Origin: an uncultured Flavobacteriaceae bacterium
GTDB lineage: Bacteria > Bacteroidota > Bacteroidia > Flavobacteriales > Flavobacteriaceae
DNA length: 64,000 bases
NCBI GenBank assembly: GCA_947494325.1
Contig: CANLUS010000001.1
Span: forward strand, 496,001 to 560,000
Direction of reading: 5' to 3'
In this document: piece after piece, positions 1 to 64,000 of the stretch
Position numbering within the stretch: the stretch's first letter is position 1
How the letters are laid out: each line of letters starts with the position of its first letter
Translations under genes and position numbers: made by a program
The notes under the pieces: generated by a model
The model's database searches: none
The model's input: only the letters and a program-made list of their open reading frames with translations
What the model was told of the DNA's origin: nothing

Positions 1-2
1 TA

Positions 3-89
3 ATACTAAATATTGCCATAGAACCAGATATTGATCCTAATTTCATCGAAAGTCCTATGGTAGTTGATTATATCAGGATTTATCAATAA
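3..89 (+). CDS. C-terminal end of probable GH16 family glycosidase (partial)
   Basis: Only the last 28 codons are inside the window. The reading frame is open from the left edge to a TAA at 87-89. The tail reads ILNIAI early and ends with VDYIRIYQ just before the stop. In family 16 glycoside hydrolases (laminarinase/beta-glucanase type) the final beta-strands commonly carry ILN(I/V)A followed by (V/M)xVDYVR(V/I)Y at the extreme C terminus, so this is my best guess. Nothing catalytic is visible, because the ExDxxE site would lie upstream of the window. Other jelly-roll lectin domains can end in a similar way. Confidence 0.5.
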   Translation: MLNIAIEPDIDPNFIESPMVVDYIRIYQ

Positions 90-113
90 TAAATATTAAA
101 AACCTAATCGAAA

Positions 114-296
114 ATGAATAAAAAAATCTTATTTCTAATTACCGCAATATTGGCGTCCATCGTATTTATTAGCTCCATTTTTGATGCTGACCCAGGAACT
201 TTATTCGGAAGTGTTTGGGGGTTTAGAATTGGATGGTTCATAATGGCATTGGCTGCTTTTCTGAATTATAATAGATTAAAAAAATCTGAAAAATAA
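114..296 (+). CDS. Small two-helix membrane protein
   Basis: A 60-residue hypothetical protein that I do not recognise. It has a hydrophobic stretch at about residues 5-23, a short loop containing Asp-Ala-Asp-Pro, and a second hydrophobic segment at about 33-50, followed by a Lys-rich tail. This pattern fits a small inner-membrane protein with both ends on the same side. It starts 24 bases after the upstream glycosidase stop and could be co-transcribed with it. The following 130 bases up to the next gene show no terminator or other recognisable element. Confidence 0.55.
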   Translation: MNKKILFLITAILASIVFISSIFDADPGTLFGSVWGFRIGWFIMALAAFLNYNRLKKSEK

Positions 297-426
297 TCAA
301 ACTAAGTTCAAGAGTTTTATTAGTAGCACGAATTAATTAACTTGCAAATACGTTGGACAATCTAACTGATTTTATACAACTAATTGAAAAATCCATTTGT
401 TTTAATTAACTCCGAATCAAAAAACA

Positions 427-804
427 ATGAAAGTTACAGCTGAAAAAAACGAAAGAGTCGCCAATATGACATTTGCATCTGTTTATCCTCATTATGTGAA
501 TAGATTGGAGAAGAATGGTAGAACAAAAAAAGAATTGCACCAGGTGATTGAATGGTTGACTGGTTTTGATGAGGATACATTACAAGCTCAAATTGAGAAA
601 AAAGTGACGTTTGAAACGTTTTTTCAAGAAGCAACAATTCATCCGAATGCGCATTTAATTAAAGGAGTTGTTTGTGGTTATCGAATTGAAGAAATAGAAG
701 ATGAATTTGAATTGTATAGACAATGCAGATATTTAGATAAGTTAGTTGATGAATTGGCAAAAGGTCGAAAAATGGAGAAAATATTACGACAAGAAAAAAA
801 ATAA
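427..804 (+). CDS. DUF2200 family protein
   Basis: A 125-residue cytoplasmic protein matching the DUF2200 family over its whole length. Visible family features are the N-terminal segment with [16 protein letters not shown], the WLTGF block near residue 45, and the IHPNA...[12 protein letters not shown] region around residues 70-95. No signal peptide or membrane segment is present. The family has no established function. The next gene begins only 3 bases after its stop, so the two probably share a transcript. The DUF assignment is from recalled family sequence and is fairly secure. Confidence 0.75.
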
Positions 805-807
805 CCT

Positions 808-1350
808 ATGAAAAAGCTACAAATTCTAACATTCATTCTTTTATTCTTTTCGTTTACGTCGTCATCCTTTGCCCAACAAGACGATTTTATTAAGGAGTAT
901 TTAGAACGATTGGAAAATTCGAAAAAATATTTAATTCTGGTTGCTGAAACAATGCCTGAAGAGAACTATATATACAAACCAACACCAGAATCGATGAGTT
1001 TTGCTGAACATTTAATGCACATTGGCTGGGCAATGGATTGGCATAGTCAATCTCTAATGGGCGGACGAAAAGCAAGAGATTGGAATACCGACACCGAATT
1101 GAAAATTGACTCCAAATCAAAGAAAGAAATGATTTCCACCATCGAAAGAACCTTCGATAAAACTTCTCAATTTATTTCTAAATTTGACATTAACCGGCTC
1201 CAAGAAAGATTAGACTATTTTGGGTCGAATCGGACCAAAAAGCAAGTATTATTATTACTTGCCGATCATATAACGCATCACCGTGCACAAATGCTTGTGT
1301 ATATGCGACTTAATGGCCTTAAACCTCCGAGATACGTGTTGTATCAATAA
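808..1350 (+). CDS. Secreted DinB-family protein
   Basis: A 180-residue protein with an N-terminal signal peptide (residues 1-22, cleavage likely after FA-Q). The mature part looks like a DinB/YfiT four-helix bundle. Candidate metal-binding histidines are His68 or His71 in AEHLMH and His154 and His158 in DHITHH, the usual three-His arrangement of DinB metalloproteins. DinB proteins include thiol-dependent S-transferases, but the substrate cannot be told here. Export to the periplasm is the main distinguishing feature. It lies 3 bases downstream of the DUF2200 gene. Confidence 0.75.
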   Translation: MKKLQILTFILLFFSFTSSSFAQQDDFIKEYLERLENSKKYLILVAETMPEENYIYKPTPESMSFAEHLMHIGWAMDWHSQSLMGGRKARDWNTDTELKIDSKSKKEMISTIERTFDKTSQFISKFDINRLQERLDYFGSNRTKKQVLLLLADHITHHRAQMLVYMRLNGLKPPRYVLYQ

Positions 1351-1536
1351 TTTACATATGAACTTATTCCATTCGAAGCTTCCTAGTAAGCTTTGGGTCA
1401 ATAGTATTATAGCTTTAAACTCTTAAAAAATTGATTTGTTGATTGTAAAATTAAGGATTTACAACTAATTATAAGCTTCAACATGAATCAACATTGAACG
1501 AAAATAAATAGTAAATTAGAGGCTAACTTCTTTCTC

Positions 1537-3015
1537 ATGAAAAAACTAGCTATTCTTTGTTTGTTATTCACCAGCTCAATAACATTCTCTCAAAAATTTG
1601 ACTCAAAACTAAAACCAGCCTTACTGGAATTAAAAGAGTTTATCGCAATTCCGAATGATGCGTTAATCCCTTCTGATATCCTTAAAAATATTGACTGGCT
1701 TGATCGACAATTTAAAAAAAGGGGTTTTGTAACTCAAGTCTTAAAAACTGATGGACAACCATTGTTTTTTGCGGAACTTCCAAAGAGAAAAAAAGCGAAA
1801 ACAATACTCTTTTATATGCATTTCGATGGGCAGTCTGTAGATACTTCAAAATGGCAGCAAGAAAATCCATATAAGGCCGTTTTAAAAACCCAAAATGGCG
1901 AGAATTGGGAAACCATTGAGTGGTCAGAACTAAATGCCAATATCTCTGAATCTTGGCGTATTTTTGGTAGATCTACTTCGGACGATAAAGGACCTATTGT
2001 AATGTTATTACAAGCCATAGATTTGCTAAAAGAAAATACTCAAAAAATTCCGTATAATGTAAAAGTCATTTTAGATAGTGAGGAAGAAAAAGGAAGCAAG
2101 CCCTTGCCAAAAGCAGTGAAGAGGCACCGTGCTATTCTCGCAGCAGATTATTTAATAATTAATGATGGTCCACTACATGCTTCTGACAATCCAACTTTAG
2201 TATTTGGTTGTCGCGGAATTACGACCATAAATCTAACAACTTATGGCCCCATAAAACCTCAACACAGTGGTCATTACGGAAACTATGCCCCCAATCCTGG
2301 ATTTCGGCTAGCTACGTTATTATCAACCTTCAAAGATGAAAAGGGTAAAGTCATTATTGATGGTTATTATGATGGAATTTCAATCGATGATGCTACCTTC
2401 AAAATTTTGAAAAGTGTTCCCGATAACCCAGCTCAAATTTTACAAAATTTAGGTGTTAAAAGTCCCGAAACGGTCGGAAGGTTTTATCAGGAAGCACTGC
2501 AATATCCATCACTAAATATTCGTGGATTGTCTTCTGGTTGGACCGGAAAAAAAGCACGAACTATTGTACCAGAAAGCGCCACAGCAGCTATCGATATTCG
2601 TTTAGTTCCAGAAAGTGATGGTACTAGATTAAAAAAATTGATAAAAGAGCACATCAAAACGCAAGGATATTATATTACTGATAAAGTGCCAACTATAGAG
2701 GAACGAAAAAAATACGACAAAATTATTACATTTGAGAGTAGAGGTGTAACCAATGCCTTTAGAACCAATATGGACATACCATTTGCAAACTGGCTAGAGA
2801 ACACCCTTCATGATGAAAATTTAGTGAAAATTAGAATTATGGGAGGTACCGTACCAATTGCCTCTTTTATTAATGAATTAAACATTCCGGCCATCATTAT
2901 TCCCATGGTAAATCCTGATAACAATCAGCACAGTCCAAATGAGAATTTAAAGGTAAAGAACATAAAATACGGCATACAAACTTTTTACAAAATATTAAGC
3001 ACGAAGCTAGACTAA
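1537..3015 (+). CDS. Secreted M20-family metallopeptidase
   Basis: A 492-residue zinc-dependent peptidase of the M20/M25/M40 clan, likely a periplasmic dipeptidase or carboxypeptidase. Residues 1-18 form a signal peptide. Metal-ligand motifs are visible in order: MHFDGQ with His95, TSDDKGP with Asp149/Asp150, DSEEEKGS with the catalytic/ligand Glu cluster at 182-184, and a late NNQHSPNE with the final His. The dimerisation (lid) domain lies between roughly residues 215 and 375. The start is ATG with no competing upstream start. It converges on the alpha/beta hydrolase gene, with 8 bases between stops. Substrate specificity is not evident. Confidence 0.8.
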   Translation: MKKLAILCLLFTSSITFSQKFDSKLKPALLELKEFIAIPNDALIPSDILKNIDWLDRQFKKRGFVTQVLKTDGQPLFFAELPKRKKAKTILFYMHFDGQSVDTSKWQQENPYKAVLKTQNGENWETIEWSELNANISESWRIFGRSTSDDKGPIVMLLQAIDLLKENTQKIPYNVKVILDSEEEKGSKPLPKAVKRHRAILAADYLIINDGPLHASDNPTLVFGCRGITTINLTTYGPIKPQHSGHYGNYAPNPGFRLATLLSTFKDEKGKVIIDGYYDGISIDDATFKILKSVPDNPAQILQNLGVKSPETVGRFYQEALQYPSLNIRGLSSGWTGKKARTIVPESATAAIDIRLVPESDGTRLKKLIKEHIKTQGYYITDKVPTIEERKKYDKIITFESRGVTNAFRTNMDIPFANWLENTLHDENLVKIRIMGGTVPIASFINELNIPAIIIPMVNPDNNQHSPNENLKVKNIKYGIQTFYKILSTKLD

Positions 3016-3023
3016 TTCATGTG

Positions 3024-3881
3024 CTATTTTTCTAAAATCTCCAAAAGCTCCTGTTGAATCAATGCGTATTTTTTTGATAAGATAAAATGATTCATATCTT
3101 TTAAAATTACAGGTTTTAAAATAGTATCAGGTACCTGAGATTTGATAAAGTTCATGTTTTCAAAAGGAACAATATTATCCTTTGTACCATGATAATAAGT
3201 AATCGGTGATTGTATTTGACTCCAATTATCTTGCATCTTTGTGAGTTCCTCTACATGCGACAATTTTTCGTAATTGGCAATCTTTAACGGTTTAGGAACG
3301 AGCCATTTTGTGAGTTTCCAAGTTGCCATTTTCGCGATACCAAAAAACTTTTCATCTTTTGGCGACATGGCTCCTGCTACCAATACGCTATGTTTTACCT
3401 CTTTAAATTTAAAAGCCATTTTAGCAGCAATCGGTACCCCGTAAGACCATCCTACTAAAATGATATTTTTTAATTCGTGTTTCTCTGCTATCGCAAATAT
3501 ACTCTCGGCTTGTTTGTCAATTGATGTTTCTGCATTACCATGGTCAGAATATCCGTACCCCAAGCGATCTACAGTAATAAGATTTGCTTTCTTTCCTAAT
3601 ACAGGGTCTTTTAAATAACTAAAATAATTACCTGCAGAGCCCGGTGCTCCATGAATGAAGAGAATTGTTGGTAACTGAGTATCAATTTCTTTATCAGCAA
3701 TGTAACGTAATTCTTTATTTTCAAATGACGTTCGGTATATCTTCGGAGTAACTGTTGTTTTATTAAATTTTCGAAATACTTTTTGATCACTTTCTCTGAA
3801 GGAGACGCATGCAGTACTAATTATCATAAGTAGTATATATATTGGTAAAAAACGAAGCAATTTTCTTAAGTATACGCTCAT
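3024..3881 (-). CDS. Alpha/beta hydrolase, probable lipoprotein
   Basis: A 285-residue hydrolase. The N terminus (residues 1-25) is hydrophobic and ends in the lipobox-like ISTAC, so Cys25 is probably lipidated and the enzyme anchored to a membrane. The fold is shown by HGAPGSAGNY at residues 77-86 (oxyanion region) and the nucleophile elbow GWSYG with Ser146. Asp235 (GTKDNIVP) and His265 (MNHF) complete the catalytic triad. No specific substrate can be named; esterase or lipase activity is the default. It is transcribed divergently from gldA. Confidence 0.75.
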   Translation of the reverse strand: MSVYLRKLLRFLPIYILLMIISTACVSFRESDQKVFRKFNKTTVTPKIYRTSFENKELRYIADKEIDTQLPTILFIHGAPGSAGNYFSYLKDPVLGKKANLITVDRLGYGYSDHGNAETSIDKQAESIFAIAEKHELKNIILVGWSYGVPIAAKMAFKFKEVKHSVLVAGAMSPKDEKFFGIAKMATWKLTKWLVPKPLKIANYEKLSHVEELTKMQDNWSQIQSPITYYHGTKDNIVPFENMNFIKSQVPDTILKPVILKDMNHFILSKKYALIQQELLEILEK

Positions 3882-3999
3882 ATCATTAGTTTATTGCTCT
3901 TTTAAATTCAAAATACAATTTGTAAAACAAATTTATCATCTTAAATGTAGCGAAATTAGGGAAAGATTTAATTTCTTTGTAAAGTTAAACGATAAATAT

Positions 4000-4893
4000 A
4001 TGTCAATTACAGTAGAGAATGTATCGAAACTATATGGGGAGCAAAAAGCACTAGATAATATTAGCTTTACAATTGGTTCTGGCGAAATTGTAGGCTTTTT
4101 AGGACCCAATGGAGCCGGTAAATCTACCATGATGAAAATTATTACAACTTACATCTCTCAAACAAATGGAGTTGTAAGTGTTAATGGTCATAATGTTGAG
4201 ACGAAACCAATGTTAGTAAAACAATCGGTTGGCTATTTACCTGAGCACAATCCTTTGTATCTCGATATGTATGTAAAAGAGTATATTCAGTTTAGCGGAC
4301 GCGTGCACGGCGTTTCTAAAAGTCGAGTGAACGAAGTTATTGAGAGAGTTGGATTATCTCCAGAGGCGCATAAAAAAATAGGACAACTTTCTAAGGGTTA
4401 TCGTCAACGAGTTGGCTTGGCAGTTGCGTTATTGCATGATCCAGAAGTGTTAATATTGGATGAGCCTACTACTGGATTAGATCCAAATCAATTGGTAGAA
4501 ATTCGAAGTTTAATCAAAGAAATTGGTACCACCAAAACGGTGTTGTTTTCGACACACATCATGCAAGAAGTAGAAGCTGTTTGTGATCGGGTAATAATTA
4601 TCAATAAAGGATCTATCGTTACCGATAAAAAATTGAGTGAATTAAAATCGAACGAAGCGCAAATAGTTGAAGTCGAGTTTGATTTACGGATTGAAGAACA
4701 ACTAATACGGAAGCTTCCGAAGTTGACAAAAGCCGTTAATATTCATGACAATACTTGGCAGTTAACCTTTAGTACATCTAAAGATATGCGTCCAGCAATA
4801 TTCGATTTTGCTCACGATAACGGACTTAAACTATTACAATCTCAGCAAAAAAGTCAAGATTTAGAAAGCTTGTTTAGGAGCATGACAACGTAA
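4000..4893 (+). CDS. gldA: Gliding-motility ABC transporter ATP-binding protein GldA
   Basis: A 297-residue ABC ATPase. Walker A GPNGAGKST is at residues 35-43, the signature LSKGY at 130-134, Walker B LILDEP at 151-156, and an H-switch STHIMQEV follows. The N terminus, the overall length and the C-terminal extension match GldA of Flavobacterium, which works with the GldF and GldG membrane proteins and is needed for gliding in F. johnsoniae. GldF and GldG are not in this window; in F. johnsoniae gldA also lies apart from gldFG. Because all ABC ATPases look similar, a NatA-like role in another exporter remains possible. Confidence 0.8.
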   Translation: MSITVENVSKLYGEQKALDNISFTIGSGEIVGFLGPNGAGKSTMMKIITTYISQTNGVVSVNGHNVETKPMLVKQSVGYLPEHNPLYLDMYVKEYIQFSGRVHGVSKSRVNEVIERVGLSPEAHKKIGQLSKGYRQRVGLAVALLHDPEVLILDEPTTGLDPNQLVEIRSLIKEIGTTKTVLFSTHIMQEVEAVCDRVIIINKGSIVTDKKLSELKSNEAQIVEVEFDLRIEEQLIRKLPKLTKAVNIHDNTWQLTFSTSKDMRPAIFDFAHDNGLKLLQSQQKSQDLESLFRSMTT

Positions 4894-4896
4894 CAA

Positions 4897-5310
4897 TCAC
4901 TTCGCGTGATATGCTATGTTTACTTTTACATCAGCAAACTTTTCAAACATTGCCATCACACCGCAATATTTTTCGACAGATAAGTCGACTATTTTTTGCA
5001 GTTTTTTCTGATCTAAGTTAGATCCATAAAAATGATATGTCATTGCCACTTTATGATAATATTTAGGGTGTTCATCTGTCAATTCTCCCTCAACATCAAT
5101 ATTAAAATCATCGATCTCTACTCTCATTTTTTTTGCAAGCGAAGCAATATCTAAGCCAGAGCATCCTGCTAACGATGCTAACATCAGCGCTTTTGGTGTA
5201 TACGCTACATCGGCTGATTCTCCACCATCATTAATCGCTAAATTCCCTCCCGGATTAGTCGATTCGAAAAGCATTCCGCCTTTCCATGTTGTTCGTATTT
5301 TATTAATCAT
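4897..5310 (-). CDS. OsmC family peroxiredoxin-like protein
   Basis: A 137-residue OsmC/Ohr-family protein. The two family cysteines are visible at Cys50 (LAGCSGLD) and Cys116 (EKYCGVMA), spaced as in OsmC-type hydroperoxide reductases. It has no signal peptide and should act in the cytoplasm, reducing organic hydroperoxides. Its stop lies 3 bases from the gldA stop, so the genes converge. Another OsmC domain is fused to a hydrolase at 53698-54909. The Cys spacing and KYCGV motif fit the YhfA-like OsmC subgroup better than Ohr. Confidence 0.8.
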   Translation of the reverse strand: MINKIRTTWKGGMLFESTNPGGNLAINDGGESADVAYTPKALMLASLAGCSGLDIASLAKKMRVEIDDFNIDVEGELTDEHPKYYHKVAMTYHFYGSNLDQKKLQKIVDLSVEKYCGVMAMFEKFADVKVNIAYHAK

Positions 5311-5360
5311 GTTATTCGTGCTAAGTTTCTTTGTTAGTCGTAATTTCTATGCAAACCTTA

Positions 5361-6371
5361 TCATTGCAAAGTTACACCTATTCCGTTATCATTACTATAG
5401 TTGATGATCCCTTTTTCTATAAACACTCCTTTGGCAATATCATTGGTTAATAATAAAGCGCCATCCATATCTACATAATCTAATAAGGGCAACAAATGCG
5501 CTATTGCAGAAATACCAATTGTCGATTCAGTCATACATCCAACCATAGTTTTCATTTCTAATTTTGTAGCTTTCTCCAACATCCTTTTTGCTGAAGTTAA
5601 ACCTCCACACTTTACCAATTTTACATTGATTCCGTGAAAATGATTGTGACATTTAATAACATCAGACTCTACTTGACAGCTTTCATCTGCAACAATGGGT
5701 AACATTGATTTTGAAAACACTTTTTTATGGCCTTCCCAATCATCAGCTTCAAGCGGCTGTTCTATAAATTCAACACCTAGTTTTATCAGCTCTTTTGCGT
5801 TTGATATGGTTTCATCAATGCTCCAACCACAGTTGGCATCAACCCTAAAAATAGCATCTGTATGTTTTCGTAATTCTTGCACTATTTTTAGATCGTCGGA
5901 TGTCCCTAATTTTATCTTATAAATTGGCCATGGTGTTTCTTTTAATCTCTCAATCATTTCTGAAATAGGAGCAATCCCAATCGTATAATTTGTTTGAGGA
6001 TTCTTAGTTATATCTAAATTCCAATAGTTGTATAATTTTACCCCTTTTTTACGCGTATACAGATCATTATAGGCTATATCTAGCGCGCATAAGGCAAACA
6101 TGTTTTTTTTAAAATAAGGATACAGTTCCATCCAAAAATCTTCGGGAAGTAAATTATCTAACGATGATATCATGAATTCGATAGCCTTAATATCATCGAT
6201 CATGTTCTGAATAGAAATCCCATAGTATGCTTTAGACGTTGCCTCTCCAAAGCCAGAAAATTGACCATCTTTTAGCTCTACAATTAAGGTTGGCTGAGAA
6301 TCATATGAATCTCTCGCAATCGTAAATGTATGCTTTAACTTTAAGTCAAATTGCCTTAGAATAACTTCCAT
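5361..6371 (-). CDS. Dipeptide epimerase (L-Ala-D/L-Glu epimerase type)
   Basis: A 336-residue enolase-superfamily enzyme of the muconate-lactonizing subgroup. The catalytic lysine motif KxK is at residues 152-154 (YKIKLG). Metal ligands follow in RVDANCGW, EQPLEADDW and ADESCQ, and the second catalytic lysine lies in NVKLVKCGG near residue 250. This layout and length fit L-Ala-D/L-Glu epimerases, which help recycle the murein tripeptide. Related members epimerise other dipeptides, so exact specificity is uncertain. It lies 50 bases upstream of the OsmC gene on the same strand. Confidence 0.8.
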   Translation of the reverse strand: MEVILRQFDLKLKHTFTIARDSYDSQPTLIVELKDGQFSGFGEATSKAYYGISIQNMIDDIKAIEFMISSLDNLLPEDFWMELYPYFKKNMFALCALDIAYNDLYTRKKGVKLYNYWNLDITKNPQTNYTIGIAPISEMIERLKETPWPIYKIKLGTSDDLKIVQELRKHTDAIFRVDANCGWSIDETISNAKELIKLGVEFIEQPLEADDWEGHKKVFSKSMLPIVADESCQVESDVIKCHNHFHGINVKLVKCGGLTSAKRMLEKATKLEMKTMVGCMTESTIGISAIAHLLPLLDYVDMDGALLLTNDIAKGVFIEKGIINYSNDNGIGVTLQ

Positions 6372-6461
6372 AAAATAGGTCCTATTATAGCATGTTAATT
6401 TACTAAAAACCCCAGAATAATTTGTACTTTGGCAATCGAAATTTATCCTAAAAAAATATAT

Positions 6462-7064
6462 ATGCCTTTAGTAACACCATTAAATCCTGATCACGATACT
6501 GAAACCAAGCAATTGGCCGAGTTTTTCAATGAAACCTTGGGTTTTTGTCCAAATTCAGTATTAACTATGCAACACAGACCTGCTATTAGTAAAGCATTTA
6601 TCAATTTGAATAAAGCAGTGATGGCCAATGAAGGTCGTGTAACCTCTGCATTAAAACGTATGATCGCTTGGGTAAGTAGTAATTCGACTGGATGTCGATA
6701 CTGTCAAGCACATGCGATTCGTGCTGCAGAACGTTATGGTGCTGAGCAAGAACAGTTAGATAATATTTGGGAATATAGAACGCATCCCGCATTTAGTGAA
6801 GCAGAACGTGCCGCGCTTGACTTTTCTTTACAAGCATCCATGGTACCAAATAACGTTGACGCCGAGATAAAAAAGCGTTTATATGAGTACTGGAATGAAG
6901 GGGAAATTGTAGAAATGTTGGGCGTGATTTCCTTGTTTGGTTATCTAAATCGTTGGAACGATTCTATGGGGACCTCCATCGAAGAGGGTGCTGTAGAAAG
7001 CGGTGATCAATATTTAGGTAAACACGGCTGGAATAGCGGGAAACACAACGGATCGCAATATTAG
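6462..7064 (+). CDS. AhpD-like carboxymuconolactone decarboxylase family protein
   Basis: A peroxidase-related (AhpD/CMD superfamily) protein of about 200 residues. The redox motif TGCRYCQAHA gives the CxxC with the downstream His typical of AhpD-like disulfide reductases. I chose the ATG at 6462. An in-frame TTG at 6429 would add 11 residues and cannot be excluded, because TTG starts seem to be used elsewhere in this window. A strong hairpin terminator follows at 7087-7116. The likely role is thiol-dependent peroxide defence in the cytoplasm. Confidence 0.75.
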   Translation: MPLVTPLNPDHDTETKQLAEFFNETLGFCPNSVLTMQHRPAISKAFINLNKAVMANEGRVTSALKRMIAWVSSNSTGCRYCQAHAIRAAERYGAEQEQLDNIWEYRTHPAFSEAERAALDFSLQASMVPNNVDAEIKKRLYEYWNEGEIVEMLGVISLFGYLNRWNDSMGTSIEEGAVESGDQYLGKHGWNSGKHNGSQY

Positions 7065-7086
7065 GCTTTTATCTTTTAGAAATTGT

Positions 7087-7116
7087 AAGAAACCTTGCCA
7101 CTCGGCGAGGTTTCTT
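7087..7116 (+). terminator. Rho-independent terminator after the AhpD-like gene
   Basis: A 13-bp stem with one mismatch and a 4-base loop. The left arm is 7087-7099 and the right arm 7104-7116 (AAGAAACCTTGCC / GGCGAGGTTTCTT), followed by ATTTT. The right arm overlaps the stop codon of the convergent uracil-DNA glycosylase gene, so one structure may serve both directions. Confidence 0.75.
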
Positions 7117-7690
7117 ATTTTGAAAGAATTGAATCTATTGTTTCGCGAAATTTTGGAAGCACTTCTTGATCGAACCAAGGATTCTTAGTCAACCAAAAAC
7201 GATTTCGCGGAGATGGATGAGGTAGCACAAAATAATTAGGAAGGTAATTTTCATAATTTTTAACAGTTTCAGTTAAGGTTTTCTTCGCACTTTTTTTTAG
7301 GTAATACTGCTGCGCGTAAATTCCAATCAAAATAATCGACTTAACATTTGGCATTTTCGCTAATAGGGAGTCATGCCATAACGGAGCGCATTCTGGCCTT
7401 GGTGGAAGATCCCCCGATTTTCCCTTACCGGGATAGCAAAATCCCATAGGGACAATTGCAAATTTTTTGGCATCATAAAAATCTTCATCTGAAACGCCTA
7501 ACCATTTTCGTAATTGTTTGCCGCTTGCGTCATCCCATGGCACACCCGATGCATGAACTTTTGTACCTGGAGCTTGTCCGATGATAATTATTTTCGAATC
7601 TATATGCCCAGAGACAACTGGTCTCGGACCAAGATCTAAATGCTGTGCACAAACAGTACATTGTTTTATTTCTGATAATAGTTCTTTCAT
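7115..7690 (-). CDS. Uracil-DNA glycosylase family protein, probable Fe-S type
   Basis: A 191-residue UDG-superfamily protein. Motif 1 is GQAPG (residues 38-42) and the C-terminal motif is HPSPRN. Four cysteines stand out: Cys11 and Cys14 (C-x2-C), then Cys85 and Cys101 (C-x15-C). This is the ligand spacing of the [4Fe-4S] cluster in family 4 uracil-DNA glycosylases. It should remove uracil from DNA in base-excision repair. The gene starts immediately before rsmI on the same strand (stop of rsmI at 7691), consistent with an operon DoxX-rsmI-UDG. Confidence 0.8.
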   Translation of the reverse strand: MKELLSEIKQCTVCAQHLDLGPRPVVSGHIDSKIIIIGQAPGTKVHASGVPWDDASGKQLRKWLGVSDEDFYDAKKFAIVPMGFCYPGKGKSGDLPPRPECAPLWHDSLLAKMPNVKSIILIGIYAQQYYLKKSAKKTLTETVKNYENYLPNYFVLPHPSPRNRFWLTKNPWFDQEVLPKFRETIDSILSK

Positions 7691-8362
7691 CTATTTTTTC
7701 CCTTCTACAATGACCACAAATTCTCCTTTTGGTGGTTTATTTTCAAAATGAGATAGCACTTCCTTTACCGTACCTCGAACAGTTTCTTCATATAGTTTGG
7801 TAAGTTCCCGGGATACCGAAATTTTTCTTTCTTCTCCGAAATACTCTGCAAACTGCGTCAAAGTTTTCATCAATTTATGAGGTGATTCATAAAAAATCAT
7901 GGTGCGCGTTTCTTCTGCTAAAAAAATGAGTCTGGTTTGTCGTCCTTTTTTTACTGGCAAAAAACCTTCAAATACGAACTTATCATTTGGCAAACCGCTA
8001 TTCACCAAGGCCGGTACAAAAGCAGTAGCCCCCGGTAAACATTCAACATCAATGCCATTTTCTACACAAGCCCTTGTCAATAAGAATCCTGGATCAGAAA
8101 TCGCCGGCGTGCCAGCGTCAGAAATCAAAGCGATAGTTTCACCGGCCTGAATGCGCTTAACTATACTATCTACCATTTTATGCTCGTTATGCATATGATG
8201 ACTATGCATTTGCGTGCCAATCTCAAAATGTTTTAATAATTTTCCAGAGGTGCGCGTATCCTCTGCTAAGATCAAGTCTACTTCTCGCAATACTTTAATA
8301 GCACGGAGCGTAATATCTTCTAAATTACCAATCGGCGTAGGTACAATGTATAATTTACTCAT
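7691..8362 (-). CDS. rsmI: 16S rRNA (cytidine(1402)-2'-O)-methyltransferase RsmI
   Basis: A 223-residue tetrapyrrole-methylase-fold enzyme. The N terminus MSKLYIVPTPIGNLEDITLR is diagnostic, followed by LAEDTRTS, the SDAGTPAISDPG loop and LPGATAFVPALVNSGLP. RsmI methylates the ribose of C1402 in 16S rRNA, which tunes decoding fidelity. I place the start at the ATG at 8362, one base after the stop of the DoxX-like gene. An upstream in-frame ATG at 8401 would add 13 non-conserved residues inside that gene. Confidence 0.9.
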   Translation of the reverse strand: MSKLYIVPTPIGNLEDITLRAIKVLREVDLILAEDTRTSGKLLKHFEIGTQMHSHHMHNEHKMVDSIVKRIQAGETIALISDAGTPAISDPGFLLTRACVENGIDVECLPGATAFVPALVNSGLPNDKFVFEGFLPVKKGRQTRLIFLAEETRTMIFYESPHKLMKTLTQFAEYFGEERKISVSRELTKLYEETVRGTVKEVLSHFENKPPKGEFVVIVEGKK

Positions 8363-8363
8363 T

Positions 8364-8720
8364 TTACGGACGTACTTTCTTTCCTGAAGTATAGGAACCA
8401 ATTAATGCAAAAAAAGCAATAATAGAAAATAATGCACCTCCATCTTCGGCAACCATGTGCGCTGTAAAGGCCAATACAACATCAAAGAAAAAACCGGCAT
8501 ACGCCCACTCTTTTAACCATGTTACTTTATTCGAAAGAATGGTGATCACACCTAAAATTTTTGCAATTGCCAACGGAATTACAATATACGTTGGGTAATT
8601 AAAACTCTCAAAGAAGCCTTTGATCATTTCTGTGTTTATGAAATACATAGTCGCTGAATACAACATAATCGCACAAAGTATTCCAGTGGTAATCCAATAA
8701 ATTATTTTTTGTGTTTTCAT
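8364..8720 (-). CDS. DoxX-like membrane protein
   Basis: A 118-residue protein with four predicted transmembrane helices (about residues 8-27, 45-62, 70-88 and 95-112) and the DoxX_2-like pattern, including the KILGV segment in helix 2. Members of the DoxX superfamily are associated with quinone or thiol redox functions, but this small subgroup is uncharacterised. It is the first gene of a tight minus-strand run with rsmI (1-base gap) and the uracil-DNA glycosylase. Confidence 0.7.
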   Translation of the reverse strand: MKTQKIIYWITTGILCAIMLYSATMYFINTEMIKGFFESFNYPTYIVIPLAIAKILGVITILSNKVTWLKEWAYAGFFFDVVLAFTAHMVAEDGGALFSIIAFFALIGSYTSGKKVRP

Positions 8721-8803
8721 CCGCGTCTATTTTAATTGATAAAACCAAAAGTACAACCTTTTTAAATAGTTGAAAAATCATCTAAATATCTTTACTAAAT
8801 CAC

Positions 8804-8811
8804 TAAATTTG
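8804..8811 (+). promoter_or_regulatory. TAnnTTTG promoter element of aspS
   Basis: TAAATTTG, a perfect match to the Bacteroidota -7 consensus, 18 bases before the chosen aspS ATG. It lies downstream of an in-frame ATG at 8770, which argues against that longer start. Confidence 0.7.
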
Positions 8812-8829
8812 CGCATTAATTTTTGGAAG

Positions 8830-10584
8830 ATGTATAGAAGTCATACAAATGGTGAATTGCGATTAGCGCATGTTGGAAATGAAGTTAATTTATCTGGTTG
8901 GGTACAAAAAGTACGCGATAAAGGTTTTATGTTATGGATAGATCTGCGTGATCGTTACGGCATTACGCAACTAATCTTAGATGAAGAGCGCACTGATAAA
9001 ACACTTTTTGAAAAAGTAAAAACGCTAGGGCGTGAATTTGTAATTCAGGCAACTGGCACAGTCATTGAACGTCAATCAAAAAACAACAATATTCCAACAG
9101 GAGAAATTGAAGTCTTGGTTACAAAATTGACCATTTTAAATGCTGCTAAAACCCCTCCTTTTACCATCGAAGATGATACCGATGGTGGAGAAGAATTACG
9201 CATGCAATACCGTTATTTAGATATTCGTCGTAACCCAGTGAAAGAAAACTTAATCTTTCGCCATAAAGTGGCACAAGAAGTTCGAAATTACTTATCAAAT
9301 CAGGATTTTATCGAAGTAGAAACACCTTATTTGATTAAATCTACGCCAGAAGGTGCTCGTGATTTTGTAGTGCCTAGCCGAATGAATGAAGGGCAGTTTT
9401 ACGCCTTGCCACAATCTCCTCAAACCTTTAAACAATTGTTAATGGTAGGTGGAATGGACAAGTACTTTCAAATTGTAAAATGCTTTCGTGATGAAGATTT
9501 ACGGGCTGATAGACAACCTGAATTTACGCAGATAGACTGTGAAATGGCGTTTGTAGAACAAGAAGATATTTTGAATGCTTTCGAAGGTTTAACACGTCAT
9601 TTGCTACAAAAAATAAACAATATTTACGTGGCCGAGTTTCCGAGAATGACCTATGAAGAAGCCATGCGCACTTACGGAAATGACAAGCCAGATATCCGCT
9701 TCGGAATGAAGTTTGGTGAATTGAATGCTGTTGCTCAGCATAAAGAATTTAATGTCTTCAATCAGGCAGAACTCGTAGTAGGGATTGCCGTGCCCGGAGG
9801 AAATTCATATACAAGAAAAGATATAGATAAATTAATTGATTGGGTAAAACGTCCGCAAGTTGGTGCTCTTGGAATGGTGTATGCACGTTGTAACGAAGAT
9901 GGTAGTTTTAAATCTTCTGTAGATAAGTTTTATGATCAAGAAGATCTGGCAAATTGGGCAGAAGTTACTGGTGCCAAGCCAGGTGATTTGGTGTGTGTTC
10001 TTTCTGGAGATACCGCTAAAGTGAGAGCACAATTAAGTGCCTTGCGTATGGAACTAGCAGAACGCCTAGGTTTACGTAAACCGGATGAATTTGCACCATT
10101 GTGGGTGGTAGATTTCCCTTTATTAGAATGGGATGAAGAAACAGAACGTTTTCATGCCATGCATCACCCATTTACTTCTCCAAAACCAGAAGATATGCCT
10201 TTGTTAGATACCGATCCTGCTAAGGTTAGAGCGAACGCTTATGACCTAGTATTGAATGGTAACGAAATAGGTGGTGGCTCTATAAGAATTCATGACAAAG
10301 CAACTCAAGCCTTGATGTTCGACCATTTAGGGTTTACTCCAGAAGAGGCTAAAGCACAATTCGGATTCTTAATGAACGCCTTCGAATATGGGGCTCCACC
10401 ACACGGAGGTATTGCGTTTGGTTTAGACAGATTAGTGGCTATTTTGGGTGGTCAAGAAACGATTCGTGATTTTATTGCATTTCCTAAAAATAATTCAGGT
10501 CGCGATGTTATGATCGACGCTCCTGCGCTTATTGACGATGCCCAATTAACAGAATTAAGTTTAAAACTAAATCTAAAATCTTAA
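8830..10584 (+). CDS. aspS: Aspartate--tRNA ligase
   Basis: A bacterial-type class II aspartyl-tRNA synthetase of 584 residues from the ATG at 8830. In order it has an N-terminal OB fold binding the anticodon ([21 protein letters not shown]), the class II motif 1 region (IEVETPYL), motif 2 with [11 protein letters not shown] and [15 protein letters not shown], the bacterial GAD insertion domain at about residues 290-420, and motif 3 ([13 protein letters not shown]). It charges tRNA-Asp. The start is fixed by the promoter at 8804-8811 and by the family N terminus [10 protein letters not shown]. Whether it is discriminating cannot be judged by eye. Confidence 0.95.
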
Positions 10585-10630
10585 AGAGCTATTCAGCGCT
10601 TTCATCAAAATTTTTAGTAATTTTCAGTTC

Positions 10631-11344
10631 ATGAAAGCAACCATCCTTTACGTGAGCCTTTTTTTGTGCTCAATAACCTGCTTTTCCCAAAAATTAACAG
10701 GTGCTCAATTACTAGAGAAGTCAATTTCATATCACGATCCAGATCATCGTTGGGAAACTTTTAAAGACAGTCTTTTTATTACCATGGAGACGCCAAATTC
10801 TTCAAATAGAAATAGCGTCATTCATATTGATTTAGCCAATGAAATTTTTTATATAATAGCGACAAGAGATACGATATCAACTGAATATACGCTCGACAAA
10901 TCAAAATGTTCTATTGTTTTTAATGGCATTAAAAATCCATCCGAAAAGATAAAAAAAGTACATAAATTAAGCTGCGAACGTGCTCATATGTTTAAAAATT
11001 ATTATACCTATCTCTATGGGTTGCCAATGAAATTAAAAGACCCAGGAACTATTATAGATCCAAAAATTCAACGAAAAAAGTTCAACAAAAAAGACTATTT
11101 AGTTCTCAAAGCAACGTACGAAAAGGCGATTGGAAAAGACACTTGGTATTTCTATTTCGACCCACAGAGTTATGCTATGGAAGTATATCAATTTTTTCAT
11201 GATGAGGCCAAAAACGATGGAGAATATATTCTCTTAACAAAGGAAGAAACTATACACGATATCAAAATGCCAAAAATTAGAGCTTGGTATATGAACAAAG
11301 ATAATAAGTATCTCGGAAAAGATATATTGAAACGCTCTTTTTAA
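10631..11344 (+). CDS. DUF6503 family secreted protein
   Basis: A 237-residue protein with a signal peptide (residues 1-19, cleavage near CFSQ). The mature protein begins with LTGAQLLEKSISYHDPDHRWETF, typical of DUF6503-type proteins of flavobacteria, which look like LolA/LppX-type half-barrel proteins. The family function is unknown; a periplasmic lipid- or lipoprotein-related role is only a guess from the fold class. It starts 46 bases after aspS and ends 6 bases before the chloride channel gene, so it may be co-transcribed with that gene. Confidence 0.65.
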   Translation: MKATILYVSLFLCSITCFSQKLTGAQLLEKSISYHDPDHRWETFKDSLFITMETPNSSNRNSVIHIDLANEIFYIIATRDTISTEYTLDKSKCSIVFNGIKNPSEKIKKVHKLSCERAHMFKNYYTYLYGLPMKLKDPGTIIDPKIQRKKFNKKDYLVLKATYEKAIGKDTWYFYFDPQSYAMEVYQFFHDEAKNDGEYILLTKEETIHDIKMPKIRAWYMNKDNKYLGKDILKRSF

Positions 11345-11350
11345 GACCGA

Positions 11351-13138
11351 ATGCCGATCAAACTAAAAAAAATACTAGCCAAAATCGTTGTTTGGAGATA
11401 TAGACATATCCCTGAGCGGCAGTTTATCTATATACTAAGTGTACTGGTGGGGTTTCTTGCAGGTTTGGGTACGGTATTACTTAAAAATTTCACCTATATT
11501 ATCCAACTCCTTCTAGACATTCAATTTTTTAAGAATTATCAGGCTTCTATGTATTTTATCTTTCCAATTATAGGATTGCTATTGGTATTTTTAATTAAAA
11601 AGTTTTGGCTTAAAAAACCTATTGGTCATGGAATCTCTACGACACTTCATTCGATTTCTAAACAAAGTGGAATTATAGAACGTTATAAATTATTTGCCTC
11701 TTTAATTACGGCACCCATCACTGCAGGTTTTGGGGGTTCAGTCGGGTTACAGGGGCCCGCTGTAAGTACTGGAGCTGCTTTAGGTTCGAATGTAGCTCAG
11801 CTTTTCAGGATGAATACCAAAACTAGAATGTTACTTATTGGCTGTGCAACTGCAGGTGCTATGGCATCTATGTTTAAAGCGCCAATTGCCGCTATTGTAT
11901 TTGCCTTAGAAATATTTAGCTTAGATATTGCTTTTGCATCGCTTATCCCGCTATTATTAGCCTCTGTTGCTGCCGTGGTTACTTCCTATTTTTTTACAGG
12001 AACAGATGTGTTGTTTCGTTTTGAATTGATAGATAAATTCGAAATTAAGGATATTCTGTTTTATGTCATTTTAGGATTTGGAACCGGTATTGCATCGGTT
12101 TATTTTTCTAAAATGTATTTTGCGATTACCAATTTTTTCAAGCGATTTAAAAATTCTGCAGAACGCTTATTAATCGGTGGCTTGGCTATAGGAGCCATGT
12201 TGTATTTTATTCCTCCACTTTTTGGGGAAGGCTATGGTTTAATTAATAATTTATTAGACGGAAATCACATTGCTGCTATTGGCAAAACTCCTTTCGAAAT
12301 CGATCTCACCAATATATGGGTTGTCATCGGTTTATTAGTGGGGATTACCATATTTAAAGCTGTCGCAATGACCACCACATTTGCAGCTGGCGGTGTTGGA
12401 GGTATCTTTATTCCGACGTTGGTTATGGGGAGTGCACTCGGGAATGCCTTTGCCAAAATAATTAATAATATGGGACTCGGATTTCATGTTTCTGAATCTA
12501 ATTTTACACTTATCGGAATGACCGGGTTGATGGCCGGTGTGCTGCATGCACCGCTAACTGCCATTTTCTTGATTGCAGAAATCACCGGAGGTTATGATCT
12601 TTTTGTTCCATTAATGCTGGTATCTGCCATTTCTTTTGCTTTAACAAGGTATTTTGTCTCACATTCAATTTATACTGCCGAGCTTGCCGAACGTGGAGAA
12701 TTGATTACACACAATAAGGATAAAAATGCCTTATTAATGATGGATCTGGATCATATTATTGAAACCAACTTTATCAGTATTTTGCCAGAAATGAAATTAG
12801 GAGTGATTTTAAAAAATGCGGTTGCGAAATCTGACAGGAATATTTTTCCTGTAGTCAATCAGCAGAATCAATTTTTAGGGGTTCTATTATTAGATGATAT
12901 TCGCAAAATAATGTTTGATCAGAAGTTTTATAATGTCATTTCTGTGAATGACCTCATGGAGAATGCTCCGGCTATAATCTTTTATAATGAAGATAGTATG
13001 GGGGCAATTATGAAAAAATTTGAAGCAAGTGGTGCTTGGAATCTGCCAGTTATAAAAGATGGTATCTATTATGGCTTTATCTCAAAATCTAAAATGCTCA
13101 CGGTGTATCGCAAAAAATTAATCGAAGTTTCGAATTAA
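11351..13138 (+). CDS. ClC-family chloride channel/transporter with CBS domains
   Basis: A 595-residue ClC protein with about ten to twelve helices in residues 25-450 and a cytoplasmic CBS pair at about 460-590. The three anion-site segments are visible: GHGIST (92-97), GLQGPAV (132-138) and GGIFIPTLV. In most ClC proteins the second reads GxEGP. Here the gating glutamate position is Gln134 (codon 11750-11752). The position of the internal proton-transfer glutamate of E. coli CLC-ec1 (second Glu of IIEEM) is Ile188, in FALEIF. By analogy with CLC-ec1 mutants and eukaryotic channels, this suggests passive anion conduction rather than Cl-/H+ exchange; that is inference. Confidence 0.9.
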   Translation: MPIKLKKILAKIVVWRYRHIPERQFIYILSVLVGFLAGLGTVLLKNFTYIIQLLLDIQFFKNYQASMYFIFPIIGLLLVFLIKKFWLKKPIGHGISTTLHSISKQSGIIERYKLFASLITAPITAGFGGSVGLQGPAVSTGAALGSNVAQLFRMNTKTRMLLIGCATAGAMASMFKAPIAAIVFALEIFSLDIAFASLIPLLLASVAAVVTSYFFTGTDVLFRFELIDKFEIKDILFYVILGFGTGIASVYFSKMYFAITNFFKRFKNSAERLLIGGLAIGAMLYFIPPLFGEGYGLINNLLDGNHIAAIGKTPFEIDLTNIWVVIGLLVGITIFKAVAMTTTFAAGGVGGIFIPTLVMGSALGNAFAKIINNMGLGFHVSESNFTLIGMTGLMAGVLHAPLTAIFLIAEITGGYDLFVPLMLVSAISFALTRYFVSHSIYTAELAERGELITHNKDKNALLMMDLDHIIETNFISILPEMKLGVILKNAVAKSDRNIFPVVNQQNQFLGVLLLDDIRKIMFDQKFYNVISVNDLMENAPAIIFYNEDSMGAIMKKFEASGAWNLPVIKDGIYYGFISKSKMLTVYRKKLIEVSN

Positions 13139-13154
13139 ATCATTTAAACATCGT

Positions 13155-14036
13155 TTATTTTTTTAAAAATTGTACTGCTTTATCAGGAAAATCAGTAAAT
13201 ATTCCATCTAAATCTAGGGTATTAAATCCATAATTCAAAAGAGCGTCAAAAGATTCAAATTCACCCAAATCATCCGCCCTAAATGTAAAAGCGTGTACGG
13301 TTAAACCCAAATCATGTGCCTCGACGATATATTCGGGAGAGATTTGTTTATACCATGGACCTACGCCATCGGCATAATCGGTATAACTTTGTAATGATGA
13401 TGATGAATCCTCAGCTTCTGTTAATTGTACTAAAAACAACTTAGAGTGCAACTCCTTTCGAATCCGTTTCAACTCTTCTACATCAAAACACTGTAAAATA
13501 CAGGCATCGTTTTTATTCTTGTATCCATAGCTTGACAATGTTTCTAATACAATTTTTGAAATATCTTTCCCTTCCTTTAAATGAAATGCTGGGTCCTTTA
13601 TTTCAGGATAGATTCCAATGTTATTCCCAGTACTTTTGTTAAGCCCTTGAATCAATTCAATTTCATCTTGTAAAGAATTTAATTTGAACGTTGATTTGTC
13701 CAAAGGAAAACGATTTTTATATATTGGTTTTTTCGTTTTAGTGTCGAAACGTTCTGAAACCTGTAACTCTAGCAATTCATGATAGGTAAAATCAATTACA
13801 TAATATCGCCCATCAGCACGTTTTCTATCAGGAAATTTCTCAATTACATCTGTAACTGTTTCTAAATAAATATCATGAATAACTATCGGAATATCATCTT
13901 TTGATAATACCAGGTCTTGTTCTAAAAAATCGGGTTGCATAGCATAAGCCATTGCTTTCGATGCTAAGGTATGTTCTGGTAAATATCCTGATGCACCACG
14001 ATGTGCAATCACAATTTTAGTCGATTTAGACTCCAT
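13155..14036 (-). CDS. glpQ: Glycerophosphodiester phosphodiesterase (catalytic frame)
   Basis: A 293-residue GDPD-family enzyme of the periplasmic GlpQ type. The catalytic motifs are HRGASGYLPEHT near residue 12, LEQDLVLSKD (metal-binding ExD) and VIHD. It hydrolyses glycerophosphodiesters to glycerol-3-phosphate and an alcohol. GlpQ-type enzymes are exported, yet this frame starts directly at the catalytic domain with no signal. A lipoprotein signal peptide lies immediately upstream in another frame (14009-14110), joined through a run of six A residues. One extra A would fuse the two frames. So the gene is either frameshifted, subject to slippage, or carries a sequencing error. Confidence 0.85.
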   Translation of the reverse strand: MESKSTKIVIAHRGASGYLPEHTLASKAMAYAMQPDFLEQDLVLSKDDIPIVIHDIYLETVTDVIEKFPDRKRADGRYYVIDFTYHELLELQVSERFDTKTKKPIYKNRFPLDKSTFKLNSLQDEIELIQGLNKSTGNNIGIYPEIKDPAFHLKEGKDISKIVLETLSSYGYKNKNDACILQCFDVEELKRIRKELHSKLFLVQLTEAEDSSSSLQSYTDYADGVGPWYKQISPEYIVEAHDLGLTVHAFTFRADDLGEFESFDALLNYGFNTLDLDGIFTDFPDKAVQFLKK

Positions 14037-14110
14037 TTTTTAAAATTAGGTTTCGAGTTACATCCATAAAAACAGAATATAACTAGAATAAACAGTGAGA
14101 TTCTATTCAT
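14009..14110 (-). other. Out-of-frame lipoprotein signal peptide upstream of glpQ
   Basis: An ATG at 14110 on the minus strand opens a 33-codon frame. It encodes Met-Asn-Arg, a hydrophobic stretch, and the lipobox FYGC followed by NSKPNFKK, which is a textbook lipoprotein signal. It stops at 14009-14011, about nine codons inside the glpQ gene. The frame change occurs at six consecutive A (minus strand, just before the glpQ ATG at 14036). Seven A would read through directly into the glpQ frame. Confidence 0.7.
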
Positions 14111-14167
14111 GTTCCTAAAGATATAAATTTTGTATTTTAGCCACATTAACAATTCGTCCTTTTTCTC

Positions 14168-14410
14168 ATGAAAACAGTCCTAAAAATTCTATTCGCCCTT
14201 TTTATCGCTGGAGTTTTTTATGGAATTTATCTAAATATTCAAGGAGACGATTTTTATCATCAGGTTTTTGGTATTAGTATCCTTTTCTTCTCTTTTATAG
14301 TGATGCCTCTTTTTATTTATCATCGCTATCAACTAGGAAAATATAAGAAATATGTACTAGATCCCAAAAGTAAAAATCCCTTTAAGATTGACGAAGACAA
14401 ATTAGACTGA
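14168..14410 (+). CDS. Small two-helix membrane protein
   Basis: An 80-residue hypothetical protein. There are hydrophobic segments at about residues 5-22 and 33-51, with a short connecting loop and a basic C-terminal tail (LGKYKKYVLDPKSK). It resembles small conserved flavobacterial inner-membrane proteins that lack an assigned function. It is divergent from glpQ and convergent with the deaminase gene. No functional motif is visible. Confidence 0.6.
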   Translation: MKTVLKILFALFIAGVFYGIYLNIQGDDFYHQVFGISILFFSFIVMPLFIYHRYQLGKYKKYVLDPKSKNPFKIDEDKLD

Positions 14411-14469
14411 CGTTAAGATTGTCTTTATAAAACTCAAATTAAATGTAGCATAGCGCCGCCTAACTCACT

Positions 14470-14964
14470 TTAATTCAAATTACGCTTTTGAATAAAAAAA
14501 CGCGTAATTAATTCACTGCATTCTTTTTCAAGAATACCACCAATTACCTTTGTCTTTGGGTGTAACTGTGTTTTAAAATGTTGAAACCCACGCTGTGGAT
14601 CATGCGCGCCAAAAACGATCTTCCCAATTTGTGTCCAGTAACTCGCTCCAGCGCACATTTGACAAGGTTCCAACGTCACATACAAGGTGCAGTTTTTTAA
14701 ATACTTTCCTCCTAAATAGTCCGAAGCCGCTGTAAATGCTTGCATTTCGGCATGAGCTGTAACATCATTCAACAATTCCGTCAAGTTGTGCGCCCTCGCA
14801 ATAATTTGATCATTGATTACAATAACAGCGCCAATGGGTACTTCATTTTTTTCGAAGGCCCTTTCAGCTTCCTGTAAAGCACGTTTCATAAAATAAGTAT
14901 CATCAAATGGGTTTTGCACGCGATAAATTTTGCGTAAAAATACATCTTTATTTATTTTATCCAT
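14470..14964 (-). CDS. TadA-like nucleoside/tRNA adenosine deaminase
   Basis: A cytidine-deaminase-fold protein with zinc motifs HAEMQAF (catalytic Glu) and PCQMC. The pattern NPFDDTYFMKRALQEAERAFEKNEVPIGAV is typical of TadA, which converts A34 to inosine in tRNA-Arg, although guanine-deaminase-like relatives exist. The chosen start gives 164 residues, with about 17 residues before the conserved NPFDD block. A GTG two codons before NPFDD is a plausible shorter start. It is divergent from dxs, 27 bases away. Confidence 0.75.
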   Translation of the reverse strand: MDKINKDVFLRKIYRVQNPFDDTYFMKRALQEAERAFEKNEVPIGAVIVINDQIIARAHNLTELLNDVTAHAEMQAFTAASDYLGGKYLKNCTLYVTLEPCQMCAGASYWTQIGKIVFGAHDPQRGFQHFKTQLHPKTKVIGGILEKECSELITRFFIQKRNLN

Positions 14965-14979
14965 ATCAGATGCATCTCG

Positions 14980-14987
14980 TACATTTG
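14980..14987 (+). promoter_or_regulatory. TAnnTTTG promoter element of dxs
   Basis: TACATTTG, a perfect match to the flavobacterial -7 consensus, ending only 4 bases before the dxs ATG. A transcript from it would start at or almost at the start codon, so the mRNA is probably leaderless or nearly so. Confidence 0.65.
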
Positions 14988-14991
14988 CAAC

Positions 14992-16767
14992 ATGTCTGTT
15001 AATTTGCTAGATAGTATTTATAACCCAAAAGATTTACGTAAACTCTCCAAGGAGCAATTACCACAATTGGCTCAAGAATTACGCGATTTCATAATTGATA
15101 TTGTAGCAACAAAAGAAGGGCATTTAGGGGCAAGTTTAGGCGTTATTGAGCTAACTATTGCCTTGCATTACGTATTTGATACTCCCGAGGATTTATTAGT
15201 TTGGGACGTTGGACATCAAGCCTACGGACATAAAATTATAACCGAAAGGAAAGATAATTTTCATACCAATAGACAATTTGGTGGCCTTTCTGGTTTTCCT
15301 AATAGAAGTGAAAGCAATTATGATGCCTTTGGTGTAGGACATTCGTCTACTTCAATTTCTGCAACTCTAGGAATGGCTATTGCATCTCGCCTAAAGGGAG
15401 ATGAAGAAAAGCAACATATTGCGGTTATCGGTGATGCTTCAATTGCAAGCGGGATGGCATTCGAAGGATTAAACCATGCAGGCGTTACTGATGCCAATAT
15501 GCTTATTATCTTAAATGATAACGCTATGGGGATAGATCCGAGTGTGGGAGCTTTAAAAAACTATCTAACGGCAATTAAAAAAAATAAGCGTATTAGAAAA
15601 CACAATATTATCGAAGCGCTAAACTTTGATTATTCTGGCCCAATAGATGGGCACGATATGACAGCGCTTATCAAAGAACTTCAGCGCTTAAAAACTGTAA
15701 AAGGGCCCAAGTTTTTACATATTATTACAACAAAAGGAAAAGGGCTCCAGCAAGCCGAAGAAAATCAAGTAACCTATCACGCACCGGGGAAATTTGACGC
15801 TAAAACGGGAGAATTAACTCCTAAGATAGCTTCCAAAGAACCACCAAAATATCAAGATGTTTTCGGTTTAACACTCGTTGAATTGGCACGAAAAAATAAA
15901 AGAATAATTGGTATTACACCAGCCATGCCAACTGGGAGTTCATTAAAATTTATGCTTGATGAAATTCCAGAAAGAGCTTTCGACGTAGGCATTGCTGAAC
16001 AACATGCCGTTACCTTAGCTGCGGGTATGGCAACCCAAGGACTAATCCCTTTTTGTAATATTTATTCGACATTTTTACAGCGAGCATATGATCAGGTAAT
16101 ACACGATGTAGCATTGCAAAGGTTACCAGTTATTTTTTGCTTAGATAGAGCCGGTCTTGTTGGACAAGATGGTGCTACCCATCACGGTGTTTTTGATCTA
16201 GCTTATCTAAGGTGTATCCCAAATCTTATTATTTTTGCTCCCTTAAACGAGGTAGAACTTAGAAATATAATGTATACGGCTCAATTAGGCTTAGAAAATC
16301 CAATAGCCATTAGATACCCTAGAGGTAAGGGTGTACTTTTAGATTGGAAAGCACCCTATTCGAAAGTAACCATCGGAAAAGGACAACTCATAAAACAAGG
16401 TTCGAAAGTTGCTGTTATCAGTATCGGTGCCATTGGGAATATAATTATTGATGTTTGTAAAAGCATCCCGGATAAAGAAAAGATTGCGCATTACGATATG
16501 CGTTTTGTAAAACCTCTAGATGAAGATTTATTGCATACAATTTGCAAAAAATTTGATCATATAGTTACTATAGAAGATGGTACGATTTCGGGAGGTTTTG
16601 GAAGCGCAGTGTTAGAATTTATACATAAATATAACTATCAAAACAAACAGATAAGACGTCTTGGTATCCCAGATAATTTTATTGAACATGGCAGCAATGA
16701 TATCTTATTGAATTCTATTAACCTCGACCGAAAAAGCATTCAACAATTATTAGAATCATTTTGCTAA
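14992..16767 (+). CDS. dxs: 1-deoxy-D-xylulose-5-phosphate synthase
   Basis: A 591-residue thiamine-diphosphate enzyme that condenses pyruvate with glyceraldehyde-3-phosphate, the first step of the MEP isoprenoid pathway. ThDP-binding motifs include GHSSTSISATLG and GDASIASGMAFEGLNHAG, with NDNAMGIDPSVGAL. The second-domain catalytic segment is GIAEQHAVTLAAGMA, and the C-terminal transketolase domain carries FVKPLDEDL. The length is slightly shorter than E. coli Dxs, as is usual in Bacteroidota. The next gene starts 5 bases after its stop. Confidence 0.95.
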   Translation: MSVNLLDSIYNPKDLRKLSKEQLPQLAQELRDFIIDIVATKEGHLGASLGVIELTIALHYVFDTPEDLLVWDVGHQAYGHKIITERKDNFHTNRQFGGLSGFPNRSESNYDAFGVGHSSTSISATLGMAIASRLKGDEEKQHIAVIGDASIASGMAFEGLNHAGVTDANMLIILNDNAMGIDPSVGALKNYLTAIKKNKRIRKHNIIEALNFDYSGPIDGHDMTALIKELQRLKTVKGPKFLHIITTKGKGLQQAEENQVTYHAPGKFDAKTGELTPKIASKEPPKYQDVFGLTLVELARKNKRIIGITPAMPTGSSLKFMLDEIPERAFDVGIAEQHAVTLAAGMATQGLIPFCNIYSTFLQRAYDQVIHDVALQRLPVIFCLDRAGLVGQDGATHHGVFDLAYLRCIPNLIIFAPLNEVELRNIMYTAQLGLENPIAIRYPRGKGVLLDWKAPYSKVTIGKGQLIKQGSKVAVISIGAIGNIIIDVCKSIPDKEKIAHYDMRFVKPLDEDLLHTICKKFDHIVTIEDGTISGGFGSAVLEFIHKYNYQNKQIRRLGIPDNFIEHGSNDILLNSINLDRKSIQQLLESFC

Positions 16768-16772
16768 CTACT

Positions 16773-18086
16773 ATGATGAAGAATTATCGTTTTTTATTAG
16801 CTGCGATCTTGCTCATTTCTATTCATTCTTTTGGGCAAGTTACCGACTCAACGACAGTTAAAAAGCCTACAGACTCAATGAGTATATCTAACAACAAAAA
16901 TGCCATCCTATTGGTAAAACTGAATGATACCTTAAACATAAGATTACGGGTTGATTCACTGGGAGTTTATAAAACGGTCGACACTATAAGACGGCTTACC
17001 AAATTAGATTCTTTACAGATTCGTATGGATTCTTTGTTGGCACCTTTTTATACAAAAAGAGTTGATTCATTAACGAGAAAAACTACCTATACCCCACTTT
17101 ATCGTATGCGTGTAAATACCCTAACTAAAGACACTGTATTTATTCAAATTCCTAAGATAAAAAAATACATAAGTCTAAAGAGCAGGTTGAAGGTAGATAC
17201 ATTGAAAATTTCAGACCCTATCAAATTATCATCTATTGATACCACCAAATTTGCGGAAGACCCTATTTGGTGGAAAAATAGAAATAGTTTTGGATTTGAC
17301 ATTAGTGAAGCGGCATTTGTAAACTGGAACGCAGGTGGTAATAACTCGATTTCGGGATTGGTAAAAGTAAATCTGTATCGATCTTACAAAAAATTATATT
17401 TACTATGGGATAACGAAATTTTTGTCCGATATGGTTTGAATAGTCAACAAGATCAAGAATTGAGAAAAACTGATGACAAGTTACAAATCAATTCTACATT
17501 TGGTTACCGAAAAGATACCTTAACCAATTGGTATTATTCTGTTAAATTCAACTTTAATACTCAATTTACTGATGGTTTTAGTTACCCCAATACTAGCGAG
17601 CCGATTTCTAGATTTTTTGCTCCGGCCTATTTATTTATTGGAGCAGGAACTATTTATGATTTAAAGAAAAAAAGTTTTTCCATGTATCTTTCTCCGTTTA
17701 CGCTAAAGTCTACTCTTGTTTTAGATAAAACTTTATCAGAACAGGGTGTATTTGGCGTGCCAAAAGGAGCAAAGTCACGGAATGAATTAGGGGCATTGTT
17801 TCAGAGCAAATGGGAGACAGAGGTCTTCAAAAATGTCGTCATGAAAACCCGAATAGAACTCTACTCAGATTACCTCAAAGACTTTGGTAATATCGACATG
17901 AAATGGGACTTAAACTTCGATTTTATCATTAATAAATATATGAAGGCCAATCTTGGTGCCTACTTAATTTATGATAATGATATTAAATTTAAGGAAGACA
18001 CTAATGGTGATGGAGAGCTTGAGACCTTGGGGGCTCGATTACAATTAAAACAATTACTAGGAATAGGCGTTTTGTTTAACTTCTAA
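16773..18086 (+). CDS. DUF3078 family outer-membrane-like protein
   Basis: A 437-residue exported protein with a signal peptide (residues 1-22, FGQ cleavage). A Ser/Asp/Thr-rich segment with repeated RVDSL/RMDSL motifs covers about residues 30-120. The C-terminal DUF3078 region begins with DPIWWKNRNSFGFDISEAAFVNWNAGG and continues as alternating beta-strands to a terminal Phe (GVLFNF), which suggests an outer-membrane barrel. The function is unknown. The start is one of two adjacent ATG codons at 16773/16776, 5 bases after dxs. Confidence 0.75.
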   Translation: MMKNYRFLLAAILLISIHSFGQVTDSTTVKKPTDSMSISNNKNAILLVKLNDTLNIRLRVDSLGVYKTVDTIRRLTKLDSLQIRMDSLLAPFYTKRVDSLTRKTTYTPLYRMRVNTLTKDTVFIQIPKIKKYISLKSRLKVDTLKISDPIKLSSIDTTKFAEDPIWWKNRNSFGFDISEAAFVNWNAGGNNSISGLVKVNLYRSYKKLYLLWDNEIFVRYGLNSQQDQELRKTDDKLQINSTFGYRKDTLTNWYYSVKFNFNTQFTDGFSYPNTSEPISRFFAPAYLFIGAGTIYDLKKKSFSMYLSPFTLKSTLVLDKTLSEQGVFGVPKGAKSRNELGALFQSKWETEVFKNVVMKTRIELYSDYLKDFGNIDMKWDLNFDFIINKYMKANLGAYLIYDNDIKFKEDTNGDGELETLGARLQLKQLLGIGVLFNF

Positions 18087-18116
18087 TTCCTAGTAATTGT
18101 ATAAAGTGTATTCTTA

Positions 18117-21100
18117 TTATTTGATAAAGAATTTTTTATTATATCCAAATTGTTCGCTTTGAATTCTTAAGACATAAAGTCCAGATTTCAAATTAGAAAC
18201 GTTCAATTCAGTTGTTTCAGACAAGGTGCTGTTTTGCCTATAAACCGCTCTACCGTTCAAGTCAAAAACGGTAATCTTAGAAGCTCCAAAATCGATTGAT
18301 GTTCTAATTTTTACATTTCCATCAGAAGGATTTGGGAACAGCGTTATTCTGTCATCATTTGCAGCGATTTCTTCAACAGAAAGTGGCGCAGCAGTAAATT
18401 TCCCTGTAAAAAAGCCTCTTCCATATGTTGTCGCCAGTACCGTATTATCTGATGTTCTTAGGTCAAAACTTGTCACTTTTACATTTTGCATTCCGTTTTG
18501 AGATTGTACCCATTCTGGATTAGCATCATTAAAATTAGCAGTTCTCCACACACCTAAATCTGTACCGATAATCACCTCATTATTGAGTAATGGGTTCATC
18601 ATGATTGCCTTAACAGGAATGTCTGGGTAATCACCTTCTTTATTCACCCAAGTAGTACCTCCATCAGCTGTATACCAGATATTCTTAACCCCATAATTAT
18701 GAAAAGTCACAAATATTTGATCTTCATTTGCTCCAAACGCAATTGCTGAGATACTTCCTAAAAATTCTGGCCCAGAGATATCAGTAAAAATTCCGTTCGC
18801 ATTTGCATTCGTAATCTTTAATAATTTCCCTCCATCAGTTGCAACAAATAGTGTAGAACTCGTTGTGGTATATGGGGAAACTTTCAATGCCGTTAATGGT
18901 CTATCTAGTAGCGCATTCACTAAATTCAATCGTACAGGAGACGCTGTTGTAATATTCGAGAATCGAGAAATACGAAATGTTGAACCAGTAGATCCATCAC
19001 TATATAAAATATCTAAGTTATCGTCTAGTTCTGCCGGATTTATAAATGATCCTTCATCATCTTCATCGGAAATTGTTTGAAATCCACCCCCACTCAAAGG
19101 CAAGTTGATTCTAAAATAGTTATTCCCCGGAAGCGCCGTAATCATATAGGCTCCATCCTTATCAATGAATGAATAGGCACCATCACCTCCAGTAACTTCA
19201 CTCGAAACATTGGTTCCAGGGTCTCCTCCATCGATAAAATTACTTCCATTATCCTGAGTACCTCCTAAAATCTGATCGTTCGAAGCATCTTGCCCTATTT
19301 CACCCCAATAGAATTGTGTTGTATTAAATCCGTTTGGAATCGCAAATATTGCAGTTGGATCCGATCCAGCTCCAGATACGGCATTTGAATAATAAACACC
19401 CCCATCAGTTGCAATCATTAGACTATTCGGGTTCGACGGATTAAATGTTAATGAATGTATATCAGCGTGTACCGAGGGTACATTTAATGTATTCAAATTA
19501 GGGTTATTCGACCATTTAGAGATTTGTGTCCAACTAATTCCCCCATTTGAACTTCTATGAACATCGATTCCGCCAACGAAGATCAATTCATCACTAATAG
19601 GGCTCACCTCGATCATTAAATCGTAAAAAGATTGCCCTCTTGTAAAGTCATTGGCAGGAATTCCATTATCGGCATCATCGGGTAAATTCTGTGTAGTAGT
19701 AGTTGCAAAGGCATCCGTTGTTTTGATAATAGTTATAGGACTTTCTTGAGCTAATAAATACATTTTATTTGCATTCGTAGTAGAAACAGCTATTTCTGTT
19801 CTTCCTCCATTCGGAATCACATGTCGTTGCGTAAAAGCAGTACCATTCGTAGAAGAAAAAACGGTACCTCCTCCGTCTCCAAAAGTAGAACTTCTTGTTG
19901 TAGAAAGCCAGATAGTATTATCAGCGCCAATTTCGATATCGTTGGGCTCAAATGGATTTCCTCCTGGAGTATCTGGTAAATTTACTCGAGTCCAAGTTGC
20001 TCCTTCATTGACTGATCTATACAAGCCATATTCTGTACCTTGACCTAAGATTGTACCTGGAGCTTCGCTATAAATTGCATCCGCAATTGCCGCATAAATT
20101 TCAGTTACACCTCCAACATTTCTAGTTACGATATCATTCACATGAAAAATTCCAGGTACAACAGTCAGTCCTAATGGTGCTTCAGTATCCACATTTTCAA
20201 TAGTTACATTGACATTCCCTGAACCCAGCGCTGATACAAAATCTTGTCCCTCTCCCTGAGTTATCATTACTGAAGGTATAGTAATTGTAGCATCTGTACC
20301 TCCCATTATGATTGGATTTCCCTCAACATTATTATAAACTACAACCGCAATTGCTCCAGCATCCTGAGCATTTTTTACTTTAACTGTAAAATCACATGAC
20401 CCTCTATTGATAAGTGCGATGTTACCGTCAATAGCGGCATTATTTACTAAGGCATTACAACCTTCTGTAGGTTCAGTTGTTCCATCATCTACAAGTACTA
20501 CATTTCCTGTTATTGCTGCCCCTAAACCAGGCCCAAAACCCGCCTGAAAAGGGTTTAATATGCCTTGAATACTTACCGGTGAATTTACAGTAAGTTTTGC
20601 GTCTGAATTAAAAAAACCTTCACCAGTCACTCCTCCAAAAATATGATTCCATGAAGCACCCCCATCCGTTGATTTCCAAATACCATTACCGTTTACATTT
20701 CCTCCTACATAGGATTCACCAGTTCCCACATACATAATTTGAGTATTATTTGGGTCGAACGTAATACTAGAAACTGCTAAATTTTCGGGTATGCCTACTC
20801 TATCCCATTGGTTAGATCTTGTTGTCACATCTTCATTCACCCATAAACCTCCACTTACACCTCCAGCGAAAACGCGCTCATTTGAAGCGTCATTCGGGTC
20901 AAAAAGTATGGCTCTCGTTCTTCCTGGCACGTTGGTTGGACCTCTTTCTACCCATGCATTATCGTCGGTTCCTGGCACATTTTTTTCGAATTTCTTATTA
21001 CGAAACAATTCTTCTTGCAATAGAAATTTCTTTTCGAAATCTGTTTTTCCGGTTCTCGGATTCATTTCTAGTAAATACTGTTGTTCAAAATAAGCATTTG

Positions 21101-21287
21101 GAGGTAAACCTTGCGCTTTTCTTGCAGTTCTAGATAATTTCATTGTTTCATTGTAAGCATGCGTATCTAAGAATTCAACATGCTTTTCTCGAAGTGAATC
21201 CATCGAAGTTTTCTCATCAGTTCTTATAAAAAGAACTGAACTAATCAATGCAACTAGGGCAAATAAAAAGAGTAATTTTTTTCTCAT
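18117..21287 (-). CDS. T9SS-exported sortilin/BNR-repeat protein with PA domain
   Basis: A protein of about 1056 residues from the ATG at 21287. Residues 1-20 form a signal peptide. Several BNR/sortilin-type blades (GIWKSTDGGASWNH, GLYRSVNEGATWTRV, HRSSNGGISWTQI, IWYTADGGTTWVNK) indicate a beta-propeller. A protease-associated (PA) domain (INRGSCDFTVKVKNAQDAGA) is inserted between early blades. The last about 80 residues (LFPNPSDGNVKI ... LKSGLYVLRI, ending KKFFIK) are a type A type IX secretion sorting domain, so the protein is exported and probably attached to the surface. An in-frame ATG at 21374 gives no signal peptide at the N terminus and is rejected. Confidence 0.85.
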   Translation of the reverse strand: MRKKLLFLFALVALISSVLFIRTDEKTSMDSLREKHVEFLDTHAYNETMKLSRTARKAQGLPPNAYFEQQYLLEMNPRTGKTDFEKKFLLQEELFRNKKFEKNVPGTDDNAWVERGPTNVPGRTRAILFDPNDASNERVFAGGVSGGLWVNEDVTTRSNQWDRVGIPENLAVSSITFDPNNTQIMYVGTGESYVGGNVNGNGIWKSTDGGASWNHIFGGVTGEGFFNSDAKLTVNSPVSIQGILNPFQAGFGPGLGAAITGNVVLVDDGTTEPTEGCNALVNNAAIDGNIALINRGSCDFTVKVKNAQDAGAIAVVVYNNVEGNPIIMGGTDATITIPSVMITQGEGQDFVSALGSGNVNVTIENVDTEAPLGLTVVPGIFHVNDIVTRNVGGVTEIYAAIADAIYSEAPGTILGQGTEYGLYRSVNEGATWTRVNLPDTPGGNPFEPNDIEIGADNTIWLSTTRSSTFGDGGGTVFSSTNGTAFTQRHVIPNGGRTEIAVSTTNANKMYLLAQESPITIIKTTDAFATTTTQNLPDDADNGIPANDFTRGQSFYDLMIEVSPISDELIFVGGIDVHRSSNGGISWTQISKWSNNPNLNTLNVPSVHADIHSLTFNPSNPNSLMIATDGGVYYSNAVSGAGSDPTAIFAIPNGFNTTQFYWGEIGQDASNDQILGGTQDNGSNFIDGGDPGTNVSSEVTGGDGAYSFIDKDGAYMITALPGNNYFRINLPLSGGGFQTISDEDDEGSFINPAELDDNLDILYSDGSTGSTFRISRFSNITTASPVRLNLVNALLDRPLTALKVSPYTTTSSTLFVATDGGKLLKITNANANGIFTDISGPEFLGSISAIAFGANEDQIFVTFHNYGVKNIWYTADGGTTWVNKEGDYPDIPVKAIMMNPLLNNEVIIGTDLGVWRTANFNDANPEWVQSQNGMQNVKVTSFDLRTSDNTVLATTYGRGFFTGKFTAAPLSVEEIAANDDRITLFPNPSDGNVKIRTSIDFGASKITVFDLNGRAVYRQNSTLSETTELNVSNLKSGLYVLRIQSEQFGYNKKFFIK

Positions 21288-21316
21288 TGTGGTTTTGTAT
21301 TTGAATAAAAGGAATG

Positions 21317-21324
21317 CGAATTTA
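21317..21324 (-). promoter_or_regulatory. TAnnTTCG promoter-like element
   Basis: Read on the minus strand this is TAAATTCG, one base from TAnnTTTG, 29 bases before the ATG of the sortilin-like gene. The same TTCG variant occurs before three other genes in the window. Confidence 0.45.
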
Positions 21325-21363
21325 CGAATATCTTTTGAAATAAATTGTTCATTATCAAGCATT

Positions 21364-22704
21364 TCATATTTCAACGCCTTTTATTTTTTTATGTAATAAA
21401 ATGGCGGCTCCATCTGACATTCCAGCAATAAAACTGCATACGGCCAAAATTCTAACATATAAATGGTCATTTAACTGTTGATATTTCGCCGGCAGCAAGT
21501 TCATTAAGAGTTTGTCGTAATTAGTAGCTTTCCTTTCAAAAGAATTGTTAATTGCAGTTATAAAAACATCAAGTAAATCTGCTAAAATGCGATATCCAGA
21601 AATTTCTTTTTCTATGACTTCTTTGCTTTTATAAATATTATCTACGCTAATTTTTATGATATCGTTGATCTGTGCTTCATACTTACTTTTATCTAACAAT
21701 GAAATATGATAATCACCTTTTAAAATGAGCGATTCGTTCTCTATAAAAACATGGGCTGCCTCTGTGATTAAATTACCAATTGCCAAAGCTCTCAGGTAAC
21801 TTAATCTATCTTGTTTTGTTGTTAACTGATAATATTTTTCAGTATTTATTGTATCTCTAACTAGATTAATCAAATACTCTAATGCAAATTCTTCTTCGAT
21901 TAATCCTAGATTAATTCCATCTTCAAAGTCAATAATGGTATAGCAGATATCATCGGCCGCTTCTACCAAAAAGGCAAGTGGGTGCCGACTATATGTTATA
22001 TCTTCTCCTTCGCGAACTTTCTTCAAACCTAGATCTTCAGCTACCTCCATAAAAATGGCTTTATCAGATTGAAAAAAGCCATATTTCTTATCTATAATAT
22101 GCTGTGTTGGTTTTTTAGGCAAGGACTCTTTTGGATATTTCATAAATGCTCCAAGAGTCGCATAAGACATACGTAACCCTCCTTCTATTCCTTTTCGAGA
22201 TTCGTTTAAAATTCTAAATCCGTTGGCATTCCCTTCAAAATCAATCAGATCTTGCCACTCTTTTTTTGTCAAGCTTTCTTTATATTTTAATCCGTTTCCC
22301 GTTTTAAAATACTCTCCAATTGCTTTTTCACCACTATGCCCGAAAGGCGGATTTCCAATATCATGTGCCAAGCAAGCGCTGGCAACAATCGCTCCAAAGT
22401 CATTGATTTGATAGCCTGCCTCTTTTAATTCTGGATATTTTTCAAGTAATTGTTTCCCTACAATTCTACCCAAAGAACGACCTACAACGGACACTTCTAA
22501 ACTATGCGTCAATCTTGTATGCACGAAATCGGTTTTTGACAATGGAACTACCTGCGTTTTGTCTTGTAAACTTCGAAAAGAATCCGAAAAAATAATACGA
22601 TCATAATCTACTTCAAACCCAATTCTAGTATCATTTTGATCTTTTCTAATTCTTTGTTGCGTATCTCCAAAACGCTTTAAGGAGAGTAGTTGTTTCCAGT
22701 TCAT
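21364..22704 (-). CDS. dgt: Deoxyguanosinetriphosphate triphosphohydrolase-like protein
   Basis: A dNTPase of 446 residues from the ATG at 22704 (MNWKQLLSLKRFGD). HD-domain metal ligands are visible in THSLEVSVVGR and ACLAHDIGNPPFGHSGE, with FRSLQDKTQV preceding. Dgt-type enzymes split dNTPs into nucleoside plus tripolyphosphate and control dNTP pools. I prefer 22704 over an upstream ATG at 22749, because a promoter-like TACCTTGC lies between them and the family begins with this N terminus. The gene ends 76 bases before the sortilin-like ORF start on the same strand. Confidence 0.88.
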   Translation of the reverse strand: MNWKQLLSLKRFGDTQQRIRKDQNDTRIGFEVDYDRIIFSDSFRSLQDKTQVVPLSKTDFVHTRLTHSLEVSVVGRSLGRIVGKQLLEKYPELKEAGYQINDFGAIVASACLAHDIGNPPFGHSGEKAIGEYFKTGNGLKYKESLTKKEWQDLIDFEGNANGFRILNESRKGIEGGLRMSYATLGAFMKYPKESLPKKPTQHIIDKKYGFFQSDKAIFMEVAEDLGLKKVREGEDITYSRHPLAFLVEAADDICYTIIDFEDGINLGLIEEEFALEYLINLVRDTINTEKYYQLTTKQDRLSYLRALAIGNLITEAAHVFIENESLILKGDYHISLLDKSKYEAQINDIIKISVDNIYKSKEVIEKEISGYRILADLLDVFITAINNSFERKATNYDKLLMNLLPAKYQQLNDHLYVRILAVCSFIAGMSDGAAILLHKKIKGVEI

Positions 22705-22790
22705 TTGAGTCTTGATATTTAAGCTTGTGCAAGGTACATTATTTTTCATTTTTGACCTGTTTACATTAAATTAATATTGCATGATTTTAG

Positions 22791-22812
22791 CTAACATTAA
22801 TCTAACCTAAAG
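22791..22812 (+). promoter_or_regulatory. Distal 11-bp direct repeat upstream of the receptor operon
   Basis: CTAACATTAAT followed immediately by CTAACCTAAAG, two 11-bp units sharing CTAAC. It resembles a PHO-box-like response-regulator site and lies about 80-100 bases before the ATG at 22895. It belongs to the same motif family as the other 11-bp elements in this locus. Confidence 0.45.
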
Positions 22813-22833
22813 ATTACAAATCAATAATCTGTA

Positions 22834-22868
22834 TTTAACGCAGTCTTTACATTGTCTCCCTTTCTTTG
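22834..22868 (+). promoter_or_regulatory. Proximal 11-bp repeat box plus -7 element
   Basis: Two 11-bp units (TTTAACGCAGT and CTTTACATTGT, 22834-22855), a 5-base spacer, then TTTCTTTG at 22861-22868, one mismatch from TAnnTTTG. The same geometry occurs before the porin gene. The box sits where a -33 element would be, so activator-dependent transcription is plausible. Confidence 0.45.
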
Positions 22869-22894
22869 CCACGTATTAAAAGCGAAATAATACC

Positions 22895-23254
22895 ATGAAA
22901 AAAAGTATTCTAATTTTTGTTTTACTCTTTAGCGGATTGATCCAAGCTCAAGATAATGGAATAATTGAAGGAATTGTTCTTGATAAACAAATGAATAACG
23001 AACCATTGGCGTTTGCGAATATCACCCTAAAAGAAGCTAAGTTAAATACTACGGCTAACATTGATGGGGCTTTCATATTCGAAATAAAGGAAGGCATATA
23101 TACATTAATATTTAATTTTCCTGGCTACCAAAAAGTGGAAATTAAAAATGTTACAGTATCGGCAGGAGAAATTACGTCGATTAAAGATGTGATTATCGCC
23201 GCTCGAAAATTACCATTCCTTGCCGAAAATTCTACCAAAACAGATAAAAAATAA
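22895..23254 (+). CDS. Stand-alone carboxypeptidase-like regulatory domain protein
   Basis: A 119-residue exported protein: signal peptide (1-18) followed by one CarboxypepD_reg-like beta-sandwich (GIIEGIVLDKQMNNEPLAFA ... GYQKVEIKN) and a Lys/Thr-rich tail. The domain is clearly paralogous to the N-terminal domain of the TonB-dependent receptor encoded 22 bases downstream (GTIQGKVLDKEASNESLPFA). It therefore looks like a duplicated receptor domain that lost its barrel, or a periplasmic partner. Translation ends normally with no sign of a frameshift into the receptor. The function is unknown. Confidence 0.7.
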   Translation: MKKSILIFVLLFSGLIQAQDNGIIEGIVLDKQMNNEPLAFANITLKEAKLNTTANIDGAFIFEIKEGIYTLIFNFPGYQKVEIKNVTVSAGEITSIKDVIIAARKLPFLAENSTKTDKK

Positions 23255-23276
23255 TACCTACCAACATTACATAAAT

Positions 23277-26006
23277 ATGAGAAATTTTTTAACCATTCTT
23301 TTACTGGGAGCTTCTACCATAATCATGGCTCAAAGTAAAGGTACAATTCAAGGAAAAGTGCTGGATAAAGAAGCCAGTAATGAATCCTTACCATTTGCAA
23401 ATGTTTTTATTAAAGGCTCTCAAACAGGTACAACCACCGATATGGATGGGATCTACACATTTAAGGCGAGTCCAGGAACCTATACGATCGTTTTTAGTTT
23501 TGTGGGATATCAGACTATTGAGGTGCCAAATATTTTGGTAAAAGAAGGTGAAGTAACCACCTTAGAGAATGTCATTCTTGGCGCTGCACAAGGCGTTGCT
23601 TTAAAAGAAGTCGTAGTGAAAGCTACAACCCAAAAAGAAAGTGTAAGTGCCTTATTAAGTGATCAGAAAAAAGCAGTTGAAATAAAAACGTCTATTGGCG
23701 CACAAGAATTGACCAACTTAGGAGTTTCTGATGCAGGTACTGCAGCTACTAAAATCTCTGGAATTACTCAGAGTGAAGGTTCTGGAGATGTATTTATTCG
23801 GGGCCTAGGTGATAGATACCTTTCAACCACTATGAATGGCCTTCCTATTCCTTCTGATAATGTAGATAAAAAAAATATTGATCTAAGTTTGTTTTCTACA
23901 AATGTGATCCAAAACATTGGTGTTACGAAAGCGTATAGCGTTGCGAATTATGCCGATCAATCTTCAGGAAGTGTTGATGTTGTTTCAAAAGAAGCAAAGG
24001 GCAAAAGTATTACCTTGGGTATCAATTTTGGAGCAAATACCAATGCCTTAGATGTTTCTGAATTTAAAAGAACGCAAAACTTAGATGATTTGTCTTTCGG
24101 ATTCTATTCTAGAAGCTTTACTACTCAAGATGGTATTACACAACAGAGTTGGAACACCAAATTACAAAGCGGATCCCCTTTAAACCTTGGAGGTTCAATT
24201 GCACTAAATTCAAAAATTAACATTTTTGGTAAACCATTGAGTGTTTTTGCAACTGCTTCTCATTCTAACACGTTTGAACATAGAATAGGTGAGTTTAGAA
24301 AATTTAGATCTAATGTATTGGATAATGAGTTTACCGATGCAGAGCAATTTAACGCTAAAACGAATACAACAGCACTAGTCAACTTATCATATCCTTTGAC
24401 GGATAACATTAAACTAAAATATAACTTTCTTGCCATTAATAAAAGTAACGATCAATTATATGAGTCTGGTAGAAATTTAGAAGGTTTTGTATTTGATCAA
24501 GACCCTTCAGAATTTCAAGCTTTTGTAAGAGATCAAAACACACAGGTTACACAATTATTCATAAATCAGTTTTTAAGTTCTATAAATATCAGTGAAAACA
24601 ACAAATTGGAGTTAGCGGTAGGTTATAATTTTGTTACTGCTGATGAGCCAAATAGAATAAGAAATGAAGTAAATACACTAAGTCCTGGAGTCGTTGAATT
24701 TTCGAACGTTGGTAATTTCCAACAACGTAAATCTATTCAGCAAATTGAAGATGAAGAGATCAATGCTTATATAAAGGATACTTGGACGCTTTCTGATAAA
24801 GATAGCACTGGGACCAAATTAAATCTAGGTATTAACTTTAGAAATAGACAGAGAAATTTAGAATCACAGTTTGTCGGACTGAGAGCAAGAGGTGTGCAAG
24901 TTGAATCTATTGATAATTTAACAACAGCGTTTACGCCAGCTGCATTTCCTGTACAATCGTTTAATTTTTTATTCTCAAGTTATGATGGTGAATTAAACAT
25001 CATTGCACCATTCGCTTCTATTGAACTTAAGTTCAACAAATTTAGTGCAAGCGTTGGTGGTCGATATGAAACTACAAGTCTCGATTTACCATTTTGGGAT
25101 GTTCCAAATTTCGTAGGAAGAACGGGAAGTTCGTTTACCGATTATAACAATTTTTTCCCAGCAATAAATCTTAAATATGCTTTGAACGAAAAAACAAACC
25201 TACGTTTGTCTGCATCTAAGACCATTACACTTCCTGAATTTAAAGAAATTGCTCCTTTTGAGTATAACGATCCGACAGGTAGGGTAACAGTAGGTAATCC
25301 AGATTTGATTGCATCTACAGATTATAACTTTGATTTAAAGTACGAATTCTTCCCTTCGGCTGGGCAACTAGTGTCAGTAGGCGTCTTTTATAAAAGTATC
25401 GAAGATCCCATCAATACAGCTTTAACGAGAGGTTCTTCTGGAAACTTCTCATATTTTAATACAGGAGAAAAGGCTACGGTTTTTGGTGTAGAAGTAGAAA
25501 CAAGATTAGATCTTATAAAACAGGAAGGAGGCGCCAATTTGAACCTTGTTTTCAATGCTGCCTATATGAGTCATAACCAAGATTTATTTGAGAATTTCCA
25601 ATATAAAAATATAACTGAATCAAATTTACAAGGTGCGTCTGATTTCATCACAAATGCTGGACTGACGTATACCAACGGAAAAGAAAACGAATTCATCGCT
25701 ACTATTTCTGGAAACTATGCCTCAGATAAAATTTTCTCATTAGGAAGTCCTGAAGATTTTACAAACAGTGCAACCTTATATAATGACGAAATCATAGAAA
25801 ATGGATTTACAACACTTGATTTACAATTAAGTAAAAAAATCAATAAGCACTTATCACTAAGACTATCTGGTAAAAACTTATTGGATCCAACAATTAGACA
25901 AACTCAAAAAATAAGAAACTTAAACACAGCGATTGAAACAAATGAAACTGTCTTGTCGTATAAGAAAGGGTTATTTTTCAATTTAGGTGTGAGATATACA
26001 TTTTAA
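23277..26006 (+). CDS. TonB-dependent outer-membrane receptor
   Basis: A 909-residue receptor from the ATG at 23277: signal peptide (1-18), CarboxypepD_reg domain (about 20-110), plug domain with AAGVALKEVVVKA-like TonB box region, VFIRGLGDRYLSTTMNGLPIPS and VANYADQSSGSVDV, then a 22-strand-type barrel ending in LGVRYTF with terminal Phe. The substrate is not determined. It is not followed by a SusD homologue; instead a beta-helix lipoprotein comes next. Its neighbours include a phosphate-type porin and a PiT permease, so a phosphate-containing ligand is a reasonable hypothesis. Confidence 0.88.
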   Translation: MRNFLTILLLGASTIIMAQSKGTIQGKVLDKEASNESLPFANVFIKGSQTGTTTDMDGIYTFKASPGTYTIVFSFVGYQTIEVPNILVKEGEVTTLENVILGAAQGVALKEVVVKATTQKESVSALLSDQKKAVEIKTSIGAQELTNLGVSDAGTAATKISGITQSEGSGDVFIRGLGDRYLSTTMNGLPIPSDNVDKKNIDLSLFSTNVIQNIGVTKAYSVANYADQSSGSVDVVSKEAKGKSITLGINFGANTNALDVSEFKRTQNLDDLSFGFYSRSFTTQDGITQQSWNTKLQSGSPLNLGGSIALNSKINIFGKPLSVFATASHSNTFEHRIGEFRKFRSNVLDNEFTDAEQFNAKTNTTALVNLSYPLTDNIKLKYNFLAINKSNDQLYESGRNLEGFVFDQDPSEFQAFVRDQNTQVTQLFINQFLSSINISENNKLELAVGYNFVTADEPNRIRNEVNTLSPGVVEFSNVGNFQQRKSIQQIEDEEINAYIKDTWTLSDKDSTGTKLNLGINFRNRQRNLESQFVGLRARGVQVESIDNLTTAFTPAAFPVQSFNFLFSSYDGELNIIAPFASIELKFNKFSASVGGRYETTSLDLPFWDVPNFVGRTGSSFTDYNNFFPAINLKYALNEKTNLRLSASKTITLPEFKEIAPFEYNDPTGRVTVGNPDLIASTDYNFDLKYEFFPSAGQLVSVGVFYKSIEDPINTALTRGSSGNFSYFNTGEKATVFGVEVETRLDLIKQEGGANLNLVFNAAYMSHNQDLFENFQYKNITESNLQGASDFITNAGLTYTNGKENEFIATISGNYASDKIFSLGSPEDFTNSATLYNDEIIENGFTTLDLQLSKKINKHLSLRLSGKNLLDPTIRQTQKIRNLNTAIETNETVLSYKKGLFFNLGVRYTF

Positions 26007-26051
26007 ACTAAATAATTATTAATCTTTTACAAATTCTATTTTAAAATTATC

Positions 26052-28025
26052 ATGAAAAACAAAATGATCAAATTTTCGAGTGCTATGTTTATGATAGCCG
26101 CTTCACTTTTTGTTACAAGCTGTAGCACCAGTGATGATGTGAACCCACCTGTGGTACCAACTGTAAGTGACGTCGTAGACAATATCAATAATGGAACATT
26201 AAATGGTAGTTTAAAATCAGAAGATGGAGCTATTCAATTGAATTCAAATACAACATATCAGTTAACAGGATCATTTATTGTTGAGGATGGAGCCGAAGTT
26301 ACCATTCCTGCAGGTACAAACATCGTTGCAACCGCTGGCGGTACTGATGTTTATTTTGCTGTGCTAAAAGGCGGTAAAGTAAATATTAATGGTACGAATA
26401 GTAGTCCTGTGATTATGACTTCAACGAGTGGTGAACCTGCTAGTTGGGGAGGATTAACAATATGTGGAGATGCTACTACAACAGCTGGTGTTGATGCGAC
26501 CGCAGAAGTAGGTGGTTTTATCTACGGAGGTTCAAATGATGCAGATGATTCAGGATCAATCACCAATTTAGTAATTAAAGGTACAGGTGCTCAGATTAAC
26601 TCTGAATCTCAATATAACGGTGTTTCTTTATATGCAGTAGGTTCTGGCACAACAATTGAAAACATTGCTGTTTTTAATGGTGCCGATGATGGTATTGAAT
26701 TTTTTGGAGGTACTGTATCTGCTAAAAATATTTATTTAGAAAATTTAGAAGATGATGCTATCGACTGGACAGAAGGTTGGAGCGGTACTGTTGAAAATTC
26801 TTACATCACCAATACCGAAGCTGGCTTTTCTACTGTAGTAGAAGCCGATAAGGATAATGCAAACCCTAAATTGATCAACATAACCGCTAAGTCGATTGTT
26901 GGTGGTACTGCTTTACAATTTAAAAAACAATCGGGAGCAACTATTACGAATTTATTTTTAGATGGTTATGACACAAACATTGACATGAAAGATGATGGTC
27001 CATTAGCTAATGTAATTATAGATGGTGCTGCGGCAACAGTAACAGATCCATACAATACTGGAACTCCAGTTGATATTTCTAGTTGGGGCTTTATTGATGG
27101 TGAAGTAACTAATGTAACAACCTTAAGTGGAGAAGTAACAGGAGATGTTACTTTAAGTGCTGGAAACACGTATAATTTAACAGGTTCTTATATCGTAAAA
27201 GATGGTGGTAAATTGACTATTGAAGCAGGCACTAAAATTATTGCTGACGCAAGAGGTACGGATGTTTACATAGCCGTATTAAAAGGAGCTGAAATAGATA
27301 TTCAAGGTACAGCAGCAAATCCTGTAGTCATGTCTTCAGGAGGTGCAAATCCAGGTGACTGGGGTGGTTTGACTATTTGTGGTAATGCTACCACTACCGC
27401 GGGAGTAGATGCAACTGCCGAAGTTGGTGGTTTCATTTATGGTGGAACTGACGATGCTGACAGTTCAGGTTCTATCAACTACCTTGTAATTAAAGGTACA
27501 GGTGCCCAGATAAATTCAGAATCACAATATAATGGCGTTTCTTTATATGCTGTTGGTTCTGGAACCACGATTGCAAATTTTGCTGTAATTAATGGTGCAG
27601 ATGATGGTGTTGAGTTCTTTGGAGGAACAGTTTCAGCTGAAAATGTGTACTTACAAGATACTGAAGACGATGCTGTTGATTGGACAGAAGGTTGGAGCGG
27701 TACAATGACGAATACTTACATTAAACATGACATTGAAGGCTTCTCTACTGCATTAGAAGCAGATAAAGATAATGCAAACCCTCAGTTAGTAAACCTAACA
27801 GCTATCTCTTCAACTGGAGGTATAGCATTACAGTTTAAAAAACAATCGGGTGCTACAATTACGAATCTATACTTAGAAGGTTACACAACGAACATTGACA
27901 TGAAAGATGATGGGCCATTAGCCAATGTAATCATTGATGGTGCAGCAGCTACATTAACCGATGCCTATGACAGTGGTACACAAGTTGATATTTCAACTTG
28001 GTCTTGGATCAACGCTGGTTTATAA
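26052..28025 (+). CDS. Tandemly duplicated beta-helix lipoprotein
   Basis: A 657-residue protein with a lipoprotein signal ending in VTSC (Cys at about residue 24). After a short linker it consists of two copies of a roughly 285-residue right-handed beta-helix-like unit, with a period of 305 residues (915 bases). Each copy carries TYxLTGSxIV, WGGLTICG, EVGGFIYGG, GADDGxEFFGG, DWTEGWSGT and ALQFKKQSGATITN. Repeated acidic turns (DADDSGS, DKDNANP) suggest calcium or ligand binding. It follows the receptor by 45 bases and probably forms an outer-membrane pair with it, in the place SusD usually occupies. I cannot assign a catalytic activity. Confidence 0.75.
   Translation: MKNKMIKFSSAMFMIAASLFVTSCSTSDDVNPPVVPTVSDVVDNINNGTLNGSLKSEDGAIQLNSNTTYQLTGSFIVEDGAEVTIPAGTNIVATAGGTDVYFAVLKGGKVNINGTNSSPVIMTSTSGEPASWGGLTICGDATTTAGVDATAEVGGFIYGGSNDADDSGSITNLVIKGTGAQINSESQYNGVSLYAVGSGTTIENIAVFNGADDGIEFFGGTVSAKNIYLENLEDDAIDWTEGWSGTVENSYITNTEAGFSTVVEADKDNANPKLINITAKSIVGGTALQFKKQSGATITNLFLDGYDTNIDMKDDGPLANVIIDGAAATVTDPYNTGTPVDISSWGFIDGEVTNVTTLSGEVTGDVTLSAGNTYNLTGSYIVKDGGKLTIEAGTKIIADARGTDVYIAVLKGAEIDIQGTAANPVVMSSGGANPGDWGGLTICGNATTTAGVDATAEVGGFIYGGTDDADSSGSINYLVIKGTGAQINSESQYNGVSLYAVGSGTTIANFAVINGADDGVEFFGGTVSAENVYLQDTEDDAVDWTEGWSGTMTNTYIKHDIEGFSTALEADKDNANPQLVNLTAISSTGGIALQFKKQSGATITNLYLEGYTTNIDMKDDGPLANVIIDGAAATLTDAYDSGTQVDISTWSWINAGL
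26253..27107 (+). repeat. Beta-helix unit, copy 1
   Basis: First copy of the internal duplication in the lipoprotein gene, from TYQLTG to the residues after VDISSWG. It matches copy 2 at an exact offset of 915 bases, for example GLTICG at 26451 versus 27366. Confidence 0.8.
27168..28022 (+). repeat. Beta-helix unit, copy 2
   Basis: Second copy, from TYNLTG to the C terminus (VDISTWSW). Stretches such as KGTGAQINSESQYNGVSLYA are identical in protein to copy 1 but differ at synonymous positions, so the duplication is not very recent or is maintained by selection. Confidence 0.8.
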
Positions 28026-28056
28026 AAATATAAGCAAGAAAAAAATTGAATTCACT

Positions 28057-28090
28057 AAAAAAGGCCCGCTGTTGAGCGGGCCTTTTTTTT
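28057..28090 (+). terminator. Bidirectional terminator after the lipoprotein gene
   Basis: Stem GGCCCGCT / AGCGGGCC with GTTG loop, flanked by six A on the left and eight T on the right. It lies between convergent genes and can serve both the receptor operon and the MORN-type gene. Confidence 0.85.
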
Positions 28091-28109
28091 ATGTGCTTAC
28101 CTATTTTAT

Positions 28110-28457
28110 CTAGTTAAATGCGATCGACGTATCTTCAAGTTTGGTAACTTTCACCGCTTTACCATTCACGTAGTTCACTTCTTTCACCCCATCGTCATTT
28201 TTAAACAACCATTTTCCTGTCTTAATACCGTTCACATAATTTCCAATAGATATTTTTTCCCCTTTATCGTTGAAATAAGTCCAAGTACCATGTAATTTTT
28301 TATCTTTAAAAAAACCGTGCTGTTCTAGTTGACCATCATCATTATAAATCGTAGCCTCCACTAAATCTCCTTTTTGTTCGTATTTTGTTTTATTATCATT
28401 TTGAGCATATGTAAAACCTACACTCAATATCATCAATATTACTACTATTCTTTTCAT
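28110..28457 (-). CDS. Secreted MORN-repeat (YwqK-like) protein
   Basis: A 115-residue exported protein with a signal peptide (1-18, FTYAQ). Three or more MORN/YwqK-type repeats follow: GQLEQHGFFKDKKLHGTWTY, GEKISIGNYVNGIKTGKWLF and GVKEVNYVNGKAVKV. Such proteins are often annotated as antitoxin-like, but nothing supports a toxin-antitoxin role here, and the signal peptide points to the periplasm. It is encoded opposite to its neighbours within the receptor-porin locus; a promoter-like TACTTTAG precedes it (minus strand, 28489-28496). Confidence 0.7.
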   Translation of the reverse strand: MKRIVVILMILSVGFTYAQNDNKTKYEQKGDLVEATIYNDDGQLEQHGFFKDKKLHGTWTYFNDKGEKISIGNYVNGIKTGKWLFKNDDGVKEVNYVNGKAVKVTKLEDTSIAFN

Positions 28458-28503
28458 ACTAATCCGTTTTTATTTCCTATTAACGAAACTAAAGTATTAA
28501 TTA

Positions 28504-28547
28504 TTTTACATTAAAGCAACAATTCGGTAACGTTAACTTAACATTGA
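28504..28547 (+). repeat. Four contiguous 11-bp units (PHO-box-like array)
   Basis: Reading in steps of 11 from 28504 gives TTTTACATTAA, AGCAACAATTC, GGTAACGTTAA and CTTAACATTGA. All four have AC at unit positions 5-6, and three keep at least 9 of 11 bases of GTTAACATTAA. The array lies in the 416-base gap between the MORN-type and porin genes. It could be the binding site of an OmpR/PhoB-type regulator. Confidence 0.5.
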
Positions 28548-28640
28548 GATTTTAACACATTGAAATTCAATAATTTGCTAATGTTAAGTTTTTAAATTTA
28601 ACATATTCTTCTTTTTAAAATAAACTATAATTAATAATTA

Positions 28641-28686
28641 CATAATGTTTTGTTTACATATAATGTGAGTAAATACAATACTTTTG
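28641..28686 (+). promoter_or_regulatory. Promoter of the putative small RNA
   Basis: TACTTTTG at 28679-28686 is a perfect TAnnTTTG. Upstream, degenerate 11-bp units (CATAATGTTTT at 28641, GTTTACATATA at 28652, ATGTGAGTAAA at 28663) run in register to a 5-base spacer. Only the middle unit is a good match (9 of 11). No gene starts downstream before the terminator at 28754-28782. Confidence 0.45.
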
Positions 28687-28691
28687 AAAGT

Positions 28692-28782
28692 TCTATAGAC
28701 AATCATTGTTTCAATAATCGTTTAGTTTTTGTCGACTAGATTTTGAAATATGCAGGCTACTTTGGCCAAGTAGCCTTTTTTT
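28692..28782 (+). ncRNA. Putative small RNA in the receptor-porin intergenic region
   Basis: A self-contained transcription unit of about 90 bases: perfect TAnnTTTG element at 28679-28686, then a strong terminator hairpin with T-run at 28754-28782, and no plausible protein gene between them. The gene to the left is on the other strand, so this terminator has no upstream coding gene to serve. The 5' end (28692) is estimated from the usual distance to the -7 element. Alternatively it is an attenuated leader of the porin gene, but that gene has its own promoter after the terminator. Confidence 0.4.
28754..28782 (+). terminator. Orphan Rho-independent terminator
   Basis: Perfect 9-bp stem AGGCTACTT / AAGTAGCCT with a 5-base loop, followed by seven T. 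It lies within an intergenic region with no coding gene upstream on the same strand. Confidence 0.8.
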
Positions 28783-28812
28783 ATGCCAATATTCATTTAA
28801 AAATAACTTTTT

Positions 28813-28847
28813 CGAAACTTTAAGTTAACATTAAAATTAGTTCTTTG
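28813..28847 (+). promoter_or_regulatory. 11-bp repeat box plus -7 element of the porin gene
   Basis: Units CGAAACTTTAA (28813-28823) and GTTAACATTAA (28824-28834), a 5-base spacer, then GTTCTTTG (28840-28847) as an imperfect -7 element, 26 bases before the ATG. The spacing is identical to that upstream of 22895. Confidence 0.5.
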
Positions 28848-28873
28848 CAGCGACAAAAACTAAACATGTTTAT

Positions 28874-30076
28874 ATGAAACTTAAAGTTACACTAGTAGCA
28901 GTCGCTATTTTAGTATTATTTTCTGCACATTCTCAAGAAACGAATGCTCCAAAATTTGGGAAAGGCCTTTTTAACCTTGTTGGTAAAGACAGTACTTGGA
29001 CCATGAAAATTGGAACTCGCATGCAATTTTTGGCTATCTCAAATTGGGAAAGTGAAGATGGCTCCTTAATAAATCCAGAACAAAATTTCTTAGTTCGACG
29101 TGCGCGTTTAAAATTTAACGGATTTGCCTTTAGCCCTAAATTGAAATATAAAATGGAGCTTGGTTTATCGAATAGAGATATTTCGGGAGCCTCAGAATTC
29201 AATCGTAATACTCCTCGATATATTTTGGACGCCGTTGTAATGTGGAATTTTTATCAAAATTTTGAATTATGGGCTGGTCAAACAAAATTACCTGGAAATA
29301 TTGAACGTGTAATTTCATCTGGAAATTTACAGCAAGTAGATCGTTCATTATTAAATAGCAGGTTTAATATTGATCGTGATATGGGGATTCAATTAAGGCA
29401 TCATTTTAATATTTCGGATAAATTTTTAGTTCGTGAAAAATTTGCCATTTCTCAGGGTGAAGGAAGAAATATCACTGAAGGTAATTTAGGAGGCCATCAA
29501 TATACGGCTCGTTTAGAGTTCTTACCATTTGGTAAATTTAAGAGTAAAGGAGATTATAGCGGGAGTGACTTAAAACGAGAAGAAAGTCCAAAACTAATGA
29601 TAGCTGCGACTTATGATCATAATAACAACGCCGTAAAAAACAGAAGTAATCAAGGTTCTTATATGACGAATGATGTTGGGTTTTATGAAACAAATATTAA
29701 TACGATCTTTGTAGATGCCATGTTCAAGTACAAAGGATTCTCATTAATGGCTGAGTATGCCGATAGAGATGCGAAAGATCCTTTCGCTAAAAATTCTGAT
29801 GGTAGTTTAACTGGTGATGAAGTGCAAGTAGGTACTGGTCTTAACTTGCAAGCTGGTTATTTACTCAATAGTAATTGGGAAATTTCGGGTCGATTTACCA
29901 ACATTGAGCTTGATCAAAATATTACCGGCAAAAATCCTGAAAATCAGTATACCTTTGGTCTTTCTAAGTATATAGCAGGTCATAAATTAAAAGTACAATC
30001 TGATATAAGTTACTTATCTTTAGATGGTAGTAACAACGAATTAATGTATAGATTACAATTTGATATACATTTTTAA
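28874..30076 (+). CDS. Phosphate-selective-type porin (Porin_O_P family)
   Basis: A 400-residue exported beta-barrel with a signal peptide (1-20, AHSQE). The family pattern is visible in FNLVGKDSTWTMKIGTRMQF, FLVRRARLKFNGFAFSPKLKYKMELGLSN, the WAGQTKLPGNIERV segment, and the C-terminal strand ending YRLQFDIHF. It matches OprO/OprP-type porins, which are specific for phosphate or polyphosphate in Pseudomonas; in Bacteroidota specificity is assumed. The PiT permease gene follows 73 bases downstream, which supports phosphate entry across the outer membrane. It has its own promoter with 11-bp repeat elements. Confidence 0.85.
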   Translation: MKLKVTLVAVAILVLFSAHSQETNAPKFGKGLFNLVGKDSTWTMKIGTRMQFLAISNWESEDGSLINPEQNFLVRRARLKFNGFAFSPKLKYKMELGLSNRDISGASEFNRNTPRYILDAVVMWNFYQNFELWAGQTKLPGNIERVISSGNLQQVDRSLLNSRFNIDRDMGIQLRHHFNISDKFLVREKFAISQGEGRNITEGNLGGHQYTARLEFLPFGKFKSKGDYSGSDLKREESPKLMIAATYDHNNNAVKNRSNQGSYMTNDVGFYETNINTIFVDAMFKYKGFSLMAEYADRDAKDPFAKNSDGSLTGDEVQVGTGLNLQAGYLLNSNWEISGRFTNIELDQNITGKNPENQYTFGLSKYIAGHKLKVQSDISYLSLDGSNNELMYRLQFDIHF

Positions 30077-30096
30077 TCCTTAAAACATAACAATTA

Positions 30097-30131
30097 GTTA
30101 ATATACGACTAAACTATAATTAACACTTTTG
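30097..30131 (+). promoter_or_regulatory. Promoter region of the PiT gene
   Basis: CACTTTTG at 30124-30131 is one mismatch from TAnnTTTG. With the same 5-base spacer, the two preceding 11-mers are GTTAATATACG and ACTAAACTATA, weak matches to the box (shared TAA at positions 3-5). It may indicate a promoter separate from that of the porin. Confidence 0.35.
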
Positions 30132-30149
30132 CAACACAAAATTTAGACA

Positions 30150-32411
30150 ATGGAAAATATTTACCTAATAATGATCATCGCGCTCGTAATTTTGGCGGCT
30201 GCAGATTTAGTAGTGGGTGTGAGTAATGATGCCGTTAACTTTTTAAATTCAGCAATTGGTTCAAAAGCAATTCCGTTTAGAACTATTATGATTGTTGCCA
30301 GTCTTGGTATTTTCGTTGGTGCCGTTTTTTCAAGTGGTATGATGGAAGTCGCTCGTAAGGGTATTTTCGTGCCTGGAGAATTCTATTTTAACGAAATCAT
30401 GATCATCTTTATGGCCGTCATGATTACCGATATACTATTATTAGATTTCTTCAATACCTTAGGAATGCCAACCTCAACTACAGTATCTATTGTGTTTGAA
30501 TTATTGGGAGCAGCGGTTGCTATGGCATTGATTAAAATTGGTGCGTCGGATACACAGTCCTTTGCTGATTTGACCACCTATATCAATACGGAAAAGGCAA
30601 TGCAAATTATTTCTGGAATTCTACTATCGGTAGTAATCGCATTTAGTGTTGGTGCGCTCGTACAATATGTGTCGAGACTTATCTTTTCTTTTCATTATGA
30701 GAAGAAAATTAAATATTTAGGAGCCTTATTTGGAGGTGGAGCCTTAACTGCCATTACCTATTTTATTTTCATGAAAGGTTTAAAAGGAACACCATATTAT
30801 AAAGATCTTAAAGGATTATTAGAAGGTAACGAAATTATGATTATTGCCATAAGTTTTGTGGTTTGGACCATTTTATCACAAATCTATATGGGTGTTTTAA
30901 AGAAGAACATCTTTATCCCTATTATTGCGATAGGTACTTTTGGATTGGCCTTAGCTTTCTCTGGAAATGACTTGGTTAACTTTATTGGTGTTCCTATGGC
31001 TGCTTGGCATTCATATGAAGCTTGGACAGCTTCAGGTGTCGACGCTTCTGCATTTTCAATGGGAGTGTTAGATAAGAAAGTGCCTACTGAACCGCTCCTG
31101 TTATTTATTGCAGGTGGAATTATGGTATTGACTTTATGGTTTTCTAAGAAGGCTCGTACAGTGGCAGATACTGAAATTGGTTTATCAAGACAGGGTGATG
31201 GTGCTGAAAAATTCCAACCAAATGCCTTATCTAGAGCCGTAGTTCGATTTACCATTATGATTTCGAAATATACGGCAGCAGTGCTACCTTCTTCAATAAA
31301 CGAGAAGATAAATAAGCAATTTGAGAAACCTGTAATTGCTTTATCGAAGGGTAAAATGCATGAATTACCTGCGTTTGATCAAGTTCGAGCTTCAGTAAAT
31401 TTAATGGTTGCTGGAGTATTAATTTCAATTGCAACTTCTATGAAGTTACCTTTGTCAACGACCTATGTAACCTTTATGGTAGCTATGGGTACTTCGTTAG
31501 CCGATAGAGCCTGGGGAAGTGAAAGTGCGGTATATCGTGTAGCTGGAGTATTGAATGTTATTGGAGGCTGGTTTGGTACTGCCATCATTGCATTTATCGC
31601 TGCTGGTACTATGGCATTACTTATTAATTTAGGTGGGCCAACCGCGATTGCTATATTGTTATTTATCGCTATTTTGTTGTTGGCGAGAAACTATATTAAA
31701 CATAAATCGAAAGCGAGTGAATTAAAGGCCGAAGATCGATTGGAAAAGTCAGAGAGCAATTCTATTCAAGGGGTTATTGAAGAAAGTGCTGATAATATTT
31801 CGAAATCTTTAAAAAGAGTTAGTAAGATTAATTCAGCGTCCATTAATGGCCTTGTAAATGAAGATCTAAAATCGCTTAAAAAGGCGAAGTCTACCGTTGC
31901 TAAGTTGGAAGCTGAAATAGACGATATCCAAAATAATATTTTCTATTTCATCAAAAACTTAGATGAATCATATGTTGGTGCAAGTAAATTATATATTGAT
32001 GTGATTGGTGATTTACAAGACATGGCGCAATCGTCAAGTTTTATTGCAAAGGCAAGTCATAAACATATCAATAATAATCATAAAGCGTTGAAGAAAAATC
32101 AAGCCGATGAGCTGAAAGAAATCAACGAAAAGTTGAATGCTTTATTCTCTAAAGTAAGAGGCATTTTTGACTCACGTTCATTTGATCAATTAGGTTCGTT
32201 ATTAGACGAGAAGCAACTATTATTGGATAAGGTAAGAGAGTATATTCAAATTCAGGTTGAACGCACAAGAACAACCGAATCTAGTCCGAAGAATACGACC
32301 TTATACTTTAGTCTATTATTAGAAACAAAAGATTTGATAAAGGCAAGTATGAGTTTATTAGAGGTCTATTCTCAGGAAGAATCTCAGCAGGATACTGTAT
32401 CAGATAAGTAA
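30150..32411 (+). CDS. Inorganic phosphate transporter (PiT) with C-terminal PhoU-like domain
   Basis: A 753-residue protein. The N-terminal part (about 1-520) is a PiT/PHO-4 permease: the repeated family motif appears as VGVSNDAVNFLNSAIGS near residue 23 and in the second half as MKLPLSTTYVTFMVAMGTSL. It contains roughly ten to twelve helices with a cytoplasmic loop near residues 340-410. Residues of about 530-745 form a soluble helical region with a coiled-coil character resembling PhoU/DUF47 domains. PiT moves phosphate across the inner membrane with cations; the PhoU-like tail may regulate it. It ends at a strong terminator. Confidence 0.88.
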   Translation: MENIYLIMIIALVILAAADLVVGVSNDAVNFLNSAIGSKAIPFRTIMIVASLGIFVGAVFSSGMMEVARKGIFVPGEFYFNEIMIIFMAVMITDILLLDFFNTLGMPTSTTVSIVFELLGAAVAMALIKIGASDTQSFADLTTYINTEKAMQIISGILLSVVIAFSVGALVQYVSRLIFSFHYEKKIKYLGALFGGGALTAITYFIFMKGLKGTPYYKDLKGLLEGNEIMIIAISFVVWTILSQIYMGVLKKNIFIPIIAIGTFGLALAFSGNDLVNFIGVPMAAWHSYEAWTASGVDASAFSMGVLDKKVPTEPLLLFIAGGIMVLTLWFSKKARTVADTEIGLSRQGDGAEKFQPNALSRAVVRFTIMISKYTAAVLPSSINEKINKQFEKPVIALSKGKMHELPAFDQVRASVNLMVAGVLISIATSMKLPLSTTYVTFMVAMGTSLADRAWGSESAVYRVAGVLNVIGGWFGTAIIAFIAAGTMALLINLGGPTAIAILLFIAILLLARNYIKHKSKASELKAEDRLEKSESNSIQGVIEESADNISKSLKRVSKINSASINGLVNEDLKSLKKAKSTVAKLEAEIDDIQNNIFYFIKNLDESYVGASKLYIDVIGDLQDMAQSSSFIAKASHKHINNNHKALKKNQADELKEINEKLNALFSKVRGIFDSRSFDQLGSLLDEKQLLLDKVREYIQIQVERTRTTESSPKNTTLYFSLLLETKDLIKASMSLLEVYSQEESQQDTVSDK

Positions 32412-32432
32412 TTGAGATAATACTGTCCAAAT

Positions 32433-32467
32433 AAAAAAGAGGCGCTTTAAAAGCGCCTCTTTTTTTT
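32433..32467 (+). terminator. Bidirectional terminator after the PiT gene
   Basis: Stem GAGGCGCTT / AAGCGCCTC (32439-32447 / 32451-32459) with a 3-base loop, flanked by six A and eight T. It lies between the convergent PiT and HEIGH-protease genes. Confidence 0.85.
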
Positions 32468-32482
32468 ATTCTTTATATCCAA

Positions 32483-33292
32483 TTAATATACTTCTGTCAA
32501 CGCTGTAACATCTCCTGAAGTAAAAGGACGATCTGTACCGTTACTACAAGCTAGCATCCAAGAACCATTCTCAGCACCAGTTGGTGTACCAGGAATGTAT
32601 ACTGCTCCTACACCAGCATCTCCTTCATCTCCACCTCTTCCACAACTAAAAGCACGATTAAAATAATCTGTATGACGAAAACCAATTGCATGGCCAATTT
32701 CGTGCGCTATCACAGTAGCCGCATCAGCAGGAATACCACCTCTTCTAGGATTGTATACATCCGAATTTAGCACAATCGGTGTTGCCGGATCTCCGTTAGC
32801 ATCTGGAAAACCAGCGCTACGTCCTAAAATGGTACTTCCTCTAGATTTTCTTAATTTTTGTGATAAGATATCAATATCTGCTCCTTCACTATTTGCTCTT
32901 GCAAAAATAATATCTAAACCTAAAGAGTTATATCTATTTAATGCATCATCAAATGCGGCTTGCATTGTAGCATTAAAATCGGCATCCATATAAACTGAAA
33001 CAACTCTCCCATCAGGACCAACAATATTATTAGTTCGATAGTGTTTTTGGTTCTCCTGATTCGGTTGTAGTTCGTCTATTTGTTCTAATGTTAAAAAAAT
33101 GTCTCCTTCAACCACATATCCTTCGTTACCCATAAAGGTGTCAACAAACACGTCATCGGTATTGAAACCGGCAGCTTCAATTTTTGCTAAAAATTTAGTA
33201 TCAATATTTCCTTCATCCAAGGTGTCAGAAGTACAAGCGACGATTGCAGAAACAGCTAGTGCTGCTATTGCATAAATTTTAATTTTTCTCAT
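32483..33292 (-). CDS. M57-type HEIGH zinc metalloprotease, lipoprotein
   Basis: A 269-residue protein from the ATG at 33292: a signal with lipobox AIVAC, then a prodomain-like region (about 25-100), and a catalytic zinc site HEIGHAIGFRH (HExxHxxGxxH) near residue 189. The C-terminal block includes SCGRGGDEGDAGVGAVYIPGTPTGAE. This matches the dual-action HEIGH metallopeptidase family (Pfam M57/DUF5117-like naming varies). It is likely anchored to the cell envelope and degrades external proteins. An in-frame ATG at 33364 adds a non-signal extension and is rejected. Confidence 0.8.
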   Translation of the reverse strand: MRKIKIYAIAALAVSAIVACTSDTLDEGNIDTKFLAKIEAAGFNTDDVFVDTFMGNEGYVVEGDIFLTLEQIDELQPNQENQKHYRTNNIVGPDGRVVSVYMDADFNATMQAAFDDALNRYNSLGLDIIFARANSEGADIDILSQKLRKSRGSTILGRSAGFPDANGDPATPIVLNSDVYNPRRGGIPADAATVIAHEIGHAIGFRHTDYFNRAFSCGRGGDEGDAGVGAVYIPGTPTGAENGSWMLACSNGTDRPFTSGDVTALTEVY

Positions 33293-33322
33293 AAAAATAT
33301 TTAATTTTTTAGTTAATAAGCG

Positions 33323-33330
33323 CGAATATA
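33323..33330 (-). promoter_or_regulatory. TAnnTTCG promoter-like element
   Basis: Read on the minus strand this is TATATTCG, 30 bases before the ATG of the HEIGH protease. It is one base from the TAnnTTTG consensus. Confidence 0.45.
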
Positions 33331-33406
33331 GCCAAAATAAAACATATTTATAATAATTGTTCACAAATAACTATTAATACCTCAAACACAAGTTATTTTC
33401 TACAAA

Positions 33407-33442
33407 AAAAAGGGAAATATATGATCATATATTTCCCTTTTT
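33407..33442 (-). terminator. Terminator after nrdA
   Basis: A perfect palindrome (AGGGAAATATATGA / TCATATATTTCCCT) flanked by A and T runs, just past the nrdA stop on the minus strand. The symmetrical structure could work in both directions. Confidence 0.75.
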
Positions 33443-33465
33443 AAATTTATTAATACCTTTATTTC

Positions 33466-35919
33466 TTATGATCCACACATTAGGCAATCATCACCTTCAC
33501 CTTCTTTGGCTCGTGCAATCATTGCTCTATATTCTTCTGGTGTCATTTCAGTATCATTTGAAATTACCGCATTTACTTGCGTATCTGCTGCTACACTCGC
33601 AGGGACAGCAGCTGGCTTTGGAGCTTCTACTTCCTGTTTCTTTGACAAGGTAAACTGCTTCGCATTTACTGCAGACTTTGTTCTTAAATAGTACATTCCT
33701 GTTTTTAAGCCTGACTTCCAAGCGTAAAAATGCATGGAGGTTAATTTACTATAATCAGGGTCTTGCATAAATAAGTTCATTGATTGCGACTGGTCAATAA
33801 AGTAACCACGTTGACGTGCCATATCAATGATATCTTTCATACTTAATTCCCATACCGTTTTATATAAATCTTTCAACTCTTGAGGAATTTCATCAATGTG
33901 TTGGATAGAACCATTTGCACGCATAATACTTTCTTTCATGCTATTGTCCCACAAGCCTAATTCTACTAAATCCTCTAACAAATGCTTGTTTACAACAATA
34001 AACTCACCAGATAATACTCTACGTGTATAAATATTGGATGTATATGGCTCAAATGCTTCGTTGTTTCCTAAGATTTGAGAAGTAGACGCTGTTGGCATCG
34101 GCGCAACTAATAACGAGTTACGTACACCGTGCTTCATTACTTGCTTACGTAGTTTTTTCCAATCCCATCTTCCGCTAAGGTCATCTTCAGAGATATTCCA
34201 CATATTAAATTGGAATTCGCCCTCACTCATTGGTGACCCTTTAAATGTAGAATACGGTTCTTTCGCTTTTGCTATTTCCATTGAAGAAGTCACAGCTGCA
34301 AAATATAATGTTTCAAAAATATCTTGATTCAACTGTTTTGCTTCATCAGAGGTAAATGGCATACGTAATTGAATAAAAGCATCAGCCAGACCTTGAATTC
34401 CTAAGCCTACTGGTCGATGTCTGAAATTAGAATTCTCAGCTTCCTTAATAGGATAATAGTTGCGATCGATCACACAATCTAAATTACGTGTTACTTTTTT
34501 CGTAACGTCATATAATTTTTTATGATTGAAATACTTTTTACCTTCTTTGTCTTCACTTACAAACATAGAAACGGCAATCGATGCTAAGTTACACACGGCA
34601 ACTTCATCTTTCGCTGTGTACTCCATAATCTCAGTACATAAATTTGACGAACGGATCGTTCCTAAATTTTTCTGATTTGATTTACGGTTGGCAGCATCTT
34701 TATATAACATATAAGGATTTCCTGTTTCAATCTGTGCCTCTAATATTTTCTCCCAAAGCTCACGAGCTCTAATTGTTTTTCTTCCTTTCCCTACTTTTTC
34801 ATAACCTTCGTATAATTTCTCAAACTCATCGCCATAGGTGTCGAATAAATGAGGGCACTCATTAGGGCACATCAAGGTCCATTCTCCATCTTCTTGTACA
34901 CGTTTCATAAACAAATCTGGAATCCACATCGCATAGAATAAATCACGCGCACGGTTTTCTTCAGCTCCCGTATTCTTTCTAAGATCTAAGAAATTGAATA
35001 CATCGGCATGCCAAGGTTCTAAATACATAGCGAAAGAACCTTTACGTTTTCCTCCTCCTTGATCTACATAACGAGCGGTGTCATTATACACCTTTAACAT
35101 CGGTACAATTCCGTTTGACGTACCATTAGTTCCACGAATATAAGAACCCGTCGCTCTTACATTATGAATAGAAAGTCCAATACCACCAGCCGATTGTGAA
35201 ATCTTTGCTGTTTGTTTCAACGTATCGTAAATACCATCAATGCTATCGTCTTGCATTTGCAATAAGAAACAAGAAGACATTTGAGGTTTTGGTGTACCTG
35301 CATTGAACAAAGTTGGCGTAGCATGCGTAAAGAATTTCTTACTCATCAACTCATACGTAGCAATGGCTTCGTCTAAATCATTCAAGTGAATTCCAATAGC
35401 TACGCGCATCAACATATGTTGTGGACGCTCAGCAATAACCCCATTTAATTTTAGTAGATATGAACGTTCTAATGTTTTAAACCCAAAATAATCATAGTTA
35501 AAATCTCTATTGTAGATAATTGTAGAGTCTAACTTAGCCGCATTATCCATGATGACTTTGTACGTATCATCAGCAATTAACGGCGCTTTTTTTCCGGTGC
35601 GCGGATTTACATATGTATATAAATCTTTGACAACTTCAGAAAATGTTTTCTTTGTGTTTTTATGTAGATTCGATACAGCAACTCTTGCTGCTAATTTAGC
35701 ATAATCAGGATGTTGCACTGTCATCGTCGCAGCCGTTTCGGCAGCAAGGTTGTCTAATTCAGAGGTAGTTACGCCATCATATAAGCCTTCAATCACACGC
35801 ATCGCTACTTTGGTAGGATCTACCATTTTATTCAAACCATAACTCATTTTTCGAATTCTGGCGGTGATTTTATCAAACATTACGGGCTCTTTTCTGCCAT
35901 CTCTTTTTAGTACAAACAT
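33466..35919 (-). CDS. nrdA: Ribonucleoside-diphosphate reductase, alpha subunit
   Basis: An 817-residue class Ia ribonucleotide reductase large subunit that makes dNDPs from NDPs. The N-terminal ATP-cone ([20 protein letters not shown]) occupies about residues 1-95, giving allosteric activity control. The active-site segments include [13 protein letters not shown], the loop NLCTEIMEY and the C-terminal half with [10 protein letters not shown]. The C-terminal redox cysteines are in CLMCGS. About 45 Ala/Pro/Val-rich residues precede that tail as a flexible linker. It follows nrdB by 79 bases on the same strand, so the two are probably co-transcribed, with the small subunit gene first. Confidence 0.95.
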
Positions 35920-35998
35920 ATCTACATTATTTTTAGGTTAGGGTATTCTGGGTGTCTTACGACGTATTTTATTGTTTAGCGAACTTTATTGAATATCA

Positions 35999-36973
35999 TT
36001 AAAAATCAGCATCAAAACTGATAGATCCTGTTCCACCAGATTTTACACCTGCTTTTTGATATTCTGACACTCTTTTTTCAAAGAAATTTGTTTTTCCTTC
36101 TAAAGAAATCATTTCCATAAAATCAAAAGGGTTGGTTGAATTATACACTTTCTCACAGTGAAAATCCTCTAATAAACTATCAGTTACGAACTCTAAATAT
36201 TGTGTCATTAATTTAGCATTCATTCCAATTAAACTAACAGGTAATGATTCTGTAATAAAACCTCTTTCTATATCTAAGGCATCAACCAAGATCTCTTTGA
36301 TACGTTCTTTAGGTACTTTATTTACAATATGATTATTATGTAAATGCACGGCAAAATCACAATGCATCCCTTCATCACGAGAAATTAACTCATTAGAAAA
36401 AGTCAATCCTGGTAATAATCCTCTTTTTTTCATCCAAAAAATAGAACAAAAACTTCCTGAGAAGAAAATACCTTCAACGGCTGCAAATGCAATTAAACGC
36501 TCTGCAAAACTATCACTCTCAATCCATTTTAAGGCCCATTCTGCCTTATCTTTAATGGCAGGAAAAACTTCGATTGCTCTAAATAATTGATCTTTTTCTG
36601 CCTCATTTTTCACATAAGTATCGATCAATAATGAATATACTTCTGAGTGGATATTTTCCATCATGATCTGGAAACCATAAAAGAATTTCGCCTCAGAATA
36701 CTGCACTTCATTTACAAAATTTTCGGCTAAGTTCTCATTTACAATTCCATCAGAAGCCGCGAAAAAAGCCAAAATATGCTTGATAAAATAGCGCTCATCA
36801 TCACTTAACTTATTCTCCCAATCACTAATATCTTGATGTAAATCGATTTCCTCTGCTGTCCAAATACTAGCCTCTTGCTTTTTATACCATTCCCAAATAT
36901 CTTGATGTTGGATTGGAAAAATTACGAATCTATTATCGTTTGGGGCTAAAATGGGTTCTACTACTTGCGACAT
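35999..36973 (-). CDS. nrdB: Ribonucleoside-diphosphate reductase, beta subunit
   Basis: A 324-residue ferritin-fold class I RNR small subunit that carries the diiron/tyrosyl radical cofactor. Metal-ligand motifs are [13 protein letters not shown] (first ligand region), [16 protein letters not shown] (ExxH), and the later [11 protein letters not shown] and [10 protein letters not shown] (ExxH). The C-terminal peptide SISFDADF is the region that docks on NrdA. It lies upstream of nrdA on the minus strand. Its promoter region contains a perfect TTATCCACA site (37071-37079). Confidence 0.95.
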
Positions 36974-37070
36974 ATTAAATCAAGTTTTTTTAAAATTTTG
37001 GACTACGAAAAAGTTTGGATGATCGGTTGAAACAAAGATTGAATTTTTCATTGAAAAATGAAAATCATAA

Positions 37071-37079
37071 TTATCCACA
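37071..37079. promoter_or_regulatory. DnaA-box-like site upstream of nrdB
   Basis: TTATCCACA, identical to the high-affinity E. coli DnaA box, sits 98 bases upstream of the nrdB ATG. E. coli nrdAB is known to carry DnaA boxes in its promoter. I saw only one copy here, so chance is possible. The rest of the 283-base gap (36974-37256) is AT-rich, with no gene that I could find. Confidence 0.4.
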
Positions 37080-37256
37080 AAACAAGGCAAGTTTTTAACA
37101 AAATGAAAAAAAATTAAAAAAGTCTTAACAAAAACTTAACATATAAATCCTTGTTTATCAGGTGTTTAAAATTTCACATTTCATCCTACAAGCATAAAAT
37201 ACTGGTGATCCCATTTTCTGCGTAAAATGAAAAAAGAATACCCAAAAAATGAAAGT

Positions 37257-37826
37257 TTATTTTTTAAAATTTTCAGCCACTTTTTCTAACTCGACATACC
37301 AGTCTTCGCCAAACTTTCGAATCAGTGCTTGCTTTACAAATTTGTATACTGGCACCTGTAGTTCTTTGCCAAGTGAACAGGCATCATCACAAATTTCCCA
37401 TTTATGATAATTTACTGCAGAAAACTCAGAATAATTTTGCACTCGAACGGGATATAAATGACAAGATATGGGTTTTTTCCAAGTTACTTCACCTTGATTA
37501 AACGCCTCTTCAATTCCGCATTGTGCTATTCCTTTTTCGTCATAATTAATATAAACACAACTGTCATCACTAGGTATCAGTGGTGTTTCGTATTCACCGT
37601 TCACCGTGATGTACAATCCTTGATCTTCAATAGCTTCAATTCCTTCTTTGGTTAAAAAAGGTTTCACTTTCGGATAAATGTCCATTAGAATTTTTAGTTC
37701 TTCTTCTTCGAGAGGAGCACCGGCCTCTCCATCAACACAACAAGTACCCTTACAAGCAGACAAATTACACACAAATTCTTTTTCTATAATTTCCTCTGAA
37801 ACGATTGTCTTTCCTAATTGAAACAT
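37257..37826 (-). CDS. DUF3109 family cysteine-rich protein
   Basis: A 189-residue cytoplasmic protein of the DUF3109 family. The N-terminal cysteine cluster is CNLSACKGTCCVDGEAGAPL, followed by a Cys in DDSCVYIN, AQCGIEEA, SCHLYP and EICDDAC. This resembles the YkgJ-type zinc/iron-binding Cys cluster. The family function is unproven; metal binding is likely from the cysteine pattern. A perfect TAnnTTTG element lies upstream (37852-37859, minus strand). It is divergent from the MarC-like gene. Confidence 0.8.
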   Translation of the reverse strand: MFQLGKTIVSEEIIEKEFVCNLSACKGTCCVDGEAGAPLEEEELKILMDIYPKVKPFLTKEGIEAIEDQGLYITVNGEYETPLIPSDDSCVYINYDEKGIAQCGIEEAFNQGEVTWKKPISCHLYPVRVQNYSEFSAVNYHKWEICDDACSLGKELQVPVYKFVKQALIRKFGEDWYVELEKVAENFKK

Positions 37827-37851
37827 CTTAATTAACGTGTATTATGAATTG

Positions 37852-37859
37852 CAAAAATA
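37852..37859 (-). promoter_or_regulatory. TAnnTTTG promoter element of the DUF3109 gene
   Basis: Read on the minus strand this is TATTTTTG, a perfect consensus match, 25 bases before the ATG at 37826. Confidence 0.65.
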
Positions 37860-37928
37860 CTTTTATTTTAACAAATTATTCTTCCTAAATTTACAATTAT
37901 TTAATGCTGATATGCTTTTGTGTTTCAG

Positions 37929-37936
37929 TACATTTG
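37929..37936 (+). promoter_or_regulatory. TAnnTTTG promoter element of the MarC-like gene
   Basis: TACATTTG, a perfect consensus match, 20 bases before the ATG at 37957. It lies inside a longer open frame (from 37837), so translation from that upstream ATG is unlikely. Confidence 0.65.
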
Positions 37937-37956
37937 TCCAAAATAAAAACGAGCTT

Positions 37957-38535
37957 ATGAACTTCGATATAAAGGAAATTTTTACGGCATTTATGGTATT
38001 GTTCGCGGTGATAGATATAATAGGTAATGTACCTATCATTATCGATTTACGTAAAAAAGTGGGGCATATAGAGTCTGAAAAAGCCTCCATCATTGCCGGA
38101 GTCATTATGATTGTTTTTCTCTTTTTGGGGCAAAGTCTGTTAAGCCTTATCGGAATAGATGTAAATTCATTCGCTGTAGCTGGTGCCTTTATCTTGTTTT
38201 TTATTGCCTTGGAAATGATTTTGGGTATTACTTTGTACAAAGATGACGATGACGGTATTATTACGGCTTCGGTTTTTCCTCTGGCTTTTCCTTTAATTGC
38301 TGGGCCAGGAAGTTTAACAACACTATTATCACTTCGAGCAGAATTTGCCATTGAAAATATCATTATTGCAGTATTAGCCAATGTTATTTTAATATATATT
38401 GTCTTAAAAACTTCAGCCAAAATAGAACGTATCATTGGTCCTAACGGAATTAAAATAATCCGTAAAATATTTGGTGTTATCTTATTGGCTATTTCGGTAA
38501 AATTATTTGCAGCGAATATTAAACTGTTATTCTAA
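37957..38535 (+). CDS. MarC family integral membrane protein
   Basis: A 192-residue protein with six transmembrane helices. Family hallmarks are FAVIDIIGNVPIIIDLRKK in helix 1 and the region after, and the second-half PLAFPLIAGPGSLTTLLSL. MarC proteins were once thought to affect antibiotic resistance but have no established transport substrate. I moved the start to 37957 because it is where the family begins and a promoter element lies just upstream. Its stop codon is directly followed by the ATG of the next gene, which indicates translational coupling. Confidence 0.85.
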   Translation: MNFDIKEIFTAFMVLFAVIDIIGNVPIIIDLRKKVGHIESEKASIIAGVIMIVFLFLGQSLLSLIGIDVNSFAVAGAFILFFIALEMILGITLYKDDDDGIITASVFPLAFPLIAGPGSLTTLLSLRAEFAIENIIIAVLANVILIYIVLKTSAKIERIIGPNGIKIIRKIFGVILLAISVKLFAANIKLLF

Positions 38536-39141
38536 ATGAATTATGATGTATTAATTATTGGTGGAGGAGCCGCAGGCATGTCTTGTGCCTTGGTTCTTGG
38601 GTCGGCAAAGGAGAAGTCCTTTGCAACTTCGAAAACCATTGGCATTTTTACTCATCAAAAAGCTTCACACTTACAAAACGCCCTTTTTAATAATGTGTTA
38701 GGTCTGGCTCCTAAAACAACTGGTACCACTATTTTAGAAAGCGGACTTCAACAATTATCCGATCTCTATTCTCATGTTGACCAAATTGAGCAAGAAAGGG
38801 TACAAGAAATTTCAAAAACTGGAGATTTGTTTTCAATTGTTACCAATAAGAATGCGTATGCTGCCAAACTTGTTGTTGTTGCCATCGGCTACACAAAACT
38901 AATGTCAATAAAAGGACTCGAAGATTATATTGAAGCACATCAAAAAGCCAAACCAGAAAAAGAACGTATACAATTAAAAAATAATGATCATTTAATTGAA
39001 CCAGGATTATATGTTGCCGGTACTTTGGCTGGCTGGCGCAGTCAGTTTGCTATAGCTTGTGGCAGCGGCGCTTCTGTTGCTACTGATATCCTTACCTTTT
39101 GGAATGATGGTGAGCATGTCAAAGTACATGATAAGGTGTAA
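38536..39141 (+). CDS. Short FAD/NAD(P)-binding oxidoreductase
   Basis: A 201-residue flavoprotein-like protein. The N-terminal dinucleotide-binding motif is VLIIGGGAAGMSCAL (GxGxxG), and the C-terminal FAD motif resembles the thioredoxin-reductase type (GLYVAGTLAGWRSQFAIACGSGASVA). It is about 100 residues shorter than thioredoxin reductases: it lacks the NADPH-binding domain and the redox CxxC. The short form probably binds FAD and works with another reductant, but this is inference. It starts with zero gap after the MarC-like gene. Confidence 0.7.
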   Translation: MNYDVLIIGGGAAGMSCALVLGSAKEKSFATSKTIGIFTHQKASHLQNALFNNVLGLAPKTTGTTILESGLQQLSDLYSHVDQIEQERVQEISKTGDLFSIVTNKNAYAAKLVVVAIGYTKLMSIKGLEDYIEAHQKAKPEKERIQLKNNDHLIEPGLYVAGTLAGWRSQFAIACGSGASVATDILTFWNDGEHVKVHDKV

Positions 39142-39227
39142 GAAGCTATTTACATTTATATATCTCCTAAGTTTACTGCAATATTGTGATTTCTTCCTCG
39201 TTAAGAGTATTCACAAAAAAATTAACC

Positions 39228-39809
39228 ATGAAAAACACTTTATTAAAAAGCTTAGGTATCGCACTTTTGGCAATTTTTATTATTTCTTGTAGCAAAGAGG
39301 ACGACACACCTTCGTTTCAAAAAGAAAATTTTTTAGCAGAATTCTTGACCCTCACACAATTTGAAGAGGAAACAGGTAATAATGTTAATAGTGGAGATTA
39401 TGAATTTGGATTGGAATTTACGCCCACCGTTAAAGGAAATATAACATCAATTAATGTTCAATTACCTGATGCTAGTCCAGAATTGCGTGTTACCTTTTGG
39501 GATACAGAAACCAAAACTGTAATTAGAAGCGAAACTGTTAATGTAGAATTAGCGGATACCAGCTATAACTTTTCTATTGATGATTTAGCACTTATTAAGG
39601 ATAAAAAATACATGATTACAATGAATTCTGATGATTGGTATACCAGAACGAAAACGGATAATAGTGAAATCACTTATCCAATTTCTGTAGGTAATATCGA
39701 CATTAGCAATTACGGGTTTTTCTCTGGTTCAGATCAGACGTATCCAGATAGTTTTCACGACGACTACTATGCAGGTGATTTAGCTTTTGATTTTCAACGT
39801 ACAGAGTAA
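39228..39809 (+). CDS. Lipoprotein with beta-sandwich-like domain
   Basis: A 193-residue putative lipoprotein from the ATG at 39228, with lipobox IISC at about residue 20 followed by SKEDD. The body is mainly beta-strand and includes YEFGLEFTPTVKGNITSINVQLP and TFWDTETKTVIRSE. This recalls the DUF4082-type domain used in surface proteins, but I hold that loosely. It ends upstream of a strong terminator. An in-frame ATG at 39186 would put a basic segment before the signal and is rejected. Confidence 0.6.
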   Translation: MKNTLLKSLGIALLAIFIISCSKEDDTPSFQKENFLAEFLTLTQFEEETGNNVNSGDYEFGLEFTPTVKGNITSINVQLPDASPELRVTFWDTETKTVIRSETVNVELADTSYNFSIDDLALIKDKKYMITMNSDDWYTRTKTDNSEITYPISVGNIDISNYGFFSGSDQTYPDSFHDDYYAGDLAFDFQRTE

Positions 39810-39829
39810 AAACGGTCACAATATTAAAT

Positions 39830-39866
39830 AAAAAAAGGAGTAAATAAATTATTTACTCCTTTTTTT
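39830..39866. terminator. Bidirectional terminator
   Basis: Stem AAAAAAAGGAGTAAAT / ATTTACTCCTTTTTTT with a short AAATT-type loop between convergent genes (the lipoprotein and the S41 protease). Confidence 0.8.
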
Positions 39867-39886
39867 ACGCCTCATCTGAAGCATAG

Positions 39887-41479
39887 TTAATTTTTGATAT
39901 AATCTACTTTATATTCTAATTGCTTCACTCTTTCGAGCATTTTATCATTCTGATTTAATACCATATAAAATGCCAAATCATTAAACAAAGAGCGGGCAAA
40001 AACTGATTTTAAATATCTTTTATAATAATCTCTATTATCAATTTCTCCTTGTGTGTTTTTTTGCACGATTGCCAAAAATTCGTTTAAAATCTTCTCGTCT
40101 TTATCAAAATTTTCTAAGAATTCTGGAAGTGTATACTGCTCTAATTCAACTCTGTTTTTGTCAACATATTCAAACGCAAATTGTCTCATCGCGGGAATGT
40201 AAAAATTTCCAAAATAAGCGATAGAATCAATCGCTACGAACTCATCAGGAACGATCCCCCCTCCACCATATACAGTTTTACCTTTTGGAGTTGTATACTT
40301 TAAAGAATCTGCTACTTTTATACTGTCGACACTGCTCATTTCTCCATTTAAATACCGCTCTCTAAAACTATCATTAAAATAATCATTCTCGCCTTCATAA
40401 GGTTTCTGTATAGATCTCCCGGTCGGCGTATAATATCTTGAAACCGTGAGTCGCACAGCTGAACCATCTCCTAATCCCATTTCTTGTTGTACCAATCCTT
40501 TACCAAATGAGCGTCGACCTACAATGACACCTTTATCATTGTCTTGTAGAGCACCCGCAATAATTTCACTCGCCGAAGCCGAATTTTCATCTATTAAAAC
40601 ATATACTTTTCCGTTCTCAAAATCTCCTTTAGCACTTGCAAAAGACTTGTCAACTTTACCTCCTTTATTTTTGGTAAAAACAATCAATTTATCATCTTCT
40701 AAAAATTCATCAACCATCTTCGTCGCCACCCCAAGATACCCTCCTGGGTTACCCCGAAGGTCCAATACCAAATGTTCCATATTTTTGGCTATCAATTCAT
40801 CAAGAGCTTTCTTAAACTCTTTGTAAGTAGTAGCAGCAAATCGCTGTACTTTAATATACCCTAAGCTATCATTCATCATATAATGAGCATCGATACTTTT
40901 GATCGCAACCTTGCCCCTTCTGAGCAGCACAGAATAAACCTTATTCTCTGATTTTCGATAAATGGTTAGATTTACTTTTGTCTTCGGTTTTCCCTTTAAG
41001 GTTTTAATGATATAATCATTATTTAGTTTTTTCCCGAAAAGGGTATCCTTATCTGCAATGAGAATTCTATCTCCAGGTTTTATACCTGCTTGTTTACTCG
41101 GGCCGTCTTCTAAAACCTGCACAACTGCAATGGTATCTTTGTACATTCTAAATTGCACACCTATTCCTACAAATTCGCCATTCATTCGTTCTGCGATATC
41201 ATCTGCTTCTGCAGCAGGAATATATACCGAATGAGGGTCTAATTTCCCTAATAATTGTTGAATCGTTCCGTCTAGTAGGCTATCAGTATTCACTTTATCG
41301 ACATAATCATATTGAATATAATCAATCAAGCGTTTGATCTTTTCCTCTTGAGGAGTTTGATTAAAGAGCATTACATTCTTCTTTTTAGAATAATCTAGAG
41401 TACTCCCAATAAAAATTCCTAAGCCTACCGCTATTGCCAAGAATAACGGAATATATACTTTGTTTTTATCCATTTTCAT
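39887..41479 (-). CDS. C-terminal processing protease (S41 family, CtpA-like)
   Basis: A 530-residue periplasmic serine protease. A single N-terminal membrane anchor (about 10-28) is followed by a PDZ domain (GIGVQFRMYKDTIAVVQVLEDGPSKQAGIKPGDRIL). The S41 core has the RGNPGGYLGVA block, the catalytic serine in ENSASASEI and the catalytic lysine in SFGKGLVQ. A helical C-terminal extension of about 120 residues follows. CtpA/Tsp enzymes trim or degrade envelope proteins. The gene overlaps the dCMP deaminase gene by 14 bases (or 8 if the ATG at 41473 is used). Confidence 0.88.
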   Translation of the reverse strand: MKMDKNKVYIPLFLAIAVGLGIFIGSTLDYSKKKNVMLFNQTPQEEKIKRLIDYIQYDYVDKVNTDSLLDGTIQQLLGKLDPHSVYIPAAEADDIAERMNGEFVGIGVQFRMYKDTIAVVQVLEDGPSKQAGIKPGDRILIADKDTLFGKKLNNDYIIKTLKGKPKTKVNLTIYRKSENKVYSVLLRRGKVAIKSIDAHYMMNDSLGYIKVQRFAATTYKEFKKALDELIAKNMEHLVLDLRGNPGGYLGVATKMVDEFLEDDKLIVFTKNKGGKVDKSFASAKGDFENGKVYVLIDENSASASEIIAGALQDNDKGVIVGRRSFGKGLVQQEMGLGDGSAVRLTVSRYYTPTGRSIQKPYEGENDYFNDSFRERYLNGEMSSVDSIKVADSLKYTTPKGKTVYGGGGIVPDEFVAIDSIAYFGNFYIPAMRQFAFEYVDKNRVELEQYTLPEFLENFDKDEKILNEFLAIVQKNTQGEIDNRDYYKRYLKSVFARSLFNDLAFYMVLNQNDKMLERVKQLEYKVDYIKN

Positions 41480-41894
41480 TTATATAAACCAATTCAACGC
41501 CCGCTTTTTCTAAAAATTTCAATCCCGAATCATCTTTATAAGCCTGCGCATATACTAAACGTTTTATGCCAGATTGGTGTATCAACTTACTACATTCTTT
41601 ACAAGGAGACATCGTAATATATAAGGTCGCGCCTTTACAAGATTGCGTCGATGAAGCTACCTTTAAAATAGCATTTGCTTCGGCATGTAATACGTACCAT
41701 TTTGTATAGTTATCATCATCTTCACAAATATTTTCAAATCCAGAAGGCGTTCCATTATATCCATCGGAAATAATCATTTTATCTTTCACAATTAACGCTC
41801 CTACTTGTTTTCGATTGCAATAGGATAGTTTCGCCCATTCTTTTGCCATTTTTAAATAGGCAATATCATATTTTAGTTGTTTTTTTTCGGTCAT
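41466..41894 (-). CDS. dCMP deaminase family protein
   Basis: A deaminase of 142 residues from the ATG at 41894. The zinc motifs are HAEANAI and PCKEC, with NRKQVGALIVKD and DGYNGTPSGFEN typical of deoxycytidylate deaminases (ComEB-like), which convert dCMP to dUMP for thymidylate synthesis. It overlaps the CtpA-like gene by 14 bases, so they should be translated together, although the functional link is not obvious. The alternative ATG at 41906 adds four residues. Confidence 0.85.
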   Translation of the reverse strand: MTEKKQLKYDIAYLKMAKEWAKLSYCNRKQVGALIVKDKMIISDGYNGTPSGFENICEDDDNYTKWYVLHAEANAILKVASSTQSCKGATLYITMSPCKECSKLIHQSGIKRLVYAQAYKDDSGLKFLEKAGVELVYINENG

Positions 41895-42015
41895 TGATAA
41901 AAACACTTAATGTGCTTGACTCATGTAAGGTTAGTATAAAATAAACTCCTAATGTACTAGAATATTTTATGCTGTACAAAGTACATAGAAAAAATGTTGG
42001 TTTCTTGTTAAAATT

Positions 42016-42597
42016 TTACCAAAATTTGCGTTCAGTCAGCATTGGTATTACGATTCCAATGACAATAGCCGATAAGGCTAAGACCCAATCTCGCTTTTTT
42101 ATCCTTAAAAAATTTAACGCTATATATCCTGCTATCATAATTATGATAACAATAACAATCTGTGCCAACTCAACTCCTAAAGCAAATTCTAACAGCGGGA
42201 GCCACTTGCTTTCATTGTCTTCTAAAGTCATCTTTAAAAAGCCGGAAAGCCCTAAACCGTGTATCAATCCGAAGAAAAAGGCAAAAAACACGTTGATATT
42301 AGATTGGTGAAAATTCTTTCTGTTTAAGGTAAAGATATTTACTGCTGCTGTAATAAATATGGTTAAAGGAATTAAAAACTCTATAACGTTACGCGGAATA
42401 TTTACAATTTCATACGTCGCTAGTCCCAACGTTGCAGTATGACCAATAGTAAAAAAAGTTATGAGCCATAAAGCCTTTTTCCAATCGTTAAAGTTATAGA
42501 CTACTGCTAACACAATAAAGAACAAAATATGATCGTAGCCCTCCCAATCTAGCACATGTTTAAATGCTAGTTCTATAAATAGTTTAAAATCATCCAT
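42016..42597 (-). CDS. HupE/UreJ-like membrane protein
   Basis: A 193-residue inner-membrane protein with about six helices. It has the family pattern GYDHILFFIVLAVVYNF, GHTATLGLATYEI, FGLIHGLGLSGFLK and ALGVELAQIVIV, with conserved His residues near helix ends. HupE/UreJ proteins are putative nickel permeases in hydrogenase and urease gene clusters. No nickel enzyme is present in this window, so the substrate is uncertain. It lies 18 bases after the methyltransferase on the minus strand. Confidence 0.75.
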   Translation of the reverse strand: MDDFKLFIELAFKHVLDWEGYDHILFFIVLAVVYNFNDWKKALWLITFFTIGHTATLGLATYEIVNIPRNVIEFLIPLTIFITAAVNIFTLNRKNFHQSNINVFFAFFFGLIHGLGLSGFLKMTLEDNESKWLPLLEFALGVELAQIVIVIIIMIAGYIALNFLRIKKRDWVLALSAIVIGIVIPMLTERKFW

Positions 42598-42615
42598 AAT
42601 GTAAATTTACAAAAC

Positions 42616-43146
42616 TTAATTTTTTACTTTGTTAAACAAATCCCAAAGAACCACCCCATAACTTACTGAAATGTTTAGTGAATGTTTGGTGCCAAATTGA
42701 GGAATTTCAATACAATAATCAGCATTCGAAACGACTTCTTGTTGAACACCTTTTACTTCGTTTCCCAGCACAATGGCAATCTTTTTATCTTTTTTAGGCA
42801 CAAAATCATGTAAGGCAATACTATTTTCTGCCTGCTCTATTGCAGCAATTTCGACACCCTCGCTTCTTAATTGATCAAGGAGATTAAGGGTGTCTTCTGC
42901 ATACTCCCAAGTTACCGATTCTGTCGACCCTAATGCCGTTTTATGAATATCTCTATGAGGTGGTGTTGCTGTAATTCCACATAAATAGATTTTCTCAACC
43001 AAAAAAGCATCGCTAGTTCTAAAAACTGATCCTATATTATTTAAGCTTCTAATATTATCGAGCACAACAATAATTGGTGTTTTTGTTACCTTTTTAAATT
43101 CGTCATTTGTTAATCTTTCTAATTCGCTATTTTTTAGCTTTCTCAT
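42616..43146 (-). CDS. TrmH/SpoU family RNA methyltransferase
   Basis: A 176-residue SPOUT-class RNA 2'-O-methyltransferase. Motif 1 is NIGSVFRTSDAF, motif 2 is IVLGNEVKGVQ, and motif 3 is IPQFGTKHSLNISVSYGVVLWD. It has no N-terminal substrate-binding extension, as in the TrmL/TrmH-like minimal proteins. The RNA target (tRNA or rRNA) cannot be fixed by eye. It is divergent from mutS. Confidence 0.82.
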   Translation of the reverse strand: MRKLKNSELERLTNDEFKKVTKTPIIVVLDNIRSLNNIGSVFRTSDAFLVEKIYLCGITATPPHRDIHKTALGSTESVTWEYAEDTLNLLDQLRSEGVEIAAIEQAENSIALHDFVPKKDKKIAIVLGNEVKGVQQEVVSNADYCIEIPQFGTKHSLNISVSYGVVLWDLFNKVKN

Positions 43147-43204
43147 TTTTAGAAATTTTTAATAAAAAACCATTCACTGTCGACTTGACACTGCTCACTT
43201 TTTA

Positions 43205-43212
43205 TATCTTCG
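43205..43212 (+). promoter_or_regulatory. TAnnTTCG promoter-like element of mutS
   Basis: TATCTTCG, one base off TAnnTTTG, 24 bases before the chosen TTG start of mutS. Confidence 0.45.
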
Positions 43213-43236
43213 CAAAACTAACCTAAAACTGTAGAA

Positions 43237-45846
43237 TTGGCAAAGACCAAACAAAAAAAAGTCACTCCTTTAATGAAGCAATATAATGCTATCAAAGCGA
43301 AGTATCCAGATGCTATGCTGTTGTTTCGAGTTGGTGACTTTTATGAAACTTTTGGTGAAGATGCCATAAAAGCTGCACAAGTGTTAGGCATTATATTGAC
43401 CAAACGCGGGGCTGGTAGTGAAACCGAAACTGCCTTAGCAGGATTTCCGCATCATTCTTTAAATACCTATTTACCCAAACTGGTGAAGTCTGGTTTGCGC
43501 GTCGCTATTTGTGATCAATTAGAAGACCCGAAAATGACTAAAACCATTGTGAAGCGTGGTGTTACTGAATTGGTAACTCCTGGAGTCGCGCTAAACGATG
43601 AAGTATTACAAGCAAAAACAAATAACTTTTTAGCGGCAATACATTTATCTAAACGAGCTATTGGAATCTCTTTTTTGGATGTTTCTACAGGAGAGTTTTT
43701 AGTTGCCGAAGGAGATAGTGAATATATTGACAAACTACTACAAAATTTTAATCCGAGTGAAGTGTTGGTACAAAAACAACACAAAGCAAGGTTCATAGAA
43801 CAATTTGGTGAAGGATATTATGCATTCTATGTAGATGACTGGGTTTTTCAGGAAGAATACGCTACTGAATCTTTACATAATCATTTTAAGATTCAATCAT
43901 TAAAAGGTTTTGGAATTGATGATTTACAACAAGGCATTATCGCCGCAGGAGCCGTTTTATTTTATCTTTCAGAAACACAGCATAACCAACTAAAGCATAT
44001 TTCATCTATCCAACGCATTCAGGAAGATAATTATGTGTGGATGGATCGTTTTACCATCCGTAATCTTGAACTTTATTTTTCGTCGACCCCTGAAGCTGTA
44101 ACCTTATTAGATGTCATCGATCGAACCATTTCACCTATGGGAGGACGACTACTGAAACGGTGGTTGGCCTTGCCTTTAAAAAATTTAAATCAGATTCAGA
44201 ATCGACATGAAATTGTGAAATATCTGATTGACAATGATGATTTTTTCAATACTGCTACTTATCAGATCAAGCAAATTAGCGATATCGAACGGTTGATTTC
44301 AAAAGTAGCCACTGCCAAAATAAATCCACGTGAAGTTGTATTGTTAAGAGATTCACTCAAGGCCATTTTACCGATTAAAGAGATTGCTGAAAACAGTAAG
44401 AATGTAACCTTAAAAAATCTAGGTGAAAATTTACATTCTTGTCAGAATTTAATTGCTCAAATTTCAAAAAGTCTTCGCGATGATGCTCCTGTAAATATTA
44501 ATAAAGGAAATGCCATAGCAAAAGGTGTTTCAAAAGAACTCGATGAATTACGCGCCATCTCTTCGTCAGGAAAAGAATATTTAGATGCCATGTTAGCTCG
44601 TGAAACTGAACGAACGGGCATTTCTAGTTTAAAAATTGCATTTAACAATGTTTTTGGATATTATATTGAAGTTAGAAATACACACAAAGACAAGGTTCCT
44701 TCAGCATGGATACGTAAGCAAACTTTGGTAAATGCCGAGCGATATATCACTGAGGAGCTTAAAGAATATGAAACAAAGATTTTGGGTGCTGAAGAAAAAA
44801 TTTCAGTATTAGAACAACAATTATTTACGGAGCTGTTACATTACTTATTGAATTACATACAGCAAGTGCAAGAAAATGCACAGCATATTGCTCGATTGGA
44901 TTGTTTGTGCTCTTTTGCGTATACGGCAAAAGACCATAACTATGTGCGTCCACAACTAGATGACAGCACCGATTTAGAAATTAAAAATGGGCGTCATCCT
45001 GTGATTGAAAAACAACTTCCAATTGGGGAAGAATATATTGCCAATGATGTTGTATTAAATAGAAATTTACAGCAGGTCATCATGATTACGGGGCCCAATA
45101 TGAGTGGTAAATCTGCTATTCTTCGTCAAACAGCACTCATTGTATTACTTGCACAAATGGGGAGTTACGTACCTGCCCAACAAGCTAGAATAGGAGTTGT
45201 CGATAAAATTTTTACTCGTGTCGGTGCCAGCGACAATATCTCAATGGGAGAATCGACTTTTATGGTAGAAATGAATGAAACGGCAAGCATTTTGAACAAC
45301 ATTTCTGAACGGAGTTTGGTGCTCCTCGATGAAATTGGTCGTGGTACAAGCACCTATGATGGTATTTCTATTGCTTGGGCTATTGCCGAATTTTTGCATG
45401 AACATCCGGCAAAAGCAAAAACTTTGTTTGCAACACATTATCATGAACTCAATGATATGACTGATACCTTCGAGCGGATAAAAAACTTTACCATATCGAT
45501 CAAGGAATTAAAAGACACCATTATTTTCTTGAGAAAATTAATTCCTGGAGGTAGCGAGCATAGTTTTGGTATTCATGTGGCAAAAATGGCGGGCATGCCA
45601 GCTTCAGTCATTCACAGAGCTAACAAAATGTTGAAAAAGTTAGAGCAAAGTCATAGTTCTGAAGACATTAAAGACAAACTTAAACATGCTGCTCAAGAAG
45701 AAACGCAATTAAGTTTTTTCAAATTAGACGATCCGTTATTAGAAGACATTAAAGAGGAAATTTTAGCCACAAATATTGATGCTCTAACACCGATTGAAGC
45801 TCTAATGAAGCTAAACGAGATTAAACGCATGCTCACGAAAAAATAA
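43237..45846 (+). CDS. mutS: DNA mismatch repair protein MutS
   Basis: An 869-residue mismatch-recognition ATPase. The mismatch-binding Phe-x-Glu is at residues 35-37 (DFYETFG). Connector, lever and clamp domains follow, then the ATPase with Walker A GPNMSGKS at 619-626, the Walker B block [16 protein letters not shown] and the H-loop FATHYHEL. The start codon is TTG. The encoded [20 protein letters not shown] is the usual flavobacterial MutS N terminus, and the first in-frame ATG (residue 13) would cut off conserved residues. MutL is not in the window. Confidence 0.93.
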
Positions 45847-45887
45847 TTACTTGAATTTTACTAACTTGTAATTCAAATAATTAAATC

Positions 45888-47624
45888 ATGTCAAAACTAG
45901 CCCCTTTTTTTATTTGTATCCTGTTATGCTTAGTAGCATGTCAACCGACAACAAATCCTAAAAACCAAGTTGCTATCACCGTTTCCTTTTCGGATAGTGT
46001 AAGTAGTAAAAACGTAGATGGTAGATTATTATTGATGCTCTCCACTAATAATGACGAAGAACCTCGTTTTCAAATTGGTGTTGGTCTCAAGGATCAATTA
46101 ATATACGGAATGAATGTCGATGGATTGGCTCCCAATGAATCGGTTACCTTTAATGAAGGTGTTTTTGGCTTTCCAATACCAAGCCTTCAAGATATTTCTC
46201 CAGGCGATTATTACGTGCAAGCCTTGTTGCACACCTATGAGACCTTTAATCTTGCAACGGGACAAACCGTAAAATTACCTATGGACAATGGCGAAGGTCA
46301 ACAATGGAATAAATCTCCTGGTAATTTATATAGTAAACCAACTAAAATTACAGTAACCGAAAAAGGTATTCAAAATATGTCGATTACGCTCGACCAAGTA
46401 ATTCCCGAAATCGAGGAGCCCGAAGATACCAAATGGATTAAACACATTAAAATCAAGTCAGAAAAGCTCTCTAAATTTTGGGGTAGAGATACTTATTTAG
46501 GCGCACACGTTTTATTGCCTAAAGGATTCGAAGAACATCCAGAGGCGAAGTATCCTTTAATGGTTTTTCATGGTCATTTTCCTTCTGACTTTGATGGTTT
46601 TAGAACGACGCCTCCGGATAAAGATTTAAAACCTGAATATTCTGAACGTTTTCAAGTTGAAGGCTATAATATTTTTCAACAACAAGAAGCCTATGACTTT
46701 TACCTGCGTTGGAACGAACCTGATTTTCCACGCTTTTTGATTATTGAAATTCAACATCCAACACCCTATTATGATGATTCATATGCAGTAAATTCAGCAA
46801 GTCAAGGCCCTTATGGAGATGCGATCACTCATGAACTTATTCCGTATATCGAACAACAATTTAGGGGTCAAGGCGAAGGTTGGGCACGTTTTTTATACGG
46901 TGGTTCTACTGGAGGTTGGGAAGCTTTGGCTGTTCAAGTAAAATATCCCGATGAATACAACGGATGCTTCGCTGCATGCCCAGACCCAATTGATTTTGCC
47001 AATTATTGCCTCACAAATATATACGAAGACAAGAACGCATATTATTATGAAAGTGATCATAAAAAATTAGAGGTTCCAAGTCGAAGAAATTATTTAGGTG
47101 ATATAACCGCTACGCTTAGAGAGGAAAATCATTTAGAACTAGTATTAGGTGATAAATCAAGATCAGGCCAGCAATGGGATATTTGGGAAGCCACTTATTC
47201 TCCACAAGGTGAAGATGGTTATCCTGCTCGGATTTGGGATAAAAAAACCGGAGATATCAATCCAGAAATTGCAGCCTATTGGAAAGAGAATTATGATTTA
47301 AAACATATTTTAGAACGTGATTGGGATCAATTGGGTGATAAACTAAAAGGTAAAATTCATATATACTGTGGAGATATGGACAATTACTATCTAAACAATG
47401 CCGTTTATTCGATGGAAAAATTCTTAGAAAACACGACTGACCCTTATTATGATGGGGAAGTCAAATATGGAGATCGTGCTGAACATTGCTGGAATGGTGA
47501 CCCAAACAATCCAAACCATGTCACTCGATTACGCTATAATTCAATGTACGTTCCAAAAATAATGAAACGTATTGCTGAAAGTGCGCCAAAAGGAGCCGAT
47601 TTAACAAGCTGGAGGTATCCATAA
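45888..47624 (+). CDS. Secreted lipoprotein with esterase-like alpha/beta hydrolase domain
   Basis: A 578-residue protein with a lipoprotein signal (LVAC, Cys19). An N-terminal beta-sandwich-like domain covers about residues 25-175. The C-terminal alpha/beta-hydrolase domain starts at YLGAHVLLPKGFEEHPEAKYPLMVFHGH. The nucleophile elbow is YGGSTGGWEA, and the late EHCWNG probably supplies the catalytic His. It resembles the putative esterase family (esterase D/Fes-like). The large size and extra N-terminal domain suggest action on an extracellular or envelope ester; the substrate is unknown. Confidence 0.72.
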   Translation: MSKLAPFFICILLCLVACQPTTNPKNQVAITVSFSDSVSSKNVDGRLLLMLSTNNDEEPRFQIGVGLKDQLIYGMNVDGLAPNESVTFNEGVFGFPIPSLQDISPGDYYVQALLHTYETFNLATGQTVKLPMDNGEGQQWNKSPGNLYSKPTKITVTEKGIQNMSITLDQVIPEIEEPEDTKWIKHIKIKSEKLSKFWGRDTYLGAHVLLPKGFEEHPEAKYPLMVFHGHFPSDFDGFRTTPPDKDLKPEYSERFQVEGYNIFQQQEAYDFYLRWNEPDFPRFLIIEIQHPTPYYDDSYAVNSASQGPYGDAITHELIPYIEQQFRGQGEGWARFLYGGSTGGWEALAVQVKYPDEYNGCFAACPDPIDFANYCLTNIYEDKNAYYYESDHKKLEVPSRRNYLGDITATLREENHLELVLGDKSRSGQQWDIWEATYSPQGEDGYPARIWDKKTGDINPEIAAYWKENYDLKHILERDWDQLGDKLKGKIHIYCGDMDNYYLNNAVYSMEKFLENTTDPYYDGEVKYGDRAEHCWNGDPNNPNHVTRLRYNSMYVPKIMKRIAESAPKGADLTSWRYP

Positions 47625-47702
47625 AAATTTCTAAATTTTAACGAAAATCAAAAATCCGCAACTCAATCAATTATACTATCTTTACAGTCAAGAAATAGGA
47701 TT

Positions 47703-47978
47703 ATGCATTTTTTATTTATAAGTGGTGGCGAAATATTTGTAATACTTGTTATTGTACTAATGCTTTTTGGTGCCGATAAAATCCCTGGTATGGCTCGCGG
47801 TCTAGGAAAAGGTATGCGCCAATTGAAAGATGCTACCAATGAAATAAAACGTGAGATTACCGAAACTGCAGAAAAGCAAGGTATCGATACTGATTTAACA
47901 AAGAATATTGAAGAACAAATCAATACTGTTCAAGAAGATATTGATGAAATTACAGGTCCCATAAAACGCAATTTTTAA
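47703..47978 (+). CDS. tatA: TatA/TatE-type twin-arginine translocase subunit
   Basis: A 91-residue protein with one N-terminal membrane helix and amphipathic helix, typical of TatA: GGEIFVILVIVLMLFGADKIPGMARGLGKGMRQ, followed by a charged tail (KDATNEIKREI). TatA forms the translocation pore of the Sec-independent pathway for folded proteins. TatC is not present here. TatB-like proteins look similar, so the exact subunit is not certain. The next gene starts with TTG immediately after its stop. Confidence 0.8.
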   Translation: MHFLFISGGEIFVILVIVLMLFGADKIPGMARGLGKGMRQLKDATNEIKREITETAEKQGIDTDLTKNIEEQINTVQEDIDEITGPIKRNF

Positions 47979-48542
47979 TTGAGTTTTCTAGATACTATCA
48001 TAGAAAAAGATAAGGAGTTATTTGTATACCTCAACGCACTCGGTGTAGAGAGTTGGGATCAATTTTGGATGGTCGTTACTAATCAATTTAGTTGGATTCC
48101 GCTGTTTGCACTGTTACTCTTTTTAGTTTTTAAAGCATATGGTTGGAAAAAAGGACTGATGATAATGGTTGTAGCCGCATTATTGGTGACTTTTTCTGAT
48201 CAATTTGTGAACTTTATTAAAGATTACTTCGGTAGACTTCGCCCTAATAACGATCCAACTATTAATGAATTCATAAGAATTTTAAAAAGACCTAAAAGTT
48301 TCAGTTTTGTCTCCGGTCACTCTACAACCTCTTTTGCCGTAACTACATTTATGATTTTAACATTCAAAAAATATTATAAATATCCTTTGTTATTACTCAT
48401 TTGGCCTGTTCTTTTTGCTTATAGCCGCATCTATGTTGGTGTACATTTTCCAGTTGACATTTTTATTGGAATGTTATTAGGAGTGTTAGAAGGTTACATA
48501 TTCTACAAAATAAGTGTTAGTTTTTTGCGAAAAATTCATTAA
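47979..48542 (+). CDS. PAP2-family membrane phosphatase
   Basis: A 187-residue membrane protein with about five helices and the three PAP2 motifs: KDYFGRLRP (KxxxxxxRP), SGHSTTSFA (PSGH-like) and SRIYVGVHFPVD (SRxxxxxHxxxD). Such enzymes dephosphorylate lipid phosphates such as undecaprenyl pyrophosphate or phosphatidic acid. The start is a TTG that directly follows the tatA stop codon. No ATG lies in a conserved position nearby. Confidence 0.82.
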   Translation: MSFLDTIIEKDKELFVYLNALGVESWDQFWMVVTNQFSWIPLFALLLFLVFKAYGWKKGLMIMVVAALLVTFSDQFVNFIKDYFGRLRPNNDPTINEFIRILKRPKSFSFVSGHSTTSFAVTTFMILTFKKYYKYPLLLLIWPVLFAYSRIYVGVHFPVDIFIGMLLGVLEGYIFYKISVSFLRKIH

Positions 48543-48558
48543 TTTTGAAAGGTACTCT

Positions 48559-48583
48559 GTGAAAATTTGCTAAACGTTTTCAC
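48559..48583 (+). terminator. Weak hairpin after the PAP2 gene
   Basis: GTGAAAA and TTTTCAC separated by 11 bases and followed by TTTTATAG. The stem is AT-rich and only 7 bp, so termination is uncertain. Confidence 0.3.
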
Positions 48584-48636
48584 TTTTATAGTGTACTTTT
48601 TCAAATCAATGTTAAACCAAAACCAACCCAATTCTT

Positions 48637-50178
48637 ATGAATTTTTCAAAGAAGAATCGTGAGCGCCTAAAAGGCAACACGTTTTTTAACAGTACAAAAA
48701 TTAGTTTCATTTCCTGTTTCATCATGCTTGTTTTAGTAACTTCTTGTACCAATGATGAGATGCCTCAAGAGGAAAGACAACAGCCACAAACAGGACAACA
48801 AAAAGCGTTAAGTCCCGAAGAAATAAATGTTGAAATTGATGCCGCCATAGAAAAAGAAGGTTCCTTTAACTGGCAAGATGCGAGTGATCATTTATTGTGG
48901 AGTGCCGTAGTACATGGAGGCGATATTTTAACCATTGGATATGGACAAACTAGTTTCAGTGAAACTAAAAGTTCTGCTCTCACAAATATTAAACTTGAAA
49001 TATTAGCAACAATTACTGCAAAAGAACAGCAAAAAAGTGGAGAAGAAACTCTCATCTATGAAGATGACATACTCAATTTTATTGATGTGAAAGTTTCCTC
49101 GTTAGAAGTCGTTGCTGAATTAAGGAAAAATGAACATATACGATACATAGAGCCTGAAGGCTATAGATACAATATCTCAGAAGCCAAGTCTTCTTCTGGC
49201 TGTAATCAGTCGGGTGAGAACATTAGTAACGCCGATTATGGTACACTAGCTTCAGGAGCAAAAATACCTTGGAATTTTTACGACCATAAGATCAATCAAG
49301 CCTGGGCCTATAGCAAAGGTAGAGGCGTAGGTGTAGGTGTTATTGACACAGGCGTATCTTCAAATCAACCTTATTTGGGATCTAAATTTGATGATTATTA
49401 CAGTGGTAGATATATTAGAAAGTATGGAACTTACGTGGATTCTGTATGGCCATGGTCTCGTAAAACAGACGGTGCAAACGATAAATGCGGTCATGGTACA
49501 AGTGCGAGCGCAGCTGTTGGCGCACCAAATAACAACGGCGGTCAATTTATAGGTGTGGCTTATGAAAGTAACATTATATCATATCGTGGTACTAGCGATG
49601 TTGTTTTAAATGGATACCATGAACGTAAAGGAGTTGCAAATGCATTAAAAGCATTAGGTAATAGAAGTGATGTGAAAATAATTTCGATGTCCATTGGATA
49701 TCCTTGGAGTATTGGTCGGATTAAAGACGCTGTAAAATATGCATACGCAAGAGGTAAAATGATTTTTGCTGCTGGAGGTACATCAACTAGCTTTACCAAT
49801 TGGTACGGTGTTATTTTTCCTGCGACCATGAGTGAAACAATTGCGGTAACTGGTGTTGAAGAAGAAACAGGTTATGACGAATGTGACACCTGTCACAAAG
49901 GAAGTAAAATTGATTTTACTGTAATTATGGAAAGAGGTAATAACAATCATCAACCAGTGTTAGGTTTCAACAACGGTCAATCTCAATATTTTGGAGGGTC
50001 GTCTGTAGCAACTGCTACGACGGCTGGAATGGCAGCCTTGGTATGGGCAAAATATCCTTCATGGACACGAGCACAAGTTTTGCAACGTTTAAAAGAGTCT
50101 GCCGATTTTTACCCGAGTAAAAATGGGAGTTATGGATATGGAAATATAAACGCCTTAAGAGCAGTGAGGGGGTATTAA
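48637..50178 (+). CDS. Subtilisin-like S8 serine protease, lipoprotein
   Basis: A 513-residue protein with a lipoprotein-type N terminus (signal about 20-45, lipobox VTSC). An inhibitor-like prodomain covers about residues 60-185. The catalytic triad is Asp237 (GVIDTGV), His286 (CGHGTSA) and Ser456 (GGSSVATATTAG), which matches the family S8 order Asp-His-Ser. It is probably surface-anchored and degrades proteins outside the cell. No sorting domain or extra C-terminal domains are present. Confidence 0.85.
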   Translation: MNFSKKNRERLKGNTFFNSTKISFISCFIMLVLVTSCTNDEMPQEERQQPQTGQQKALSPEEINVEIDAAIEKEGSFNWQDASDHLLWSAVVHGGDILTIGYGQTSFSETKSSALTNIKLEILATITAKEQQKSGEETLIYEDDILNFIDVKVSSLEVVAELRKNEHIRYIEPEGYRYNISEAKSSSGCNQSGENISNADYGTLASGAKIPWNFYDHKINQAWAYSKGRGVGVGVIDTGVSSNQPYLGSKFDDYYSGRYIRKYGTYVDSVWPWSRKTDGANDKCGHGTSASAAVGAPNNNGGQFIGVAYESNIISYRGTSDVVLNGYHERKGVANALKALGNRSDVKIISMSIGYPWSIGRIKDAVKYAYARGKMIFAAGGTSTSFTNWYGVIFPATMSETIAVTGVEEETGYDECDTCHKGSKIDFTVIMERGNNNHQPVLGFNNGQSQYFGGSSVATATTAGMAALVWAKYPSWTRAQVLQRLKESADFYPSKNGSYGYGNINALRAVRGY

Positions 50179-50187
50179 AAAAGTTAG

Positions 50188-50229
50188 AAGCTGGAAGGAT
50201 GAGGTTGAAAATGCTTCATCTTCCCAGCT
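50188..50229. repeat. Imperfect inverted repeat after the S8 protease gene
   Basis: AGCTGGAAGGATGA (50189-50202) pairs with TCATCTTCCCAGCT (50216-50229) with two mismatches and a 13-base loop. It lacks a T-run, so I do not call it a terminator. Confidence 0.4.
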
Positions 50230-50246
50230 ACAAGTTTCATCTTAAA

Positions 50247-50888
50247 TTATTTCACCCTACTTATGGTTAATCCATCGCGAATAGGCAGAAGTACCGTTTC
50301 TATTCTTGAATCTTCTTTTAACAATGAATTATAAGCAATGAGTGCTTTGGTATCTGCATCTTTGGGATCAGCATTTTCTACAACTTTCCCATACCATAAA
50401 ACGTTGTCTGATATGATAATACCACCAACATTCATTCTATCAATGATCATTTTAAAATAATTCGAGTAGTTACTTTTATCGGCATCAATAAAAACCAAAT
50501 CGTACATAGTTTCTATCGTTGGAATAATTTTTAATGCTTTACCCGTATACTGTTTTATTTGATGCGAAAATGGTGACTTCTTAAAATATTTTCGCTGAAA
50601 ATCATACAATTCTTCATTGTGATCAATCGTATGCAATATTCCATCTTCAGATAATCCTTCTGCTAAACATAACGCTGAGTAACCTGTATATGTTCCTAAT
50701 TCTAAAATTGATTTTGGTTGAATTAACTTAGACAAAAGCGATAAAATTCTACCTTGATAGTGCTCGCTCAACATTGCTGGATTTAGTACTTTTTGCCAAG
50801 TCTCTTTAGACAGCTCTCTCAAAAGAGCCGGTTCATCCTCAGAGTGGGCAACAGCATAAGCATCTATTTTTTCCGGTAAAAAATTCAT
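50247..50888 (-). CDS. Class I SAM-dependent O-methyltransferase
   Basis: A 213-residue cytoplasmic methyltransferase of the caffeoyl-CoA/catechol O-methyltransferase type. The SAM-binding motif is LELGTYTGYSALCLAEGL. Metal-binding residues lie in FIDADKSNYSNYF and VGGIIISDNVLWYGKV. Related bacterial enzymes methylate catechols or act on tRNA (TrmR). The substrate is not evident. It converges on the S8 protease gene, with a short inverted repeat between them. Confidence 0.82.
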   Translation of the reverse strand: MNFLPEKIDAYAVAHSEDEPALLRELSKETWQKVLNPAMLSEHYQGRILSLLSKLIQPKSILELGTYTGYSALCLAEGLSEDGILHTIDHNEELYDFQRKYFKKSPFSHQIKQYTGKALKIIPTIETMYDLVFIDADKSNYSNYFKMIIDRMNVGGIIISDNVLWYGKVVENADPKDADTKALIAYNSLLKEDSRIETVLLPIRDGLTISRVK

Positions 50889-50911
50889 CCTAGAAGTTTT
50901 GTTTCAAATAT

Positions 50912-50945
50912 AAAAAAAGCAGCACTCACAAAGGAGTACTGCTTC
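50912..50945 (-). terminator. Terminator after the anti-sigma-like gene
   Basis: On the minus strand a 10-12-bp stem (AAGCAGTACTC with GAGTGCTGCTT, one mismatch) ends in seven T. It follows the stop of the gene at 50968. Confidence 0.65.
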
Positions 50946-50967
50946 AAATTTAATTCTTTGTACGTGA

Positions 50968-51228
50968 TTACATATTGAATCCTTTCAATTTTTCTTTTAG
51001 TGCGTTCTTCTCTTCATCAGACAATTTATTCTCGCAATCTGGTTTTTGTAAGTGCTTGTTACATATTTCAGTTAACTTCACATTTTGTTTAGAATACAAA
51101 CCACATATCTTACAGCTAAGTAAGTGAATGTTCAGTTTAATTTTTTCCATCAAAGTAGCTTCTTTGTACTGATTTTTAGTACAAATTGTCGTAGCCTCAT
51201 CACAGCTTATGAATAATTTTAAACTCAT
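50968..51228 (-). CDS. Small zinc-binding anti-sigma-like protein
   Basis: An 86-residue soluble protein. It carries the His-x3-Cys-x2-Cys signature of zinc-associated anti-sigma (ZAS) domains: His35, Cys39 and Cys42 (NIHLLSCKIC), with an N-terminal Cys pair (SCDEATTIC) in the usual position. No transmembrane helix is present, unlike most Bacteroidota anti-sigma factors. It lies 6 bases after the ECF sigma factor gene, so it is probably its partner and could sense redox state through the cysteines. The partnership is inferred from gene order and motif. Confidence 0.65.
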   Translation of the reverse strand: MSLKLFISCDEATTICTKNQYKEATLMEKIKLNIHLLSCKICGLYSKQNVKLTEICNKHLQKPDCENKLSDEEKNALKEKLKGFNM

Positions 51229-51234
51229 TAAATT

Positions 51235-51804
51235 TTATTTAGCGAACCAATTGTCTTCCATACATTTTCTCAACTGATGTCTGGCTCTATGTATAATAAC
51301 CCATAGGTTAGACGCAGTTATTCCCAATTCATTACAAATTTCTTCAGTTTCATATTGTTGAACATTCTTCAACAAGAAAACTGTTCTATACTTTTCGGGT
51401 AAATTTTCAATACAACCATCAAGTGTTCCTTTTAATTCGGTATTCTCAATATTCTTTTCTGCTTCATTTCCCCATTGCTGCGGAACTCTTTCTTCAATCC
51501 AACTTCCTTTTTTATCTCCTTCTTCATAAAAATTCACTTTTACCTCGGCTTTCCCCCTGGCAGAATTGATCTTTCGATAATGATCAATTATCTTACGCTT
51601 CAAAATGGAAATTAGCCATGTTCGTTCTGCAGCTTGGCCTCGAAAATTTTTCATGGCCTTCAATCCTGAGAAAAATGTCTCTTGCACGATATCCTTCGCT
51701 AACTCTTGGCTATCAACTCTAGTAATTGTATAATTAAAGAGATAGTCAGAGTGAGAGTCTACCCACTTACTTGGATCTAATGTATGTTTCTTAGCTTCTG
51801 TCAT
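51235..51804 (-). CDS. ECF-type RNA polymerase sigma factor
   Basis: A 189-residue sigma-70-family ECF factor. Region 2 is visible as LFNYTITRVDSQELAKDIVQETFFSGLKAM followed by FRGQAAERTWLISILKRKIIDHYRK, and region 4 as GCIENLPEKYRTVFLLKNVQQYETEEICNELGITASNLWVIIHRARHQLRKC. It directs RNA polymerase to a specific regulon; the target promoters are unknown. It is followed by the ZAS-like gene, so the pair may form a small stress-sensing switch. Confidence 0.85.
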   Translation of the reverse strand: MTEAKKHTLDPSKWVDSHSDYLFNYTITRVDSQELAKDIVQETFFSGLKAMKNFRGQAAERTWLISILKRKIIDHYRKINSARGKAEVKVNFYEEGDKKGSWIEERVPQQWGNEAEKNIENTELKGTLDGCIENLPEKYRTVFLLKNVQQYETEEICNELGITASNLWVIIHRARHQLRKCMEDNWFAK

Positions 51805-51850
51805 TGATATTCAAATCTATGAATTGTCGGTAAATATACAACCTTAATTG

Positions 51851-52816
51851 CTATTCTCCTATATGGAAGATGGCGTCTCCTCGATTAATAATGGGAAAGT
51901 TATTAATTGCAATAATATAGCCATCCATTGGAGCTTTTACCTTTACGGAAGTTTCTCCGTATGTATCGGTTATATCTCCTAAAACTTGACCTTTGGTGAC
52001 CTTAGTTCCGTTATGAACGAATGCATTAAACAAGCCGGCAGTTTTTGCTCGAATCCATCGTCTTTTCGTTAAATTAATACTTTTCGTTTTCTTACTATCT
52101 TTCAATGGATTTTTTACAATCATTCTAAAGTGTTTCAATACACGGAGTGTTCCTTTAATCCCTTCTTCTATGGCCAGTTCATCAAATCGCAAAGCTTCTC
52201 CTCCTTCATATACAATGATCGGAATATTATTTTTATGTGCTTCTTTACGAAAAGATTTTTGAATTAATTTTGATGGGAAATTAAAGGGAGCGTTAAAAAT
52301 ATTGGCTAACTTTTCACCAACTACAGATTCGTCGGTATATCTAATTTGTGGATAATTACTACGCTGTGCACCTCCCGTATGAAAATCGATTCCAAAATCA
52401 ATGTTTTCAACTATTTCTCGCATATGAAAATAGGCAATTCTACTTGCTAAGGATCCTGTTTTCGTTCCTGGGAAACTCCGGTTTACATCTTTCCCATGTA
52501 CGTCTCTAGAAAAATGTAAGAATCCAAAAACACTCAATACCGGGACTACAATAACACAACCTCTTTTTATCTTGAAATACTTGTTTTCAAGCATCCTTCG
52601 AATAATTTCAATACTATTGGTTTCATCGCCGTGCAGTCCTCCTTGCAAGAGTACCGTAGGCCCTTTTTCTTTTCCATTAAAAACGTACACGGGTATCTCA
52701 ATTAAAGTCCCAGTAGGTAACCTATCAATTGCAAATTTTATTAATTTACTTTCTCCTAAACCAACCTTTTCACCTCTCAGTTCAACGGGTTCGTTTCTGA
52801 AATCTTTTTCGAACAT
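51851..52816 (-). CDS. Succinylglutamate desuccinylase/aspartoacylase family protein
   Basis: A 321-residue zinc carboxypeptidase-like deacylase (M14-related). The zinc motif is GGLHGDETNS (HxxE) near residue 60, and a His lies in DFHTGG. After about residue 250 comes a biotinyl/lipoyl-like beta domain (GLFNAFVHNGTKVTKGQVLGDI ... VKAPMDGYI). This combination commonly accompanies RimK; in some gammaproteobacteria homologues are encoded next to rimK and act on glutamyl modification. It overlaps the rimK gene by 35 bases. Confidence 0.8.
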   Translation of the reverse strand: MFEKDFRNEPVELRGEKVGLGESKLIKFAIDRLPTGTLIEIPVYVFNGKEKGPTVLLQGGLHGDETNSIEIIRRMLENKYFKIKRGCVIVVPVLSVFGFLHFSRDVHGKDVNRSFPGTKTGSLASRIAYFHMREIVENIDFGIDFHTGGAQRSNYPQIRYTDESVVGEKLANIFNAPFNFPSKLIQKSFRKEAHKNNIPIIVYEGGEALRFDELAIEEGIKGTLRVLKHFRMIVKNPLKDSKKTKSINLTKRRWIRAKTAGLFNAFVHNGTKVTKGQVLGDITDTYGETSVKVKAPMDGYIIAINNFPIINRGDAIFHIGE

Positions 52817-53684
52817 TTGTTTCTAAAAATTTTATAATGTGTTCAGCAATATTTACCTTGGTGTAGGCTTCAACTCCTTGTAACCCCGGCGAGGCGTTTA
52901 CTTCAATTAGCAATGGCCCTCTTTTCGATACAATCATATCCACTCCCGCTACCGGCAACCCTAAATGACGCGCTGCCTGCAATGCGATTCTTGTTTCTTT
53001 CGCAGAAATAGTTACTACTTCTCCAGTACCTCCTCTATGAATATTTGATCTAAACTCGCCAACTTCCCCCTTTCTTTTCATTGCCGCTACAACTTTATTA
53101 CCAACAACAATAGCGCGAATATCTTCGCCATTAGATTCTTCGATATATTCTTGAAGCATAAAGCTAGCATTCATAGTATAGAATGTATCAATTATCGATT
53201 TCGCTGACTTCTGGGTTTCTGCCAGCACAACGCCGAGACCTTGTGTTCCTTCTTGTAGTTTGATAATTATTGGAGGTCCGCCTAACAACTCTATTTGTTC
53301 TTTAATATTTTTGGTGTTAGTAGAAAAAACAGTTTGCGGAATCGGGACATTTTTTCTATTCATTATCTGAAGTGTTCTCACTTTATTTTGTGCCCTCAAG
53401 ATGCCTAGAGAACGTGCTGTGCTAAAAACACCATTCATCTCGAATTCTTTAACAATTGCAGCACCATGGCGGCTTACTGAACCTCCAATTCTCGGAATTA
53501 TTACATCTGCTTTATCAATAATATTTTCGCCTTCAAAAATAATTTGCGGTCTTCCTTTACCCAGTTTTACAGAACATTTGGTGTGGTTCACTACACGAAC
53601 ATGATGTCCTCTTTCTTCGGCTTCTTCCACCAATCTTTTGGTCGAATATATACTTTCGCCAACAGATAATACAAATATTTTCAT
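52782..53684 (-). CDS. rimK: RimK-type ATP-grasp glutamate ligase
   Basis: A 300-residue ATP-grasp enzyme of the ribosomal protein S6 modification type. The N-terminal domain begins MKIFVLSVGESIYSTKRLVEEAEE. The ATP-grasp core includes GGPPIIIKLQEGTQGLGVVLAE, LQEYIEESNGEDIRAIVVGNKVVAAM, RGGTGEVV and the metal site LIEVNASPGLQGVE. RimK adds glutamate residues to the C terminus of ribosomal protein S6 in E. coli. The gene lies between a hydrolase-OsmC fusion gene (13-base gap) and the aspartoacylase-like gene (35-base overlap). Confidence 0.88.
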   Translation of the reverse strand: MKIFVLSVGESIYSTKRLVEEAEERGHHVRVVNHTKCSVKLGKGRPQIIFEGENIIDKADVIIPRIGGSVSRHGAAIVKEFEMNGVFSTARSLGILRAQNKVRTLQIMNRKNVPIPQTVFSTNTKNIKEQIELLGGPPIIIKLQEGTQGLGVVLAETQKSAKSIIDTFYTMNASFMLQEYIEESNGEDIRAIVVGNKVVAAMKRKGEVGEFRSNIHRGGTGEVVTISAKETRIALQAARHLGLPVAGVDMIVSKRGPLLIEVNASPGLQGVEAYTKVNIAEHIIKFLETNVRKRFQKRTR

Positions 53685-53697
53685 TGGTTGGTTGTGG

Positions 53698-54909
53698 TTA
53701 TCTTAAAACTGTTTCTATCTCTATTTTATTTTCTAAGGTTCTATGTACTGGGCATCTATTTGCAATTTCTAATAATCTTTTTCTCTCTTCGAAAGTCAAA
53801 TCGCCTACTAACTCTATCGTTCTTACAAACTTATCAATTTTTGCCGTTCTATCACTACTACATGAATTACAATCATCGGCATGCTGCTTAAAATGCTCTA
53901 AATGTACCAGAACCTCGTCTAAATCCCATTTTTTCCTATCCGCATACATGCGTAAAGTGATCGCTGTACAAGATCCTAAACTAGCTAATAACAATTCATA
54001 CGGGGTTGCTCCAACATCATTTCCTCCATATTTTTTAGGTTCATCTGCAATAATAGAATGTGATCTTGCTGAAATTTCTGTAGAATACTTGGTCCTACCA
54101 ATTCTCACTACGGTTTGTTTGTCTGTTTGAAGAGCAGTCACCTCATCAAATTTGACATAGCGTCTTACCCAACTTGAAACTACCGCTCCTACATAAAAAG
54201 AATCCTCTTTATTGGTCAGTAAATGATTTGCTCCATCTAAAGAAATAAAGCTTTTTGGGTGGTGCGCAGCACTATAAATTTCTTTTGCGTTTTGTATTTC
54301 TACAACCCTATCTTGCGGTGAATGCAAGACTAAAATAGGCTTCCTAGATTTTTTGAGAAGCGTTGGCATATCTTTAGATCCCAGATCATCCAAAAATTGT
54401 TTTTTTATGGTGAATTGCCTTCCGGCTATTTCAAAAGTTGCTTCCCCGTCTAGGTTAATATCCTCGAGATGATCTTCGAATAAATGTTCTACATGTGAGG
54501 GTCTTGATGGTGCTCCAATAGTAACTATTGCTTGAATGGAATCTATTCGATTCGCAGCGAATATACCTGCAGCTCCCCCAAGAGAGTGTCCAATAATTAT
54601 TTTCGGGGATTCATGATTTTCTTTTAAATATTCTGCTGCAGCTATTAAATCACTAATATTTGTAGAGAAATTTGAATCTTCAAAAGCGCCTTCACTATTG
54701 CCTAACCCTGTAAAGTCAAAACGCATTACGGCAATTCTATTTTGGGTTAAAGCCTTTGAGATATTTCGTACAGCAGTAAAATTTTTATTCCCGGTGAAAA
54801 AATGGGCAAACAAGGCATAACTTAATGGTTTCTTATCAATAGGAAAATCAATATTCCCTTCTAAAAGTAAACCTCTATCATTTTTAAATTGAATTTTTTT
54901 ACTGTACAT
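53698..54909 (-). CDS. Bifunctional alpha/beta hydrolase-OsmC protein
   Basis: A 403-residue fusion. The N-terminal alpha/beta hydrolase domain (about 1-255) has ALFAHFFTGNKNF, the nucleophile elbow GHSLGGAAG, and LHSPQDRVVEI with the later GANHLL supplying Asp and His. The C-terminal OsmC domain (about 265-403) has the redox Cys in GSCTAITLRMYAD and the second in NRCPVHRTLE. Such fusions are widespread in Bacteroidota and Proteobacteria, but their substrate is unknown. It is the first gene of the unit that continues with rimK. Confidence 0.85.
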   Translation of the reverse strand: MYSKKIQFKNDRGLLLEGNIDFPIDKKPLSYALFAHFFTGNKNFTAVRNISKALTQNRIAVMRFDFTGLGNSEGAFEDSNFSTNISDLIAAAEYLKENHESPKIIIGHSLGGAAGIFAANRIDSIQAIVTIGAPSRPSHVEHLFEDHLEDINLDGEATFEIAGRQFTIKKQFLDDLGSKDMPTLLKKSRKPILVLHSPQDRVVEIQNAKEIYSAAHHPKSFISLDGANHLLTNKEDSFYVGAVVSSWVRRYVKFDEVTALQTDKQTVVRIGRTKYSTEISARSHSIIADEPKKYGGNDVGATPYELLLASLGSCTAITLRMYADRKKWDLDEVLVHLEHFKQHADDCNSCSSDRTAKIDKFVRTIELVGDLTFEERKRLLEIANRCPVHRTLENKIEIETVLR

Positions 54910-55044
54910 AATTTTTGGATTTCGCTAATCAATTGGTAGTAAAATTTAAAATAACTTACTAGAGCTTCTAAAGTTAAGTCTTTAAAACGTTTCTAAATAA
55001 TAAAAAATAATCCAATTCGTTTTTAACATCAGCTTAGGATGTCT

Positions 55045-55052
55045 TACCTTTG
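55045..55052 (+). promoter_or_regulatory. TAnnTTTG promoter element of sdhC
   Basis: TACCTTTG, a perfect match, 22 bases before the chosen ATG. It supports the shorter start at 55075 over the in-frame ATG at 55039. Confidence 0.7.
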
Positions 55053-55074
55053 CTTTAATATAAAACTAATCAAA

Positions 55075-55761
55075 ATGAGTGGAATTTTAAATTCTTCTAT
55101 TGCGAGAAAATTTGCCATGGCACTTTCGGCTTTTTTTCTGATGTTCTTTTTACTACAACATTTTGCAATTAACGTTACTTCAATTTTTAGTGCCGATATA
55201 TTTAACGATCTTTCCCACTTTATGGGTACCAATCCTCTGGTACAATATGCGCTACAACCCGTCTTAATATTCGGCGTTGTCTTCCATTTTGTAATGGGCT
55301 TCATTTTAGAGATCAAAAACAAAAATGCCCGAACCGTAAAATACGCCAAAAATAATGGTGCTGCAAATTCATCATGGATGAGTAGAAATATGATTTGGAG
55401 TGGACTCGCCATTTTAGCATTTATAGCATTACATTTCTATGACTTTTGGTTTCCAGAGATAAAGACCAAGTTTATTGAAGGAGATATGTCTGGTCTAATA
55501 GACGCAAATAATGCAGAAAGCGGTTTGAGATATTACGAAGAGTTACAACATAAATTTGTAGATGTTTGGAGGGTTGTATTGTATGTAATTGCCTTTGTGT
55601 TCTTAGCTCTGCATTTATTACACGGATTCAATTCGGCATTTCAATCGGTTGGAGCGAACAATAAATATACGAAAGGATTGAAAACTTTTGGAAAATTATA
55701 CGCGATCTTAATTCCTTTAGGGTTTGTAGTTATTGCACTTTTCCATCATTTAAATCACTAA
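55075..55761 (+). CDS. sdhC: Succinate dehydrogenase cytochrome b subunit
   Basis: A 228-residue membrane protein with five transmembrane helices (about residues 10-35, 55-80, 100-120, 155-180 and 200-220). This is the single-subunit type-B cytochrome b558 of Bacteroidota. Conserved His residues in MFFLLQHFAIN, IFGVVFHFVMG, IALHFYDF and LHLLHGFNS are placed to ligate two hemes. It anchors the SdhAB head to the inner membrane and exchanges electrons with menaquinone. It starts the sdhCAB operon, 12 bases before sdhA. Confidence 0.9.
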   Translation: MSGILNSSIARKFAMALSAFFLMFFLLQHFAINVTSIFSADIFNDLSHFMGTNPLVQYALQPVLIFGVVFHFVMGFILEIKNKNARTVKYAKNNGAANSSWMSRNMIWSGLAILAFIALHFYDFWFPEIKTKFIEGDMSGLIDANNAESGLRYYEELQHKFVDVWRVVLYVIAFVFLALHLLHGFNSAFQSVGANNKYTKGLKTFGKLYAILIPLGFVVIALFHHLNH

Positions 55762-55773
55762 CAAAATATATCT

Positions 55774-57774
55774 ATGGCAACATTAGATTCTAAAATACCA
55801 GATGGTCCATTAAAAGATAAATGGACAAATCATAAAAATACTATTGATTTGGTGAACCCTGCCAATAAACGTAATATTGACGTTATTGTGGTAGGAACTG
55901 GTTTAGCAGGTGGTTCTGCCGCTGCAACACTAGCCGAACTTGGTTACAATGTAAAAGCATTCTGTTTTCAAGATTCTCCACGTCGTGCGCACTCTATTGC
56001 CGCTCAGGGCGGAATAAATGCTGCAAAAAACTATCAAGGTGATGGAGATTCTACCTATCGCTTATTCTACGATACTGTAAAAGGTGGTGATTATCGTTCA
56101 CGAGAAGCAAATGTATATCGATTGGCAGAAGTTTCTGCAAATATTATCGATCAGTGCGTTGCTCAAGGTGTTCCTTTTGCTCGTGACTATGGTGGTTTGT
56201 TAGACAATCGTTCTTTTGGAGGTGTACTCGTTTCGAGAACGTTCTATGCCAAAGGGCAAACGGGTCAACAATTACTATTGGGTGCCTATTCTGCTATGAA
56301 TCGTCAAATCGGTCGTGGTAAAATTAAAATGTACAACCGTCATGAAATGTTAGATGTTGTGATCGTTGACGGAAAAGCACGTGGAATTATTACACGAAAC
56401 TTGGTCAATGGCGAAATTGAGCGTCACTCGGCACATGCCGTAGTTCTCGGTACAGGTGGTTATGGCAACGTATTCTTTTTATCAACTAATGCCATGGGTA
56501 GTAATGTTACTGCTGGTTGGAAAGCGCATAAAAAAGGAGCGTTCTTCGCAAACCCTTGTTATACACAAATTCACCCAACATGTATTCCTGTTTCTGGAGA
56601 TCATCAATCAAAATTAACATTGATGTCTGAATCATTGCGTAATGACGGACGGATTTGGGTACCTAAACATAAAAAAGATGTTGAGGCTATTAGAAATAAA
56701 ACATTGAAACCAACGCAGCTTTCTGAAGAAGATAGAGACTATTATTTAGAGCGGCGTTATCCGGCTTTTGGAAATTTAGTTCCTCGTGATGTTGCATCTC
56801 GTGCGGCTAAAGAACGTTGTGATGCAGGTTTTGGCGTTAACGCAACAGGTGAAGCAGTATATTTAGATTTTGCTTCAGCAATACAACGTTATGGAAAAGA
56901 GCAAGCCCATATAAAAGGATTAAATGAAAATGATGATGCCTTGGTAAAATCATTGGGTAAAGAAGTGGTGAAAGCCAAATATGGAAACCTATTCCAGATG
57001 TATGAGAAAATCGTCGATGAGAACCCTTATGAAACGCCAATGATGATTTACCCTGCAGTACATTACACAATGGGTGGTGTTTGGGTAGATTATAATTTAC
57101 AAACAACAGTTCCTGGATTATTTTGTATCGGCGAAGCCAACTTCTCAGATCATGGTGCGAACCGTTTAGGAGCCTCTGCCTTAATGCAAGGATTGGCTGA
57201 TGGTTATTTTGTATTGCCTTATACTATCGGTGATTACTTATCTGATGATATCAGAACGGGTACTATCTCAACTGATAGTCCTGAGTTTGAAGAAGCCGAA
57301 AAATCTGTAAAGGAAACTATCAATCATTTTATCAACAATGATGGTAGCAAACCTGTGGATTATTTCCATAAGAAGCTAGGAAAAATCATGTGGAACAAAT
57401 GCGGGATGTCTAGAAATGAAAAGGAATTAAAAGAAGCCATTTCTGAAATTGCGGAGCTTAGAGCTGAATTCTACAAGGACGTAAAAGTTCCTGGATCGGC
57501 GAACGAATTCAACGAAGAATTAGCCAAGGCCGGTCGTGTAGCAGACTTTTTAGAATTAGGGGAGTTATTTGCGAAAGATGCCTTGCAAAGAGAAGAATCT
57601 GCTGGAGGACATTTTAGAGAAGAACATCAAACAGAAGAAGGCGAAGCGAAGCGTAGAAAGGAATTTCAATATGCTTCTGCCTGGGAATATAAAGGGGAAC
57701 CTAAAGATGCAGTATTGCATAAGGAAGAACTGACATATGATAATATTCAAGTAAAAGAAAGAAGTTATAAATAA
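55774..57774 (+). CDS. sdhA: Succinate dehydrogenase/fumarate reductase flavoprotein subunit
   Basis: A 666-residue FAD protein. The N-terminal Rossmann motif is [20 protein letters not shown], the flavin-attachment His lies in [15 protein letters not shown], and the active-site region includes [20 protein letters not shown] and the Arg/His of [12 protein letters not shown]. The C-terminal flavin motif is [17 protein letters not shown]. With sdhB and sdhC it forms the menaquinone-linked type-B enzyme of the TCA cycle. It lies 11 bases before sdhB. Confidence 0.95.
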
Positions 57775-57785
57775 TACCATAAATT

Positions 57786-58532
57786 ATGAATTTAACTTTA
57801 AAAATATGGCGTCAGAAAAACGCTAACGATAAAGGACAAATAGTAACCTATCCTATTACTGGTATAGAAGGTGATATGTCATTTTTGGAGATGCTAGATA
57901 TCCTTAATGATCAATTAATTACAAATGGTGATGATCCTGTTGCTTTTGATCATGATTGTAGAGAAGGAATTTGCGGAATGTGTTCGTTATACATCAATGG
58001 AGAAGCGCATGGACCAGATAGATTAGTTACAACTTGTCAGCTACACATGCGAAAGTTTAAAGATGGTGATACTATTTTTATCGAGCCGTTTAGAGCAAAG
58101 GCATTTCCGGTAATTAAAGATTTAGTAGTCGATAGAAGTTCTTTTGATCGTATTCAACATTCTGGTGGTTTTATTTCGGTAAACACTTCAGGAAATACGC
58201 AAGATGCGAATTCAATTCCGATTTCTAAAAATGCTGCCGATGAAGCGATGGATGCTGCTACTTGTATTGGATGTGGTGCCTGCGTAGCGAGTTGTAAAAA
58301 CTCTTCTGCTATGTTATTCGTTTCTGCAAAGGTTTCTCAATATGCTTTATTACCTCAAGGGCAAGTAGAGGCTACAGATCGTGTTTTAAACATGGTGAAA
58401 CAAATGGACGAAGAAGGTTTTGGAAACTGTACCAACACCGGCGCATGTGAAGTAGAATGTCCAAAAGGTATTTCATTAGAAAACATCGCACGAATGAATC
58501 GTGAATATTTAAGTGCTAGTTTGAAAGGTTAA
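57786..58532 (+). CDS. sdhB: Succinate dehydrogenase/fumarate reductase iron-sulfur subunit
   Basis: A 248-residue electron-transfer subunit. The [2Fe-2S] cluster is bound by [15 protein letters not shown] plus a later Cys in TTCQLH. The [4Fe-4S] and [3Fe-4S] sites are in [13 protein letters not shown] and [15 protein letters not shown]. It passes electrons between SdhA and the heme subunit. It is the last gene of the sdhCAB unit and is followed by a strong terminator. Confidence 0.95.
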
Positions 58533-58554
58533 CTTCGATTCATACAATAAAATC

Positions 58555-58583
58555 AAAACCCCAAGTTTCACTTGGGGTTTTTT
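58555..58583 (+). terminator. Terminator after sdhB
   Basis: Perfect 12-bp stem AAAACCCCAAGT / ACTTGGGGTTTT with a 3-base loop, then TT. The flanking A-run lets it also terminate the convergent small gene at 58607. Confidence 0.85.
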
Positions 58584-58606
58584 ATATGATAGACTATACT
58601 ATAACT

Positions 58607-59008
58607 CTAGTCCAAATCTGTAGTCGCTATTTGCGACTCAATAATTTTGATATAGAAAGACGGAATTTCTTTTCCTGTCACCAATTTTCCTTCTTGATAG
58701 GCCTTTTTAATATTGGATAGCGTTACCATTTGATTGGCTTTTAACTTTCGGGCATAGAATCTAGCATCTTCATTTAACTGACCTCCTGCCACTTCCTCAG
58801 CTGGAAATCCTGGAAATTTGATCGTAAAACCTTTAATGGTAAATGTTTGGTTATCTATGAAACCGGAACAATGAAGTTCGATAACATCGGACATTAATTG
58901 TTCTTTAGTTAATCGAACCATACACTTATCAAATGAGGTTGGTTCTGAATACGAACTTAATGTCAAGAAAAAAATTGCGGAGAGTATTGTTACTATTTTC
59001 ATAATCAA
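58607..59008 (-). CDS. Small secreted protein resembling the GldM C-terminal domain
   Basis: A 133-residue exported protein with a signal peptide (about 1-22). The mature part contains IELHCSGFIDNQTFTIKGFTIKFPGFP, then GGQLNEDARFYARKLKANQMVTLSNIK. Those blocks recall the last beta domain of GldM/PorM, a type IX secretion motor protein, in which similar strands end with (R/K)RGD..TI..IK. I see no membrane helix, so it is not GldM itself. It could be an orphan domain or partner; I am only moderately sure of the resemblance. Confidence 0.5.
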   Translation of the reverse strand: MIMKIVTILSAIFFLTLSSYSEPTSFDKCMVRLTKEQLMSDVIELHCSGFIDNQTFTIKGFTIKFPGFPAEEVAGGQLNEDARFYARKLKANQMVTLSNIKKAYQEGKLVTGKEIPSFYIKIIESQIATTDLD

Positions 59009-59090
59009 TACGTTTTATATAGGTATGTAACGTAAAAATTACCTCATTTATTATTGTAGATTACGTAAATTTATAATCCTAAAATAAATT

Positions 59091-60248
59091 ATGTCTTTTA
59101 ACAATGCCTCTTTGTTATCAAAACTCCCAGATGTTAAGACTACCATCTTTACAGTTATGGGAAAATTGGCTAACGATTATAATGCCATTAATTTATCACA
59201 AGGCTTTCCTGATTTTCCATCTGATCCAATATTGATAGATCTGGTTTCACAAGCGATGAGTAATGGGAAAAATCAATACGCTCCAATGCAAGGAACCTTA
59301 GGGTTACGACAATCTTTGGCCGAAAAGTTTGATCATTTGTATAGTACCAATTATCATCCTGAAAAGGAAATAACCATTACAGCTGGCGCTACACAGGCGA
59401 TTTTCACCATTATATCTGCTTTTATACATGAGCATGATGAAGTGATCATTTTCAAGCCGGCCTATGATTGTTATGAACCAGCTATTGAACTTATGAAAGG
59501 TACTTCAGTTGTTGTGCAACTAGAATCTCCTCGTTTTAAAGTTGATTGGGAGGTCGTAAGAAAATTAATCAACTCGAACACAAAAATGATTATCATTAAT
59601 ACTCCACATAACCCTTCTGGTACCATATGGAGTAAAGAGGATATGTTAAAACTCGAAGCTCTTGTCAAAGACACCAATATTATCATTCTCAGCGACGAAG
59701 TTTATGAGCACATCATTTTCGACGGCCATCAACATCAAAGTGCTTGTTTATTTCCAGGGCTAAAAGAACGTAGTTTTATATGCGCTTCTTTTGGTAAAAC
59801 ATTTCACAATACTGGTTGGAAAATGGGGTATTGCGTTGCACCCGCTGAGTTGATGCATGAATTTAGAAAGGTACATCAGTTTAATGTTTTCTGTATAAAT
59901 CATCCAATGCAAGTGGCTTTTGCTACACATTTAAAAGAACCTAAGAATTACCAATATATTAGCAGTTTTTATCAAGAGAAGAGAAATTTTTTCCTAAACG
60001 CCATCAAAGGGTCACGTTTCACATGTATTCCTTCGAGCGGTACCTATTTTCAAGTGCTAGATTATAGCGCAATAACTGACGAAAATGATATTGATTTTGC
60101 AAAAAGACTGGTAACAAAAAATAAATTAGCGTCGATTCCGATATCAGTCTTCAATGAAGCAGATAACCATGACACATTACTTCGTTTTTGTTTTGCAAAG
60201 AAGAAAGATACTTTAGAAAAAGCCGCTGAAATAATTTGTAATATTTAA
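59091..60248 (+). CDS. PLP-dependent methionine aminotransferase
   Basis: A 385-residue class I/II aminotransferase. The PLP-binding pattern is ITAGATQAIFTIISAF, INTPHNPSGTIW, ILSDEVYEHIIFDG, and the Schiff-base lysine in SFGKTFHNTGWKMGYC. A C-terminal Arg in LRFCFAKK binds the substrate carboxylate. The sequence is close to the YbdL/MtnE-like group that uses methionine to transaminate 2-keto acids. Kynurenine aminotransferase III is a related alternative. Confidence 0.85.
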   Translation: MSFNNASLLSKLPDVKTTIFTVMGKLANDYNAINLSQGFPDFPSDPILIDLVSQAMSNGKNQYAPMQGTLGLRQSLAEKFDHLYSTNYHPEKEITITAGATQAIFTIISAFIHEHDEVIIFKPAYDCYEPAIELMKGTSVVVQLESPRFKVDWEVVRKLINSNTKMIIINTPHNPSGTIWSKEDMLKLEALVKDTNIIILSDEVYEHIIFDGHQHQSACLFPGLKERSFICASFGKTFHNTGWKMGYCVAPAELMHEFRKVHQFNVFCINHPMQVAFATHLKEPKNYQYISSFYQEKRNFFLNAIKGSRFTCIPSSGTYFQVLDYSAITDENDIDFAKRLVTKNKLASIPISVFNEADNHDTLLRFCFAKKKDTLEKAAEIICNI

Positions 60249-60303
60249 ATCAAGGCATCATTTTTGATATCTTTATGTTTCATTTAACACTTACTTGATT
60301 TAC

Positions 60304-61125
60304 ATGCCTTTCTATCTCAAAAAAAGTAGCTATATGCTACTGCTCTTAGTCGCTTACTCATTGCAAACATTTGCACAAGAAGAAAGTTGGGAAACCTATA
60401 TCAAAAAAACAGATAACCATTTAATGGAGGTCACGGTAAATATGGATCTCTACTTTTCACGTCCTAATTATAAAAATTTGTTGATTGTGGCCACTAAAAC
60501 TAGTGATTGTTATAAGAATGGTTTTCCTAGACCGAGCGGCCTCGAAGATTTCTATACTTTTTCAGATTCGTTGGCTTATAAAATTGATAAAATCACCAAA
60601 AATAAGTTAGCTGGCATCATTACCTATAAGTGTACTGGATTTGATATCTATTATGTAAAAGATACCACTAAAATTAGAAGTACTCTTGACAAAACAATCC
60701 AAAGAAACTTTGCCAGTAAAAAGAACTATTTGACCATTAAACCCGATAGAAAATGGCAGTATTTTAGTGAAACTTTATTACCAGCTGATCTGTCCAATGA
60801 ATTTTTTGTCAACCATGAATACCTGTCTGAACTGGCTCAAAACGGAGATGCATTAAATACTCCTAGAAAAATTAATCATTGGTTCTATTTTAACAATATA
60901 AAAAGACGCACGAAATTCGTCGATAAATCTAAAGTTTTAAATTTTTCGGTTGATTCTTTAGCGTATAAAAAAGAGAAAAGATATCCATATCAAGTGGTGC
61001 TCTCTAGAAAAGACTCGGTACATCCCGCTAATATTTCAGCTATTACAAAAGTACTAAGACAGTTATCGCAGCGCTATTACGGAAAATATGATGGATGGGA
61101 AATGAATACTGTTTTAGAAGATTAA
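60304..61125 (+). CDS. Secreted DUF695/RraB-like protein
   Basis: A 273-residue protein from the ATG at 60304, with a signal-like N terminus (about 7-25, ending QTFAQ). The middle (EESWETYIKKTDNHLMEVTVNM...) resembles DUF695. The C-terminal part (RKINHWFYFNNIKRRTKF ... YPYQVVLSRKD ... YYGKYDGWEM) resembles RraB, a ribonuclease E regulator, and DUF695-RraB pairings are known in cytoplasmic proteins. The export signal is odd for an RNase regulator, so the exported form probably does something else. A TTG at 60295 is another possible start. Confidence 0.55.
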   Translation: MPFYLKKSSYMLLLLVAYSLQTFAQEESWETYIKKTDNHLMEVTVNMDLYFSRPNYKNLLIVATKTSDCYKNGFPRPSGLEDFYTFSDSLAYKIDKITKNKLAGIITYKCTGFDIYYVKDTTKIRSTLDKTIQRNFASKKNYLTIKPDRKWQYFSETLLPADLSNEFFVNHEYLSELAQNGDALNTPRKINHWFYFNNIKRRTKFVDKSKVLNFSVDSLAYKKEKRYPYQVVLSRKDSVHPANISAITKVLRQLSQRYYGKYDGWEMNTVLED

Positions 61126-62276
61126 AATGCAGCGTACACCTTTTTCATAAAGGCTTCAATTTTTGAAGGTTCTAACCAACGCGTTACAATCACCAGGTTT
61201 TTTTCTTGATCGATAACTATAAAATTTCCTCCAAAGCCAGCGGCATAATATATTTTTTCTGAAAGACCTCCCCAGTGACGTTTTCCTTTCTTATTTAACC
61301 ACCACATGTAACCATAGTTACTATTTGGCCTAGATGGTGTTCTCGCTTTAGCTATCCATTCGCTACTCAATAATCGTTTCGTATTCCAAACCCCATCATT
61401 CAAGAATAAGAGTCCGAAGCGAGCCATATCTTCAGCAGAAATAAATAATCCAGCTCCTGAGTGTCCTCCACCGGTTACAGATTTCATATTGATGCCATCT
61501 ATTTCTGTCCAAGCTTTTTTATAGCCATGCCATCTCCAAGTTGTGGATGCTCCAATAGGGTCCATAACTTCATCCTTCAATACTTGTGGTAAGGGTTTTC
61601 TCCATACATGTGTTAACGAATAGGCCAATACATTTACGCGTACATCATTATATTCCATAACAGTACCTGGTTCATGCAATTTTCTATATTTCCAATCGTC
61701 TAAGTCTCCTTCTCTTGGAGGACGGTCGGCCCAGTCTTTTCCTCCCCATAATTGTCCTGACCAATCAGAATTTTGTTGTAATAAATGCTCCCAGGTTATT
61801 TTACTATTGTGGCGCCCGTCAAACGTACCATCCCAGATGTAAGTACCAACTTTATCGTTGACATTTGCAATTAATCTATGATCAGAAGCTAAGCCCGCCA
61901 TGGTAGATAAGAAACTTTTCGTAACACTAAAAGTCATATCCACTCGTTTTATATCGCCCCATTTGGCAATTATATAACCATCTTTTAAGATCATTCCTGC
62001 GGGGCCTCCTCGTTTCTTAGTAGGGCCTAAAATTTCATGAAATGGCTCTCTTTCAAACCCTTTGAGAATTGCTCTTCTTAAGTCTCTTGATCCCGAATAT
62101 TCGTTCGATTTTGCAAAAGAAACAGCCTCTTCTAAGGTTACTTCATTAATTTTATAGTCTTTTGCAAGCTTCTCTTTCCATACTTCATTTCGTCCAGGAA
62201 AATACTCCAATTGTTGCGCATAAAATTGAGTAATTGAGCCTAAAAACAATATGATAAGAAGCACCTTTTTTTCCAT
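61122..62276 (-). CDS. Serine hydrolase (class C beta-lactamase-like)
   Basis: A 384-residue exported protein with a signal peptide (1-20). The active-site motifs are Ser117-x-x-Lys120 (SVTKSF), a Tyr-x-Asn-like MEYNDV, and HWGG near residue 340. This penicillin-binding/beta-lactamase fold group is mostly esterases, DD-peptidases and beta-lactamase-like enzymes; beta-lactam hydrolysis is not implied. Its stop codon overlaps that of the convergent DUF695/RraB-like gene by four bases. Confidence 0.82.
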   Translation of the reverse strand: MEKKVLLIILFLGSITQFYAQQLEYFPGRNEVWKEKLAKDYKINEVTLEEAVSFAKSNEYSGSRDLRRAILKGFEREPFHEILGPTKKRGGPAGMILKDGYIIAKWGDIKRVDMTFSVTKSFLSTMAGLASDHRLIANVNDKVGTYIWDGTFDGRHNSKITWEHLLQQNSDWSGQLWGGKDWADRPPREGDLDDWKYRKLHEPGTVMEYNDVRVNVLAYSLTHVWRKPLPQVLKDEVMDPIGASTTWRWHGYKKAWTEIDGINMKSVTGGGHSGAGLFISAEDMARFGLLFLNDGVWNTKRLLSSEWIAKARTPSRPNSNYGYMWWLNKKGKRHWGGLSEKIYYAAGFGGNFIVIDQEKNLVIVTRWLEPSKIEAFMKKVYAAF

Positions 62277-62336
62277 TTAATATGATTGTTTAATTCTTTT
62301 ATTTTGTCTTGTATGAAATTACAACATTTCTACAAG

Positions 62337-62855
62337 TTAATCTAAGATAAATTTGAGCAACCAATCTAATTGTTTATCGCGCCCAATATAATAAGGATGC
62401 ATATCAAATCTTTCAAACCCATAACGTTCATAAAAACGAATTGCCGCCTTGTTTTCTTCCCAAACGCCTAGCCATAAAAAAGAAACTTTCTTCGTTCTTG
62501 CGATCTCTATTGCCTTAAAAAGAAGTAGCCTCCCGAAGCCTTGTTTTTGAAAAGTATTTAATATATAAATACGTTCTAATTCAATCGATGAGTCTTCAAA
62601 TTGCTCGTTCTGTGCCTGATGTTCATTCAGTTTGAAGTATCCAACAAGAGCACCTTCAACATAGGCAACATAAAAATGGCTATTCACATCTGTCAACTCT
62701 TTTTTGAATTGTTTTTCGCTAAATGCAGACCTTATATATGTATTAAAATCATCAGGATTATTATCTTTTTCAAAAGCATCAACAAATGTTTTTTTTGCAA
62801 TCTTTAAGAGTAATGCAAGGTCACTAAATTCACATTTTCTAAAATTAATCGCCAT
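62337..62855 (-). CDS. GNAT family N-acetyltransferase
   Basis: A 172-residue cytoplasmic acetyltransferase. The acetyl-CoA-binding core is SIELERIYILNTFQKQGFGRLLLFKAIEIA with Q-x-x-G-x-G, and the C-terminal part has LWLGVWEENKAAIRFYERYGFER. GNAT proteins acetylate amines on small molecules or proteins; the substrate is not evident. It is divergent from the coiled-coil gene at 62917; a TATCTTTA element lies close to its start. Confidence 0.82.
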   Translation of the reverse strand: MAINFRKCEFSDLALLLKIAKKTFVDAFEKDNNPDDFNTYIRSAFSEKQFKKELTDVNSHFYVAYVEGALVGYFKLNEHQAQNEQFEDSSIELERIYILNTFQKQGFGRLLLFKAIEIARTKKVSFLWLGVWEENKAAIRFYERYGFERFDMHPYYIGRDKQLDWLLKFILD

Positions 62856-62888
62856 ATTTAAAGATAACTATATATAATTAAAATACTG

Positions 62889-62896
62889 TAATTTCG
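62889..62896 (+). promoter_or_regulatory. TAnnTTCG promoter-like element
   Basis: TAATTTCG, one base from the TAnnTTTG consensus, 20 bases before the ATG at 62917. It is the fourth TTCG variant in the window. Confidence 0.4.
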
Positions 62897-62916
62897 TTAC
62901 TCTTAAAACACCAGTT

Positions 62917-64000
62917 ATGAAATCAAGCAAACTTTTCCTTTCAGTTATTGTATTATTTATGGGGTTTTCTATATACGCCCAGAAAGTGCATTATAAAGAT
63001 AATTACTATACGATCGTAAAAAGTAAAATATTTCATAGAGGTCATGATGTATATGGGAAACTCACAAGTGGTGCAAGAGATACAATACATTTAATAGCCA
63101 AAGAATTATATACTGAAAGAGGCAAGCTAAAAGAAAAATACAAAAACGTTCCCAGACGAGAGCGCTATAAATTACCAGAGGGATTTTGGAAGGAGAAAAC
63201 TCCAGCTCCAACTAATGATGCAGTTGCTGTAGTTAAAGTTACCCCTGAAGAAACTTCCAAAGAAGCCCAAGCCAAGGCTATCGTTCAACAAATCAACCCT
63301 ACTGAAAAAGTCACTGCAGTTGCAGCTAATGAAGTCTCTAATAATATGACGAAGAAAGTTGTAGAAGAGAGGGAAAAAGAGACAGATAAAGTAGTGAGTT
63401 CTGATGAAAATGACAAAAAGGTATCTAAAGAAAAATCGGATACAAAACTAACAGTAAACGCAGATCTCAAAAAAGAAGAAGAGGTAGAAAAAAGAGAACA
63501 AAAGGAGGTAAAAGAACAAAAGAAAGAGAAGGAAGAAAAGAAAGAAGCCTTAGAAGAGAAAATCACGCGGCAAAAAGAAGATAAAAAAAATGCAATCGCT
63601 CGACTAGCAACTGAAAAAGCAGCAAGTGAGCAGGCTCAAAGAGAAAAGGAGCAACAACAGAGAGAAGATAAAAAGAATGCTATTGCCAAATTAGAAAACG
63701 AAAAAGTAGCACGTGAGCAAGCTCAGAAGAAAAAAGAGCAAGAAGAATTAGAAGACGAACGCGAAAAAGCTGCTCGTAAAAAAGAAAAAGCGCTCAAAAA
63801 GAAGGAGAAAGAGGAAAAAGAGCGTGAACGTGAACAGAAAAAAATCGAAAAGGAAAAAAAGAGAAAAGAAAAAGAATTAAAGCAAAAAGAAAAGGCAATT
63901 AGTAACCATAAGTCTGCACAGAAAAAATTAGAAAAAGCCGAAAAGAAATATAAAAAACTAAAGGAAAAAGGAGAACTTTCTCCTATTGAAGAAGCCGAAT
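62917..64000 (+). CDS. Lys/Glu-rich coiled-coil secreted protein (partial, runs off the right edge)
   Basis: The frame is open from the ATG at 62917 to the window edge (361 codons, no stop). A signal peptide (about residues 1-22, IYAQ) is followed by a short globular segment (YYTIVKSKIFHRGHDVYGKL ... LPEGFWKEK). Residues 105-205 are low-complexity and acidic/basic. From about 205 on the protein is almost all Lys, Glu, Arg, Gln and Ala in a long predicted helix, with a 29-residue tandem repeat at 220-277. The rest lies outside the window. I do not recognise the family; such proteins may be periplasmic spacers or structural scaffolds. Confidence 0.75.
   Translation, partial: MKSSKLFLSVIVLFMGFSIYAQKVHYKDNYYTIVKSKIFHRGHDVYGKLTSGARDTIHLIAKELYTERGKLKEKYKNVPRRERYKLPEGFWKEKTPAPTNDAVAVVKVTPEETSKEAQAKAIVQQINPTEKVTAVAANEVSNNMTKKVVEEREKETDKVVSSDENDKKVSKEKSDTKLTVNADLKKEEEVEKREQKEVKEQKKEKEEKKEALEEKITRQKEDKKNAIARLATEKAASEQAQREKEQQQREDKKNAIAKLENEKVAREQAQKKKEQEELEDEREKAARKKEKALKKKEKEEKEREREQKKIEKEKKRKEKELKQKEKAISNHKSAQKKLEKAEKKYKKLKEKGELSPIEEAE
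63574..63747 (+). repeat. Two 29-residue (87-base) tandem repeats in the coiled-coil gene
   Basis: Copy 1 (63574-63660) reads KEDKKNAIARLATEK... and copy 2 (63661-63747) REDKKNAIAKLENEK..., both ending in an EQAQ(R/K)xKEQ block. The offset is exactly 87 bases. Confidence 0.7.

Follow-up and report, generated by a model that had tools for sequence, protein, structure and literature searches.

A likely PhoB-type phosphate-uptake regulon in Flavobacteriaceae with a small RNA predicted to pair with the porin mRNA

Introduction

Transport genes of the phosphate type that lie together behind similar short repeats raise two questions: whether a single regulator serves all of their promoters, and what is done by a small RNA that seems to be made from one of them. 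The locus considered here lies in the window, a stretch of 64,000 nucleotides (35% G+C) from an uncultured Flavobacteriaceae bacterium with a genome of 3.64 Mb (assembly GCA_947494325.1, contig CANLUS010000001.1, positions 496,001 to 560,000). Flavobacteriaceae are abundant marine bacteria, and to our knowledge few RNA regulators are known in this family.

PHO boxes are tandem 11-nt units, each composed of seven conserved and four less conserved bases (PMC4415409), and the -7 consensus TAnnTTTG is placed at -12 to -5 (PMC9723704). In Flavobacterium johnsoniae, the PhoBR operon (Fjoh_0541-0549) holds a Porin_O_P gene, a TonB receptor and a lipoprotein together; under low Pi, the values given for a receptor with the same Pfam domains as the one in the window and for the adjoining lipoprotein are 8.02 and 9.91, read as log2, and OprP, a putative counterpart of the porin of the window, is not Pi-induced (-1.3, p 0.25) (PMC8115612).

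In this article, the repeats, the predicted small RNA (sRNA) and its complementarity to the porin leader are compared across relatives, and repeat phase, RNA structure, complementarity, co-variation and conservation are all drawn from sequence comparison. On this basis, the locus is probably a phosphate-uptake regulon, in which PhoB-type repeats at five promoters are combined with an sRNA that would pair with the porin mRNA and most likely block its translation.

Genes and promoters of the locus

The genes and promoter elements are listed below by their coordinates within the window, strand and description.

22790..22855, plus, array of 11-bp repeats before the receptor operon, six register positions, the fourth poor
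22861..22868, plus, -7 octamer TTTCTTTG of the receptor operon
22895-23254, plus, small CarbopepD_reg protein, first gene of the receptor operon (22895..28025)
23277-26006, plus, TonB-dependent receptor, second gene of the receptor operon
26052-28025, plus, secreted protein without Pfam match, third gene of the receptor operon
28110..28457, minus, MORN-variant secreted protein gene (MORN_2 26.6 bits, just under the cut-off)
28489..28496, minus, -7-like octamer TACTTTAG for the MORN gene, standing 8 bases from the array, a phase also seen in relatives
28504..28547, plus, four-unit 11-bp array, reversed relative to the MORN gene
28653..28670, plus, sRNA promoter, weak repeat pair
28679..28686, plus, -7 octamer TACTTTTG of the sRNA
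28814..28831, plus, porin promoter repeat pair
28840..28847, plus, -7 octamer GTTCTTTG of the porin
28874..30076, plus, porin (Pfam Porin_O_P)
30087..30131, plus, PiT promoter, three in-register units and CACTTTTG
30150..32411, plus, PiT-type phosphate transporter (Pfam PHO4)

A dGTPase-like HD gene on the minus strand also lies within the locus, and a search of the genome itself gave no PstS-type protein over the cut-off.

A sequence-only reading of this DNA had proposed that pairs of 11-bp units end exactly 5 bases before a -7 octamer at the receptor operon and at the porin, and this is what the sequence holds: TTTAACGCAGT (22834) and CTTTACATTGT (22845) are followed after 5 bases by TTTCTTTG (22861-22868), and CGAAACTTTAA (28813) and GTTAACATTAA (28824) after 5 bases by GTTCTTTG (28840-28847). 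The further pair that it placed at 22791 exists one base earlier: in register it begins at 22790, so that 44 bp (4 x 11) separate its start from that of the pair at 22834. The four-unit array at 28504-28547 carries the expected AC at positions 5-6 in all four units, though unit 2 (AGCAACAATTC) is poor. The units said to precede the sRNA candidate (TTTACAT-N4-TGTGAGT-N8-TACTTTTG) and the PiT gene (ATAACAA-N4-TTAATAT-N4-CTAAACT-N8-CACTTTTG) are weak, yet they stand in the same register. A plus-strand promoter directly 3' of the 28504 array was considered and rejected, as no TTTG was seen by eye where it would be expected.

The same reading had suggested testing whether the repeats cluster before pst, pho and phosphatase genes throughout the genome, and no such clustering before pst and pho genes was observed. 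With at most one mismatch, whole-genome scans gave 32 matches for TTWACATN4TTWACAT (33 for a reversed-pattern control), 38 for TWACATTN8TTMTTTG (35 for the control) and 22 for the box pair combined with TTTG (35 for the control), in a genome that has no PstS-type protein over the cut-off. The exact matches to TWACATTN8TTMTTTG are only the receptor and porin promoters, from both of which this pattern was derived. Because they stand at control level, the consensus scans are not counted as support for a regulon.

Repeat phase across Flavobacteriaceae

Loci of relatives, 80 in number, were fetched with PiT as the query, the porin, PiT and MORN start positions being approximate because they were taken from tblastn. 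Over 56 porin promoters (the window and 55 loci, with 29 distinct boxes), the consensus box is GAAACAT-N4-TTAACAT, located 8 bases before a GTT[CA]TTTG-type octamer, and the best spacer between the second heptamer and the octamer is 8 bases in 104 of 119 porin-type promoters, training rows included. When an 18-mer matrix was compared with 637 other gene starts, their 95th percentile was exceeded by 59% of 34 receptor operons, 64% of 81 PiT promoters, 98% of 51 MORN arrays and 7% of 56 sRNA promoters; in view of its weakness at the sRNA promoters, a phase test was used in its place.

A heptamer (7-mer) matrix trained on porin promoters only was scored at all spacings before the -7 box of the other promoters. 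The top spacings were 30, 41 and 19 for the sRNA, 19 and 30 for PiT, 63, 19, 8 and 52 for the receptor operon, and 41, 30, 8 and 19 for the reversed MORN promoter, all of which equal 8 modulo 11. For the phase test, the sRNA input was the 91 of 119 promoters with TTTG within the expected range, and sequences more than 80% identical were removed. Phase 8 was the best of the 11 phases in all four untrained promoter classes and was equalled in none of 5000 phase shuffles in each class (sRNA, n=77, z 15; PiT, n=36, z 9; receptor operon, n=18, z 11; MORN reversed, n=32, z 9). Scored forward, the MORN promoter had phase 0, not 8, as its best.

Two attributes of a PHO box, at least two direct 11-bp units and a fixed position relative to the core promoter, are thus present in the window and in relatives. 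Comparison of the same intergenic regions, which had been suggested as a check, indicates that the repeats are retained in relatives along with their register of 8 or 8+11n bases. The 11-bp repeats look like real phosphate-type regulator sites common to five promoters. The proposal that one regulator controls the whole locus is well supported, because the repeat and -7 phase is shared across five promoter classes, with the porin spacing held in 104 of 119; probably, a single regulator that recognises 11-bp repeats acts throughout the locus, and it is most likely PhoB.

The candidate regulator

From the published form of the PHO box and the gene content, we infer that the regulator is PhoB. The genome encodes seven Trans_reg_C (OmpR-type) proteins, all of which were scanned. 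PhoB is the top NCBIfam match for just one of them, the protein at C1:697671, at a score below the cut-off (211.6 of 296.2 bits). Three units lie upstream of its gene, reversed and off the 8-mod-11 phase as counted on the sequence, and a phoBR-like pair is found elsewhere in the genome, outside this locus. It is unlikely, with some room for doubt, that the repeats instead serve another OmpR-family regulator and that the locus responds to a signal other than phosphate. Such a reading draws on the presence of seven Trans_reg_C proteins, on the score of the PhoB-like protein under the PhoB cut-offs, which is equalled on the same model by another of them, that of L181 with MtrA as its top match (212.4 vs 211.6 bits), and on the site being seen at no other pho genes. 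It is opposed by the 7+4 direct repeats, which have the published PHO-box form (PMC4415409), by the phosphate-type nature of PiT and Porin_O_P and the resemblance of the receptor to a Pi-induced one, and by the three like units before the PhoB-like gene. PhoB is therefore kept below as the preferred candidate.

Structure and distribution of the predicted small RNA

The elements of the predicted RNA and of the porin leader are as follows.

28691..28782, plus, small RNA of about 92 nt, its start taken from the -7 box at -12 to -5; no Rfam match
28720..28734, plus, 15-nt pairing core GTTTAGTTTTTGTCG
28754..28782, plus, intrinsic terminator of the sRNA
28851..28865, plus, leader of the porin mRNA, CGACAAAAACTAAAC, to which the sRNA core is complementary; +1 predicted at 28852

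Sequence signals for an sRNA with its own promoter and terminator are present, and the candidate put forward by the sequence-only reading is well described as a putative RNA gene of about 92 nt with a covarying stem, UUUGUC in its loop and a terminator that covaries as well. The fold in the window has a z of -2.9 with the terminator predicted, and between MORN and porin relatives carry an RNA gene that holds the core TTAGTTTTTGTCGACTA and ends in a terminator. A compensatory change was found in all 10 predicted pairs of the terminator helix in alignment A1 (52 sequences, without exact duplicates, L078 and L079, and with the second L022 copy added). Since RNAalifold gave no structure beyond the terminator on this alignment, the first stem was tested by swapping its arms: over 101 distinct arm pairs, arms from the same genome gave -8.4 kcal/mol against -5.3 +/- 0.2 for permuted arms, a value reached in 0 of 300 permutations. 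The core is located in a six-base loop inside a longer stem in 15 of the 16 folds listed (UUUGUC, or UUAGUC in L031), the exception being L010, which folds otherwise; about half of the core is paired in the sRNA's own fold. A T-run follows the hairpin region in 118 of 119 sequences. The longest reading frames of the sRNA vary widely in length among 108 distinct sequences, and their sequence differs in most of the 12 listed.

One promoter of the locus appears to give rise to a small RNA that much of the family shares. At E <=0.01, covariance model R1 matched 243 of 397 family genomes and 174 of 237 genera, the weak end including chance matches; in a sample of the class at E <=1e-5, 4 of 395 genomes matched, all of them Flavobacteriaceae. 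Within the genus of the window, G119 matches at E 7e-5 and G314 has no match. Among 14 chosen genomes, four matched at E <=0.001, namely L038 (which has the RNA anyway), L334 (with the core), and L335 and L336, in which no core was found by pattern.

Two other classifications were ruled out. The sRNA lies on the same strand as the porin, 128 bp upstream, so it is no cis-antisense RNA, and no covariance model of a known Rfam family matched (none at 28690-28790 up to E 1, and none at the gathering threshold in L010, L024 and L043). The complementarity of the candidate to the porin leader is not mentioned in the sequence-only reading.

Complementarity to the porin leader

In the window, 15 bases of the sRNA (28720-28734) are complementary to 28851-28865, a segment that starts within one base of the predicted +1 of the porin mRNA. 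The 3.64-Mb genome contains just two exact matches to CGACAAAAACTA, one in the sRNA and the other at the porin.

Among relatives, 119 pairs of sRNA and target were collected by patterns fixing both cores, so that complete pairing at +1 to +7 is in part a product of the search and does not count as independent evidence. Of 102 distinct pairs, 81 have the G of the target GAC at the predicted +1 and 21 have it at +2; the base before this G also pairs in 83%, pairing is 13-25% at -2 to -5, and it stands at 41% at -6 and 76% at -7, much like swapped pairs. In 101 of 112, GAC stands 17-26 nt from the start codon. The target is followed by a gene matching the porin of the window in 112 of 119, by other Porin_O_P porins in L022 and L004 and by a gene without Pfam match in L228.

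The flanks of the cores co-vary. The pairing run in the flank averages 3.70 in true pairs (119 pairs, 87 distinct) vs 2.76 +/- 0.11 in shuffled ones, with 0 of 5000 shuffles as high, such permutations on pairs ignoring phylogeny; a smaller set, of 44 combinations, was tested for co-variation before. Parsimony on a porin tree with 112 members placed 13 branch events (+4 and +9 to +13 covered) that altered both partners without loss of Watson-Crick pairing. Among them are a change from U-A to A-U at +4 in L031 (Lutibacter agarilyticus) and, at +10, A-U to C-G in L016 and A-U to G-C in L028 and L260. Against them stand 50 branch events on the same tree, at +9 to +13, that altered one partner only and replaced a Watson-Crick pair by a mismatch. 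Conserved complementarity with compensatory changes, which marks a trans-acting base-pairing sRNA, is found here.

The leader of the receptor operon may be a second target. In 6 of 31 loci it carries a complement of 10-12 nt that extends into the start codon (e.g. ACAAAAACTAATG), against a background of 12 in 678 other gene starts with a complement of at least 10, three of these 12 being the same receptor genes. This is regarded as a lead, and no claim is made for the genome of the window. Start-codon pairing through a TTTCA stretch of the sRNA was also seen and set aside as too inconsistent among sequences.

Separated, duplicated and missing partners

The RNA and the porin are about 3 kb apart, with the match kept, in L052 and L079 (Altibacter) and in G302, G078 and G359; carbonic-anhydrase- and sulfate-permease-type genes on the other strand lie between them in L052, as do other-strand genes in L079. 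In Urechidicola croceus (L064, L334) about 15 kb lies between them, provided that L064 is taken from contig C5, and in G238 the matching leader stands on another contig, before a Porin_O_P gene. Because separated partners keep their match, adjacency is not required for its conservation. The locus of L053 has no porin match, and there the RNA and target precede PiT by 98 nt. The genome of L022 encodes two sRNAs with a matching target for each. The first has TATTAG, answered by CTAATA ahead of a Porin_O_P gene; the second has TATTCG, answered by CGAATA at 137 nt from PiT, where the A-run is one base shorter and a short open frame lies between this target and PiT.

These arrangements bear on whether the element is a separate RNA at all. 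It could be part of the porin mRNA leader, acting through read-through and attenuation, since it stands in tandem with the porin, mostly 110-150 bp before it, and weak terminators could permit read-through. We consider this very improbable: the T-run after the hairpin region is present in 118 of 119, the porin has its own conserved promoter 3' of the terminator, and intervals of about 3 kb separate the two in five loci, with other-strand genes between them in two.

An equally remote alternative dispenses with RNA pairing and takes the core and leader as inverted DNA-protein sites that allow looping, or as a neutral inverted repeat produced by template switching. The two segments do form inverted repeats, at a distance of about 128 bp, and four loci keep the leader with no RNA detected. 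In L078, moreover, an inverted copy of the porin -7/leader region, roughly 34 bp long as counted by eye, has overwritten the sRNA core, and template switching may thus take place at this locus. The covarying flanking stem and terminator, the sRNA's own promoter with in-phase boxes, the partners kept at least 3 kb apart, the two co-adapted pairs in L022 and the drop of pairing to 13-25% at -2 to -5 argue against it. A separate RNA that would pair with the porin mRNA is hence the reading retained.

The coupling of RNA and leader is not strict. Nine porin loci lack an adjacent RNA (L007, L017, L019, L026, L048, L064, L072, L073 and L080), and a convincing copy elsewhere in the genome was found only for L064. 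The GACAAAA-type leader is kept without adjacent RNA in L019, L026, L073 and L080, is lost in L007, L017 and L048, and is kept in part in L072. Conversely, 12 of 75 hand-picked loci, chosen mainly from the lower-scoring of the R1 matches listed (to E 1.5e-8), had no target by pattern within 2.5 kb; a target was seen by eye in L223, L233, L278 and L281, about 3 kb off in L253, L256 and L262, and on another contig in L232, L277 lies at a contig end, and none was found in L266, L268 and L272.

Proposed effect on the porin

Likely, the outcome is PhoB-controlled base-pairing repression of a phosphate porin. As we infer the course of events, including the binding, the transcription and the sign of the effect, a PhoB-type response regulator would bind the in-register 11-bp direct repeats, which hold a fixed helical phase to the -7 boxes, at the receptor operon, the porin, PiT, the small RNA and, in reversed orientation, the MORN gene. 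The terminator-ended sRNA would then pair, through its hairpin-loop core, with about the first 14 nt of the porin mRNA. Initiation in the family relies on signals other than Shine-Dalgarno (PMC9723704); with a leader of about 20 nt and the pairing site just 5' of the start codon, pairing should hinder ribosome loading, for which reason repression is preferred. If both promoters are activated by PhoB, the porin and the RNA would form an incoherent feed-forward loop that limits or times porin synthesis.

Protection of the porin mRNA 5' end is the main alternative to repression. In it, the sRNA pairs with the same site and activates, by shielding the terminus from decay or by opening the leader, so that at low phosphate the RNA and the porin would work in one direction, a reading we hold to be improbable, though it fits the start of pairing within one base of the predicted 5' end and the same box type at both promoters, a coherent loop being as natural as an incoherent one. 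Pairing that ends near the start codon (101 of 112 have GAC within 17-26 nt of it) speaks for repression, and the 10-12 nt complement into the receptor-operon start codon in 6 of 31 loci fits repression better.

Relation to known systems

The PHO box of Escherichia coli PhoB and its relatives consists, like the present repeats, of tandem 11-nt 7+4 units, which here too lie over -33/-35 (PMC4415409). The heptamer is TTAACAT here and CTGTCAT there, and the present boxes differ further in the 8-base spacer fixed to a TAnnTTTG-type -7 box and in the one reversed array. Another PhoB from Bacteroidota, that of Bacteroides fragilis, binds the pst promoter in EMSA (PMC3547664); the genes differ, with pst there and no PstS-type protein over the cut-off here. 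The PhoBR operon of F. johnsoniae resembles this locus in its Porin_O_P, TonB receptor and lipoprotein, the latter two strongly Pi-induced, and differs in that OprP was not induced there, and in that the phoBR-like pair lies elsewhere in the present genome; the term 'sRNA' has 0 occurrences in the main text of that paper (PMC8115612).

Base-pairing control of porins is of a known kind, represented by MicF and others. The MicF-type RNAs of enterobacteria are small and terminator-ended, pair with a porin leader near the start codon and may be encoded near a porin. The sRNA described here is likewise terminator-ended and predicted to pair with a porin leader near the start codon, and is distinguished by the absence of an Rfam match, by the pairing of the extreme 5' end of the mRNA, and by its tandem position with its own target behind a PHO-type promoter. 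In Bacteroides, antisense RNAs at PUL receptor genes, such as DonS, lie antisense to their target. They share with the present case a Bacteroidota RNA that regulates an outer-membrane transporter gene of its own locus, which is a prediction here, and differ from it in that this RNA is a separate gene on the same strand with a loop core.

Among the titles and abstracts found in the open PMC literature, none describes a PHO-box consensus or a phosphate-porin sRNA for Flavobacteriaceae, and the RNA family, the link of a PHO-type box to it in this family and the 5'-terminal pairing were not seen in that literature. A broader conjecture, which in our judgement could equally prove right or wrong, is that this family-wide unnamed RNA and its target leader form a portable module, composed of a PHO-box promoter, a loop-core RNA, a terminator, a second PHO-box promoter and an mRNA with the target as its first bases, and that it sets outer-membrane phosphate permeability in marine flavobacteria. 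Such a module would have become linked anew to PiT in L053 and to another Porin_O_P porin in L004, would have duplicated into two co-adapted pairs (L022) and would sometimes have been re-seeded by inverted copying of the target (L078), and may have recruited the receptor operon in some lineages.

If true, these findings would provide a PHO-box rule for Flavobacteriaceae, in which 11-bp units of the TTAACAT type precede a TAnnTTTG-type box by 8+11n bases, as well as a widespread RNA whose target is predicted to the base, so that post-transcriptional control of phosphate entry becomes testable in this family. The natural compensatory variants serve as ready-made tests of the pairing.

Variation in the predicted sRNA and its proposed targets

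In the sequence records L010, L039, L054, L059, L062 and L071, the leader of the TonB-dependent receptor operon is of the ACAAAAACTAATG type, extending into the start codon, and is complementary over 10-12 nt to the core of the predicted sRNA, which makes this leader a possible second sRNA target, in addition to that of the porin. In Lutibacter sp. NORP71 (L022, 5389-9582), two sRNA-target pairs flank a pst-phoU gene set, the domains of which are PBP_like_2, two BPD_transp_1, ABC_tran and PhoU.

Both in L078 (156-330) and in contig C107 of the Flavobacteriaceae genome G122 (L293, L302), the porin-adjacent sRNA core has given way to a stretch of approximately 34 bp, as counted by eye, that repeats the porin's -7/leader region in inverted orientation, as if generated by template switching. 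A further, normal sRNA is located on contig C108 of G122, with no target close by.

Repeat units and hairpins

In the Winogradskyella loci L045, L049 and L069, the proximal repeat unit is gone from the porin promoter, while the sRNA persists, as do its match in the leader and the -7 box. Upstream of the PhoB-like gene, three 11-bp units (ACAACAT, TTAACAT and TTTACAG; L178 4931-4948, corresponding to C1:698430 of the own genome) are found in reversed orientation and out of the 8-mod-11 phase relative to its -7-like box. TTTACAT-type repeats (divergent pair) are also present at C4:191976-192080, between a putative YceI-like gene and the gene of a Trans_reg_C-domain protein, and the sole exact match of the own genome to TTWACATN4TTWACAT in a genome-wide pattern scan falls within this interval.

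Terminator-like hairpins, each with a T-run, are observed in the window, with weak, sub-threshold Rfam matches:
28055-28090, 3' of the receptor operon
32430-32475, 3' of PiT
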